Below are positions 1 to 33,583 of a DNA stretch of 33,583 bases, piece by piece. The stretch comes from an uncultured Oscillospiraceae bacterium. GTDB lineage: Bacteria > Bacillota > Clostridia > Oscillospirales > Acutalibacteraceae. The notes below the pieces were generated by a model, which was not told the origin of the DNA, made no database searches, and worked only from the letters and a program-made list of their open reading frames with translations. The DNA lies in NCBI GenBank assembly GCA_900546785.1, contig URED01000026.1, positions 1-33,583 of the forward strand, in the 5' to 3' direction. The first letter of the stretch is position 1; every line of letters starts with the position of its first letter. Both the position numbers and the translations under genes were made by a program.

Positions 1-477
1 TAGGCCGTTGATGTCCGCTCCGGCGTTGAGCACATTGTCCCGTGCTGCCAGCAGGGGCCAGTAATCCATGCTCGTATCGTTGTGAATATGTCCGTGGATC
101 ATATAAGACCTTTGGGCGTGCTTCCACGTGACCATGGGATAGTGGCACAGGGTCAGGGCGTGCTGCCCGTCGGTGGTTTCCAGAAACTTGTCAATGCTTT
201 CAAAATATCTCGAAATATCCGCCTTTGTCATCCATGAGCCGTCGTGATTGCCCACGATCAGGCGCTTTTTACCCTTGAGCCGCTTTAAAATTTCTTCAAA
301 ATTGACCGACCGAAAAAACATATCGCCAAGGATATATACTGTGTCGTTGCCCTTTACACGGCTGTTCCAGTTTGCAATCAAAGCCTCGTCCATCTCTGCG
401 GCGCAGGAGAAGGGACGGCCGCAAAAGCGGATGACGTTTTCGTGCCCGAAATGGGTATCCGCAGTAAAATAAATCAT
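1..477 (-). CDS. Metallophosphoesterase (calcineurin-like), partial at window edge
   Basis: The first 159 residues are readable and the gene runs off the left edge without a stop. The calcineurin-type metal-binding signatures appear in order: D-T-H near residue 7, ILGD near residue 50, GNHD, CHYP and HGHIH. These build a binuclear metal centre that hydrolyses phosphomonoesters or phosphodiesters. The start at 477 follows a strong GGAGGAAGGAG ribosome-binding site. The compact layout resembles small cytoplasmic phosphoesterases often found in phages and mobile elements. The substrate cannot be told from the sequence. The minus-strand terminator at 502-532 separates it from the small ORF upstream. 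Confidence 0.88.
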   Translation of the reverse strand, partial: MIYFTADTHFGHENVIRFCGRPFSCAAEMDEALIANWNSRVKGNDTVYILGDMFFRSVNFEEILKRLKGKKRLIVGNHDGSWMTKADISRYFESIDKFLETTDGQHALTLCHYPMVTWKHAQRSYMIHGHIHNDTSMDYWPLLAARDNVLNAGADINGL

Positions 478-501
478 TTTGCTTTTCTCCTTCCTCCAAA
501 T

Positions 502-532
502 AAAAACAGAGCTGCCGAACACGACAGCTCTG
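502..532 (-). terminator. Intrinsic terminator after the 38-aa ORF
   Basis: A perfect 8-bp stem (CAGAGCTG with CAGCTCTG, 507-514 and 525-532) with a 10-nt loop is followed on the minus strand by five U residues (A-tract 502-506 on the plus strand). It lies just upstream of the phosphoesterase ribosome-binding site. Confidence 0.7.
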
Positions 533-554
533 CACGATCCTGAAATCTCTTCAA

Positions 555-671
555 TTACCGTTTTCGTCTGCGCCGTATGCGTAAAAAGTCCCTATGCAGT
601 TTTAACCCGGATTCCACGGAGGACAATCCGAGCGTAATGAGATTCGATTTTAAAATGATCGTATGCAGCAT
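555..671 (-). CDS. Small basic peptide, 38 aa, function unknown
   Basis: The frame starts with ATG at 671 behind AAGGAGG with a 6-nt gap and ends at a TAA at 555-557. It encodes a 38-residue peptide with a hydrophobic first half (LHTIILKSNLITLGL) and an extremely basic tail (RIRRRRKR). An intrinsic terminator follows directly at 502-532, so ribosome-binding site, ORF and terminator form a coherent unit. I recognise no family. A small toxin, a membrane-active peptide or a nucleic-acid-binding peptide would all fit, and chance coding cannot be excluded at this length. Confidence 0.42.
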   Translation of the reverse strand: MLHTIILKSNLITLGLSSVESGLKLHRDFLRIRRRRKR

Positions 672-854
672 CGTTTTTCCTCCTTCGGGCAGTTAGTTGT
701 AAGGGATATGATACACGGTTTTGGGTTGTATGTCAAATGTGCGTCTTACGCCGCCTTGCTCAAGTCAATGTAACTGGATAGACGGCTCTTTCACGCAAAG
801 TACAAATACCTCTGAATGAAACCTGCAAAATCCACGATAAATCGGCAAAAAACA

Positions 855-883
855 TTGATTTTCTTCTCAGTTTGCTGTATAAT
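855..883 (+). promoter_or_regulatory. Sigma-A promoter of the HTH and restriction-modification unit
   Basis: TTGATT (855-860), a 17-bp spacer and a perfect TATAAT (878-883) stand 41 bp before the HTH gene. No other good promoter is visible before the methyltransferase, so this may drive everything from 925 to 7688. Between 672 and 854 I see no gene or convincing element. Confidence 0.75.
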
Positions 884-924
884 TATGCTGTGTTTTTATA
901 TCTACCCGAAAGTGAGGGCGAAAA

Positions 925-1113
925 ATGGATTTGAATGTAGAACGCTGGTGCTCGATGAAGGAGATTTGCGAATACCTTGGCGTCAGCCGGGACACGGTGC
1001 TCGCATGGATCGAAAAAAGAGAAATGCCCGCCACGAAAATCGGCAGGCTGTGGAAATTTAAGATAAGCGAAGTGGACGCTTGGATGAAATCCGGCGTTGC
1101 GGCGGAGAAATAA
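925..1113 (+). CDS. Excisionase-family helix-turn-helix DNA-binding protein
   Basis: A 62-residue protein that is almost entirely one MerR/excisionase-type winged HTH (HTH_17). It has the typical order: M-K-E-I-C-E-Y-L-G-V-S-R-D-T-V near residues 11-25, the W-I-E-K wing start, then I-G-R-L-W-K-F and E-V-D-A-W-M. Such small proteins act as recombination directionality factors or as transcription regulators. Here it is the first gene after a strong promoter and lies upstream of a 68-aa protein and the methyltransferase, so a control role for the restriction-modification operon is plausible but inferred. The start follows GAGGGCG with about 4 nt spacing. Its base composition matches the rest of the island, not the AT-rich operon downstream. 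Confidence 0.85.
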   Translation: MDLNVERWCSMKEICEYLGVSRDTVLAWIEKREMPATKIGRLWKFKISEVDAWMKSGVAAEK

Positions 1114-1124
1114 CGGAGCACATG

Positions 1125-1331
1125 ATGGACGAACAGAGATTGAAAGCCTTTGAGGATATGCTCGCCGCTATTCTCAGACAGTACGACGATACGACGGAAA
1201 AGATGGCGAAGCTCAAAGCCGAGGGCAAGGAGAAAACCGTCACCTACCGCCAGCTTTTTGCCAATAAACTGCAACTTCAGGCGATGTTGAGTTATTATAG
1301 GACTTACGGACTTGTTGGTGAAAGAAGCTAA
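1125..1331 (+). CDS. Small helical protein, 68 aa, unknown
   Basis: The start is set at the second of two adjacent ATGs because CGGAG (1114-1118) then lies 6 nt upstream; a longer frame opens at 1080 but would overlap the HTH gene. The protein is charged and predicted helical, with no membrane segment or signal peptide. Residues such as DEQRLKAFEDML and EKMAKLKAEGKEKTVTYRQL suggest a coiled coil or helical bundle. It follows the HTH gene by 11 bp and precedes the methyltransferase, so it is probably co-transcribed with both. I do not recognise a characterised family. Confidence 0.6.
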   Translation: MDEQRLKAFEDMLAAILRQYDDTTEKMAKLKAEGKEKTVTYRQLFANKLQLQAMLSYYRTYGLVGERS

Positions 1332-1386
1332 TAATTAAAGCATGGCAAATCAATTAAAGGATTTACCATTGAGTAAGGAAGAGAAA

Positions 1387-2655
1387 ATGAAACCATACAA
1401 ATTCAAATTTATAGATTTATTTGCAGGCATAGGTGGATTTCATCAAGCCATGCGATATCTTGGCGGAGAATGTATCATGGCTGCCGAAATAGATCAGGAA
1501 TGTGTTAATACCTATAAGGCAAATTTTCATGTTAAAAAAAATAGTATTTGGGGTGATGTGAATGACATTGCACCTGAAAGTATAGAACCTTTTGATGTTC
1601 TATGTGCAGGATTTCCTTGTCAACCATTTAGCAAAGCTGGAGCACAAAGGGGATTTACCGATGAAGTTCGTGGCAATTTGTTTTATAAAATTATGGAAAT
1701 TTTGGATGGACATCCCGAAGTGAAATTTGTAATTTTAGAAAATGTACGTAATTTAGCTGATAAAACAGAAAATTGGGATGTTATTACCACTGAATTGATG
1801 AAGCGTAATTTCTATATTACTGAAGATCCGATTATACTCTCTCCTTCTGATTTTGGAATCCCGCAAATTAGAGAACGTGTGTATATTTTAGGTATACGTA
1901 AAGATATCCGCAATAATCAAATTTTGACAAACGGATATATTCACCGTATTGACCTAAATTTAGATAAGCACTTCAAAAAATGTAAAATGGGCGATGCGTG
2001 GAAAATTTTAGAAGATGATGTTGATGACGAATATATCATATCTGATGAGCAAGAACTAATGATTAATGCTTGGGATGAACTTCGTTTATCAACTGGGATA
2101 AAAACAATTGGTTTCCCCCTTTGGTTAGATAGTTTTGGAATAGGAGAAAAAGATAGTGATTTAGTTTTTTCAAATCAAGGATATGAAAATATGCCTAAAT
2201 GGAAACAGAATTTTCTTCGACGTAACAGAGAGTTTTATATTAATAACCAACAGTTTATTGATGAATGGGTAAATAAATACGATATGTGTAATCGAATAAA
2301 GCTATATAAAAAATTTGAATGGAATTGTGGAGAAGATGTTTCTGATATGAAGGGGGCGCTAATCCAAATTAGGCAATCCGGTATAAGAGCCAAACGGCCA
2401 ACATTTTACCCATCATTAGTCGCAATAGTCAACACACCTATAATATGGGATAAAAGGAAGCAGCACTATAGGAAAATAACACCTCGAGAAGCGGCAAATT
2501 TACAAAGTTTCCATAAAAAGTACAAGTTTCTTGGAAACGATAAAACTATATATAGACAACTCGGAAATTCTGTAAATGTAAGAATATTAAAAATCCTAGG
2601 TGAGAGCCTTTTTAGTCTTGCTGTTAAGGGATGGGATGGTGATGAACTTGAGTAA
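1387..2655 (+). CDS. DNA (cytosine-5) methyltransferase (Dcm type)
   Basis: This enzyme transfers a methyl group from S-adenosylmethionine to C5 of cytosine in a specific DNA sequence. The C5-methylase motifs are in order: I (FIDLFAGIGG), IV with the catalytic Pro-Cys in GFPCQPFS (Cys near residue 78), VI (ENV), VIII (QIRERVYILG), a long variable target-recognition region, then IX/X (REAANLQSF and QLGNSVNV). The start at 1387 has AAGGAAG upstream and begins just before motif I; an ATG at 1342 in the same frame lacks a clear ribosome-binding site but would add 15 residues. The gene is AT-rich and its end overlaps the start of the GHKL gene, indicating translational coupling. It presumably protects host DNA from the nuclease of this operon. 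The target sequence cannot be predicted by eye. Confidence 0.95.
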   Translation: MKPYKFKFIDLFAGIGGFHQAMRYLGGECIMAAEIDQECVNTYKANFHVKKNSIWGDVNDIAPESIEPFDVLCAGFPCQPFSKAGAQRGFTDEVRGNLFYKIMEILDGHPEVKFVILENVRNLADKTENWDVITTELMKRNFYITEDPIILSPSDFGIPQIRERVYILGIRKDIRNNQILTNGYIHRIDLNLDKHFKKCKMGDAWKILEDDVDDEYIISDEQELMINAWDELRLSTGIKTIGFPLWLDSFGIGEKDSDLVFSNQGYENMPKWKQNFLRRNREFYINNQQFIDEWVNKYDMCNRIKLYKKFEWNCGEDVSDMKGALIQIRQSGIRAKRPTFYPSLVAIVNTPIIWDKRKQHYRKITPREAANLQSFHKKYKFLGNDKTIYRQLGNSVNVRILKILGESLFSLAVKGWDGDELE

Positions 2656-4273
2656 GAAAATAAATATCCGACCTACTAGCAGTGTTTACGCTACATATAA
2701 GCGTTTAAGTTATCAGCCTTGGACGGCAATTGCCGAATTTGTTGATAACTCTACCCAAAGCTTTTATGATCATAAGGACGAACTTATGTCGCAAAAATAT
2801 GCCAAGGGTCTTAATATTACCATTAAATATGTTGAAGATACTATCGAGGGTGATCGATTAGAGATTATCGATGATGCCTATGGTATGGAATGGGAAGATT
2901 TTCAGAGAGCCGTTGTACTCGATCGTCCGCCACAGAATACTTCTGGTAGAAATGAATTCGGAATGGGCTTAAAAACAGCAGCTTGCTGGTTTGGCTCGTT
3001 ATGGTCAGTTGAGTCCACGCAACTGAACTCAACCACAAAATATTACACGGAGATCAATGTTGATGAACTAGGAAAATATAAAACAGAAGAAATAAATGTT
3101 AGAGAAGAAACTGTAAGTAAGAAAGATCATTTTACTAAAATAGTAATCAGAAAATTAAATAAACGTATTGTTGGTCCAAGAACTATCGGAAAAGTAAAAG
3201 ATTTACTCAGCAGCATCTATAGAGAAGATTTACGTACAGGATTGGTGAGGATAACCTATAACGGCAGTACTCTACAATTCAAAGAGGCTCCTGTATATGT
3301 TGATGAAAATTCTAAAATATGGGAAAAAGATATCTCTTTTACCGTACAACACGAGGGAAAGGAATTATCAGTTAAAGGATTTATAGCAATTAGAATACCT
3401 GGTAGCGTTAAAGACGCTGGCTTTACACTCATTAGGCGAGGTCGTGTTATTGTCGGAGGTTCAGAAAAGAACTATAGACCAACAGAGTTATTTGGAGATG
3501 CAAATTCTTATGCTTGGCAGCGTATGTACGGCGAACTACATATGGATAATTGGCCGGTTACACAGGCTAAAGATGGCTTTGACTGGCATAATAGCGGACT
3601 AGAAGAAGCATTTATTGACGAACTAAGCAAGTATACGCAGGATTACAGAAAGAAAGCTGAAAATATCAGAGTTAGAGAAAAACTTAATACACAAGACCTT
3701 GTAGAAACAGCAACCAAAGGCTTAATCGAATCAAAAACAGTAGAAAATGTAAAAATTGAGATAGTAGACCGTGAACCCTTAGGTGCTGATACACCTACAA
3801 ATATCCCAACTCTAAATCCTGAACAGGAACATACCAATGAACCTCAAGATAGTCAGCAAGACCATATGGAAACAAATAACACTTCTCAGGGTATATCATC
3901 GCAAACTCAAAACGGCGGTAATGTCCAACTGGAAGGAGGAAAACAAATTAACTATGCTTTTACATATAAGCATTCTGATTATAAGTTCCATATAATTCTT
4001 GAAATGAATGATCCTGCAATGGATTGGCTTTTAATCGAACGATTAACAGATACTGAATATAATCTTTTTATCAATATGCGTCATTCTTTCTTTAAGCCTT
4101 TGATAGACAAAAGCGAGTTTTTGCCTATTATGATGAGGATGTCCATAGCATTAGCATTAGCAGAAATTGATTTAATGGTCACATCGCATGACGGAAGAAT
4201 TGAGCCCAGCGCAATCAGATTGAAGATGAATGAAATATTAGAAACTGTACGTAAAGGAGAAGAGGAACTTTGA
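2636..4273 (+). CDS. GHKL (MORC/MutL-like) ATPase of a restriction-modification system
   Basis: A protein of about 545 residues with an N-terminal Hsp90/MutL-type ATP-binding fold: N-box E34-F-V-D37-N38, G1 box DDAYGM (79-84) and G2 box GRNEFGMGLKTA (104-115). An S5-like segment follows (around GFTLIRRGRVIVGG). The C-terminal part has a Gln/Asn/Thr-rich linker and an unrecognised domain. These ATPases are thought to clamp or remodel DNA. MORC-like and paraMORC GHKL proteins were linked to R-M operons with Z1 helicases and nucleases by Iyer, Abhiman and Aravind (2008; recalled, not looked up). The start overlaps the methyltransferase; ATG 2636 has AAGGG 5 nt upstream and ATG 2642 is an alternative. 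Its TGA overlaps the TTG start of the Z1 gene. Confidence 0.85.
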   Translation: MVMNLSKKINIRPTSSVYATYKRLSYQPWTAIAEFVDNSTQSFYDHKDELMSQKYAKGLNITIKYVEDTIEGDRLEIIDDAYGMEWEDFQRAVVLDRPPQNTSGRNEFGMGLKTAACWFGSLWSVESTQLNSTTKYYTEINVDELGKYKTEEINVREETVSKKDHFTKIVIRKLNKRIVGPRTIGKVKDLLSSIYREDLRTGLVRITYNGSTLQFKEAPVYVDENSKIWEKDISFTVQHEGKELSVKGFIAIRIPGSVKDAGFTLIRRGRVIVGGSEKNYRPTELFGDANSYAWQRMYGELHMDNWPVTQAKDGFDWHNSGLEEAFIDELSKYTQDYRKKAENIRVREKLNTQDLVETATKGLIESKTVENVKIEIVDREPLGADTPTNIPTLNPEQEHTNEPQDSQQDHMETNNTSQGISSQTQNGGNVQLEGGKQINYAFTYKHSDYKFHIILEMNDPAMDWLLIERLTDTEYNLFINMRHSFFKPLIDKSEFLPIMMRMSIALALAEIDLMVTSHDGRIEPSAIRLKMNEILETVRKGEEEL

Positions 4274-6441
4274 GTAGCGATTGGTTATCTGTAACAGATA
4301 GTGAAGTTGTAATGCCGTGGATCATTGATATTGACGGCTTTTTTAGAAAAAGTGTCGAGAACCGTATGCTTGCTGATAATATGACCAAAGAAGCTATCGA
4401 TTCAATTTTCAATAATGCAGTTCGTATTTTAGGACGATGCCCTAATCCTAATATTCAGGAAGAAATTGCTGAAACTGGTATTGTTATCGGCAAAGTGCAA
4501 AGTGGTAAAACCTCTAATTTTATTTCCGTTCTCGCACTCGCGTTTGACAACGGCTATGATATAGCAATTGTTTTAGGTGGTAACACCCTGAATTTGCTTA
4601 AGCAGAATGCGTCTCGCATTTCTAGCGCATTCAGTGTCGATACCGAAAAGCTAACAGTGCTTAAAACCAACGATAATAAAACCCTCATCAACCCGGCAAG
4701 GATCAAAGATTTTATTGAAAATGGTCGTAAAGTCATTATTGTTGGATTAAAACACAATAAGCACATTGATCAAATCGCAGAGATATTTAATAATGAATTT
4801 TTGGCAGATAAATCAGTCCTCATTATCGATGACGAAGGAGATCAGGCCACTCTTAATACTCGTGCTTATCAACAGTCGATCAGCACTACATACGCCTCCG
4901 TCCTCAATTTAAAGAACAAATTAAAAAGTCATTGTTTTTTATCAGTAACTGCTACTCCACAGGCCAATATTCTGATTGAAGCATTTGACACTCTATCTCC
5001 TGATTTTGGCGAGTTAGTATATCCTGGTGAAGGATACTGCGGTTTGCAGGAATTTCATGCTGAGAACGCGGATAAGTATATTAAGGAGATTCCAGAATCA
5101 GAGCCTAATTTACTGGACGATATGGGTGTACCCGAGTCAGTTTACCAAGCTATGGCGCTTTTCTTTGTGGGTAACGCTATTAGAAGAAGTCGTGGTGATA
5201 TGGGAACCCATGCGATGCTGATTCATCCCAGTCAGAAAAAATTTGATCATAGAATTGTTGAGCAGAAAATCCAAAGCATTCTTGATGAATGGAAATCAAA
5301 GGCAAAAACATATTTAGCAGGTAGAAGGGATATTTCGTATAACTCCTTAAGAACGCTACTGCAATCAGCATATGATTCTTTTGTTTCAGATGGTGTCATA
5401 TGTCACCCTTTTGATGATCTTGAAAATCAAATTTTAGACAGAATCAAGCAATGCTCCCCGGTTCTTGTATGCAATAGTGATGAAAATGCTAGTGAGAATG
5501 CCGAACTTTATAAAACTAATATTTTTGTGGGTGGGAACCTTGTTGAAAGAGGTATTACATTCAAAGGGTTGGCTGTTACTTATATTACTAGACGTGCAAA
5601 AGGCAAAAGCAATGTAGATAATACAGAACAGCGTGCCCGTTGGTTTGGATATAAAGCGAAATATCTTGATGTATGTAGAGTGTTTACCACAAAAGATATT
5701 AAAGATGATTTTTCAAGCATACTAGAGCACGACGAAGATATGTGGGCTTCTATAGAGCGAGCTCAGGAACGTGGTATTCCATTTAAAGATATGCCCAGAA
5801 TCTTCAAACTGGCTCGTAGCGCATATCTTAATCTTACAAGGAGAAATGTTGCTCGCACAGAAAATTTTGCACTTTCCGAGTGGAAACCGCAAAGATATTT
5901 TACGGCAAACGATCAGATAGTATCACAAAATACCGCTGCAATTGCGGATTACAGAAATAAGTATGAGAAACTGTTGATCGAGCAGAAACATAATAGTGTC
6001 CAGGTTCATAGAGTGCTTCAAAATCAACGCTTTGAACAGGTTTATAAAGAACTAATATCAAAAATGCAATTTGCAAGCAATGAAGTTCTTGATAGTAAGT
6101 ACTTTGCAAAACTAAACGACGCCCTTATAAAACTTAAACTCGATATCCCTGTTGATGTGTATTGGATTAGAGATATTGATCACTCAACTCGTAAAATCAG
6201 TGAAGATTACTCAATCCAACAGTTGTTTCAAGGTCGAAATCCCAATACTTCTAGCCCAATGTATTATGATGGTGACCGTAGTTTAGCTGATAAAGAACCT
6301 GAGCACATGCAACTTCAAATTCACTTTGTAAAGCCTACTAATATGTCAGAAATAAGTTATTATGCACCTGCATTGGCTTTATATGTTCCGGAAAGTTGCG
6401 CAGACGCATTATCTAAATTGGTGGTGAGATCAAATGGATAG
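4270..6441 (+). CDS. Z1-domain SF2-type ATPase
   Basis: A 723-residue protein with helicase-type motifs: Walker A GKVQSGKT (74-81), Walker B IIDDEGD (D187, D188, E189), a motif III-like SVTATPQANIL (from 225), motif V-like GGNLVERGITF (from 421) and motif VI-like QRARWFGY (from 454). The GGNLxxRG and QRARWFGY boxes are characteristic of the Z1 domain family, found with SF2 helicases in defence operons. The start is a TTG at 4270 that overlaps the stop of the GHKL gene and follows AAAGGAGAAGAGG; the next in-frame ATG (4312) has no ribosome-binding site. It is probably the motor that couples recognition to DNA cleavage with the nuclease that follows; that coupling is inference. Confidence 0.88.
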   Translation: MSSDWLSVTDSEVVMPWIIDIDGFFRKSVENRMLADNMTKEAIDSIFNNAVRILGRCPNPNIQEEIAETGIVIGKVQSGKTSNFISVLALAFDNGYDIAIVLGGNTLNLLKQNASRISSAFSVDTEKLTVLKTNDNKTLINPARIKDFIENGRKVIIVGLKHNKHIDQIAEIFNNEFLADKSVLIIDDEGDQATLNTRAYQQSISTTYASVLNLKNKLKSHCFLSVTATPQANILIEAFDTLSPDFGELVYPGEGYCGLQEFHAENADKYIKEIPESEPNLLDDMGVPESVYQAMALFFVGNAIRRSRGDMGTHAMLIHPSQKKFDHRIVEQKIQSILDEWKSKAKTYLAGRRDISYNSLRTLLQSAYDSFVSDGVICHPFDDLENQILDRIKQCSPVLVCNSDENASENAELYKTNIFVGGNLVERGITFKGLAVTYITRRAKGKSNVDNTEQRARWFGYKAKYLDVCRVFTTKDIKDDFSSILEHDEDMWASIERAQERGIPFKDMPRIFKLARSAYLNLTRRNVARTENFALSEWKPQRYFTANDQIVSQNTAAIADYRNKYEKLLIEQKHNSVQVHRVLQNQRFEQVYKELISKMQFASNEVLDSKYFAKLNDALIKLKLDIPVDVYWIRDIDHSTRKISEDYSIQQLFQGRNPNTSSPMYYDGDRSLADKEPEHMQLQIHFVKPTNMSEISYYAPALALYVPESCADALSKLVVRSNG

Positions 6442-7393
6442 TAAAACAATTTTTGAAAAGCTTAGTGGCAAATCTGATGTTTCACAAACATATGAAGTTT
6501 TTTCCGTAGACAATAGTTCATGCTATTTTGGCAAAGACAAGGATAATAATATAGTATTTATGATTCCATCCAAAATGCCTAAAATAGCTCCTATCTATCA
6601 AGAAACAAAATCACTTAGATTTGTATTCAACAAAAAGTGTACGTTTAGAAGTGATGATGAAGAGAAAATCGAGGTCGTTCACTTGCTTACTTGTAAAGAA
6701 AAAAATGAAGATAAGATAATGGCTTTTATTAGACTTACAAGAGCCTTTGCTCAAGGTGAGAGAGACAATGATCAGTTATACTTATCAAAATTGTTTTCTT
6801 CGATTTCTTCTCTTTTTGATAGGCGAAAACAAGTATCTGAGATTGAACTTCAAGGATTATATGCTGAATTATATGTAATGCTTTACTTTTATAATGCGGG
6901 ATGTGATATATCTAAATGCTGGCAGTCTAAAAATATGATGAAGTTTGATTTTTCTATTAACGAAAATAAACGGATGGAAATTAAATCTACCATAAAGACC
7001 AGTAGGACACATCATTTCAAACACGATCAACTGCTGAGCGAACTTTATGATATACGAATTGTGTCGGTAATGCTTCAGAAAAATGATTATGGTGAGTCTC
7101 TTGGTGAATTAATCGAACAGATTCGAGACAAATTTGCAGATAATTATGCTTTATTAATTCATATTGAATCAACTATATCTCAAATCAATAGTGAAGAACT
7201 ATATCAAATAAAATACGACAGCACATATACTAAAACAAATTTACGATTCTACAATGCAAAAGATATCCCGCACTTTAATGAGAAAACTCCGGACGGTGTT
7301 TTCAATGCAGAATATGATTGTGCTCTTGACACATCGCCAACAATAAGCGCACAGGAGATGATTTCTTGGCTTACGGAGGTACAATATGTTTAA
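6434..7393 (+). CDS. PD-(D/E)XK nuclease-like protein (DUF4420 type)
   Basis: A 319-residue protein overlapping the Z1 gene by 8 bp. The central part carries a restriction-endonuclease-fold signature: GLYAELYVM with Glu145, then KFDF with Asp172, then MEIKST with Glu182 and Lys184, matching E...D-X9-E-X-K. The combination of GLYAEL, F-D-F and E-I-K-S-T is typical of the DUF4420 family (PD-(D/E)XK motif protein), which regularly follows Z1 proteins. It is the likely cleaving subunit of the system. All catalytic positions are intact. It is AT-rich like its neighbours. Confidence 0.85.
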   Translation: MDSKTIFEKLSGKSDVSQTYEVFSVDNSSCYFGKDKDNNIVFMIPSKMPKIAPIYQETKSLRFVFNKKCTFRSDDEEKIEVVHLLTCKEKNEDKIMAFIRLTRAFAQGERDNDQLYLSKLFSSISSLFDRRKQVSEIELQGLYAELYVMLYFYNAGCDISKCWQSKNMMKFDFSINENKRMEIKSTIKTSRTHHFKHDQLLSELYDIRIVSVMLQKNDYGESLGELIEQIRDKFADNYALLIHIESTISQINSEELYQIKYDSTYTKTNLRFYNAKDIPHFNEKTPDGVFNAEYDCALDTSPTISAQEMISWLTEVQYV

Positions 7394-7688
7394 AACTTAT
7401 AATTTATTTAACCATAGGAATATAAATGACCTAGTTCCTGAAATAATTTATTATTATTTATTTCAAGGCCTTAGTTTAACTGCAATAGAAGTAAAACTTT
7501 TTAGAACTGAAGATTACCATGGATGGTTGAGCAAGACCTTTCTAAATTATTATGGCATTGATACAGAAAAAGAAAATAAGGGGATATATGCAAATAAAAC
7601 TGTTCCTGAAGTGGTTAATGAACTCTATAAGAGTTCGGAAATTGCACATATTCGGGTTGCTAAACTTCTAAAAGAAAAATATTTATAA
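7386..7688 (+). CDS. 100-aa protein at the end of the restriction-modification operon, unknown
   Basis: It starts at ATG 7386 after a strong GGAGGTACA site and overlaps the nuclease gene by 8 bp, so it is translated as part of the operon. The sequence is rich in Tyr, Leu, Asn and Lys with no signal peptide or membrane segment. The second half (VPEVVNELYKSSEIAHIRVAKLLKEKYL) looks helical. I recognise no domain. Because it is the last gene of a complete methyltransferase-GHKL-Z1-nuclease set, it is probably an accessory subunit, such as a specificity or assembly factor; this is inferred from position only. Confidence 0.65.
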   Translation: MFKTYNLFNHRNINDLVPEIIYYYLFQGLSLTAIEVKLFRTEDYHGWLSKTFLNYYGIDTEKENKGIYANKTVPEVVNELYKSSEIAHIRVAKLLKEKYL

Positions 7689-7693
7689 GAATA

Positions 7694-7751
7694 AATGTAA
7701 ACGCCTCCTTTGATCCCTAATGGTATCAAAGGAGGTTACTTTTCGAATGTG
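7694..7751. repeat. Hairpin repeat copy A (operon terminator; tnpV-leader-like)
   Basis: An 11-bp perfect stem (CCTCCTTTGAT 7704-7714 with ATCAAAGGAGG 7725-7735) and a short T-rich tail form a likely terminator for the plus-strand operon. The whole 58-bp block from AATGTAAA to CGAATGTG resembles the block at 9695-9754 in the same orientation, where it is the leader of tnpV. No tnpV gene is attached to this copy. Confidence 0.7.
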
Positions 7752-7790
7752 AAATTTTCACTTTCATATGGCTGAGCATAGAAGCTTTCC

Positions 7791-9185
7791 TTACACCTTA
7801 CCCACAATATCCTCATACCTCACCAGCGTCACATTCCCCATCTCACTTGCCCGATCGGTGCAGCCTTTGGTAAAGCCGGTTTTGGCAAAGAGGTAGTAGT
7901 GGACATTCTTATAGGGGAACAGCTCGCTGCGCTTTACAAGGGTTTCCAAAACGCCGAGGTCAACTTTCTCATTCGTCCATTTACACTCCCCGAAAAGGGC
8001 GGTGTTTTTATCCTGTTCGGCGAGGATATCAATTTCCGCCTGACGCTTTTCTTTGGGATCGTTGCCCCACCAGCGACCGAGCGAGGAAAACTCCACCGGG
8101 CACTTGCCGGAGAGCAGCAGCTTCCAGAGATACTGCTTGCAGATTTCTTCAAACACCTTGCCCATATAGTCGGACAGATGCGGCTCGATGCGCTTGTATG
8201 CCAAGTCGGCAGCGCCACGGGCGATGATCGAATTGTTTTCCGGTACAAAACGATACCAAAAGCGGAACATATTGTCCGCAATCGAGTAAATCGCTTTTCG
8301 GGACGCCCTTTCCCCATAGGGCGTCTCTTTTTCGATAATGCCGAGGGAAATCAGGTTTTTCACATAGGCGGAGCAAATGTTGGTGCTTTCGCCGACCTTT
8401 CCGGAAATCTCCGACATACGGGAAGCGCCGGTGGCAATGGCCGTGATAATCGCATTGTAGAGCGCCGGTTCCCGCACCTCCTGTTTGAGAAGATTTTCCG
8501 GCTCTTCAAACAGGGCGGAGTTGGGATTCAGGAATGTGTTTTTAATATTGTCCTCAATGCTCAGCTTATCGCTCATCTGAAGCAGATACTGCGGCGTGCC
8601 TCCGACAATGCCGTACACATAGGCTTTCTCTTCATCGGTGAAATTTTTGAAATACCGGCAAGTCTCCTCGAAATCAAAGGGGAGAATTTTCATCTGCGCC
8701 GTCCGTCTGCCGTAAAGCGGCGCCTTGTAGGCGAGGACATGGTCTTCCATATAGGACATGGACGAGCCGCAGAGAATCAGCATCAGTTTAGAAGTATCCT
8801 TGTATTGATCAATCAAAAGCTGGATGGTGGAAGCGAGGCTTTTCGACGAACGGGCGACATAGGGGTATTCGTCAATGGCAAGAATAATCCGTTCCTTTTC
8901 GGACAGCTTGAACACATACTCCAAAGCCGCCTGAAAGGACAGGAAAGAAGTTTCGGCATCCATGCCGGTATGATAGCTCAAAATACTTTTGCTGAAATTT
9001 TCAAGATTTTGCTTGGCGTTGCTTTCAACGCCCATAAAATAGATGGCGTTTTTATCGTCAATAAACTGGCTGATCAGCGCCGTTTTGCCGACACGGCGAC
9101 GACCATATATTACTACAAATTCAAACTTGTCCGATGCGTATAACTTATTCAGCGTCGCAAGTTCACGCTCTCTGCCGATAAACAT
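7791..9185 (-). CDS. DUF234-type ATPase (archaeal-ATPase-like P-loop protein)
   Basis: A 464-residue STAND/AAA-like P-loop ATPase. Walker A is GRRRVGKT (residues 28-35), Walker B lies in IILAIDEYPY near residue 120, and a sensor-like LILCGSS follows. After a winged-helix region the C-terminal DUF234 domain carries AEIDILAE and FGECKW, which fit a PD-(D/E)XK nuclease core (D...E-x-K). Proteins of this class are common in mobile elements and archaea, and their role is not well established; defence or DNA processing is often suggested. The start follows GGGAGGATG with 9 nt spacing and its own promoter lies at 9240-9267. It sits downstream of tnpV on the same strand. A long frame on the opposite strand is only a shadow. 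Confidence 0.87.
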   Translation of the reverse strand: MFIGRERELATLNKLYASDKFEFVVIYGRRRVGKTALISQFIDDKNAIYFMGVESNAKQNLENFSKSILSYHTGMDAETSFLSFQAALEYVFKLSEKERIILAIDEYPYVARSSKSLASTIQLLIDQYKDTSKLMLILCGSSMSYMEDHVLAYKAPLYGRRTAQMKILPFDFEETCRYFKNFTDEEKAYVYGIVGGTPQYLLQMSDKLSIEDNIKNTFLNPNSALFEEPENLLKQEVREPALYNAIITAIATGASRMSEISGKVGESTNICSAYVKNLISLGIIEKETPYGERASRKAIYSIADNMFRFWYRFVPENNSIIARGAADLAYKRIEPHLSDYMGKVFEEICKQYLWKLLLSGKCPVEFSSLGRWWGNDPKEKRQAEIDILAEQDKNTALFGECKWTNEKVDLGVLETLVKRSELFPYKNVHYYLFAKTGFTKGCTDRASEMGNVTLVRYEDIVGKV

Positions 9186-9239
9186 GGATTACATCCTCCC
9201 ATCTCAACGACACGCATTATTTCTAGTATAACTAAATAC

Positions 9240-9267
9240 AGTATACCACAAAATTAAAATTAGTCAA
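9240..9267 (-). promoter_or_regulatory. Promoter of the DUF234 ATPase gene
   Basis: On the minus strand TTGACT (9262-9267), a 16-bp spacer and TATACT (9240-9245) form a near-consensus sigma-A promoter 55 bp before the ATPase start. The -35 box lies in one arm of the inverted repeat 9257-9299. Confidence 0.7.
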
Positions 9268-9299
9268 GTACGATTCGGTAAAACACACTTGACTAATTT
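9257..9299 (-). terminator. 12-bp inverted repeat: terminator of tnpV or operator
   Basis: AAATTAGTCAAG (9257-9268) and CTTGACTAATTT (9288-9299) are perfect inverted repeats separated by 19 bp. On the minus strand the hairpin lies just after the tnpV stop and is followed by AATTTTAATTTT, so it can act as a T-rich terminator. Its distal arm contains the -35 box of the ATPase promoter, so it may instead be an operator. Confidence 0.5.
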
Positions 9300-9319
9300 C
9301 TTTCTTGCTTTTTCTGTTG

Positions 9320-9694
9320 TTACGCAAAAATCAAGTCGGCATAAACGGTTTCCGCCGCACGGCTGCGGATGTTGTTCATTTTCTGTACCCACTCCGTTGG
9401 ATTTTCCGCTTTCAGTTGTTCGGTCATGCCCTCAAGCTCGGCGTATTCCTTGACCAGGCGAAGAAAGAGGGATTGCGCCTCTTCCTCTATATCTGCGAGA
9501 TGGGAGCGGAGCTTGCCAGAAGTGAGCAGATTGCAGTAGAGAATTTTATGGTGCTGCTTTAGATACCGCAGGCGGCGTTGTGCCCAGACGCCGATGGGGC
9601 GTTCATCTTCGGCGGGTAATGTAAGATCGGGCAGGCAATAATCACCCTGCATTGTGTATGTGCCGTCCATTTGTTCAAATATTGTTTTAGCCAT
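9320..9694 (-). CDS. tnpV: TnpV, transposon-encoded protein
   Basis: A 124-residue protein recognisable as TnpV by its start (MAKTIFEQMDGTYTMQGDY), the PIGVWAQRRLRYLKQHH segment and the KMNNIRSRAAETVYADLIFA end. TnpV was named from the clostridial mobilizable transposons of the Tn4451/Tn4453 group, and its role is not known; it is not required to be a recombinase. It marks this stretch as mobile DNA. The start at 9694 has the site AAAGGAGG, which is buried in a long hairpin (9695-9754), suggesting translational control. Length fits the family, so the gene looks intact. Confidence 0.9.
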   Translation of the reverse strand: MAKTIFEQMDGTYTMQGDYCLPDLTLPAEDERPIGVWAQRRLRYLKQHHKILYCNLLTSGKLRSHLADIEEEAQSLFLRLVKEYAELEGMTEQLKAENPTEWVQKMNNIRSRAAETVYADLIFA

Positions 9695-9754
9695 AATGTA
9701 AAACCTCCTTTGATACCGTTATTGTACCAAAGGAGGTTTTGCTTTACGAATGTG
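9695..9754 (-). promoter_or_regulatory. tnpV leader hairpin masking the ribosome-binding site (repeat copy B)
   Basis: A 13-bp stem pairs AAAACCTCCTTTG (9700-9712) with CAAAGGAGGTTTT (9728-9740). On the minus strand the AAAGGAGG of tnpV is the 3' arm, so the ribosome-binding site is sequestered by an upstream CCTCCTTTG. This could be a thermosensor or a block on read-through translation. Read on the plus strand the same hairpin is followed by TTTT. It is a direct repeat of the block at 7694-7751. Confidence 0.65.
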
Positions 9755-9806
9755 CGATTTTTAAAATTATAGTTTCTACCAAAACTCTCTTTTTCTATTG
9801 GAATAG

Positions 9807-9835
9807 TTGACTTTTCATCGTATGGTATATATAAT
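9807..9835 (+). promoter_or_regulatory. Strong promoter of the structured RNA / HNH unit
   Basis: TTGACT (9807-9812), a 17-bp spacer and TATAAT (9830-9835) are near consensus. The expected start point is about 9842, which is some 355 nt before the HNH start codon, far longer than a normal leader. Confidence 0.8.
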
Positions 9836-9841
9836 TTGAAT

Positions 9842-10174
9842 TGTAGGATATGTTAAATTTGAATCAGTTTGTATGCCGGATCGACGAGAAATTCCAAAGA
9901 ACAACCGGGTTCGAAACGCCTACGATGAAAAAATTGTAATTCTGAGATACTATCAACATCGATTGAAATTCTCGTTACGATGCTGAGAACCCACAAGATA
10001 GGCTCCGAGAGATATTTATCTCTTTTGAGGTGAGCCCAAGTTGCTGTATCAAAGCTTTACACCATACAACATTAGGCAACGGCTTCGGCTGATGTCTTTG
10101 TTGCTATGTGTGTAAAGTTTCGACTCGGATCGTTGATGCCTGTACACACATGGTTGTGTATGGGCTTTTATTTT
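9842..10174 (+). ncRNA. Candidate structured ncRNA or regulatory leader before HNH nuclease
   Basis: This roughly 330-nt stretch has no credible ORF but is framed by a strong promoter and a terminator. Many complementary pieces are visible: TTGTAGG (9841-9847) with CCTACGA (9919-9925); ACGAGAA (9884-9890) with TTCTCGT (9969-9975); GGGTTC (9907-9912) with GAACCC (9987-9992); AGAGAT/ATCTCT (10008-10023) inside GGCTC/GAGCC (10001-10036); CTTTACAC (10055-10062) with GTGTAAAG (10110-10117) enclosing a CGGC-UUCG-GCTG tetraloop hairpin (10080-10091). Several of the first helices cross each other, so pseudoknots or alternative folds are implied. I do not recognise a known class; HEARO/omega-type RNAs also precede HNH-containing genes, but those encode IscB-like proteins, not this small HNH. 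Group I introns seem unlikely. Confidence 0.55.
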
Positions 10175-10182
10175 GATCCGGG
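10124..10182 (+). promoter_or_regulatory. Outer helix enclosing the terminator, next to the HNH ribosome-binding site
   Basis: CTCGGATC (10124-10131) can pair over 8 bp with GATCCGGG (10175-10182), enclosing the terminator hairpin and ending 2 nt before the GGAGGTGA site of the HNH gene. This could link RNA folding to read-through or translation. Confidence 0.45.
10138..10174 (+). terminator. Intrinsic terminator at the end of the structured RNA
   Basis: GCCTGTACACA (10138-10148) pairs with TGTGTATGGGC (10155-10165) over 11 positions including two wobble pairs, with a 6-nt loop, followed by TTTTATTTT (10166-10174). It lies before the HNH gene, so it either ends a separate RNA or attenuates expression of the gene. 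Confidence 0.75.
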
Positions 10183-10196
10183 TTGGAGGTGATACA

Positions 10197-10538
10197 ATGA
10201 AAATATGTAAATCCAATGCGTTGCGCCTGTGGGACGCATACTATGGCAATGTTCGTTTCGCAGAGGATTTCCATGGCAACCTAATGTGCAGAGACGGATA
10301 TGGAAATGCAGATTACTGCGTTATTCGTTGGGGAAGGACGGTATATTGCGGTTGGAATATCCACCATATACTGCCCATTGCTTGTGGAGGTACCAACGAA
10401 AAGCAAAATCTGATTTGTACAAATATCTATACCAATGATATGGCGGAAGATAAAATTACATATTGGATTGATGATTGCCTGTATCAGGTTCAACGCATAT
10501 ATGGTACACGAGAACATGAAATTGTTAAATTGAATTAG
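10197..10538 (+). CDS. Small HNH endonuclease
   Basis: A 113-residue protein with a C-terminal HNH (ββα-Me) nuclease core: GWNIHHILPIACGGTNEKQNL followed by TNIYTNDMAEDK, giving the His-His, Asn and Asn/His-position residues expected of the family. The N-terminal 60 residues are unassigned. ATG 10197 is chosen because GGAGGTGA (10185-10192) is ideally spaced. The gene follows a structured leader with its own terminator and precedes a 55-aa acidic protein by 10 bp, so the two are co-transcribed. HNH proteins of this size occur in mobile elements as homing or restriction nucleases. It lacks any RuvC domain, so it is not IscB or Cas9. Substrate unknown. Confidence 0.82.
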   Translation: MKICKSNALRLWDAYYGNVRFAEDFHGNLMCRDGYGNADYCVIRWGRTVYCGWNIHHILPIACGGTNEKQNLICTNIYTNDMAEDKITYWIDDCLYQVQRIYGTREHEIVKLN

Positions 10539-10548
10539 GAGGTCAAAT

Positions 10549-10716
10549 ATGGGAAAAAGTGTTTTTGACTACAATGACGGTGATTTTATCTTTTCTACAT
10601 CTTCTTTGGGATTTGATTCCGACGGAAATATGATGATGCATTTAGGAGACAACATGGCGCTGGAAGTGGATTCCGGAGAACTTCACATAGTTTCTTCGTG
10701 GGAGAACGAAGAATAA
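10549..10716 (+). CDS. 55-aa acidic protein paired with the HNH nuclease
   Basis: ATG 10549 follows AGGAGG with 6 nt spacing and the frame ends at TAA 10714-10716. The peptide is acidic (many Asp and Glu, ending W-E-N-E-E) with alternating polar and hydrophobic residues, suggesting a small beta-rich fold; there is no membrane segment. It begins 10 bp after the HNH stop and is followed by a strong terminator, so the pair forms a closed transcription unit. An acidic partner next to a nuclease could be an inhibitor or immunity protein, by analogy with DNA-mimic inhibitors, but that is inference. No family recognised. Confidence 0.65.
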   Translation: MGKSVFDYNDGDFIFSTSSLGFDSDGNMMMHLGDNMALEVDSGELHIVSSWENEE

Positions 10717-10728
10717 CGTGCTTTCATA

Positions 10729-10778
10729 TTAAAGTATCAGCCGCCTCGAAAGGGACGGCTGATACTTTAATATTTTTT
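10729..10778 (+). terminator. Terminator of the HNH unit
   Basis: A perfect 15-bp stem (TTAAAGTATCAGCCG 10729-10743 with its complement 10756-10770) has a 12-nt loop and is followed by TATTTTTT. It overlaps the end of the convergent HTH pseudogene. Confidence 0.85.
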
Positions 10779-11380
10779 CTCCGCACCTCCTTCGCTGTCT
10801 GCTGTGTGCAGGTCACGGATTTTCCGCCAGCTGGAAAAGCCTTGCAGGGTACGGATGTGCCACGGCGATTTGCGGGTGATGGTGCGGAAGTAGGTAGAGC
10901 AGAAGAACTCACCAAATAGACCTTCGGAATATGGTTGACATTGTTTTTTCGGAAAGACTTGATGTGCCCCTGATTGCACCAGTTGTTGATAGCGGTTTTT
11001 CCGTAGCCGGTGATTTTGGAGACCATCTGGGTGGTCAGTACATCGGGATAGCCGGAGAGCAGCTCGGTATAATACAGCCGCAAATGCTCCTGCACGATTG
11101 GGGGAACTTGTTTCTCCATCTGGACAGTATAATCACCTTTGTACCAGCCCGCCGGGGCGGAGTAGCTTTCGGGGAACACCTTGCGGTTTTCCAGATAGGC
11201 AATCACATCCTCTTTCTTGATTTTGTAGCAGCGAGTTTTCCTGCCCGTGTACTCGCAGGGGATTTTCCCGCTTTGGAGCAGATACAGGGCGGTGGATTTG
11301 CTGATGTGGCAAATTCGATACAGCTGATCCTTCGTGATTATATCGGGAACGGCGTCCCAGTTGATTGCGTTTTCTTTCAT
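10767..11380 (-). pseudogene. Two-HTH excisionase-like DNA-binding protein, frameshifted
   Basis: From ATG 11380 (GAGGTG upstream) the protein reads MKENAINWDAVPDIITKDQL and has two helix-turn-helix units: TKDQLYRICHISKSTALYLLQSGKIP with a C-Y-K-I-K-K-E-D-V wing, and a second around MVSKITGYGKTAINNWCNQGHIKS. After IPKVYLV (near 10917) the frame changes: the expected family continuation EFFCSTYFRTITRKSPWHIR is in another frame and runs to a TAA at 10767-10769. Loss of one G (GTGGAG to GTGAG) explains it. In the unshifted frame a low-complexity tail runs on to about 10724 through the opposite gene's terminator. Such proteins accompany recombinases in clostridial elements. The break could be real decay or a sequencing error. 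Confidence 0.72.
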
Positions 11381-11450
11381 GACAATACACCTCATATCTT
11401 GGTAAGCTTTGCCGGCATTCGAACTGTCCGTGTATTGCCTTTTGATTTTT

Positions 11451-11542
11451 GTTCTTTCCGTTCTTTCCGCAGTTCTTTCCAAAAGCGGAAAAATCGCTGA
11501 TTGGAACCGATGGGCGATTTCTCAGTGTTTTCGGGCGATTTC
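11451..11542. repeat. Short repeats near the attachment site (possible recombinase/Xis arm sites)
   Basis: GTTCTTTCC occurs at 11451-11459 and 11472-11480, with TTCTTTCC at 11461-11468. GGGCGATTTC occurs at 11512-11521 and again at 11533-11542, exactly 21 bp (two helical turns) apart, with an inverted AAATCGC at 11491-11497. Phased repeats between an excisionase-like gene and a tRNA attachment site fit arm-type binding sites. Confidence 0.4.
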
Positions 11543-11635
11543 TTCAAAAAATCCAGATTTCATGCGGGTTTGTAGGCGTACAAGGCTGACTGAAACTGAC
11601 AGAAGAAACCATGTAATTAACAGACGGCGATAAAA

Positions 11636-11691
11636 CTCGAAATCAGTTAGGGAGCAATCCCCCGCGAGTTCGAATCTCGCCGTCTCCGCCA
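11636..11691 (+). other. tRNA-Ser 3' fragment: element attachment site
   Basis: From the anticodon loop CTCGAAA (anticodon CGA) through TCAGT, a long variable arm (GGGA...TCCC), the T arm GCGAG-TTCGAAT-CTCGC and the acceptor strand with encoded CCA, this matches the 3' two-thirds of a tRNA-Ser. The sequence before it does not contain the D arm or a complementary acceptor, so the gene is incomplete. This is the classic remnant left where an element integrates into the 3' end of a tRNA gene. Minus-strand translations across it are spurious. Confidence 0.8.
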
Positions 11692-11695
11692 TAAA

Positions 11696-11728
11696 AAAAC
11701 AGGTGCACTTTTGTGTGCCTGTTTTTTT
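11696..11728 (+). terminator. Terminator after the tRNA-Ser fragment
   Basis: AACAGGTGCAC and GTGTGCCTGTT pair (with wobbles) around TTTT, followed by a T-run. It is the original terminator of the tRNA gene or of the element-tRNA junction. Confidence 0.6.
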
Positions 11729-11930
11729 ATAATGTGAGATTCGAAAAGGGCAATGCGCAGCATAGAAACAGTCCGGTGGACTTCGTCGGTGCAAGTTCCA
11801 TATCACTCACCCCGCCGCAAGCGGCAGGTCTCACTCATTCCACTGCGCCTCCTCTTCCCAAAAAATCTATGATTTTTCGGGATCCCTAAAATGCCCGGGT
11901 GCGTGCCGCCGAGCGCAGAAGCGAAGCGGG

Positions 11931-11951
11931 CGAATCTCGCCGTCTCCGCCA
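11931..11951 (+). repeat. Second copy of the tRNA-Ser 3' end (att-like)
   Basis: These 21 bp are identical to 11671-11691 (T-arm 3' strand, acceptor strand and CCA). The rest of the tRNA is absent. A second att core 240 bp downstream suggests an earlier integration/excision event or a remnant of a tandem tRNA. Between the copies (11729-11930) I see no gene. Just after it, GTCACGGAC/GTTCGTGGC (11957-11981) plus TTTTTT forms a terminator. Confidence 0.65.
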
Positions 11952-12093
11952 GCGTCGTCACGGACTATGTATCGTTCGTGGCGGCTTTTTTATAAAAAAG
12001 CCACCCCTCGCTCACGCCGTCGCTCCTCCTTTCCCCAAAAGTTTTATTGAATAAAATTTTAGGTTATGCTACGATGATTAAGAGGTGATGTTC

Positions 12094-12927
12094 TTGAAGA
12101 TCATTGATTCATATAACGAACTTTTTAGCTGCTATGAAAACGGCGTTTTTATCAAAAAACGTTGGGAAGATTACGTTGAGAATGTTTATCCCGGCTTGAA
12201 AACACTTATTGAAAACGACAGCGCCAGACTTTTTGAATACAAAGACAAAGCCTTTTCTGTTCTGAACGATGTTGTCAAAAAGTTTGAACTTTCAGAAAGA
12301 GCACATAGATCTTTTATTAAAGCAACGGAAGATCTGGGTGAAGAAATTTTACATAAATTTAAATTAGATTTAGATGTTACGGTCATATTTTATTTAGGCC
12401 TTTGCAATGCCGCAGGCTGGGCAACTGCCGTGAACGGGCATAAAGTTATTCTTATCGGTATAGAAAAAGTTGTTGAACTCGGTTGGTGCGGCGAAAAGGA
12501 TATGAAAGCCCTTATCTATCATGAACTCGGACATATTTATCACGCACTTTTTGAACGCAAAAAACCTTTATTAACGAAAAAAGAACAAGGCATCCGGCAG
12601 CTATACCGAGAAGGCGTTGCGATGGTTTTTGAGCAGACACTTTGCGATGATGAACGGTTTTTTCATCAGGATAAAGACGGCTGGCTTGAATGGTGCAGAG
12701 AAAATGATGAACTGATAAAAGCGGAGTTCCTTAACAGACTGAAAAACCGCCAAAGTGTGCAGGATTTTTTCGGCGACTGGCGCGCATTTATGGGGCGCTG
12801 TGATGTCGGCTATTATCTTGGCGCCGTGTTTGTGAGATACCTGATGAAAGACCGCTCTTTGAAAGCTGTTGCCGCAATGAAATTAAGTGAGGTCTTGAAG
12901 CTTTTTTATGAATTTGTCGGGCAGTGA
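12094..12927 (+). CDS. Zincin-like HExxH metallopeptidase-family protein
   Basis: A cytoplasmic protein of about 277 residues with no signal peptide. The central IYHELGHIYHALF contains HExxH, the zinc-binding and catalytic motif of zincins, and the downstream YREGVAMVFEQTL supplies a Glu that could be the third zinc ligand, as in gluzincins; this resembles putative Zn-protease families such as DUF2268. The C-terminal YYLGAVFVRYLM segment also fits that group. AAGAGGTGAT (12080-12089) makes TTG 12094 the best-spaced start; ATG 12088 and GTG 12085 in the same frame are alternatives. It is the first chromosomal gene after the att region. Substrate unknown. Confidence 0.72.
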   Translation: MKIIDSYNELFSCYENGVFIKKRWEDYVENVYPGLKTLIENDSARLFEYKDKAFSVLNDVVKKFELSERAHRSFIKATEDLGEEILHKFKLDLDVTVIFYLGLCNAAGWATAVNGHKVILIGIEKVVELGWCGEKDMKALIYHELGHIYHALFERKKPLLTKKEQGIRQLYREGVAMVFEQTLCDDERFFHQDKDGWLEWCRENDELIKAEFLNRLKNRQSVQDFFGDWRAFMGRCDVGYYLGAVFVRYLMKDRSLKAVAAMKLSEVLKLFYEFVGQ

Positions 12928-12930
12928 GGC

Positions 12931-13560
12931 TTATCTTTTTTTGCAATGCAGAAAATTCTTTTCCGCTTCGCTCCAGTTTATGATTTTATACCAGTTATCT
13001 ATATAATCCGATCGTTTATTGAAATAATTGAGGTAGTATGCGTGCTCCCATACATCCAGGGCGAGGATCGGGCAAAAGCCCTGCTCAACGGGACTGTTTT
13101 GGTTGGGCGTTGTCATGATCCGAAGCCCGCAGCGCCCGTAAACGAGCCACGCATAGCCGGAGCCGAAAACGGAAAGCGCGGCGTTTTTAAACAGTTCATA
13201 AAAATTCTCCATACTGCCGAAGCGGCAGACTAATTCTTTGGTCAGGTTCGGTGCGCTGCCGGGATCGGAGGACGGGGACAGCCCGTTGAAAAAGAACCTG
13301 TGGTTATAAACGCCGCCGGCATTGTTTATGACGCCGGTTTGGATTCGTTTGGGGAATTTGCCGGAATTTCTGAGCAGCTGCTTCAAGGTCATGTTTTTAA
13401 GCGCGGGTTCGTTTTTAAGCGCGGCATTCAGATTGTCGATATAAGTCTGCAAATGCCTGTCGTGGTGCAGGTGCATCGTTTTTTCGTCTATATACGGCTC
13501 CAGCGCGTCATAAGCATACGGCAATGGCTGATTTATAAAAGGATAACGGCAGTTTTCCAT
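12931..13560 (-). CDS. sodA: Iron/manganese superoxide dismutase
   Basis: A 209-residue Fe/Mn-type superoxide dismutase, which converts superoxide to oxygen and hydrogen peroxide in the cytoplasm. Metal ligands are visible: His32 in MHLHHDRHLQTY, a second His in YNHRFFF, and Asp and His in LDVWEHAYYLNY. The GSGYAWLVY and two-domain layout fit the family. The usual second His of the HH pair is Leu here (DRHL), a mild deviation. The start at 13560 follows GAGGAG at a good distance. A promoter TTGGCA-17-TACTAT lies at 13588-13616. Whether the metal is iron or manganese cannot be decided, so the symbol is provisional. It converges with the zincin-like gene, leaving a 3-bp gap. Confidence 0.9.
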   Translation of the reverse strand: MENCRYPFINQPLPYAYDALEPYIDEKTMHLHHDRHLQTYIDNLNAALKNEPALKNMTLKQLLRNSGKFPKRIQTGVINNAGGVYNHRFFFNGLSPSSDPGSAPNLTKELVCRFGSMENFYELFKNAALSVFGSGYAWLVYGRCGLRIMTTPNQNSPVEQGFCPILALDVWEHAYYLNYFNKRSDYIDNWYKIINWSEAEKNFLHCKKR

Positions 13561-13587
13561 AATTACGCTCCTCAATCGTTTTTTACC

Positions 13588-13616
13588 ATAGTATGCCGCT
13601 CAAAAAATATTGCCAA
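13588..13616 (-). promoter_or_regulatory. Promoter of the superoxide dismutase gene
   Basis: On the minus strand TTGGCA (13611-13616), 17 bp, TACTAT (13588-13593), 28 bp before the start codon. Confidence 0.55.
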
Positions 13617-13678
13617 TGGAATAAGCTGCCGCAGCGGAGATATGAAACGGCGGCTGTGCTGAAAGTAAGTGTATATAT

Positions 13679-13721
13679 AAAAAGACAGCGCCCGCCCGTT
13701 TGGGGGTGGAAGCTGTCTTTT
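13679..13721 (-). terminator. Terminator after metH
   Basis: AAAGACAGC (13681-13689) pairs with GCTGTCTTT (13712-13720), with a GC-rich inner stem; the minus-strand product ends in five U residues. It can also work on the plus strand. Confidence 0.75.
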
Positions 13722-13745
13722 GTTCTTTCTATGGTATATAAAGCG

Positions 13746-16061
13746 TTATTTTTCCGCGCCGAAAAATGCCTGCGCAAGGCGTACGGTCTCCATGGCGTCC
13801 TTTGCGTAATGATCTGCATGGATCATATCGGCGTAAGCCTGCGTAAGCACGGCGCCGCCGACGATCACTTTTGCGTCTGTATTTTTATGCAGCAGTTCTA
13901 TGGTCTTTTCCATAGCCGGCACGGTGGTCGTCATCAGTGCGGAAAGCCCTACGAGCTTTGCGCCGCTCTCCTGCACGGCTTTCAGCACGTCCTCCTCCGG
14001 CACGTCCTTGCCAAGGTCGATCACGTCAAAACCGTAGTTGGAAAGCAGCACCTTTACGATATTTTTGCCGATATCGTGAATATCGCCGTGGACGGTTGCA
14101 AGCACGATCTTTTGCCCGCTCTCCTCTTTTTTGCCGCTTAATACAAGCTTTTCCTTGATTACGTCAAACGCCGCTTTGGCGCTGTCCGCGCTCATGAGCA
14201 GCTGGGGCAGGAAGATCCTGTTTTTCTCAAAGCCGTCGCCCACCTCGTCAAGAGCCGGGATAATATAGTTGTTGATCACGTCCAGCGAATCCAGCGTTTT
14301 GAGCAACTCTGCGGCGCATTTTGCCGCGTCCTCCTTTATGCCTTTTACGATCGCGGTGTGCAGCGTGGTCTCGCCTGCCGGTGCGCTCTGTTCCGGCACG
14401 GTAACGCTGTTAATATATTCGGTGCAGTTCTCGTCCAGCCCGCTCAGCGCGTTAAAGGAATAGTAAGCGTTCATCATGCTCTGTGAATTCGGATTTATAA
14501 TGCCTGCCGAAAGCCCGCTCTGCAGCGCAAGCGTAAAGAACGCGGTGTTTATCGCGTCCCTTTTGGGCAGACCGAATGAGATGTTTGAAACACCCAGCAC
14601 GGTATTCACGCCCAGCGTATTGCGGATATAGTCCACCGCTTTCAGCGTTTCTTTTCCGTTGGAAGAATCGGTGCTGATCGTCATTGTAAGCGCGTCCACG
14701 ATCAGATCCTTTTTCTCTATGCCGTATTCGGCGGCAGTGTTTATGATTTTTTCGGCGATCTTGATTCTGCCCTCGGCGCTTTGGGGAATACCGTTTTCGT
14801 CAAGACAGAGGCAGACGACGATGCCGCCGTACTTCTTCGCAAGGGGGAAAACGGCTTTCATATTCTCCGCTTTGCCGTTTACGGAATTGATCATCGGTTT
14901 GCCGTTATAGATGCGCAGCGCGCGTTCCAGGGCGGCAATGTTGGAAGTGTCTATCTGAAGCGGCGCGGGTATAATGCCCTGCAGGCTTTTTACAGCCGTC
15001 TCCATCATCTTGACCTCGTCTATCTCCGGCAGGCCGACGTTTACGTCAAGGATATGCGCGCCGGCGTCCGTTTGGGTGAGGCCTTCTTTTATGATATATT
15101 CAATATCGTTCCTGCGCAGGGCTTCCTTAAACAGCTTTTTGCCTGTGGGGTTTATGCGTTCGCCGATGATCACGGGCTTTTTGCCGAGCGCAACGGTTTT
15201 GCTGTAGGAGGAAACGAAAGAATAAGCTTTCTTTTCCGGAACGTTTGCCGGAATATTGCGGCATGCCTCTATCATCGCCTTTATATGCTCCGGCGTGGTG
15301 CCGCAGCAGCCGCCGAGGTAGGATACGCCGATATCGGCAGCTTTTTTCATATCCCGCGCAAAATCCGCAGGGGATACGTTGTATACTGTTTTGCCGTTCA
15401 CGCTTTCGGGCAGACCGGCGTTGGGCTGCACGATAACGGGCAGGCTTGTCCATTTTCTGATCTCTTCCACAAGCGGCAGTGTTTCGGCAGGGCCGAGGCC
15501 GCAGTTGAAGCCGATCGCGTCAACGCCAAGCCCCTCCAGCATTGTTACCGCCGTTTTTACGTCCGCGCCGGTGAGCAGCCTGCCTTTTTCGTCAAAGATC
15601 ATGGTCACGAAAACGGGCAGGGCGCAGTTTTCCTTTGCGGCAAGCGCGGCGGCTTTTATTTCATACGTGTCGCTCATTGTTTCTATGAGCACGATATCGC
15701 TGCCGTCCTTGCCCGCGTTGATCATCTGGGCAAAAATGTCTACAGCCTCTTCAAAATCCAGTTCGCCCATGGGCTTTAAAAGCTTGCCGGTGGGGCCGAT
15801 GTCCAGCGCAACCTTTTTGCCCGTGCTTTTTGCAAGGCGCACGCCGGCACGGATGATCTCTTCCGGCTCCTTGATTTTTAAACGGTTTGCGCCGAACGTA
15901 TTGGTCGTTATATACTCGCTGCCCGCCGCCGCATACGCGCGGTGAACGGCAAGCACTTTCTCGCTGTCTGTAATATTAAGCAGTTCGGGCAGCTCGCCGG
16001 CGGCAAGCCCGGCGCTTTGCAGCATGGTGCCCATACTGCCGTCAAAAAACTGAATATCCAT
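13746..16061 (-). CDS. metH: Cobalamin-dependent methionine synthase (short form, no activation domain)
   Basis: A 771-residue enzyme that methylates homocysteine with methyl-tetrahydrofolate through cobalamin. Domains in order: homocysteine-binding barrel (about 1-280; zinc Cys in GFNCG and GGCCGTT), pterin-binding domain (about 295-560; GERINPTGKK, DVNVGLPE), a helical cap (about 570-640) and the B12-binding domain (650-771) with the DxHxxG cobalamin ligand in HGDIHDIGKNIV. The E. coli protein is about 1,220 residues; the missing C-terminal S-adenosylmethionine reactivation domain is encoded by the separate gene immediately upstream. GCGGAGGG precedes the start at 16061. It is the last gene of a metF/activation/metH operon. 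No B12 or SAM riboswitch is evident upstream of the operon. Confidence 0.95.
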   Translation of the reverse strand: MDIQFFDGSMGTMLQSAGLAAGELPELLNITDSEKVLAVHRAYAAAGSEYITTNTFGANRLKIKEPEEIIRAGVRLAKSTGKKVALDIGPTGKLLKPMGELDFEEAVDIFAQMINAGKDGSDIVLIETMSDTYEIKAAALAAKENCALPVFVTMIFDEKGRLLTGADVKTAVTMLEGLGVDAIGFNCGLGPAETLPLVEEIRKWTSLPVIVQPNAGLPESVNGKTVYNVSPADFARDMKKAADIGVSYLGGCCGTTPEHIKAMIEACRNIPANVPEKKAYSFVSSYSKTVALGKKPVIIGERINPTGKKLFKEALRRNDIEYIIKEGLTQTDAGAHILDVNVGLPEIDEVKMMETAVKSLQGIIPAPLQIDTSNIAALERALRIYNGKPMINSVNGKAENMKAVFPLAKKYGGIVVCLCLDENGIPQSAEGRIKIAEKIINTAAEYGIEKKDLIVDALTMTISTDSSNGKETLKAVDYIRNTLGVNTVLGVSNISFGLPKRDAINTAFFTLALQSGLSAGIINPNSQSMMNAYYSFNALSGLDENCTEYINSVTVPEQSAPAGETTLHTAIVKGIKEDAAKCAAELLKTLDSLDVINNYIIPALDEVGDGFEKNRIFLPQLLMSADSAKAAFDVIKEKLVLSGKKEESGQKIVLATVHGDIHDIGKNIVKVLLSNYGFDVIDLGKDVPEEDVLKAVQESGAKLVGLSALMTTTVPAMEKTIELLHKNTDAKVIVGGAVLTQAYADMIHADHYAKDAMETVRLAQAFFGAEK

Positions 16062-16065
16062 ATTT

Positions 16066-16629
16066 TTATCCCTCCGCAGGCTCTATGCCCGCAAACGCAG
16101 TAACGGATTTTGTGGGTATCATCTGGCAGGTGCTGCTGAGCGTGATGCCGCAGCGTTTGGTTATATCCGCCATCGCAAAAAGCTTTTTCTGCTCCGTTAT
16201 ATCCAGGTCAAAATAGCCGGGTGAATATCTGCTGCGTGTTTTTACGCCCTCATTTTTTTCGATCTGCGCCTGTAATGCGTCGCACACCTCTTCTATCTTG
16301 GAGGCAAGCGCCGCCTGCATAACCAGCAGCATGGCGCCGTCTGCGGCGTATTTGCGCAGCAGCATATCGCCGTTTACGCCCACGGTTGCGGCCATTACCG
16401 CCACCCGGCGGCAGCCGGCAAGGTTCTCTGCAAGGCGGCGGCTCGTGAATTCAAATCCGCCCGCCGTAAGCGCTGTTTCGGTCACTTCGCAGTCAAATAT
16501 CTTGTAAAGGCATTTGGGTTCGCACACCCGGTCTATCTCTTCCATAGCGGAATTGACCAGCCGCAGCAGGCGTTCATCGTCCACGCTGCTGTTTGTGCGC
16601 ATATACCTCAATATCTCTTTTTTATCCAT
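16066..16629 (-). CDS. Methionine synthase activation-domain protein (stand-alone)
   Basis: A 187-residue protein matching the S-adenosylmethionine-binding reactivation domain of MetH: R-S-R-Y-S-P-G-Y-F-D near residue 135 (the family RxxxGY), then CGITLSSTCQMIPTKSVTAFAG near the end. It would allow reductive remethylation of oxidised cob(II)alamin on MetH. Its position between metF and metH, with an 8-bp overlap with metF and a 4-bp gap to metH, makes this assignment secure. Split MetH is common in Clostridia. Confidence 0.88.
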   Translation of the reverse strand: MDKKEILRYMRTNSSVDDERLLRLVNSAMEEIDRVCEPKCLYKIFDCEVTETALTAGGFEFTSRRLAENLAGCRRVAVMAATVGVNGDMLLRKYAADGAMLLVMQAALASKIEEVCDALQAQIEKNEGVKTRSRYSPGYFDLDITEQKKLFAMADITKRCGITLSSTCQMIPTKSVTAFAGIEPAEG

Positions 16630-17488
16630 TTATAATTGCCGAAAGCCCTTTCATTATGGATCCTGCAACGTCCGGCTTATTCATCGTGTAGATATGAATA
16701 TTGTTCTGCCCGTTTGCCATAAGGTCTATGATCTGTTCCGTTGCGTAGATGATGCCCGCCTGCTTCATCTTTGCCGGGTCATCGCCGAAACGCTCAAGGA
16801 TCTTTTCGAATTTCTTTGGAAATTTACAGCCGGAAAGCTCCACGCTGCGCTTGATCTGCCCCGCGTTCGTGATCGGCATAATGCCTGCGATGATCGGCAC
16901 GTTGATGCCTTTGATCAGGCAGTTTTCCTTAAAGCGGAAAAAGACTTCATTGTCAAAAAACATCTGCGTGGTGAGAAAATCAATGCCGCAGTCCACCTTT
17001 TCTTTCAGATGCTGTATATCCTCCACGCGGTCTGCGCTTTCTGGGTGGATCTCCGGGTAGCAGGCGCCGCCTATGCAGAATCCGCCCTTTTCCTTGATGA
17101 CCTGCACAAGCTCGTAAGCGTGCTCAAAATGCTGCCCGTCCGGGAATTCAAAGCCCGCCGGTATATCGCCGCGCAGGGCAAGTATGTTTTCTATGCCGTT
17201 TGCTTTCCATTCGTCCAACACGCTGTCTATCTTATCCTTGGTGGAGGTAAGGCAGGTCAGGTGGGAAAGGGGGGTCACGCCGCTGTCCATGATCGCGCGG
17301 GCGATCTCCGTTGTAAAGCCGGTGCGCGTGCCCGCGGCGCCGTAGGTAACGCTCATAAAGGCAGGGCTGCTCTTTGCCATCTCCTGCACGACCAACCTTG
17401 TGTTTTCTATCTTGCTCCATTCCTTGGGCGGAAAAACCTCAAAGGAAACGGTAACCTCTTTTTCTTTCAGTATCTGTGCTATCTTCAT
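16622..17488 (-). CDS. metF: 5,10-methylenetetrahydrofolate reductase
   Basis: A 288-residue flavoprotein that reduces methylene-THF to methyl-THF, the substrate of MetH. Family marks: SFEVFPPK at the start, FMSVTYGAAGT, a central LTCL and NILALRGD(I)P, and DFLTTQMFFDN. ATG 17488 follows GGAGGTG with good spacing; an upstream in-frame start at 17545 has no site. The 3' end overlaps the activation-domain gene by 8 bp. A TATAAT-like -10 (ATATTATAG on the plus strand near 17527-17535) lies upstream, but the -35 is weak. Confidence 0.94.
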   Translation of the reverse strand: MKIAQILKEKEVTVSFEVFPPKEWSKIENTRLVVQEMAKSSPAFMSVTYGAAGTRTGFTTEIARAIMDSGVTPLSHLTCLTSTKDKIDSVLDEWKANGIENILALRGDIPAGFEFPDGQHFEHAYELVQVIKEKGGFCIGGACYPEIHPESADRVEDIQHLKEKVDCGIDFLTTQMFFDNEVFFRFKENCLIKGINVPIIAGIMPITNAGQIKRSVELSGCKFPKKFEKILERFGDDPAKMKQAGIIYATEQIIDLMANGQNNIHIYTMNKPDVAGSIMKGLSAIING

Positions 17489-17701
17489 ATTGCGCACCTC
17501 CGCTTTAAACCAAACAAATCTAAATAATATATTATAGTGTAACAAATCGGCAGCGGCTTTTCAAGTTATAATTGGCGCAGCCGGGCGCGGTTCAGGCTGC
17601 GGGGCGGAAAGAAAAACATAAATTAAAAATCAGAAAACAAGAGAAAATATTACGAAAACAAGAGAAAACGAGAGTAACTGCTTATTTTTTTAAATTCGGT
17701 G

Positions 17702-17730
17702 TTGACTTCTTTAGCCCCTTGTGCTATTAT
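17702..17730 (+). promoter_or_regulatory. Promoter of rplM-rpsI
   Basis: TTGACT (17702-17707), 17 bp, TATTAT (17725-17730). The leader to rplM is short (about 40 nt), and I see no ribosomal-protein leader structure. Confidence 0.75.
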
Positions 17731-17776
17731 AATGCGGCAAGTTAAAAAACGAATAACGCGTTTGGAGGTAAAGAAA

Positions 17777-18205
17777 ATGTCAACATTTATGCCAAAGGCA
17801 GACGAGATCGAACGCAAATGGTATGTTATTGACGCCGCAGGCAAGCCCCTCGGCAGAGTTGCCGCTGAGGCCGCCGTTCTTCTTCGCGGCAAGCAGAAGC
17901 CCGTTTTCACACCCAATGTGGATTGCGGCGATTTCGTGATCATCATCAATACAGACAAGGCCGTTCTTACCGGCGATAAGCTTAACAAAAAGCTTTATCA
18001 GCACCACACCGGCTATATCGGCAATCTGAAAGAGGTAAAATACGGCACCCTTATGAAAGAAAAGAGCGATTTTGCTATGAAGCTTGCGGTAAAGGGCATG
18101 CTGCCGGATACAACGCAGGGCAGAAAGCAGCTCACAAGATGCCGCATTTTCAAAGGCGCAGAGCACAAGCATGAGGCACAGCAGCCCGTTGCTTGGGAAT
18201 TCTAA
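17777..18205 (+). CDS. rplM: 50S ribosomal protein L13
   Basis: A 142-residue protein of the usual length, with the L13 signatures W-Y-V-I-D-A-A-G-K-P-L-G-R, VIIINTDKAVLTGDKL, YYRHTGY-like YQHHTGYIG, and VKGMLPDTTQGR. It binds early in assembly of the large subunit. ATG 17777 follows GGAGGT; a longer frame to 17699 has no support. It is co-transcribed with rpsI, which starts 16 bp later, the standard arrangement in bacteria. Confidence 0.97.
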   Translation: MSTFMPKADEIERKWYVIDAAGKPLGRVAAEAAVLLRGKQKPVFTPNVDCGDFVIIINTDKAVLTGDKLNKKLYQHHTGYIGNLKEVKYGTLMKEKSDFAMKLAVKGMLPDTTQGRKQLTRCRIFKGAEHKHEAQQPVAWEF

Positions 18206-18221
18206 GGGAGGTTAAGAGATT

Positions 18222-18620
18222 ATGTACGAATCCAATCCATATTTCTACGGCACAGGCAGAAGAAAAGAATCCGTTGCCCGCGTTCGCGTATATGCCGGCA
18301 CAGGTAAGGTTACCATTAATGACAGAGATATAGACGATTATTTCGGCCTTGATACTCTTAAGCTCATTGTTAACCAGCCGCTTGTTCTTACGGATACAAA
18401 AGAAAAGTTTGATATTGTTTGCCGCGTAAACGGCGGCGGCGTATCCGGCCAGGCAGGCGCAATCCGCCACGGTATCGCCAGGGCGCTCCTTCAGTATGAT
18501 GAGTCCCTGCGTCCCGTTCTGAAGAAAGCGGGCTTCCTCACACGTGATCCGCGTATGAAGGAAAGAAAGAAGTACGGCCTCAAGGCTGCCCGTCGCGCGC
18601 CGCAGTTCTCAAAACGTTAA
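18222..18620 (+). CDS. rpsI: 30S ribosomal protein S9
   Basis: A 132-residue protein with [13 protein letters not shown] near the start, [19 protein letters not shown] in the middle and the basic tail ending [17 protein letters not shown] that reaches into the decoding centre. A GGGAGG site precedes the start. The terminator at 18778-18806 ends the rplM-rpsI operon. Confidence 0.97.
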
Positions 18621-18662
18621 TTACGTTTTGTTCCTGCGGATCCTCGCGGCACAGCCGCTGCG

Positions 18663-18709
18663 GTTGCAGCTGAAAATATGCCACCGGCATATTTTCCAAA
18701 CGCTGCAAC
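18663..18709. repeat. Long stem-loop in the rpsI downstream region
   Basis: GTTGCAGC (18663-18670) with GCTGCAAC (18702-18709) encloses an 11-bp perfect stem GAAAATATGCC/GGCATATTTTC (18672-18696) with a 3-nt loop. No T-tract follows, so it is not a simple terminator. It may be a REP-like dispersed element or an mRNA-stabilising hairpin. The rest of 18621-18777 and 18807-18880 shows no gene. Confidence 0.55.
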
Positions 18710-18777
18710 AGTTCTCCAAGAGATAATCTGCTGTTCAAGCTGGTTCAAAGAGGCAATTACATTTCTATTACAAATTA

Positions 18778-18806
18778 CAGCTCCGTATTCGGCGGGGCTG
18801 TTTTTT
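18778..18806 (+). terminator. Terminator of rplM-rpsI
   Basis: CAGCTCCG (18778-18785) pairs with CGGGGCTG (18793-18800), followed by six T residues. Confidence 0.8.
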
Positions 18807-18880
18807 GTGCTTTGAACTGTGTGAAGTCAAATTGGACGCGACTGCAGGGTCGGTACTTACATTAAATCGAAATTTCGTGC

Positions 18881-18911
18881 AAAAAAAGCCCGGGCGCTGT
18901 GCGCTCGGGCT
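18881..18911 (-). terminator. Terminator of the Pro/Gln-rich membrane protein gene
   Basis: AGCCCGGGCGC (18887-18897) and GCGCTCGGGCT (18901-18911) pair with one mismatch; the minus-strand product ends in seven U residues. Confidence 0.8.
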
Positions 18912-18928
18912 AAAGTCTGTTCAAAATA

Positions 18929-19429
18929 TCAATACTGTCCGCCATTCGGGCCCTGCGGGGGCTGGTTGCCGTAAGGCGGCTGTTGGGGCGGCTGCTGGGG
19001 AGGCTGCTGCCCGTCAAAACCGGTTCCCATCGGCTGTTGATACATTTGAGACGCAATCATCATTGCGTCATTTCCTATCTTTTTGGGAAGCTGAGTCTGC
19101 TTTACACAGCCCACGATCGCCGTGATGAACGGAATAAAGCATACGAACCAGCCTACGCAAAGACCGATGATCTTACCCGTCCAGTCTCCGTCTGAAAAAC
19201 TGATGGAAAGTGCGCCGTTTACAACCATGCATGTAGCCTTGATACCCTGACCGAGACCAAGCAGCATATTTATGCCGCCGGTATCCTTATCAAAGGTCAA
19301 TACCACGGAATTATTGAAATCCGCAACGGTAACGTTAAAGCCCTCCATTCTGTACTTTTCGGCAAGCTGACCCGCAAACATCTGCAGGTTGAAATCCGGT
19401 GGAACATTGAAAAAAACGGAATCTGCCAT
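18929..19429 (-). CDS. Membrane protein with Pro/Gln/Gly-rich tail, unknown
   Basis: A 166-residue protein behind a GGAGGAG site. Residues 1-85 look like a soluble alpha/beta domain (starts MADSVFFNVPPDFNLQMF), one or two membrane segments follow (IIGLCVGWFVCFIPFITAIVGCV, about 85-110), and the last 35 residues are a low-complexity tail rich in Q, P and G (QQPPQQPPQQPP repeats). It starts 19 bp after the DUF2752 gene, so the two are co-transcribed. I recognise no named family. Confidence 0.75.
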   Translation of the reverse strand: MADSVFFNVPPDFNLQMFAGQLAEKYRMEGFNVTVADFNNSVVLTFDKDTGGINMLLGLGQGIKATCMVVNGALSISFSDGDWTGKIIGLCVGWFVCFIPFITAIVGCVKQTQLPKKIGNDAMMIASQMYQQPMGTGFDGQQPPQQPPQQPPYGNQPPQGPNGGQY

Positions 19430-19448
19430 AATTTCTCCTCCTAAGCAA

Positions 19449-19820
19449 TTATAGAATTATTTTATACAGCCAAACGGCAAGCATAAGCAAAGCGTTTATA
19501 AGGATCGCCGCAAGCATGATACGGCGGTCTATCTTCTTTTTCAGAATAAACTGCATGTAGATCACGGAGATCAGCTGAACAAACAGAAACGGCGAGAGCG
19601 GGTGGTACTGCACCGCGGCTTTGAGATCGCAGAGCAGAATGCAGCAGAACGCGCGCGTCAGCCCGCAGCCGGGGCAGTCTATCCCCGTTATCATTTTAAA
19701 CGGGCAGTGGTAAAATAACAGCATAAGCCCAATGCAGAACGCTGCCAAAAGCAGCTTTCTGAAAACGTTTTTTGCAGATACGTCCGGGCGATATTCGGTT
19801 ATGGTTGTTACGTTGTTCAT
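19449..19820 (-). CDS. DUF2752 membrane protein
   Basis: A 123-residue protein with the DUF2752 signature FYHCPFKMITGIDCPGCGLTRA followed by LLCDLKAAVQYHPLSP. Three membrane segments are visible (about 22-40, 75-95 and 103-120), the CPGC motif facing the first loop. The biochemical role of the family is not known. It has only a weak ribosome-binding site. It heads a two-gene operon with the Pro/Gln-rich membrane protein, which suggests a shared envelope role. Confidence 0.85.
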   Translation of the reverse strand: MNNVTTITEYRPDVSAKNVFRKLLLAAFCIGLMLLFYHCPFKMITGIDCPGCGLTRAFCCILLCDLKAAVQYHPLSPFLFVQLISVIYMQFILKKKIDRRIMLAAILINALLMLAVWLYKIIL

Positions 19821-19856
19821 CTCAGTTCAGCTTACTTATGATATTTTCTTGATTTT

Positions 19857-19886
19857 ATAATATCATATGCGCAACTTCCTTGTCAA
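19857..19886 (-). promoter_or_regulatory. Promoter of the DUF2752 operon
   Basis: On the minus strand TTGACA (19881-19886), 18 bp, TATTAT (19857-19862), 37 bp before the start. Confidence 0.6.
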
Positions 19887-19930
19887 TATAAATCAAAATG
19901 CAAGGTTTTTCCTTTGCCATCGCAATGCGG

Positions 19931-20608
19931 TCAGGAAGCAAGATATTCTTCCAGGCATTCGCCGCTGTCATAGATGCGTGCGGCGGCAGCCTTTCCCACA
20001 TATCTGTAATGCCACGGTTCATAGTCTATGCCCGTGACTTGCGTTTTATCCTCGGGATAGCGCTGGATAAAACCGTATTTGTATGCGTTTTCGGCAAGCC
20101 ACGTATATACTTCTTCGTCCGTGCTGGCGCTCTCGTCTGCGTTTATATCCACGGCAAGCCCAAGCTCATGCTCGCTCGTTCCCGGCAGGGCAACCGTTTC
20201 CAGCGCAAGCGCTTCGGCACGGGCGTGGGAATAGCCCTCGGCCTCGTATGCAGATATGCGTTCGTCAAGCACGCGCTGCTGTTCCTCGTTTGAGCGGTAT
20301 CCCGCGCGCACAAAAGGGTAAATGCCCTGCGCTCGCATATCGTCAAACATTTCCTGCAGATCGGGGTAGATCATGGTCGCCACCTGTTCGTCGTTGGAGA
20401 GCGTTGTAAGATCAACGCTCCAGCTGTCCGGCACCGGGTTATCTGCGTTTACGAGCGTAAGCTCCGGAGAACGGTTTTCCCTGTCCGTGAAAACAATGGT
20501 GCCGGAATCGGTCAGCCGGACACCGCCCGAAGTGAACGCCCATACCAAAAGAAACGCGGCGGCGCAGACGATGAGCGAGGCGATAAGTATCTTAATCCTG
20601 CTTTTCAT
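19931..20608 (-). CDS. VanY-type D-alanyl-D-alanine carboxypeptidase
   Basis: A 225-residue membrane-anchored peptidase: an N-terminal membrane segment (about 7-27) acts as an uncleaved anchor, then the LAS/VanY metallopeptidase domain with zinc ligands in TSEHELGLAVDIN (HxxGxAxD) and EPWHYRYVG near the C-terminus. It trims the terminal D-Ala from peptidoglycan stem peptides outside the cell. The start overlaps the histidine kinase gene by 17 bp, so it is the third gene of a regulator/kinase/carboxypeptidase operon. This resembles the VanR-VanS-VanY arrangement, but no vanH/A/X genes are present, so ordinary cell-wall maintenance is as likely as glycopeptide response. Confidence 0.9.
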   Translation of the reverse strand: MKSRIKILIASLIVCAAAFLLVWAFTSGGVRLTDSGTIVFTDRENRSPELTLVNADNPVPDSWSVDLTTLSNDEQVATMIYPDLQEMFDDMRAQGIYPFVRAGYRSNEEQQRVLDERISAYEAEGYSHARAEALALETVALPGTSEHELGLAVDINADESASTDEEVYTWLAENAYKYGFIQRYPEDKTQVTGIDYEPWHYRYVGKAAAARIYDSGECLEEYLAS

Positions 20609-23075
20609 TTTCCTCTTCGTTTTCCTGCGCGTTCGGCAGCATGACCGTAGCCTTGAAAAGGTCGCCGTCTATGGAGAGCGTGAGCTTGCCGCCGTTTAAA
20701 CGGCAGAGCTCCTTGGCTATGGAAAGACCAAGCCCGTTGCCCTCCTCGGTTCTTGCCTTATCGCCGCGAACGAAACGCTCCGTAAGTTCCTCTGCGGATA
20801 TGTTTAATGGTTCTTTGGAGATATTTTTGATCTCAAAGCAGCTGAAATTCCTGCCGGAATAGAGCCGTGCGTAAACACGGGTGCCGGGCGCGGAATATTT
20901 CTGCGCGTTTGAAAGCAGGTTTTCAAACACCCGGTAGATCTTTGTGCCGTCCGCAAAAACGATATGCTTTTGCGCGGTCTCCTCAAAAATAAGGTTTAGA
21001 TTGTTTTTCTCAAAATCATCGGCATATTCCACGATCGCCTGCGTGGTAAGCTCGTTCAGATTGATTTTTGTTTTGTTCAGCACGACGTTGCCGGTGGAGA
21101 CTTTGGAAGCCTCTATCAGGTCTTCTATCAGGCGCTTTAAGCGGTTTGCCTTATCGTCTATTACGCTCATATATTTCAGGGCGGTCTCGTCCTGAATATC
21201 GCATTTCTTCAAAAGGTCTATATAGTTTATAACGGAGGTGAGCGGTGTTTTCAGGTCATGGGAAACGTTTGTGATAAGCTCTGCTTTTGTGCGCTCGTCC
21301 TTTACGGCCTTTATTACCGCCTGCTGAAGCTCCGCGTTCTTTTTGTCCAGCGATTCGGCAAGCGTTTTCAGGCTCTGCGGCAGTTTGGAGGTGTCTATAT
21401 CCACAGGCTCGTTCTTTACGCTGCAATCTATCAGCCTGTCAAGCGAACGCATAAACTGAAATGCCTTGTAAACGCAGAAGGCGTCTGCCGCAAGAAGCGC
21501 GCAAAGCAGGAACAGACCGAGCAGCACATTCCCGCCGCCGTAAGGCGCGGAAGCTATGATGAGCGAAACGACGCCCATGCTCACGATATTGAAGAAAGAA
21601 AAGAGCGTTACCGCCCGTACGGCTCTTTTATCAAGCTGCTTCGGCAAAAAGGCAATGGTGCCGAAAAAGTTTTTGATGCCCATAAACGCCCGCTTAAGCA
21701 GGCGGAAAATAAGGCTGCAAGCCATGTAAATAAAGGTGTGCTTAAAAATGTTCACGCCCGTTTTTGCGTTTCTGGCAACGGACAGAGAAAATCCCAGAAG
21801 AATGAGATATACCGCCGCGCCTATGGCAAACAGGATATTTTTATACAGCTGTGAGGTAAAGAAACCGCTTGAAATATCTGTAAAATAATAATTATATTCA
21901 TAGCCGAAGACAGCGTACTGCTCGCTTGCGTAGAAAGCGAACAAAAGCATTCCGAGCACGAAAACGGCGCCCCCGGCAAGGATAAAGCCGATATCGAGCG
22001 GCAATTTGTCCGCAGCGGCGGCGGCAACGGTGCCGTCGCTTCTGTTCCCGGCAAGGCGCAGGGAGATAACTGCAAAAAAGATGCAGCCGAAAAGCGCAAT
22101 CACCGCAATATATAGCGCCGCGTTTGCCTTTTCCGCAGCAATGCCGGAAAGGTTTGCATTGATCCTGTCGTAACGGTCGTTTTGCGTAAAGTTCGGGTCA
22201 ACGGAAACATAAAGACGCAGATCTTCCGCAGTGTCGCCGTAAAAATTTTCACTGTATACGGCAATGCGGCTGAGCGCGTCGCTGGAACGGGAGCTGCCGT
22301 TTTCATACAGAAAATATTCGCCCTCGCCGTTTCTTACGGCATTTATGAGCGCCGCCGTGTCCTCCACATTGGTTGCAACGGAGCCGTCGGCAAATTCCGC
22401 GTAATACCTAATGTTTTTAAGCCCCAGCGCGGCGGATTCGCCGGCGTCTGAAGTGGTGTGGCAGTAATCGTAATAAACAGTGTTGCCGAACTGCGTATTA
22501 AAAAGGTTCGTCAGCTCCTCTTCGGATTTGGAAAAGATATCGGTGGAATCAAAAGATATCTGTGAAGCCAGTATCTCGTCCTGCACATCCATCTCAAAAT
22601 AAAAATAATCCTCGTATTCATCAAACTGAAGCGCGTATACGCTGTAGTTCTCCGCAGCGTAGGGTATGTCAAGCTGGGGATATTCAGTATATGTGCTGGT
22701 GTAGCCGTTTTCCCACATGGAATAGGCGCTTATCTGATCCTTGTAATCTTCAAGATAGGAGCGGGAATAATTCACAAAGCTCACGGCAAGCGAAACGGTC
22801 GCTTCTTTTGCCGCGTCATACGCCGCCTGGTTGGTATTGTGGCTTACGTCGTCAATTACGGTTACCAGGTCTTCGTTTAATGCTATGGCAAAATCCGAGG
22901 TGTTTATATACCCCACTGTATTGTTATTGATAATCCCGTCCCCGCCGAAGTAGGAGATATGGCGCAGCACGGTTACGCTGCTCACACAGCACAGCCCCGC
23001 AAGCACAGCGGCAAGGAGGGCGCAAAGAAATTTGTTCAGGCTTGAGTATTTAAATTTTATCCACTTTGTATCCAA
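20592..23075 (-). CDS. Membrane sensor histidine kinase with large extracellular domain
   Basis: An 827-residue sensor kinase. Layout: first membrane segment (about 15-35), an extracellular region to about 310 with no domain I recognise, then a hydrophobic block with several further membrane segments (about 313-333, 355-380, 402-430 and 488-540), then DHp H-box NVSHDLKTPLTSVINYIDLL, N-box ENLLSNAQKYS and G-box GNGLGLSIAKELC. The many central membrane segments are unusual for a VanS-like kinase. The likely start is TTG 23075, inside the end of the response regulator gene, with a GGTGTACGG site; no better ATG exists nearby. It should phosphorylate the regulator encoded just upstream. Confidence 0.9.
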   Translation of the reverse strand: MDTKWIKFKYSSLNKFLCALLAAVLAGLCCVSSVTVLRHISYFGGDGIINNNTVGYINTSDFAIALNEDLVTVIDDVSHNTNQAAYDAAKEATVSLAVSFVNYSRSYLEDYKDQISAYSMWENGYTSTYTEYPQLDIPYAAENYSVYALQFDEYEDYFYFEMDVQDEILASQISFDSTDIFSKSEEELTNLFNTQFGNTVYYDYCHTTSDAGESAALGLKNIRYYAEFADGSVATNVEDTAALINAVRNGEGEYFLYENGSSRSSDALSRIAVYSENFYGDTAEDLRLYVSVDPNFTQNDRYDRINANLSGIAAEKANAALYIAVIALFGCIFFAVISLRLAGNRSDGTVAAAAADKLPLDIGFILAGGAVFVLGMLLFAFYASEQYAVFGYEYNYYFTDISSGFFTSQLYKNILFAIGAAVYLILLGFSLSVARNAKTGVNIFKHTFIYMACSLIFRLLKRAFMGIKNFFGTIAFLPKQLDKRAVRAVTLFSFFNIVSMGVVSLIIASAPYGGGNVLLGLFLLCALLAADAFCVYKAFQFMRSLDRLIDCSVKNEPVDIDTSKLPQSLKTLAESLDKKNAELQQAVIKAVKDERTKAELITNVSHDLKTPLTSVINYIDLLKKCDIQDETALKYMSVIDDKANRLKRLIEDLIEASKVSTGNVVLNKTKINLNELTTQAIVEYADDFEKNNLNLIFEETAQKHIVFADGTKIYRVFENLLSNAQKYSAPGTRVYARLYSGRNFSCFEIKNISKEPLNISAEELTERFVRGDKARTEEGNGLGLSIAKELCRLNGGKLTLSIDGDLFKATVMLPNAQENEEENEKQD

Positions 23076-23742
23076 GTCCGTACACCACCTTGATATATTT
23101 CGGGTCTTTTGGGTTGATCTCGATCTTATCCCTTATGTTTTTGATATGCACGGTAACTGTTTTTTCGGATTTGTATGCAGGCTCGTTCCACACAGCCTCA
23201 TAGATTTGGGCGGAGGAGAGCACGCGCCCCATATTCTTGCACAGATATTCAAGGATCATGTATTCGCGCGCGGTAAGCTTTATCGGCTCGCCGTCCACGC
23301 TCACGGTCTTGGCGTCCGTATCCACAACAAGCCCGCCCGTTACAAGATGCGTCTTTTTTTGCACGAAGCCGGCAAAGGATATGTACCGCCTGATCTGTGA
23401 TTTTATTCTTGCCACAAGCTCCAGCGGGCTGAACGGCTTGGTAACATAATCGTCCGCCCCGAAGCCCAGCCCGGCGATCTTATCCGTATCCTCTGATTTT
23501 GCGGAGAGCATTATGATGGGAAAGCTGCGCTGCTGCTCGCGTATCTTCAGCGTGGTCTGAAGCCCGTCAAGCCCCGGCATCATGATATCCAGCACCATGC
23601 AGTGCACCTCATTTTCCGCGGCAAGCTTCAGCGCTTCGTTTCCGTTTTCCGCTTTGAGCACGTTAAAGCCCTCTGCTTTCAGATAGATTTCAATGGAATC
23701 CAGTATCGCTCTGTCGTCATCGCAAACAAGAACGGTCTGCAT
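23050..23742 (-). CDS. OmpR-family response regulator (VanR-like)
   Basis: A 230-residue regulator: receiver domain (1-120) with the acidic pair in VLVCDDDRA, the phospho-acceptor Asp in VLDIMMPG and Lys in YVTKPFSP, followed by a winged-helix DNA-binding domain (about 135-230, LTAREYMILEYL... KTVTVHIKNIRDKI... VYGLGYKV). ATG 23742 follows GAGGTGATAATT; the frame stays open upstream to 24228, but that part overlaps the MATE gene and is not coding. An extended -10 box (TGGTATACT; -10 at 23762-23767) lies 20 bp upstream. First gene of the operon with the kinase and the VanY-type peptidase. Confidence 0.93.
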   Translation of the reverse strand: MQTVLVCDDDRAILDSIEIYLKAEGFNVLKAENGNEALKLAAENEVHCMVLDIMMPGLDGLQTTLKIREQQRSFPIIMLSAKSEDTDKIAGLGFGADDYVTKPFSPLELVARIKSQIRRYISFAGFVQKKTHLVTGGLVVDTDAKTVSVDGEPIKLTAREYMILEYLCKNMGRVLSSAQIYEAVWNEPAYKSEKTVTVHIKNIRDKIEINPKDPKYIKVVYGLGYKVDKI

Positions 23743-23791
23743 AATTATCACCTCACAAAACAGTATACCATATTTTGAAATGCAATAAAAC

Positions 23792-23837
23792 AAAAACCCG
23801 CTGTATTTATTAAACCAAAGTATAATAAATCGCGGGT
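23792..23837 (-). terminator. Terminator of the MATE gene
   Basis: On the minus strand ACCCGC...ATTTATTA pairs with TAATAAAT...GCGGGT, followed by TTTTGTTTT. It lies between the MATE stop and the response-regulator promoter. Confidence 0.75.
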
Positions 23838-23858
23838 AATAGAAAAATAAAGATGTGA

Positions 23859-25178
23859 TTAAGTTTTGGTTTTCTTTTTGTTTGTAAACACCGTTAACAG
23901 CACAACGGCGCAGACGGCGCAGACTGCTTCGCTTGCCGTAAATGAGAGCCATACGCCGGTAATGCCGAAGAGCTGCGCCAGGATAAACGCCGCCGGAACG
24001 ATAAGCACAAGCCCCCTCAATATGGATATGATATGCGCCGGCAAAGGCGTTTCCCGCGCGGTAAAGAACATTGCCGCAACGATATTGAACCCTGCGAACA
24101 GTGCCCCTGTAAAATAAAGCTTGAGTCCCTGTGCGGCGATCTGCTGAAGCCGGGCATTGTTTTCGCTGTTGAACACGGCGGCGATCTGCTCCGAAAAGAA
24201 GAATACAACCGGGTATATCACCGCGCATATAACAAAAACGGTTATAACGGCATATTTAAAGAATTTCAGCTCGGCTCTTCCGTCGCCCCTGCCGTGCGCC
24301 TCGCTTACGAGCGGCTGCATGCCCTGCGCCGCGCCTGTGTAAACGGCGATCACTACAAGCGATATATTGGTTACAACGCCGTATGCCGCAACGCCCGTAT
24401 TGCCGGCTATATTCAGGATTATAGTGTTGAAAACGATGATGACGATGCCGCTTGACAGTTCGGAAACAAGGGACGGTATTCCCAGCGCGCAGATGTTTCC
24501 GCCAAGCTTCGGCGCCGGCGGCGTTTTTACGATATGAAAATCATTTTTGCGCTTTATCTTATGCATGCTCAGCACGCACATACTGATAACGGGAGAAAGA
24601 CCGGTTGCGAACACCGCGCCGAAAATGCCCATATCAAGCGGAAAGATAAAAATATAGTCCAGCAAAACATTGGAAAGGCTGCCTGTGATCATGCCCGCCA
24701 TGGAAAGCTTCGGGTCACCGTCGTTCCTGATAAAAGCAACGAAAATATTGTTTAAGATAAACGCCGGCGAAAAGAGCAGGATCACTTTCAGATACGTATT
24801 CGTCATATTAAAAACGGCGCTGTCCGCCCCGAGCGCAGCGGTTATGCTTTTTGAAAAGAAGATCCCTGCCGCAAGGAATACCGCGCTGAAAACAGCGGCA
24901 AGAAACAGCGTGTTTGTAAACACTTTGTTTTGCGCATTTGAATCGCCCCTGCTTTTGGAAACGGCATATTTCGCGCCGCCGCCAACGCCAAGCATCAGCC
25001 CCGTTCCGTTTACAAGGTTATACACGGGTATGGCAAGATTCAGCGCCGTCAGCCCGTCTGCGCCAAGACCGCGGGAAACGAAAAACGTATCCGCAAGAAT
25101 GTAGCAGGAAAGCGCCGCCATACCCAGAACATTCAGAGAAACATATTTAAAATAAAGCGAAACGGGATTCTTTTTCAT
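23859..25178 (-). CDS. MATE-family efflux transporter
   Basis: A 439-residue polytopic membrane protein of the usual MATE length with about 12 hydrophobic segments in two similar halves (N-half: VSLNVLGMAALSCYILADTFFVSRGLG; C-half: GIPSLVSELSSGIVIIVFNTIIL). MATE proteins export cationic drugs or metabolites using Na+ or H+ gradients. ATG 25178 follows GAGGTCTGTT; the frame extends to 25241 but the extra part has no start site. It is preceded by a strong promoter and a roughly 90-nt structured leader that ends in an intrinsic terminator (25243-25297), so expression is probably attenuated in response to a signal. The substrate is unknown. Confidence 0.93.
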   Translation of the reverse strand: MKKNPVSLYFKYVSLNVLGMAALSCYILADTFFVSRGLGADGLTALNLAIPVYNLVNGTGLMLGVGGGAKYAVSKSRGDSNAQNKVFTNTLFLAAVFSAVFLAAGIFFSKSITAALGADSAVFNMTNTYLKVILLFSPAFILNNIFVAFIRNDGDPKLSMAGMITGSLSNVLLDYIFIFPLDMGIFGAVFATGLSPVISMCVLSMHKIKRKNDFHIVKTPPAPKLGGNICALGIPSLVSELSSGIVIIVFNTIILNIAGNTGVAAYGVVTNISLVVIAVYTGAAQGMQPLVSEAHGRGDGRAELKFFKYAVITVFVICAVIYPVVFFFSEQIAAVFNSENNARLQQIAAQGLKLYFTGALFAGFNIVAAMFFTARETPLPAHIISILRGLVLIVPAAFILAQLFGITGVWLSFTASEAVCAVCAVVLLTVFTNKKKTKT

Positions 25179-25219
25179 AACAGACCTCAGATGATGAAAA
25201 TAAGATCGCGGCTGTATGA

Positions 25220-25334
25220 TCTGCCCGTAACACCAAAGCAATAAAAAAGCGCCCTCTTTCCGGCGTCTTCTAAGACCTAACGACGCGGATAAGGCGCAAG
25301 CCTCTGCCCGGTGGCAGACATGTTATTACGATCT
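25220..25334 (-). ncRNA. Candidate riboswitch-like leader of the MATE gene
   Basis: From the predicted start near 25334 the RNA contains UCUGCC-ACCG-GGCAGA (25303-25318), the GCGCC...GGCGC terminator hairpin with U6 (25243-25297), and, past the terminator, a second GGGCAGA (25226-25220) that could pair with the same UCUGCC. The two alternatives could switch termination. I could not match it to a known riboswitch class from memory; guanidine, xanthine and azaaromatic switches are known to control multidrug exporters. Confidence 0.5.
25243..25297 (-). terminator. Leader terminator (attenuator) before the MATE gene
   Basis: On the minus strand GCGCC (25297-25293) pairs with GGCGC (25253-25249), containing an inner GCGUC/GACGC stem (25286-25282, 25267-25263), followed by six U residues. 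Confidence 0.75.
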
Positions 25335-25340
25335 GAACCG

Positions 25341-25369
25341 ATTATAGCATCATCTGCAGCGTTTTTCAA
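25341..25369 (-). promoter_or_regulatory. Promoter of the MATE leader
   Basis: On the minus strand TTGAAA (25364-25369), 17 bp and a perfect TATAAT (25341-25346), 163 bp before the MATE start codon. Confidence 0.75.
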
Positions 25370-25451
25370 GCCGTAAAATGCAAAAAGCGAACGAAAATGC
25401 ACATATATGTTATATAATTTAAAATCTTTTATTAATAAATCGGCAGTTTTG

Positions 25452-25480
25452 TTGAAAAAATTGCCGCTTTTATATATAAT
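25452..25480 (+). promoter_or_regulatory. Promoter of the lipoprotein gene
   Basis: TTGAAA (25452-25457), 17 bp and a perfect TATAAT (25475-25480), 46 bp before the start codon. It is divergent from the MATE promoter. Confidence 0.75.
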
Positions 25481-25526
25481 ATTTTAAACTTATAATAAGA
25501 AACCGGCTGAAAAGGAGATAGAAAGA

Positions 25527-26123
25527 ATGAAAAAAGCTGTTGCACTTTTTCTGAGCGCCGTAATGATAATATGCTGCTTTGCAGGCTGTTCCAAAACGAG
25601 CGCGGAGCTGACGGAGGAGAATATCACCGCCACGGCGGACGTTGTTTTTACCGCGCTTAAGGAATTTGATACGGATGAACTTGAAAAATATGTAAGCTCA
25701 TCAACGCTCAGCACGATCATGTCTTATGCCAAAAATCATGACCAGTTTGCGGATCTCGGCAGGGCTATCTTTGAAAATCTGACTTATGAGATAACCGCTA
25801 TAGATACGAACAGCAAGACCGTTACGATATCTGTTTTAAACAAGGATCTTGCCCAGCCGGCGGCGGATTTCGTGAATGAACTGCTCAGCACGTATTCCAC
25901 CCTGACGCTGCTTTCACATCTGTCCAATGACGCATGGCTTGATGAAAATCTTTCCGATCTTACGGGCAGGATAGACAGCGCCCCCATGATGAGCGAAGCG
26001 CAGGAGATCACCATAACCATAACGCAGGGTGAGGATAACCTGATATTCGGCTTTGACGAAACGGCGGAAAACGGCGTTTCCGGCGGCGCGCTGGGCGCAA
26101 TCAAGAGCGCTGTGGGCTTTTAA
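25527..26123 (+). CDS. Putative lipoprotein, unknown
   Basis: A 198-residue protein with a lipoprotein signal peptide: MKK, a hydrophobic run and the lipobox FAGC with Cys21 as the expected lipidated residue. The mature part is acidic and Ser/Thr-rich, with a repeated pattern (VVFTALKEFDTDELEKYV ... VLNKDLAQPAADFVNELL) that resembles small DUF4878/DUF5105-type lipoproteins, though I cannot be sure of the family. AAAGGAG precedes the start. It should be attached to the outer face of the membrane. It is followed by the secA promoter and is probably a single-gene unit. Confidence 0.85.
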   Translation: MKKAVALFLSAVMIICCFAGCSKTSAELTEENITATADVVFTALKEFDTDELEKYVSSSTLSTIMSYAKNHDQFADLGRAIFENLTYEITAIDTNSKTVTISVLNKDLAQPAADFVNELLSTYSTLTLLSHLSNDAWLDENLSDLTGRIDSAPMMSEAQEITITITQGEDNLIFGFDETAENGVSGGALGAIKSAVGF

Positions 26124-26133
26124 GAGACGCAGA

Positions 26134-26162
26134 TAGACATTTTAAGCAAAATGTGTTATACT
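26134..26162 (+). promoter_or_regulatory. Promoter of secA
   Basis: TAGACA (26134-26139), 17 bp, TATACT (26157-26162), 52 bp before the secA start. Confidence 0.55.
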
Positions 26163-26213
26163 GTTCATATTGCCTGTATTTGACAGAACCAATACAGTAT
26201 CAGAGGTGTAATC

Positions 26214-28985
26214 ATGGCAAATAAATTTTTAACCGCCATTTTCGGCGATTATTCAACAAAAGAAGTCAAGCGCGTTTCCAAGACCGCGGATAAGGTGCTT
26301 GCTCTTGAAAGCAAGTATGAGCCCATGAGCGATAAGGAGCTGGTTTCCCAAACGGATATCCTTAAGGGCAGGCTTGCGGACGGCGAAACGCTGGATGATA
26401 TTCTGCCGGACGCTTTTGCCGTGTGCCGCGAGGCGGCGTGGCGTGTGCTTGGCATGAAGCATTTCCGCGTGCAGGTCATAGGCGGCATTATTCTGCACCA
26501 GGGCAGGATTGCGGAGATGAAAACGGGCGAGGGCAAAACGCTTGTTGCAACCTTGCCGGCGTATCTGAACGCGCTGGAGGGTAAGGGCGTTCATATCGTT
26601 ACGGTAAACGATTACCTTGCAAAGCGTGACTGCGAATGGATGGGCAAGCTGTATCGCTTTCTCGGCCTTACGGCAGGTCTGATCATTCACGAAAAAACAA
26701 ATGCCGAAAGGCAGGAGGCGTATAACTGCGATATCACCTACGGCACGAACAACGAGATGGGCTTCGACTATCTTAGGGATAATATGGTGCTTTATAAGGA
26801 GCAAAAGGTGCAGCGCGGCCACAACTTTGCCATTGTGGACGAGGTGGACTCCATCCTGATAGATGAGGCACGTACACCGCTGATCATCAGCGGACGCGGC
26901 GAGCAGTCAACGGATATGTACCGCCGCGCCAACGATTTTGCCAGAACGCTCAAAATGGATAAGGTTGCGCAGATGAACGAAAAAGAAGATACCGAGTCTG
27001 CGTATGACGGCGATTTCGTTGTGGACGAAAAGGCGCGCACGGCAACGCTTACCCAGAGCGGCGTGAAAAAGGCGGAGGAATATTTCGGCGTGGAAAATCT
27101 TATGGATATGGAAAACACCACGCTGCTTCACCATATCAACCAGGCGATCAAAGCCATCGGCGTAATGCGCAAGGATATAGACTATGTTGTTAAGGACGGC
27201 CAGGTGCTCATCGTTGATGAATTTACCGGCCGTATCATGCTGGGCAGGCGCTATAACGACGGCCTGCATCAGGCAATAGAGGCAAAAGAAGGCGTTAAGG
27301 TAGAGCACGAGAGCAAAACGCTCGCCACCATCACGTTCCAAAACTACTTCAGGCTTTACAAAAAGCTTTCCGGCATGACGGGTACCGCTTCAACGGAATC
27401 GCAGGAATTCAGCGAGATCTATAAGCTGGACGTTGTTGAGATACCAACCAATAAGCCGCTTATAAGAAAAGACATGCCCGATGTCATCTTCCAGACGGAA
27501 AGGGCAAAATACAAGCACGTGATTGAGCAGATCAAAACCTGCCACGAAGCGGGCCAGCCCATACTTGTGGGTACCATAAGCATTGAAAAGAGCGAACTGC
27601 TTTCCAAGATGCTCAAAAGAGCCGGCATCGCGCATAATGTGCTGAACGCGAAGAACCATGAGCGAGAGGCGGAGATCATTGCGCAGGCGGGCAAGCTGGG
27701 CGCCGTTACGATCGCCACGAACATGGCGGGCCGTGGTACGGATATTATCCTCGGCGGTAACGCGGAATTCCTTGCCACTGCGGAAATGAAGAAGATGCAG
27801 GTTCCGGAGGAGATCATTGCGGAGGCAAAGGGCTTTGCGGAAACGGATGATGAAGAGATCCTTGCGGCAAGAAAGACGTTCCGCGAGCTGGAGGATAAAT
27901 ATAAGGAGCAGATCAAGGGCGAGGCGGATAAGGTCCGCGACGCGGGCGGTCTGTTCATACTCGGCACGGAGCGCCATGACTCACGCCGTATAGACAATCA
28001 GCTCAGAGGCCGTGCCGGCCGTCAGGGCGATCCGGGCGCTTCACAGTTCTACCTTTCCACAGAGGACGATCTTATGCGCCTCTTCGGCGGCGAGAGAATG
28101 AAAGCGATGATGAGCCGCCTTGCCGTGGACGAGGATATGCCCATAGAGAGCAAGATGATCTCCAACACGGTTGAATCCTCTCAGAAAAAGGTGGAGGGCA
28201 GAAACTTCGCGATAAGAAAACAGACGCTTCAGTATGACGATGTTATGAACCGCCAGAGAGAGCTTATCTATAAGCAGCGCGATATGGTGCTGGATGGTAT
28301 TGACCTTACGGATAAGATTGTTGATATGCTGGAATCCAGTATAGAGGCGAACGTTCCCGTATACTGCGCAAAGGACGCGCACAGGAATGACTGGAACCTG
28401 AGCGGCCTTAAAGAGAAATACCGCGGCTGGCTGCTTTCCGATGAGGACTGCGATAAGCTTGATGAAATGAGCGTGGACGAGATCACGCAGTTCCTTAAGG
28501 AAACGGGTAACAAAAAGCTCAATGAAAGGCGCGAGATGTTCGGCGACGAGATCTATCAGGATCTTGCCCGCAAGATTTTGCTCAGAAACGTGGACTCGCT
28601 CTGGATGGATCATATCGACGCCATGGATAACCTGAAAGAGGGCATCCACCTGCGCTCTTACGCGCAGCAGGATCCCGTTGTTGCGTTCAGGATCGAATCC
28701 TACGATATGTTTGATGAGATGACGGAAACGATCCGTGAAAATACTGTAAAGATGATGTTTACAACCGTGGTAAGGCGCCGCGAGGATACCGAAAGGCAGG
28801 CTGTGGCAAAGATCACGGCAACCTCTTCCGGCGGCGGGGACGAGAGCGTGAAGAAAGAGCCTGTAAGAAAAGCAAAGAAAGTCGGGCCGAACGACCCGTG
28901 CCCCTGCGGCAGCGGCAAGAAGTATAAAAAGTGCTGCGGCTCGCCCGAAAAGCTTGCCGAGCAGGCCGCCAAGAACGCGAAATAA
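26214..28985 (+). CDS. secA: Preprotein translocase ATPase SecA
   Basis: A 923-residue motor that drives unfolded preproteins through SecYEG. Motifs in order: Walker [43 protein letters not shown] (Walker B), the crosslinking domain after it, [18 protein letters not shown], and [17 protein letters not shown]. The C-terminus keeps the zinc-binding SEC-C motif [14 protein letters not shown] that contacts SecB or ribosomes. The length is at the upper end for Firmicutes, consistent with the zinc tail. Start 26214 follows AGAGGTG. Single copy in this window; a terminator follows at 29052. Confidence 0.98.
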
Positions 28986-29051
28986 GCAACGGCGCTATTC
29001 GGTATTTGGCTCACACGTTTTTGCCAGAATGATAGAATAACAGAGCATCAA

Positions 29052-29084
29052 AAAAGCTGTGATCTTGAACGGATCACAGCTTTT
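29052..29084 (+). terminator. Terminator of secA
   Basis: A perfect 13-bp stem (AAAAGCTGTGATC with its complement, 29052-29064 and 29072-29084) with a 7-nt loop; the 3' arm ends in TTTT and AATTTTT follows. Confidence 0.8.
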
Positions 29085-29120
29085 AATTTTTCGAAATTAT
29101 ATATAATTTACTTAAACGGT

Positions 29121-29152
29121 AAAAAACGCCGCGCTGAATGAACAGCGCGGCG
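29121..29152 (-). terminator. Terminator of ppdK
   Basis: A perfect 10-bp GC-rich stem (CGCCGCGCTG 29127-29136 with CAGCGCGGCG 29143-29152) followed on the minus strand by six U residues. Confidence 0.85.
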
Positions 29153-29180
29153 AATTTATTGGATTTTTATAATCTTATGA

Positions 29181-31811
29181 TTATTTGCTGCTCTTGATCG
29201 CTGCCTGTGCGGCTGCAAGGCGTGCGATCGGTACACGGAACGGTGAGCAGGATACATAATCAAGGCCGATCTCGTGGCAGAACTCAACGGAGCTGGGGTC
29301 GCCGCCGTGCTCACCGCAGATACCGCAGTGAAGATCCGGGCGGGTAGCCTTACCCTTTTGAACTGCTATCTTCATAAGCTGGCCAACGCCAACCTGATCC
29401 AGTTTTGCAAACGGATCGTTTTCAAAGATCTTAGCGTCATAGTAAGCGTCAAGGAACTTACCTGCATCGTCACGGCTGAAGCCGTAGGTCATCTGGGTAA
29501 GATCGTTTGTGCCGAAGCAGAAGAACTCTGCTTCCTTGGCGATCTCGTCTGCCGTAAGAGCGGCGCGCGGGATCTCGATCATGGTGCCTACTTCGTACTT
29601 CATCTCTACTTCTGCTGCTGCGATCTCCGCATCGGCAGTTGCAACAACGATGTCCTTAACATATTTAAGCTCTTTGGCGTCGCAGGCAAGCGGGATCATG
29701 ATCTCGGGAGCAACGTTCCAATCCGGATGCGCCTTCTGAACGTTGATTGCGGCGCGGATAACAGCCTTTGTCTGCATTCTTGCGATCTCGGGATAGGTTA
29801 CTGCAAGACGAAGTCCGCGGTGACCCATCATCGGGTTGAATTCATGAAGAGAAGCAATGATCGCCTTGATGTCTTCAACAGACTTGCCCTGCGCGTCTGC
29901 AAGCTTCTTGATGTCCTCTTCCTCGGTGGGAACAAACTCATGAAGCGGAGGATCCAGGAAACGGATCGTAACGGGGCAGCCCTCAAGCGCCTCATAAAGC
30001 TTTTCAAAGTCACTCTGCTGATAGGGCAGGATCTTCTCAAGCGCGGCTTCTCTTTCCTCAGCCGTGTCTGCGCAGATCATCTCGCGGAAAGCGGCGATCC
30101 TGTCCTCTTCAAAGAACATGTGCTCTGTACGGCAAAGGCCGATGCCCTCTGCGCCGAGCTCGCGAGCTTTTTTGGCGTCTGCCGGGGTATCTGCATTCGT
30201 GCGGACCTTAAGTGTTCTGAACTCGTCTGCCCAGCCCATGATCCTGCCGAATGTGCCGGCAATCGTAGCGTCAACCGTAGGAATGACACCCTTATAGATA
30301 TTACCGGTTGAGCCGTCAATCGAAATATAATCACCCTCGTGGTATTCCTCACCTGCAAGCGTGAATTTCTTGTTTTCCTCGTCCATAACGATATCGCCGC
30401 AGCCGGATACGCAGCAGGTGCCCATTCCGCGGGCTACAACGGCAGCGTGGGAGGTCATACCGCCGCGAACGGTGAGTATACCCTGAGAAGCTTTCATGCC
30501 GGTGATATCTTCGGGAGATGTCTCAAGGCGAACAAGAACTACTTTTTCGCCTCTCTTGTTCCATTCAACTGCGTCATCGGCAGTGAATACGATCTTACCG
30601 CAGGCAGCGCCGGGAGAAGCGCCGAGGCCCTTGCCGGCCGGAGTAGCTTCCTTAAGCTTAGCTGCGTCAAACTGCGGGTGAAGAAGTGTGTCAAGGTTAC
30701 GGGGATCGATCATCTCAACAGCTTCCTGAGGTGTTCTCATGCCCTCGTCAACAAGATCGCAGGCGATCTGAAGCGCTGCCTGCGCCGTTCTCTTGCCGTT
30801 ACGGGTCTGAAGCATAAAGAGTTTGCCGTGCTCAACGGTGAACTCCATATCCTGCATATCTCTGTAGTGATCCTCAAGGATCTTGCATACCTTTGCGAAC
30901 TCTGCAAATGCCTCCGGGAACTTCTGCTCCATTTCGGAAATGTGCATAGGTGTGCGCACGCCGGCAACAACGTCTTCGCCCTGTGCGTTGGTAAGGAATT
31001 CGCCGAAGAGGCCTTTCTTACCGGTTGCAGGGTCACGAGTGAAAGCAACGCCGGTGCCGCAGTCATCGCCCATATTGCCGAATGCCATGGACTGTACGTT
31101 TACTGCCGTACCCCAGGAATAGGGGATATCGTTATCGCGTCTGTATACGTTTGCACGGGGGTTATCCCATGAACGGAATACCGCCTTGATGGCGCCCATG
31201 AGCTGCTCTTTGGGATCGCTCGGGAAATCCGCGCCGATCTTTGCCTTGTATTCCGCCTTAAACTGTGTGGCGAGCTCTTTCAGGTCGTCGGCAGTAAGGT
31301 CAACGTCCTGCGTAACGCCTCTCTTTTCCTTCATTTCGTCAATCAGCACTTCAAAGTACTTCTTGCCTACTTCCATAACTACGTCGGAATACATCTGGAT
31401 GAATCTTCTGTAGCAGTCCCAAGCCCATCTGGGGTTGCCGGATTTTTCTGCGATAGCGAGTACAACTTCTTCATTAAGACCGAGGTTGAGGATCGTATCC
31501 ATCATACCGGGCATGGATGCTCTTGCGCCCGAACGAACGGAAACGAGAAGGGGATTTTCCTTATCGCCGAACTTTTTGCCGGTGATCTCTTCCATCTTAA
31601 CGATGTACTCTTCGATCTCCGCCATGATCTCGTCATTGATCTGGCGGCCGTCCTCATAGTACTGTGTGCAAGCCTCTGTTGTAATGGTGAAGCCCTGAGG
31701 AACGGGAAGACCGATGTTGGTCATTTCCGCAAGGTTGGCGCCCTTACCGCCGAGAAGCTCTCTCATGTTGGCATTGCCCTCTGAGAAAAGGTAGCAATAC
31801 TTCTTTGCCAT
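29181..31811 (-). CDS. ppdK: Pyruvate, phosphate dikinase
   Basis: An 876-residue enzyme of the normal length that interconverts pyruvate, ATP and phosphate with PEP, AMP and pyrophosphate. Visible parts: N-terminal ATP-grasp (GGKGANLAEM near residue 18, SVRSGARASMPGMMDT), the phosphohistidine swivel domain with catalytic His in GGMTSHAAVVARGMG (near residue 455), and the C-terminal TIM barrel with RFLDPPLHEF, GHRGLRL, FGTNDLTQMTYGFSRDD and catalytic Cys in CGICGEHGGDP. In anaerobic Clostridia it commonly serves glycolysis with pyrophosphate. TAGGAGG precedes the start; a promoter lies about 100 bp upstream. Confidence 0.98.
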   Translation of the reverse strand: MAKKYCYLFSEGNANMRELLGGKGANLAEMTNIGLPVPQGFTITTEACTQYYEDGRQINDEIMAEIEEYIVKMEEITGKKFGDKENPLLVSVRSGARASMPGMMDTILNLGLNEEVVLAIAEKSGNPRWAWDCYRRFIQMYSDVVMEVGKKYFEVLIDEMKEKRGVTQDVDLTADDLKELATQFKAEYKAKIGADFPSDPKEQLMGAIKAVFRSWDNPRANVYRRDNDIPYSWGTAVNVQSMAFGNMGDDCGTGVAFTRDPATGKKGLFGEFLTNAQGEDVVAGVRTPMHISEMEQKFPEAFAEFAKVCKILEDHYRDMQDMEFTVEHGKLFMLQTRNGKRTAQAALQIACDLVDEGMRTPQEAVEMIDPRNLDTLLHPQFDAAKLKEATPAGKGLGASPGAACGKIVFTADDAVEWNKRGEKVVLVRLETSPEDITGMKASQGILTVRGGMTSHAAVVARGMGTCCVSGCGDIVMDEENKKFTLAGEEYHEGDYISIDGSTGNIYKGVIPTVDATIAGTFGRIMGWADEFRTLKVRTNADTPADAKKARELGAEGIGLCRTEHMFFEEDRIAAFREMICADTAEEREAALEKILPYQQSDFEKLYEALEGCPVTIRFLDPPLHEFVPTEEEDIKKLADAQGKSVEDIKAIIASLHEFNPMMGHRGLRLAVTYPEIARMQTKAVIRAAINVQKAHPDWNVAPEIMIPLACDAKELKYVKDIVVATADAEIAAAEVEMKYEVGTMIEIPRAALTADEIAKEAEFFCFGTNDLTQMTYGFSRDDAGKFLDAYYDAKIFENDPFAKLDQVGVGQLMKIAVQKGKATRPDLHCGICGEHGGDPSSVEFCHEIGLDYVSCSPFRVPIARLAAAQAAIKSSK

Positions 31812-31911
31812 TGGAATTACCTCCTAAGATTTAATAAACATCTTTAAGTTTTTTATACTTCGTTGCGCCGTTTGCCGTAAGCGGGAAAAAGGCGCAGTAT
31901 AACGCGATAGA

Positions 31912-31940
31912 ATTATACCATAAACCGCGCTAAAATACAA
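31912..31940 (-). promoter_or_regulatory. Promoter of ppdK
   Basis: On the minus strand TTGTAT (31935-31940), 17 bp with a TGG extended element, then perfect TATAAT (31912-31917). The roughly 95-nt leader contains a TGCGCC/GGCGCA hairpin (31864-31896). Confidence 0.65.
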
Positions 31941-31990
31941 ATACTTTTTTTATAATAAGTTATATTTTCCTAAAATAGTGAAATTTTGTA

Positions 31991-32019
31991 TTGAAAAGGG
32001 CGCGCTTTTCGTGCATAAT
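31991..32019 (+). promoter_or_regulatory. Promoter of glmU
   Basis: TTGAAA (31991-31996), 17 bp, CATAAT (32014-32019), 36 bp before the glmU start. Confidence 0.65.
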
Positions 32020-32055
32020 GTAGTAGATAACACAAAAAAGAGAGGTCTTTCTTAT

Positions 32056-33435
32056 ATGAAATGCGCAATCATCCTTGCCGGCGGCAAGGGCACAAGAATG
32101 AAATCCGATATGCCGAAGGTCATGTGCAAGGTGCTTTTTGAGCCGATGCTCTATTACGTGATAAAAGCCGTAAAAGAGGCGGGGTGTACCGATGTGTGCG
32201 TGGTCACCGGCTATGGGCATGAGATCGTGGAGCAGTATCTGCCGGCGGGTGTTGAGGCTGCTTACCAGAATCCGCAGCTCGGCACGGGGCACGCCGTTAT
32301 GTGCGCGCGTGATTTTGCGCAAAGGCATATAGATGATGATGTTCTTATCTTAAACGGAGACGGCCCTTTGATGGACGCCGCCACCATAAACGCCGCGTTT
32401 GATTACCACAGGGAAAATGAAAATGCCATTACGCTCGTTTCCGCAATCGTTGAGGATACGAACGGCATAGGCCATGTGAAAAGAGATGAAAACGGCAAGC
32501 TGCTCTGCATCGTGGAGCACAAGGACGCAGATGAAGAGGAGAAAAAGATAAACGAATCCAACGCCGGCACCTATTGGTTCAAGGGCGGCGATCTTCTTTA
32601 CGCGCTTGATCATATTACAAACAACAACGCGCAGAATGAATATTATCTTACGGACAGCCTTGCCATTCTTTTGGGGCAGGGCAAAAACGCAGGCGCGTAT
32701 GTTTGCGAAAATACAGAGGCCGTGCTGGGCGCGAACGACAGAAAGCAGCTCAATATTCTGAACAATATTATGCGCCGCAATATCAATGACGGCCATATGA
32801 TAAACGGCGTGGATATCCCGTGTACGGACGGCGTTATGATCGGCGACCGTGTTAAGATCGGCCGCGGCACAACGATCCTGCCGAACACGATCCTGTGCGG
32901 CGATACGGAGATCGGCGAAAACTGCACGATAGGCCCGAACAGCTATATTGAAAATTCAAAAATCGGAAACGGCGTTGAGCTGAACAACACGCAGGTGACA
33001 GACAGCGAGATCAAAGACGGCGCGGACTGCGGACCGTTCGTAAGAGTGCGCGCAAACAGCGTTGTGGGTGAAAACGTGCATATCGGCAATTTTGTGGAGA
33101 TCAAGAATTCCACGCTGGGCGAGGGTACGAAATGCGCGCATCTCACCTATGTGGGCGACAGCGATGTGGGCAGCAACGTAAACTTCGGCTGCGGCACCGT
33201 AACCGTGAATTATGACGGCAAAAACAAACACCGCTGCAAGATCGGCAACGGCGCGTTCATAGGCTGCAATACAAATCTGATCGCCCCGGTGGAGATCGGC
33301 GATCTGGCGTTCACCGCCGCAGGATCCACGATCACGGATAACGTGCCGGATAAAGCGCTTTCCGTAGCCCGCGCAAGGCAGGTCAATAAAGAGGGCTGGG
33401 TGGAAAAAAAGAAGCCTTATAAAAATATGGAATAA
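32056..33435 (+). CDS. glmU: Bifunctional UDP-GlcNAc pyrophosphorylase / GlcN-1-P acetyltransferase
   Basis: A 459-residue enzyme making UDP-GlcNAc for peptidoglycan. The N-terminal uridylyltransferase has LAGGKGTRMKSDMPKVM (nucleotide loop) and GTGHAVMCA and LNGDGPL; the C-terminal half is a left-handed beta-helix of hexapeptide repeats (VMIGDRVKIGRGTTILPNT and onward) with acetyltransferase residues around NYDGKNKHRCKIG and the Ala-rich AFTAAGSTI. ATG 32056 is chosen because AGAGGT precedes it and it starts directly before the nucleotide loop; the longer frame from 31978 is not needed. Length fits the family. Confidence 0.97.
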   Translation: MKCAIILAGGKGTRMKSDMPKVMCKVLFEPMLYYVIKAVKEAGCTDVCVVTGYGHEIVEQYLPAGVEAAYQNPQLGTGHAVMCARDFAQRHIDDDVLILNGDGPLMDAATINAAFDYHRENENAITLVSAIVEDTNGIGHVKRDENGKLLCIVEHKDADEEEKKINESNAGTYWFKGGDLLYALDHITNNNAQNEYYLTDSLAILLGQGKNAGAYVCENTEAVLGANDRKQLNILNNIMRRNINDGHMINGVDIPCTDGVMIGDRVKIGRGTTILPNTILCGDTEIGENCTIGPNSYIENSKIGNGVELNNTQVTDSEIKDGADCGPFVRVRANSVVGENVHIGNFVEIKNSTLGEGTKCAHLTYVGDSDVGSNVNFGCGTVTVNYDGKNKHRCKIGNGAFIGCNTNLIAPVEIGDLAFTAAGSTITDNVPDKALSVARARQVNKEGWVEKKKPYKNME

Positions 33436-33460
33436 AATTTTGTGTTGATTTAGACGGAAA

Positions 33461-33491
33461 ACGGGGCTGCCTCAGTATGAGACAGCCCCGT
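33461..33491 (-). terminator. Stem-loop after glmU (likely bidirectional terminator)
   Basis: ACGGGGCTGCCTCA (33461-33474) pairs with TGAGACAGCCCCGT (33478-33491) with one mismatch. The T-tract (TTTT) is on the minus strand, so it may end a minus-strand gene to the right of the window. From 33492 to the end I see no supported gene. Confidence 0.55.
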
Positions 33492-33583
33492 TCAGCGTGT
33501 AGAAAAAGGTGTAAATTTAGAAAAGCGTGCAGTCTTACACGCTGAGGAGACTTCGAGAAATCGAGCTGAATTTCGTTTTTCGC

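Follow-up and report, generated by a model that had tools for sequence, protein, structure and literature searches.

A conserved leader RNA with attenuator-like features upstream of small predicted HNH nuclease genes on mobile DNA, mainly of gut bacteria and their viruses

Transcription-attenuating riboswitches of the Firmicutes lie in 5' leaders and combine a conserved, pseudoknotted core with an antiterminator that covaries in competition with an intrinsic terminator. The HEARO/IscB omega RNA is a structured RNA found on mobile DNA directly upstream of an HNH-containing gene. Introns often carry HNH genes, type III toxin-antitoxin systems hold an RNA gene, a terminator and a nuclease in one transcript, and the Tas protein of TIGR-Tas systems contains a Nop-type RNA-binding domain. 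TIGR-Tas denotes a tandem interspaced guide array (PMC12045711). Here, we compare these systems with a leader RNA that precedes a small predicted HNH nuclease gene in the window, i.e., the whole stretch of 33,583 nucleotides that was analyzed.

Organization of the locus and distribution of the RNA

In the window, a promoter, a structured leader, a terminator, a Shine-Dalgarno sequence, the HNH gene, a gene for an acidic protein and a second terminator follow one another. The elements are given below with their strand and the evidence for them; percentages refer to paired cells in A3, an alignment of 25 loci.

9807-9835 (+), predicted sigma-70-type promoter of the leader RNA, TTGACT-17-TATAAT (11 of 12 letters; place conserved among relatives)
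about 9842-10196 (+), leader RNA, about 350 nt (earlier given as about 330)
9840-9926 (+), 5' domain, P1 (9840-9847 with 9919-9926) around the P2 hairpin (P1 position in relatives; kissing loop)
9884-9890 (+), P2 loop ACGAGAA, kissing-loop partner (pairing with the P4 loop)
9936-10053 (+), core with GUAA, P3, P4 and P5 (A3, pair counts, 140-bit model match)
9936-9939 (+), conserved GUAA (A3)
9946-9950 with 10046-10050 (+), P3 (86.3%)
9954-9961 with 9978-9985 (+), P4 (72.4%)
9969-9975 (+), P4 kissing loop UUCUCGU (pairs with the P2 loop)
10054-10118 (+), P6 switch hairpin (13 pairs, 95.6%)
10054-10066 (+), P6 5' strand GCUUUACACCAUA (A3)
10105-10118 (+), P6 3' strand UAUG-U-GUGUAAAGU, with a bulged Y at 10109 (A3)
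10104-10153 (+), antiterminator, P6 3' strand 10104-10114 with terminator 5' arm 10143-10153 (duplex permutations, pair counts)
10118-10188 (+), outer helix P7, 10118-10132 with 10174-10188 (unbroken run of 7-16 pairs in 25 of 25 loci)
10138-10174 (+), intrinsic terminator between RNA and HNH gene, stem 10138-10165 and T-rich tail (hairpin search)
10185-10191 (+), Shine-Dalgarno sequence GGAGGTG of the HNH gene (sequence; aligns with relatives)
10197-10538 (+), predicted HNH nuclease, 113 aa (ORF)
10549-10716 (+), acidic protein, 55 aa, an optional partner (ORF; loci of relatives)
10726-10780 (+), closing intrinsic terminator, perfect 18-nt arms (10726-10743/10756-10773) and T-rich tail

The first-pass annotation had described this layout as a promoter, an ORF-free folded leader with crossing complementary segments, a terminator, the HNH and acidic ORFs and a closing terminator, and the coordinates confirmed it together with the folding energy of the leader (-113.7 kcal/mol, z -4.87), which none of 100 shuffled sequences matched in stability. 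Crossing complementary segments are present in the leader, and its plus strand contains no ORF of at least 50 aa apart from the HNH frame extended at its start; on the minus strand, two ORFs (55 and 56 aa) extend into it. By count alone, no excess was observed for promoter-like sites (4 versus 3.6 in shuffles) or terminator-like sites (1 versus 1.1). At the kept position, a best promoter site matching 10 or more of the 12 letters was found in 18 of 24 loci (A3 minus L010, which is too short) versus 6% of shuffled controls, and the promoters of L018, L020, L021, L022, L026 and L027 are weaker. The UUCG tetraloop of the earlier description is indeed present at 10084-10087 inside P6, but it was not seen there in the remaining 24 loci of A3 and is thus incidental.

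Relatives of the HNH protein were found in 290 protein clusters at E 0.001 using a single-sequence query, 120 of which are those listed. DNA loci were obtained from genome contigs (22), from viral contigs (9) and from a whole-genome search (L039), the genome-contig loci belonging mainly to Clostridia groups, with one Atopobiaceae MAG and one unplaced bacterium; L014 is from Pseudoflavonifractor phocaeensis An901 and L019 from Anaerocaecibacter muris CLA-AA-M11. The RNA and the HNH gene are carried on mobile DNA, mainly from gut bacteria and their viruses. The same RNA was recognizable by eye upstream of the HNH gene in relatives, and R1, a covariance model of the RNA core, matched 32 of 33 HNH loci, near-identical copies counted (the window, L001-L031 and L039), with 140 bits for the RNA of the window. 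The sole miss, L004, has 36 nt of upstream DNA; L028 and L031 are truncated by contig ends, and the leader of L003 is degraded. As most of the distinct loci went into building R1, the weight rests on the alignment statistics and not on the match count.

No RNA match was obtained with R1 at any of 16 more distant HNH relatives (L040-L055). These stand-alone Clostridia proteins share a homologous HNH domain with the window protein (E 4e-19 to 3e-4), but they are encoded without the RNA and many of them are longer. A looser pattern scan returned 13 stretches, of which those with the RNA were HNH loci known before, plus L059 and L077, the latter being the entire contig of L067; the remaining stretches gave no match to the RNA model at E 0.1. 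When the model was run on genomes, 1 of 295 and 1 of 149 matched, in both cases the centre genome, and no copy was found in the 442 other genomes under strict filters that may miss copies (9 or 19 candidates scored per genome among the entries shown). No match of the RNA to phages and plasmids was found by blastn; tblastn of the HNH protein against them gave a partial phage record (66%) and a second, distant match of 36%.

Competing folds in the leader

The 25 loci of A3 exclude near-duplicates (L001, L006, L011, L012, L030 and L039), re-fetched copies (L032-L038), L003 with its leader deletion, and L004, L028 and L031 at contig ends. Across P3, P4 and P6, 86.6% of cells are paired, both sides have changed in 16 of 27 pairs and 64 cells carry double changes. 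None of 500 shuffles reached any of these values, and slid versions of the structure were 25-48% paired; since the structure was drawn from the related sequences under test, both types of control lean its way. Pairing fails in about half of the loci at the outermost position of P3 and at two positions of P4. Within P6, both sides have changed in 3 pairs, and five pairs never vary and are thus uninformative on covariation. The conserved unpaired letters of the core are GUAA and ACUA. The search for a covarying RNA upstream of HNH homologues that the first-pass annotation had proposed was thereby carried out, the RNA being found at 32 of 33 loci with compensatory changes above controls, and the contrary outcomes it had named (no conserved RNA, no covariation, or a known unrelated family) did not appear.

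For the kissing loop between P2 and P4, the loops of one locus score 17.3 with each other versus 15.5 when exchanged (0 of 10,000 permutations, relatedness uncorrected), and the pairing is formed by different letters in L014, L023, L025, L026 and L059. Single loci lie mostly at or slightly over the 95th percentile of shuffled-loop controls (17.5). The score of 13.0 in L020 and L022 is under the shuffled-loop mean, the best partner in L005 lies outside the expected hairpin, and a search for the flanking stem in L021 and L027 found none. We take the kissing loop as likely rather than as proven for every lineage. P1 begins 4-16 nt past the predicted -10 element in 17 of the 24 loci used for the promoter count, a figure without a chance control. 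Both P1 and the kissing loop are backed less evenly by the comparison than P3, P4, P6, the terminator, P7 and the antiterminator.

Except in loci of the L017/L019/L024/L025 type, the P5 loop mostly contains a GGUG (around 10029-10033 in the window) whose letters hardly vary. Inspection by eye suggests that it could pair with CACC of the P6 5' strand and is a possible opener of P6.

P6 is a local hairpin and not the closing helix of the core. A terminator hairpin with a T-rich tail is present in 25 of 25 loci (counted without a chance control), and its 5' arm can pair with the P6 3' strand to form an antiterminator that excludes P6 as well as the terminator. This helix comprises 8-13 uninterrupted base pairs in 25 of 26 loci (A3 plus L003), L059 being weak with 6 pairs. 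Over 25 loci (L003 included, L067 not), own duplexes reach on average -13.9 kcal/mol versus -11.0 kcal/mol for exchanged ones (0 of 10,000 permutations, relatedness uncorrected) and -3.5 kcal/mol for unrelated leader windows. Related loci pair about equally well with each other's terminators; in L059, every exchanged terminator pairs better than its own, and L023 and L027 also do worse than with most exchanges. The pyrimidine bulged from P6 is paired in the antiterminator, as C-G in 11, U-A in 13 and U-G in 2 of the 26 loci, one of the U-A loci being L059 within its weak helix.

Computed without the upstream core, the state with P6 and the terminator is favored by 0-17 kcal/mol (mean 9.6) over the 25 A3 loci. 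It wins in 24 of them, with a margin of just 1.7 kcal/mol in L015, and ties in L026, so termination is the likely default.

The leader of L003 (around 2700-2930) lacks P5, the P3 3' strand and the P6 5' strand and retains the antiterminator strand and the terminator. If no assembly error, this is a naturally occurring form in which constitutive expression is predicted.

The outer helix P7 spans the terminator, and its 3' strand extends into the Shine-Dalgarno site. In 25 loci (L067 included, L003 not), its own strands score 24.5 versus 14.9 for exchanged ones (0 of 10,000 permutations, relatedness uncorrected), the own partner being best in 19 of 25. The top-scoring register in L021 differs from that expected by eye, and P7 of L005 is weak. 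As its 3' strand lies past the T tract and is transcribed only on read-through, the conservation of P7 is evidence of a role in the mRNA and not only as a free small RNA.

Taken together, the conservation of P3, P4, P6, the terminator, P7 and the competing antiterminator, which is evident from the aligned loci, suggests that the RNA is probably a cis-acting, riboswitch-like transcription attenuator of the following gene, usually that of the HNH protein, and perhaps controls translation too. An attenuator had been among the options of the first-pass annotation and gains support from the two mutually exclusive, covarying folds. The pseudoknotted core would hold P6 folded, which would allow the terminator to form and keep the HNH gene off. 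If P6 were prevented, its 3' strand would pair with the terminator 5' arm and the polymerase would read through; P7 would then form around the terminator beside the Shine-Dalgarno sequence in the read-through mRNA, probably as a second point of control or processing. The assignment of the on state, a sensing role of the core and the occurrence of termination are our inferences. The signal may be a small molecule, an ion, an RNA or a protein, and with termination as the likely default the nuclease would be made only when it is received. Our main doubt about the attenuator is the great stability of P6 (mean -27.8 kcal/mol), which counts against it, as does the local nature of this hairpin.

Partner genes, mobility and alternative functions

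In several pairs of loci, the promoter, the RNA and the HNH gene share sharp common edges of similarity. The 'one compact unit' of the first-pass annotation therefore holds for these three, whereas the acidic gene is optional. The cassette, which may or may not include the acidic gene, appears to be mobile and to be carried by phages and integrated elements. Positions 11620-11691 of the window correspond to the 3' portion of a tRNA-like gene, with its T arm and CCA end, and the last 21 bases are repeated directly at 11931-11951; this is likely an integration boundary of the cassette-bearing element. Near the Atopobiaceae HNH locus and outside its leader, a SAM riboswitch over the gathering score was found on the minus strand (L034, 924-1010).

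The acidic gene was found in 20 of 32 HNH loci (L039 left out) when 700 nt behind the HNH gene were examined. Its product belongs to a family whose members are short, acidic and rich in Met, consist of two halves that resemble each other and matched no Pfam entry at the cut-off. A profile query retrieved 3432 protein clusters at E 0.001, a number not strictly comparable with the 290 HNH clusters from a single-sequence query, and one locus (L084) carries the acidic gene with neither an RNA nor an HNH match. The suggestion that the acidic protein inhibits the nuclease found no support: with the gene not seen in 12 of the 32 loci, a very large family and its solitary occurrence in L084, a dedicated inhibitor is unlikely.

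Two HNH-free viral contigs also carry the RNA: L059, of 4869 bases, and L067/L077, of 4298 bases, with R1 scores of 121.8 and 120.9 bits, respectively. In both, promoter, RNA, terminator, P7 and Shine-Dalgarno sequence precede a gene for a His/Asn-rich protein of about 60-70 aa. A six-frame profile search of the whole contigs (<5 kb each; positive controls L029 and L084) found neither the HNH nor the acidic protein; as the contigs are short, an HNH gene may lie elsewhere in those phages. The His/Asn-rich phage protein, about 60 aa with repeated NPNN motifs (L059, from around 4374 onward; L067, 3001-3186; L063, 1669-1842), had no Pfam match at the cut-off, and its relatives come after the HNH gene in L028-L031. 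In L066 (around 2050-2233), a frame resembling a type I restriction S subunit is followed by the C-terminal part only of the HNH protein and then by the His/Asn-rich gene; the RNA model gave no match on L066.

A protein could take the place of the ligand, the HNH protein or another protein encoded by the element binding the RNA in feedback on its own expression, as a variant of the attenuator. The tight linkage between RNA and HNH gene and the OFF-type geometry of the switch would fit such control. We nevertheless consider it rather unlikely, as the RNA is retained upstream of another gene on HNH-free contigs, and the unpaired, conserved GUAA and ACUA are, as judged by eye, more aptamer-like than a simple protein-binding hairpin.

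The terminated RNA of about 320 nt might also bind the HNH protein in trans and guide, activate or restrain it, as the omega RNA does with IscB. The 113-aa product is likely a DNA-cutting HNH enzyme, in that the beta-beta-alpha metal motif with its conserved His and Asn is present. Profile matches were weak and only to HNH; the IscB NCBIfam scored 16.6 bits against a cut-off of 175, and IscB and Cas9d matches in general are far under cut-off. In a good structure model built from 96 sequences (an earlier one with pLDDT 57 was set aside), the HNH core is similar to its counterparts in Cas9 and TasH; Foldseek with this model gave no PDB or viral match at E ≤0.001, and PADLOC on five proteins gave no match. 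The RNA stands beside 32 of 33 HNH genes of the family and beside none of the 16 distant relatives, and the promoter and terminator are present; indeed, a strong promoter and a terminator would equally fit an abundant trans-acting RNA. Against this, neither profiles nor the structure model revealed a second domain within the 113 aa, RuvC being absent, 17 of 24 loci show no guide-like 5' extension after the predicted -10 element, the RNA occurs on two contigs without the HNH gene, and P7 is selected yet missing from the terminated RNA. The earlier proposal of an RNA-controlled or RNA-using nuclease is thus weakened by the lack of a 5' guide sign and of a second domain and by the RNA before a non-HNH gene, and we regard the use of the RNA by the nuclease as doubtful and quite improbable. 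Slightly less probable still is that one RNA does two jobs, the leader attenuating while its terminated form of about 320 nt binds or controls the 113-aa HNH enzyme in trans; if so, this enzyme would rank among the smallest DNA nucleases that depend on RNA, and its own RNA would sense the state of the host or phage.

It is highly improbable that the structured RNA neutralizes a toxic HNH enzyme as in type III toxin-antitoxin systems: the order of RNA, terminator and nuclease is the same, but there are no tandem RNA repeats, the protein resembles an HNH domain and not ToxN, and the covarying antiterminator and P7 would not be needed. A self-splicing intron or a homing RNA, accompanied by its endonuclease, would suit an apparently mobile cassette with an HNH gene of the kind often found on introns, yet we give it almost no credence, as no intron family was found on the leader even at permissive thresholds and a promoter of its own is predicted for the RNA, which interrupts no gene in the window.

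A large covarying RNA class outside Rfam 15, for which an explicit switch mechanism can be proposed, is well suited to searches for a ligand. Given its place ahead of a nuclease gene on phages and integrated elements, the signal to which it responds would show what such elements sense before making a DNA-cutting enzyme.

Comparison with known RNA families and systems

No Rfam 15 match overlapping the leader was found in the window, at the gathering score or at E up to 10, or in 20 further loci at E up to 1 (six of them re-fetched copies). The Rfam covariance-model search proposed by the first-pass annotation has thus been run and returned no known family in the leaders, HEARO and the group I and II intron cores included. 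Group I and II introns were rejected as candidates, the Rfam intron cores being unmatched in the leaders of the window and 20 loci. No such RNA is named in the literature searched, mostly open-access papers. PMC8040213 reports 16,482 putative models and, in the part of it covered, names no such RNA; its supplementary tables may hold an earlier computational prediction.

Compared with type III toxin-antitoxin systems, the locus has no repeats, another nuclease fold and an optional third gene. Unlike TIGR-Tas with TasH, there is no spacer-repeat array in 9780-10800, and 113 aa are too short for a Nop-type domain. The HEARO/IscB omega RNA shares with the window RNA its structured nature, mobile DNA and a position directly upstream of an HNH-containing gene. 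The differences are the lack of a HEARO match and an HNH protein without RuvC or the rest of IscB. Moreover, the window RNA also precedes a non-HNH gene and has no 5' guide sign at a start site that is predicted only, since P1, beginning 4-16 nt past the predicted -10 element in 17 of 24 loci, would leave no room for a guide there.

The closest resemblance is to the transcription-attenuating riboswitches of the Firmicutes, with which the RNA shares its place in a 5' leader, a pseudoknotted, conserved core and an antiterminator that covaries against an intrinsic terminator. Compensatory changes are found in the leader, and terminator and antiterminator are mutually exclusive and conserved (25 of 26 loci, L059 weak). 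With no Rfam 15 match overlapping a leader and no such RNA named in the literature searched, we call it a new class within this known kind. It differs from the described members in belonging to no Rfam 15 family, in its length of about 330 nt, in its occurrence on mobile cassettes, and in an extra covarying helix, P7, that spans the terminator and meets the Shine-Dalgarno sequence.
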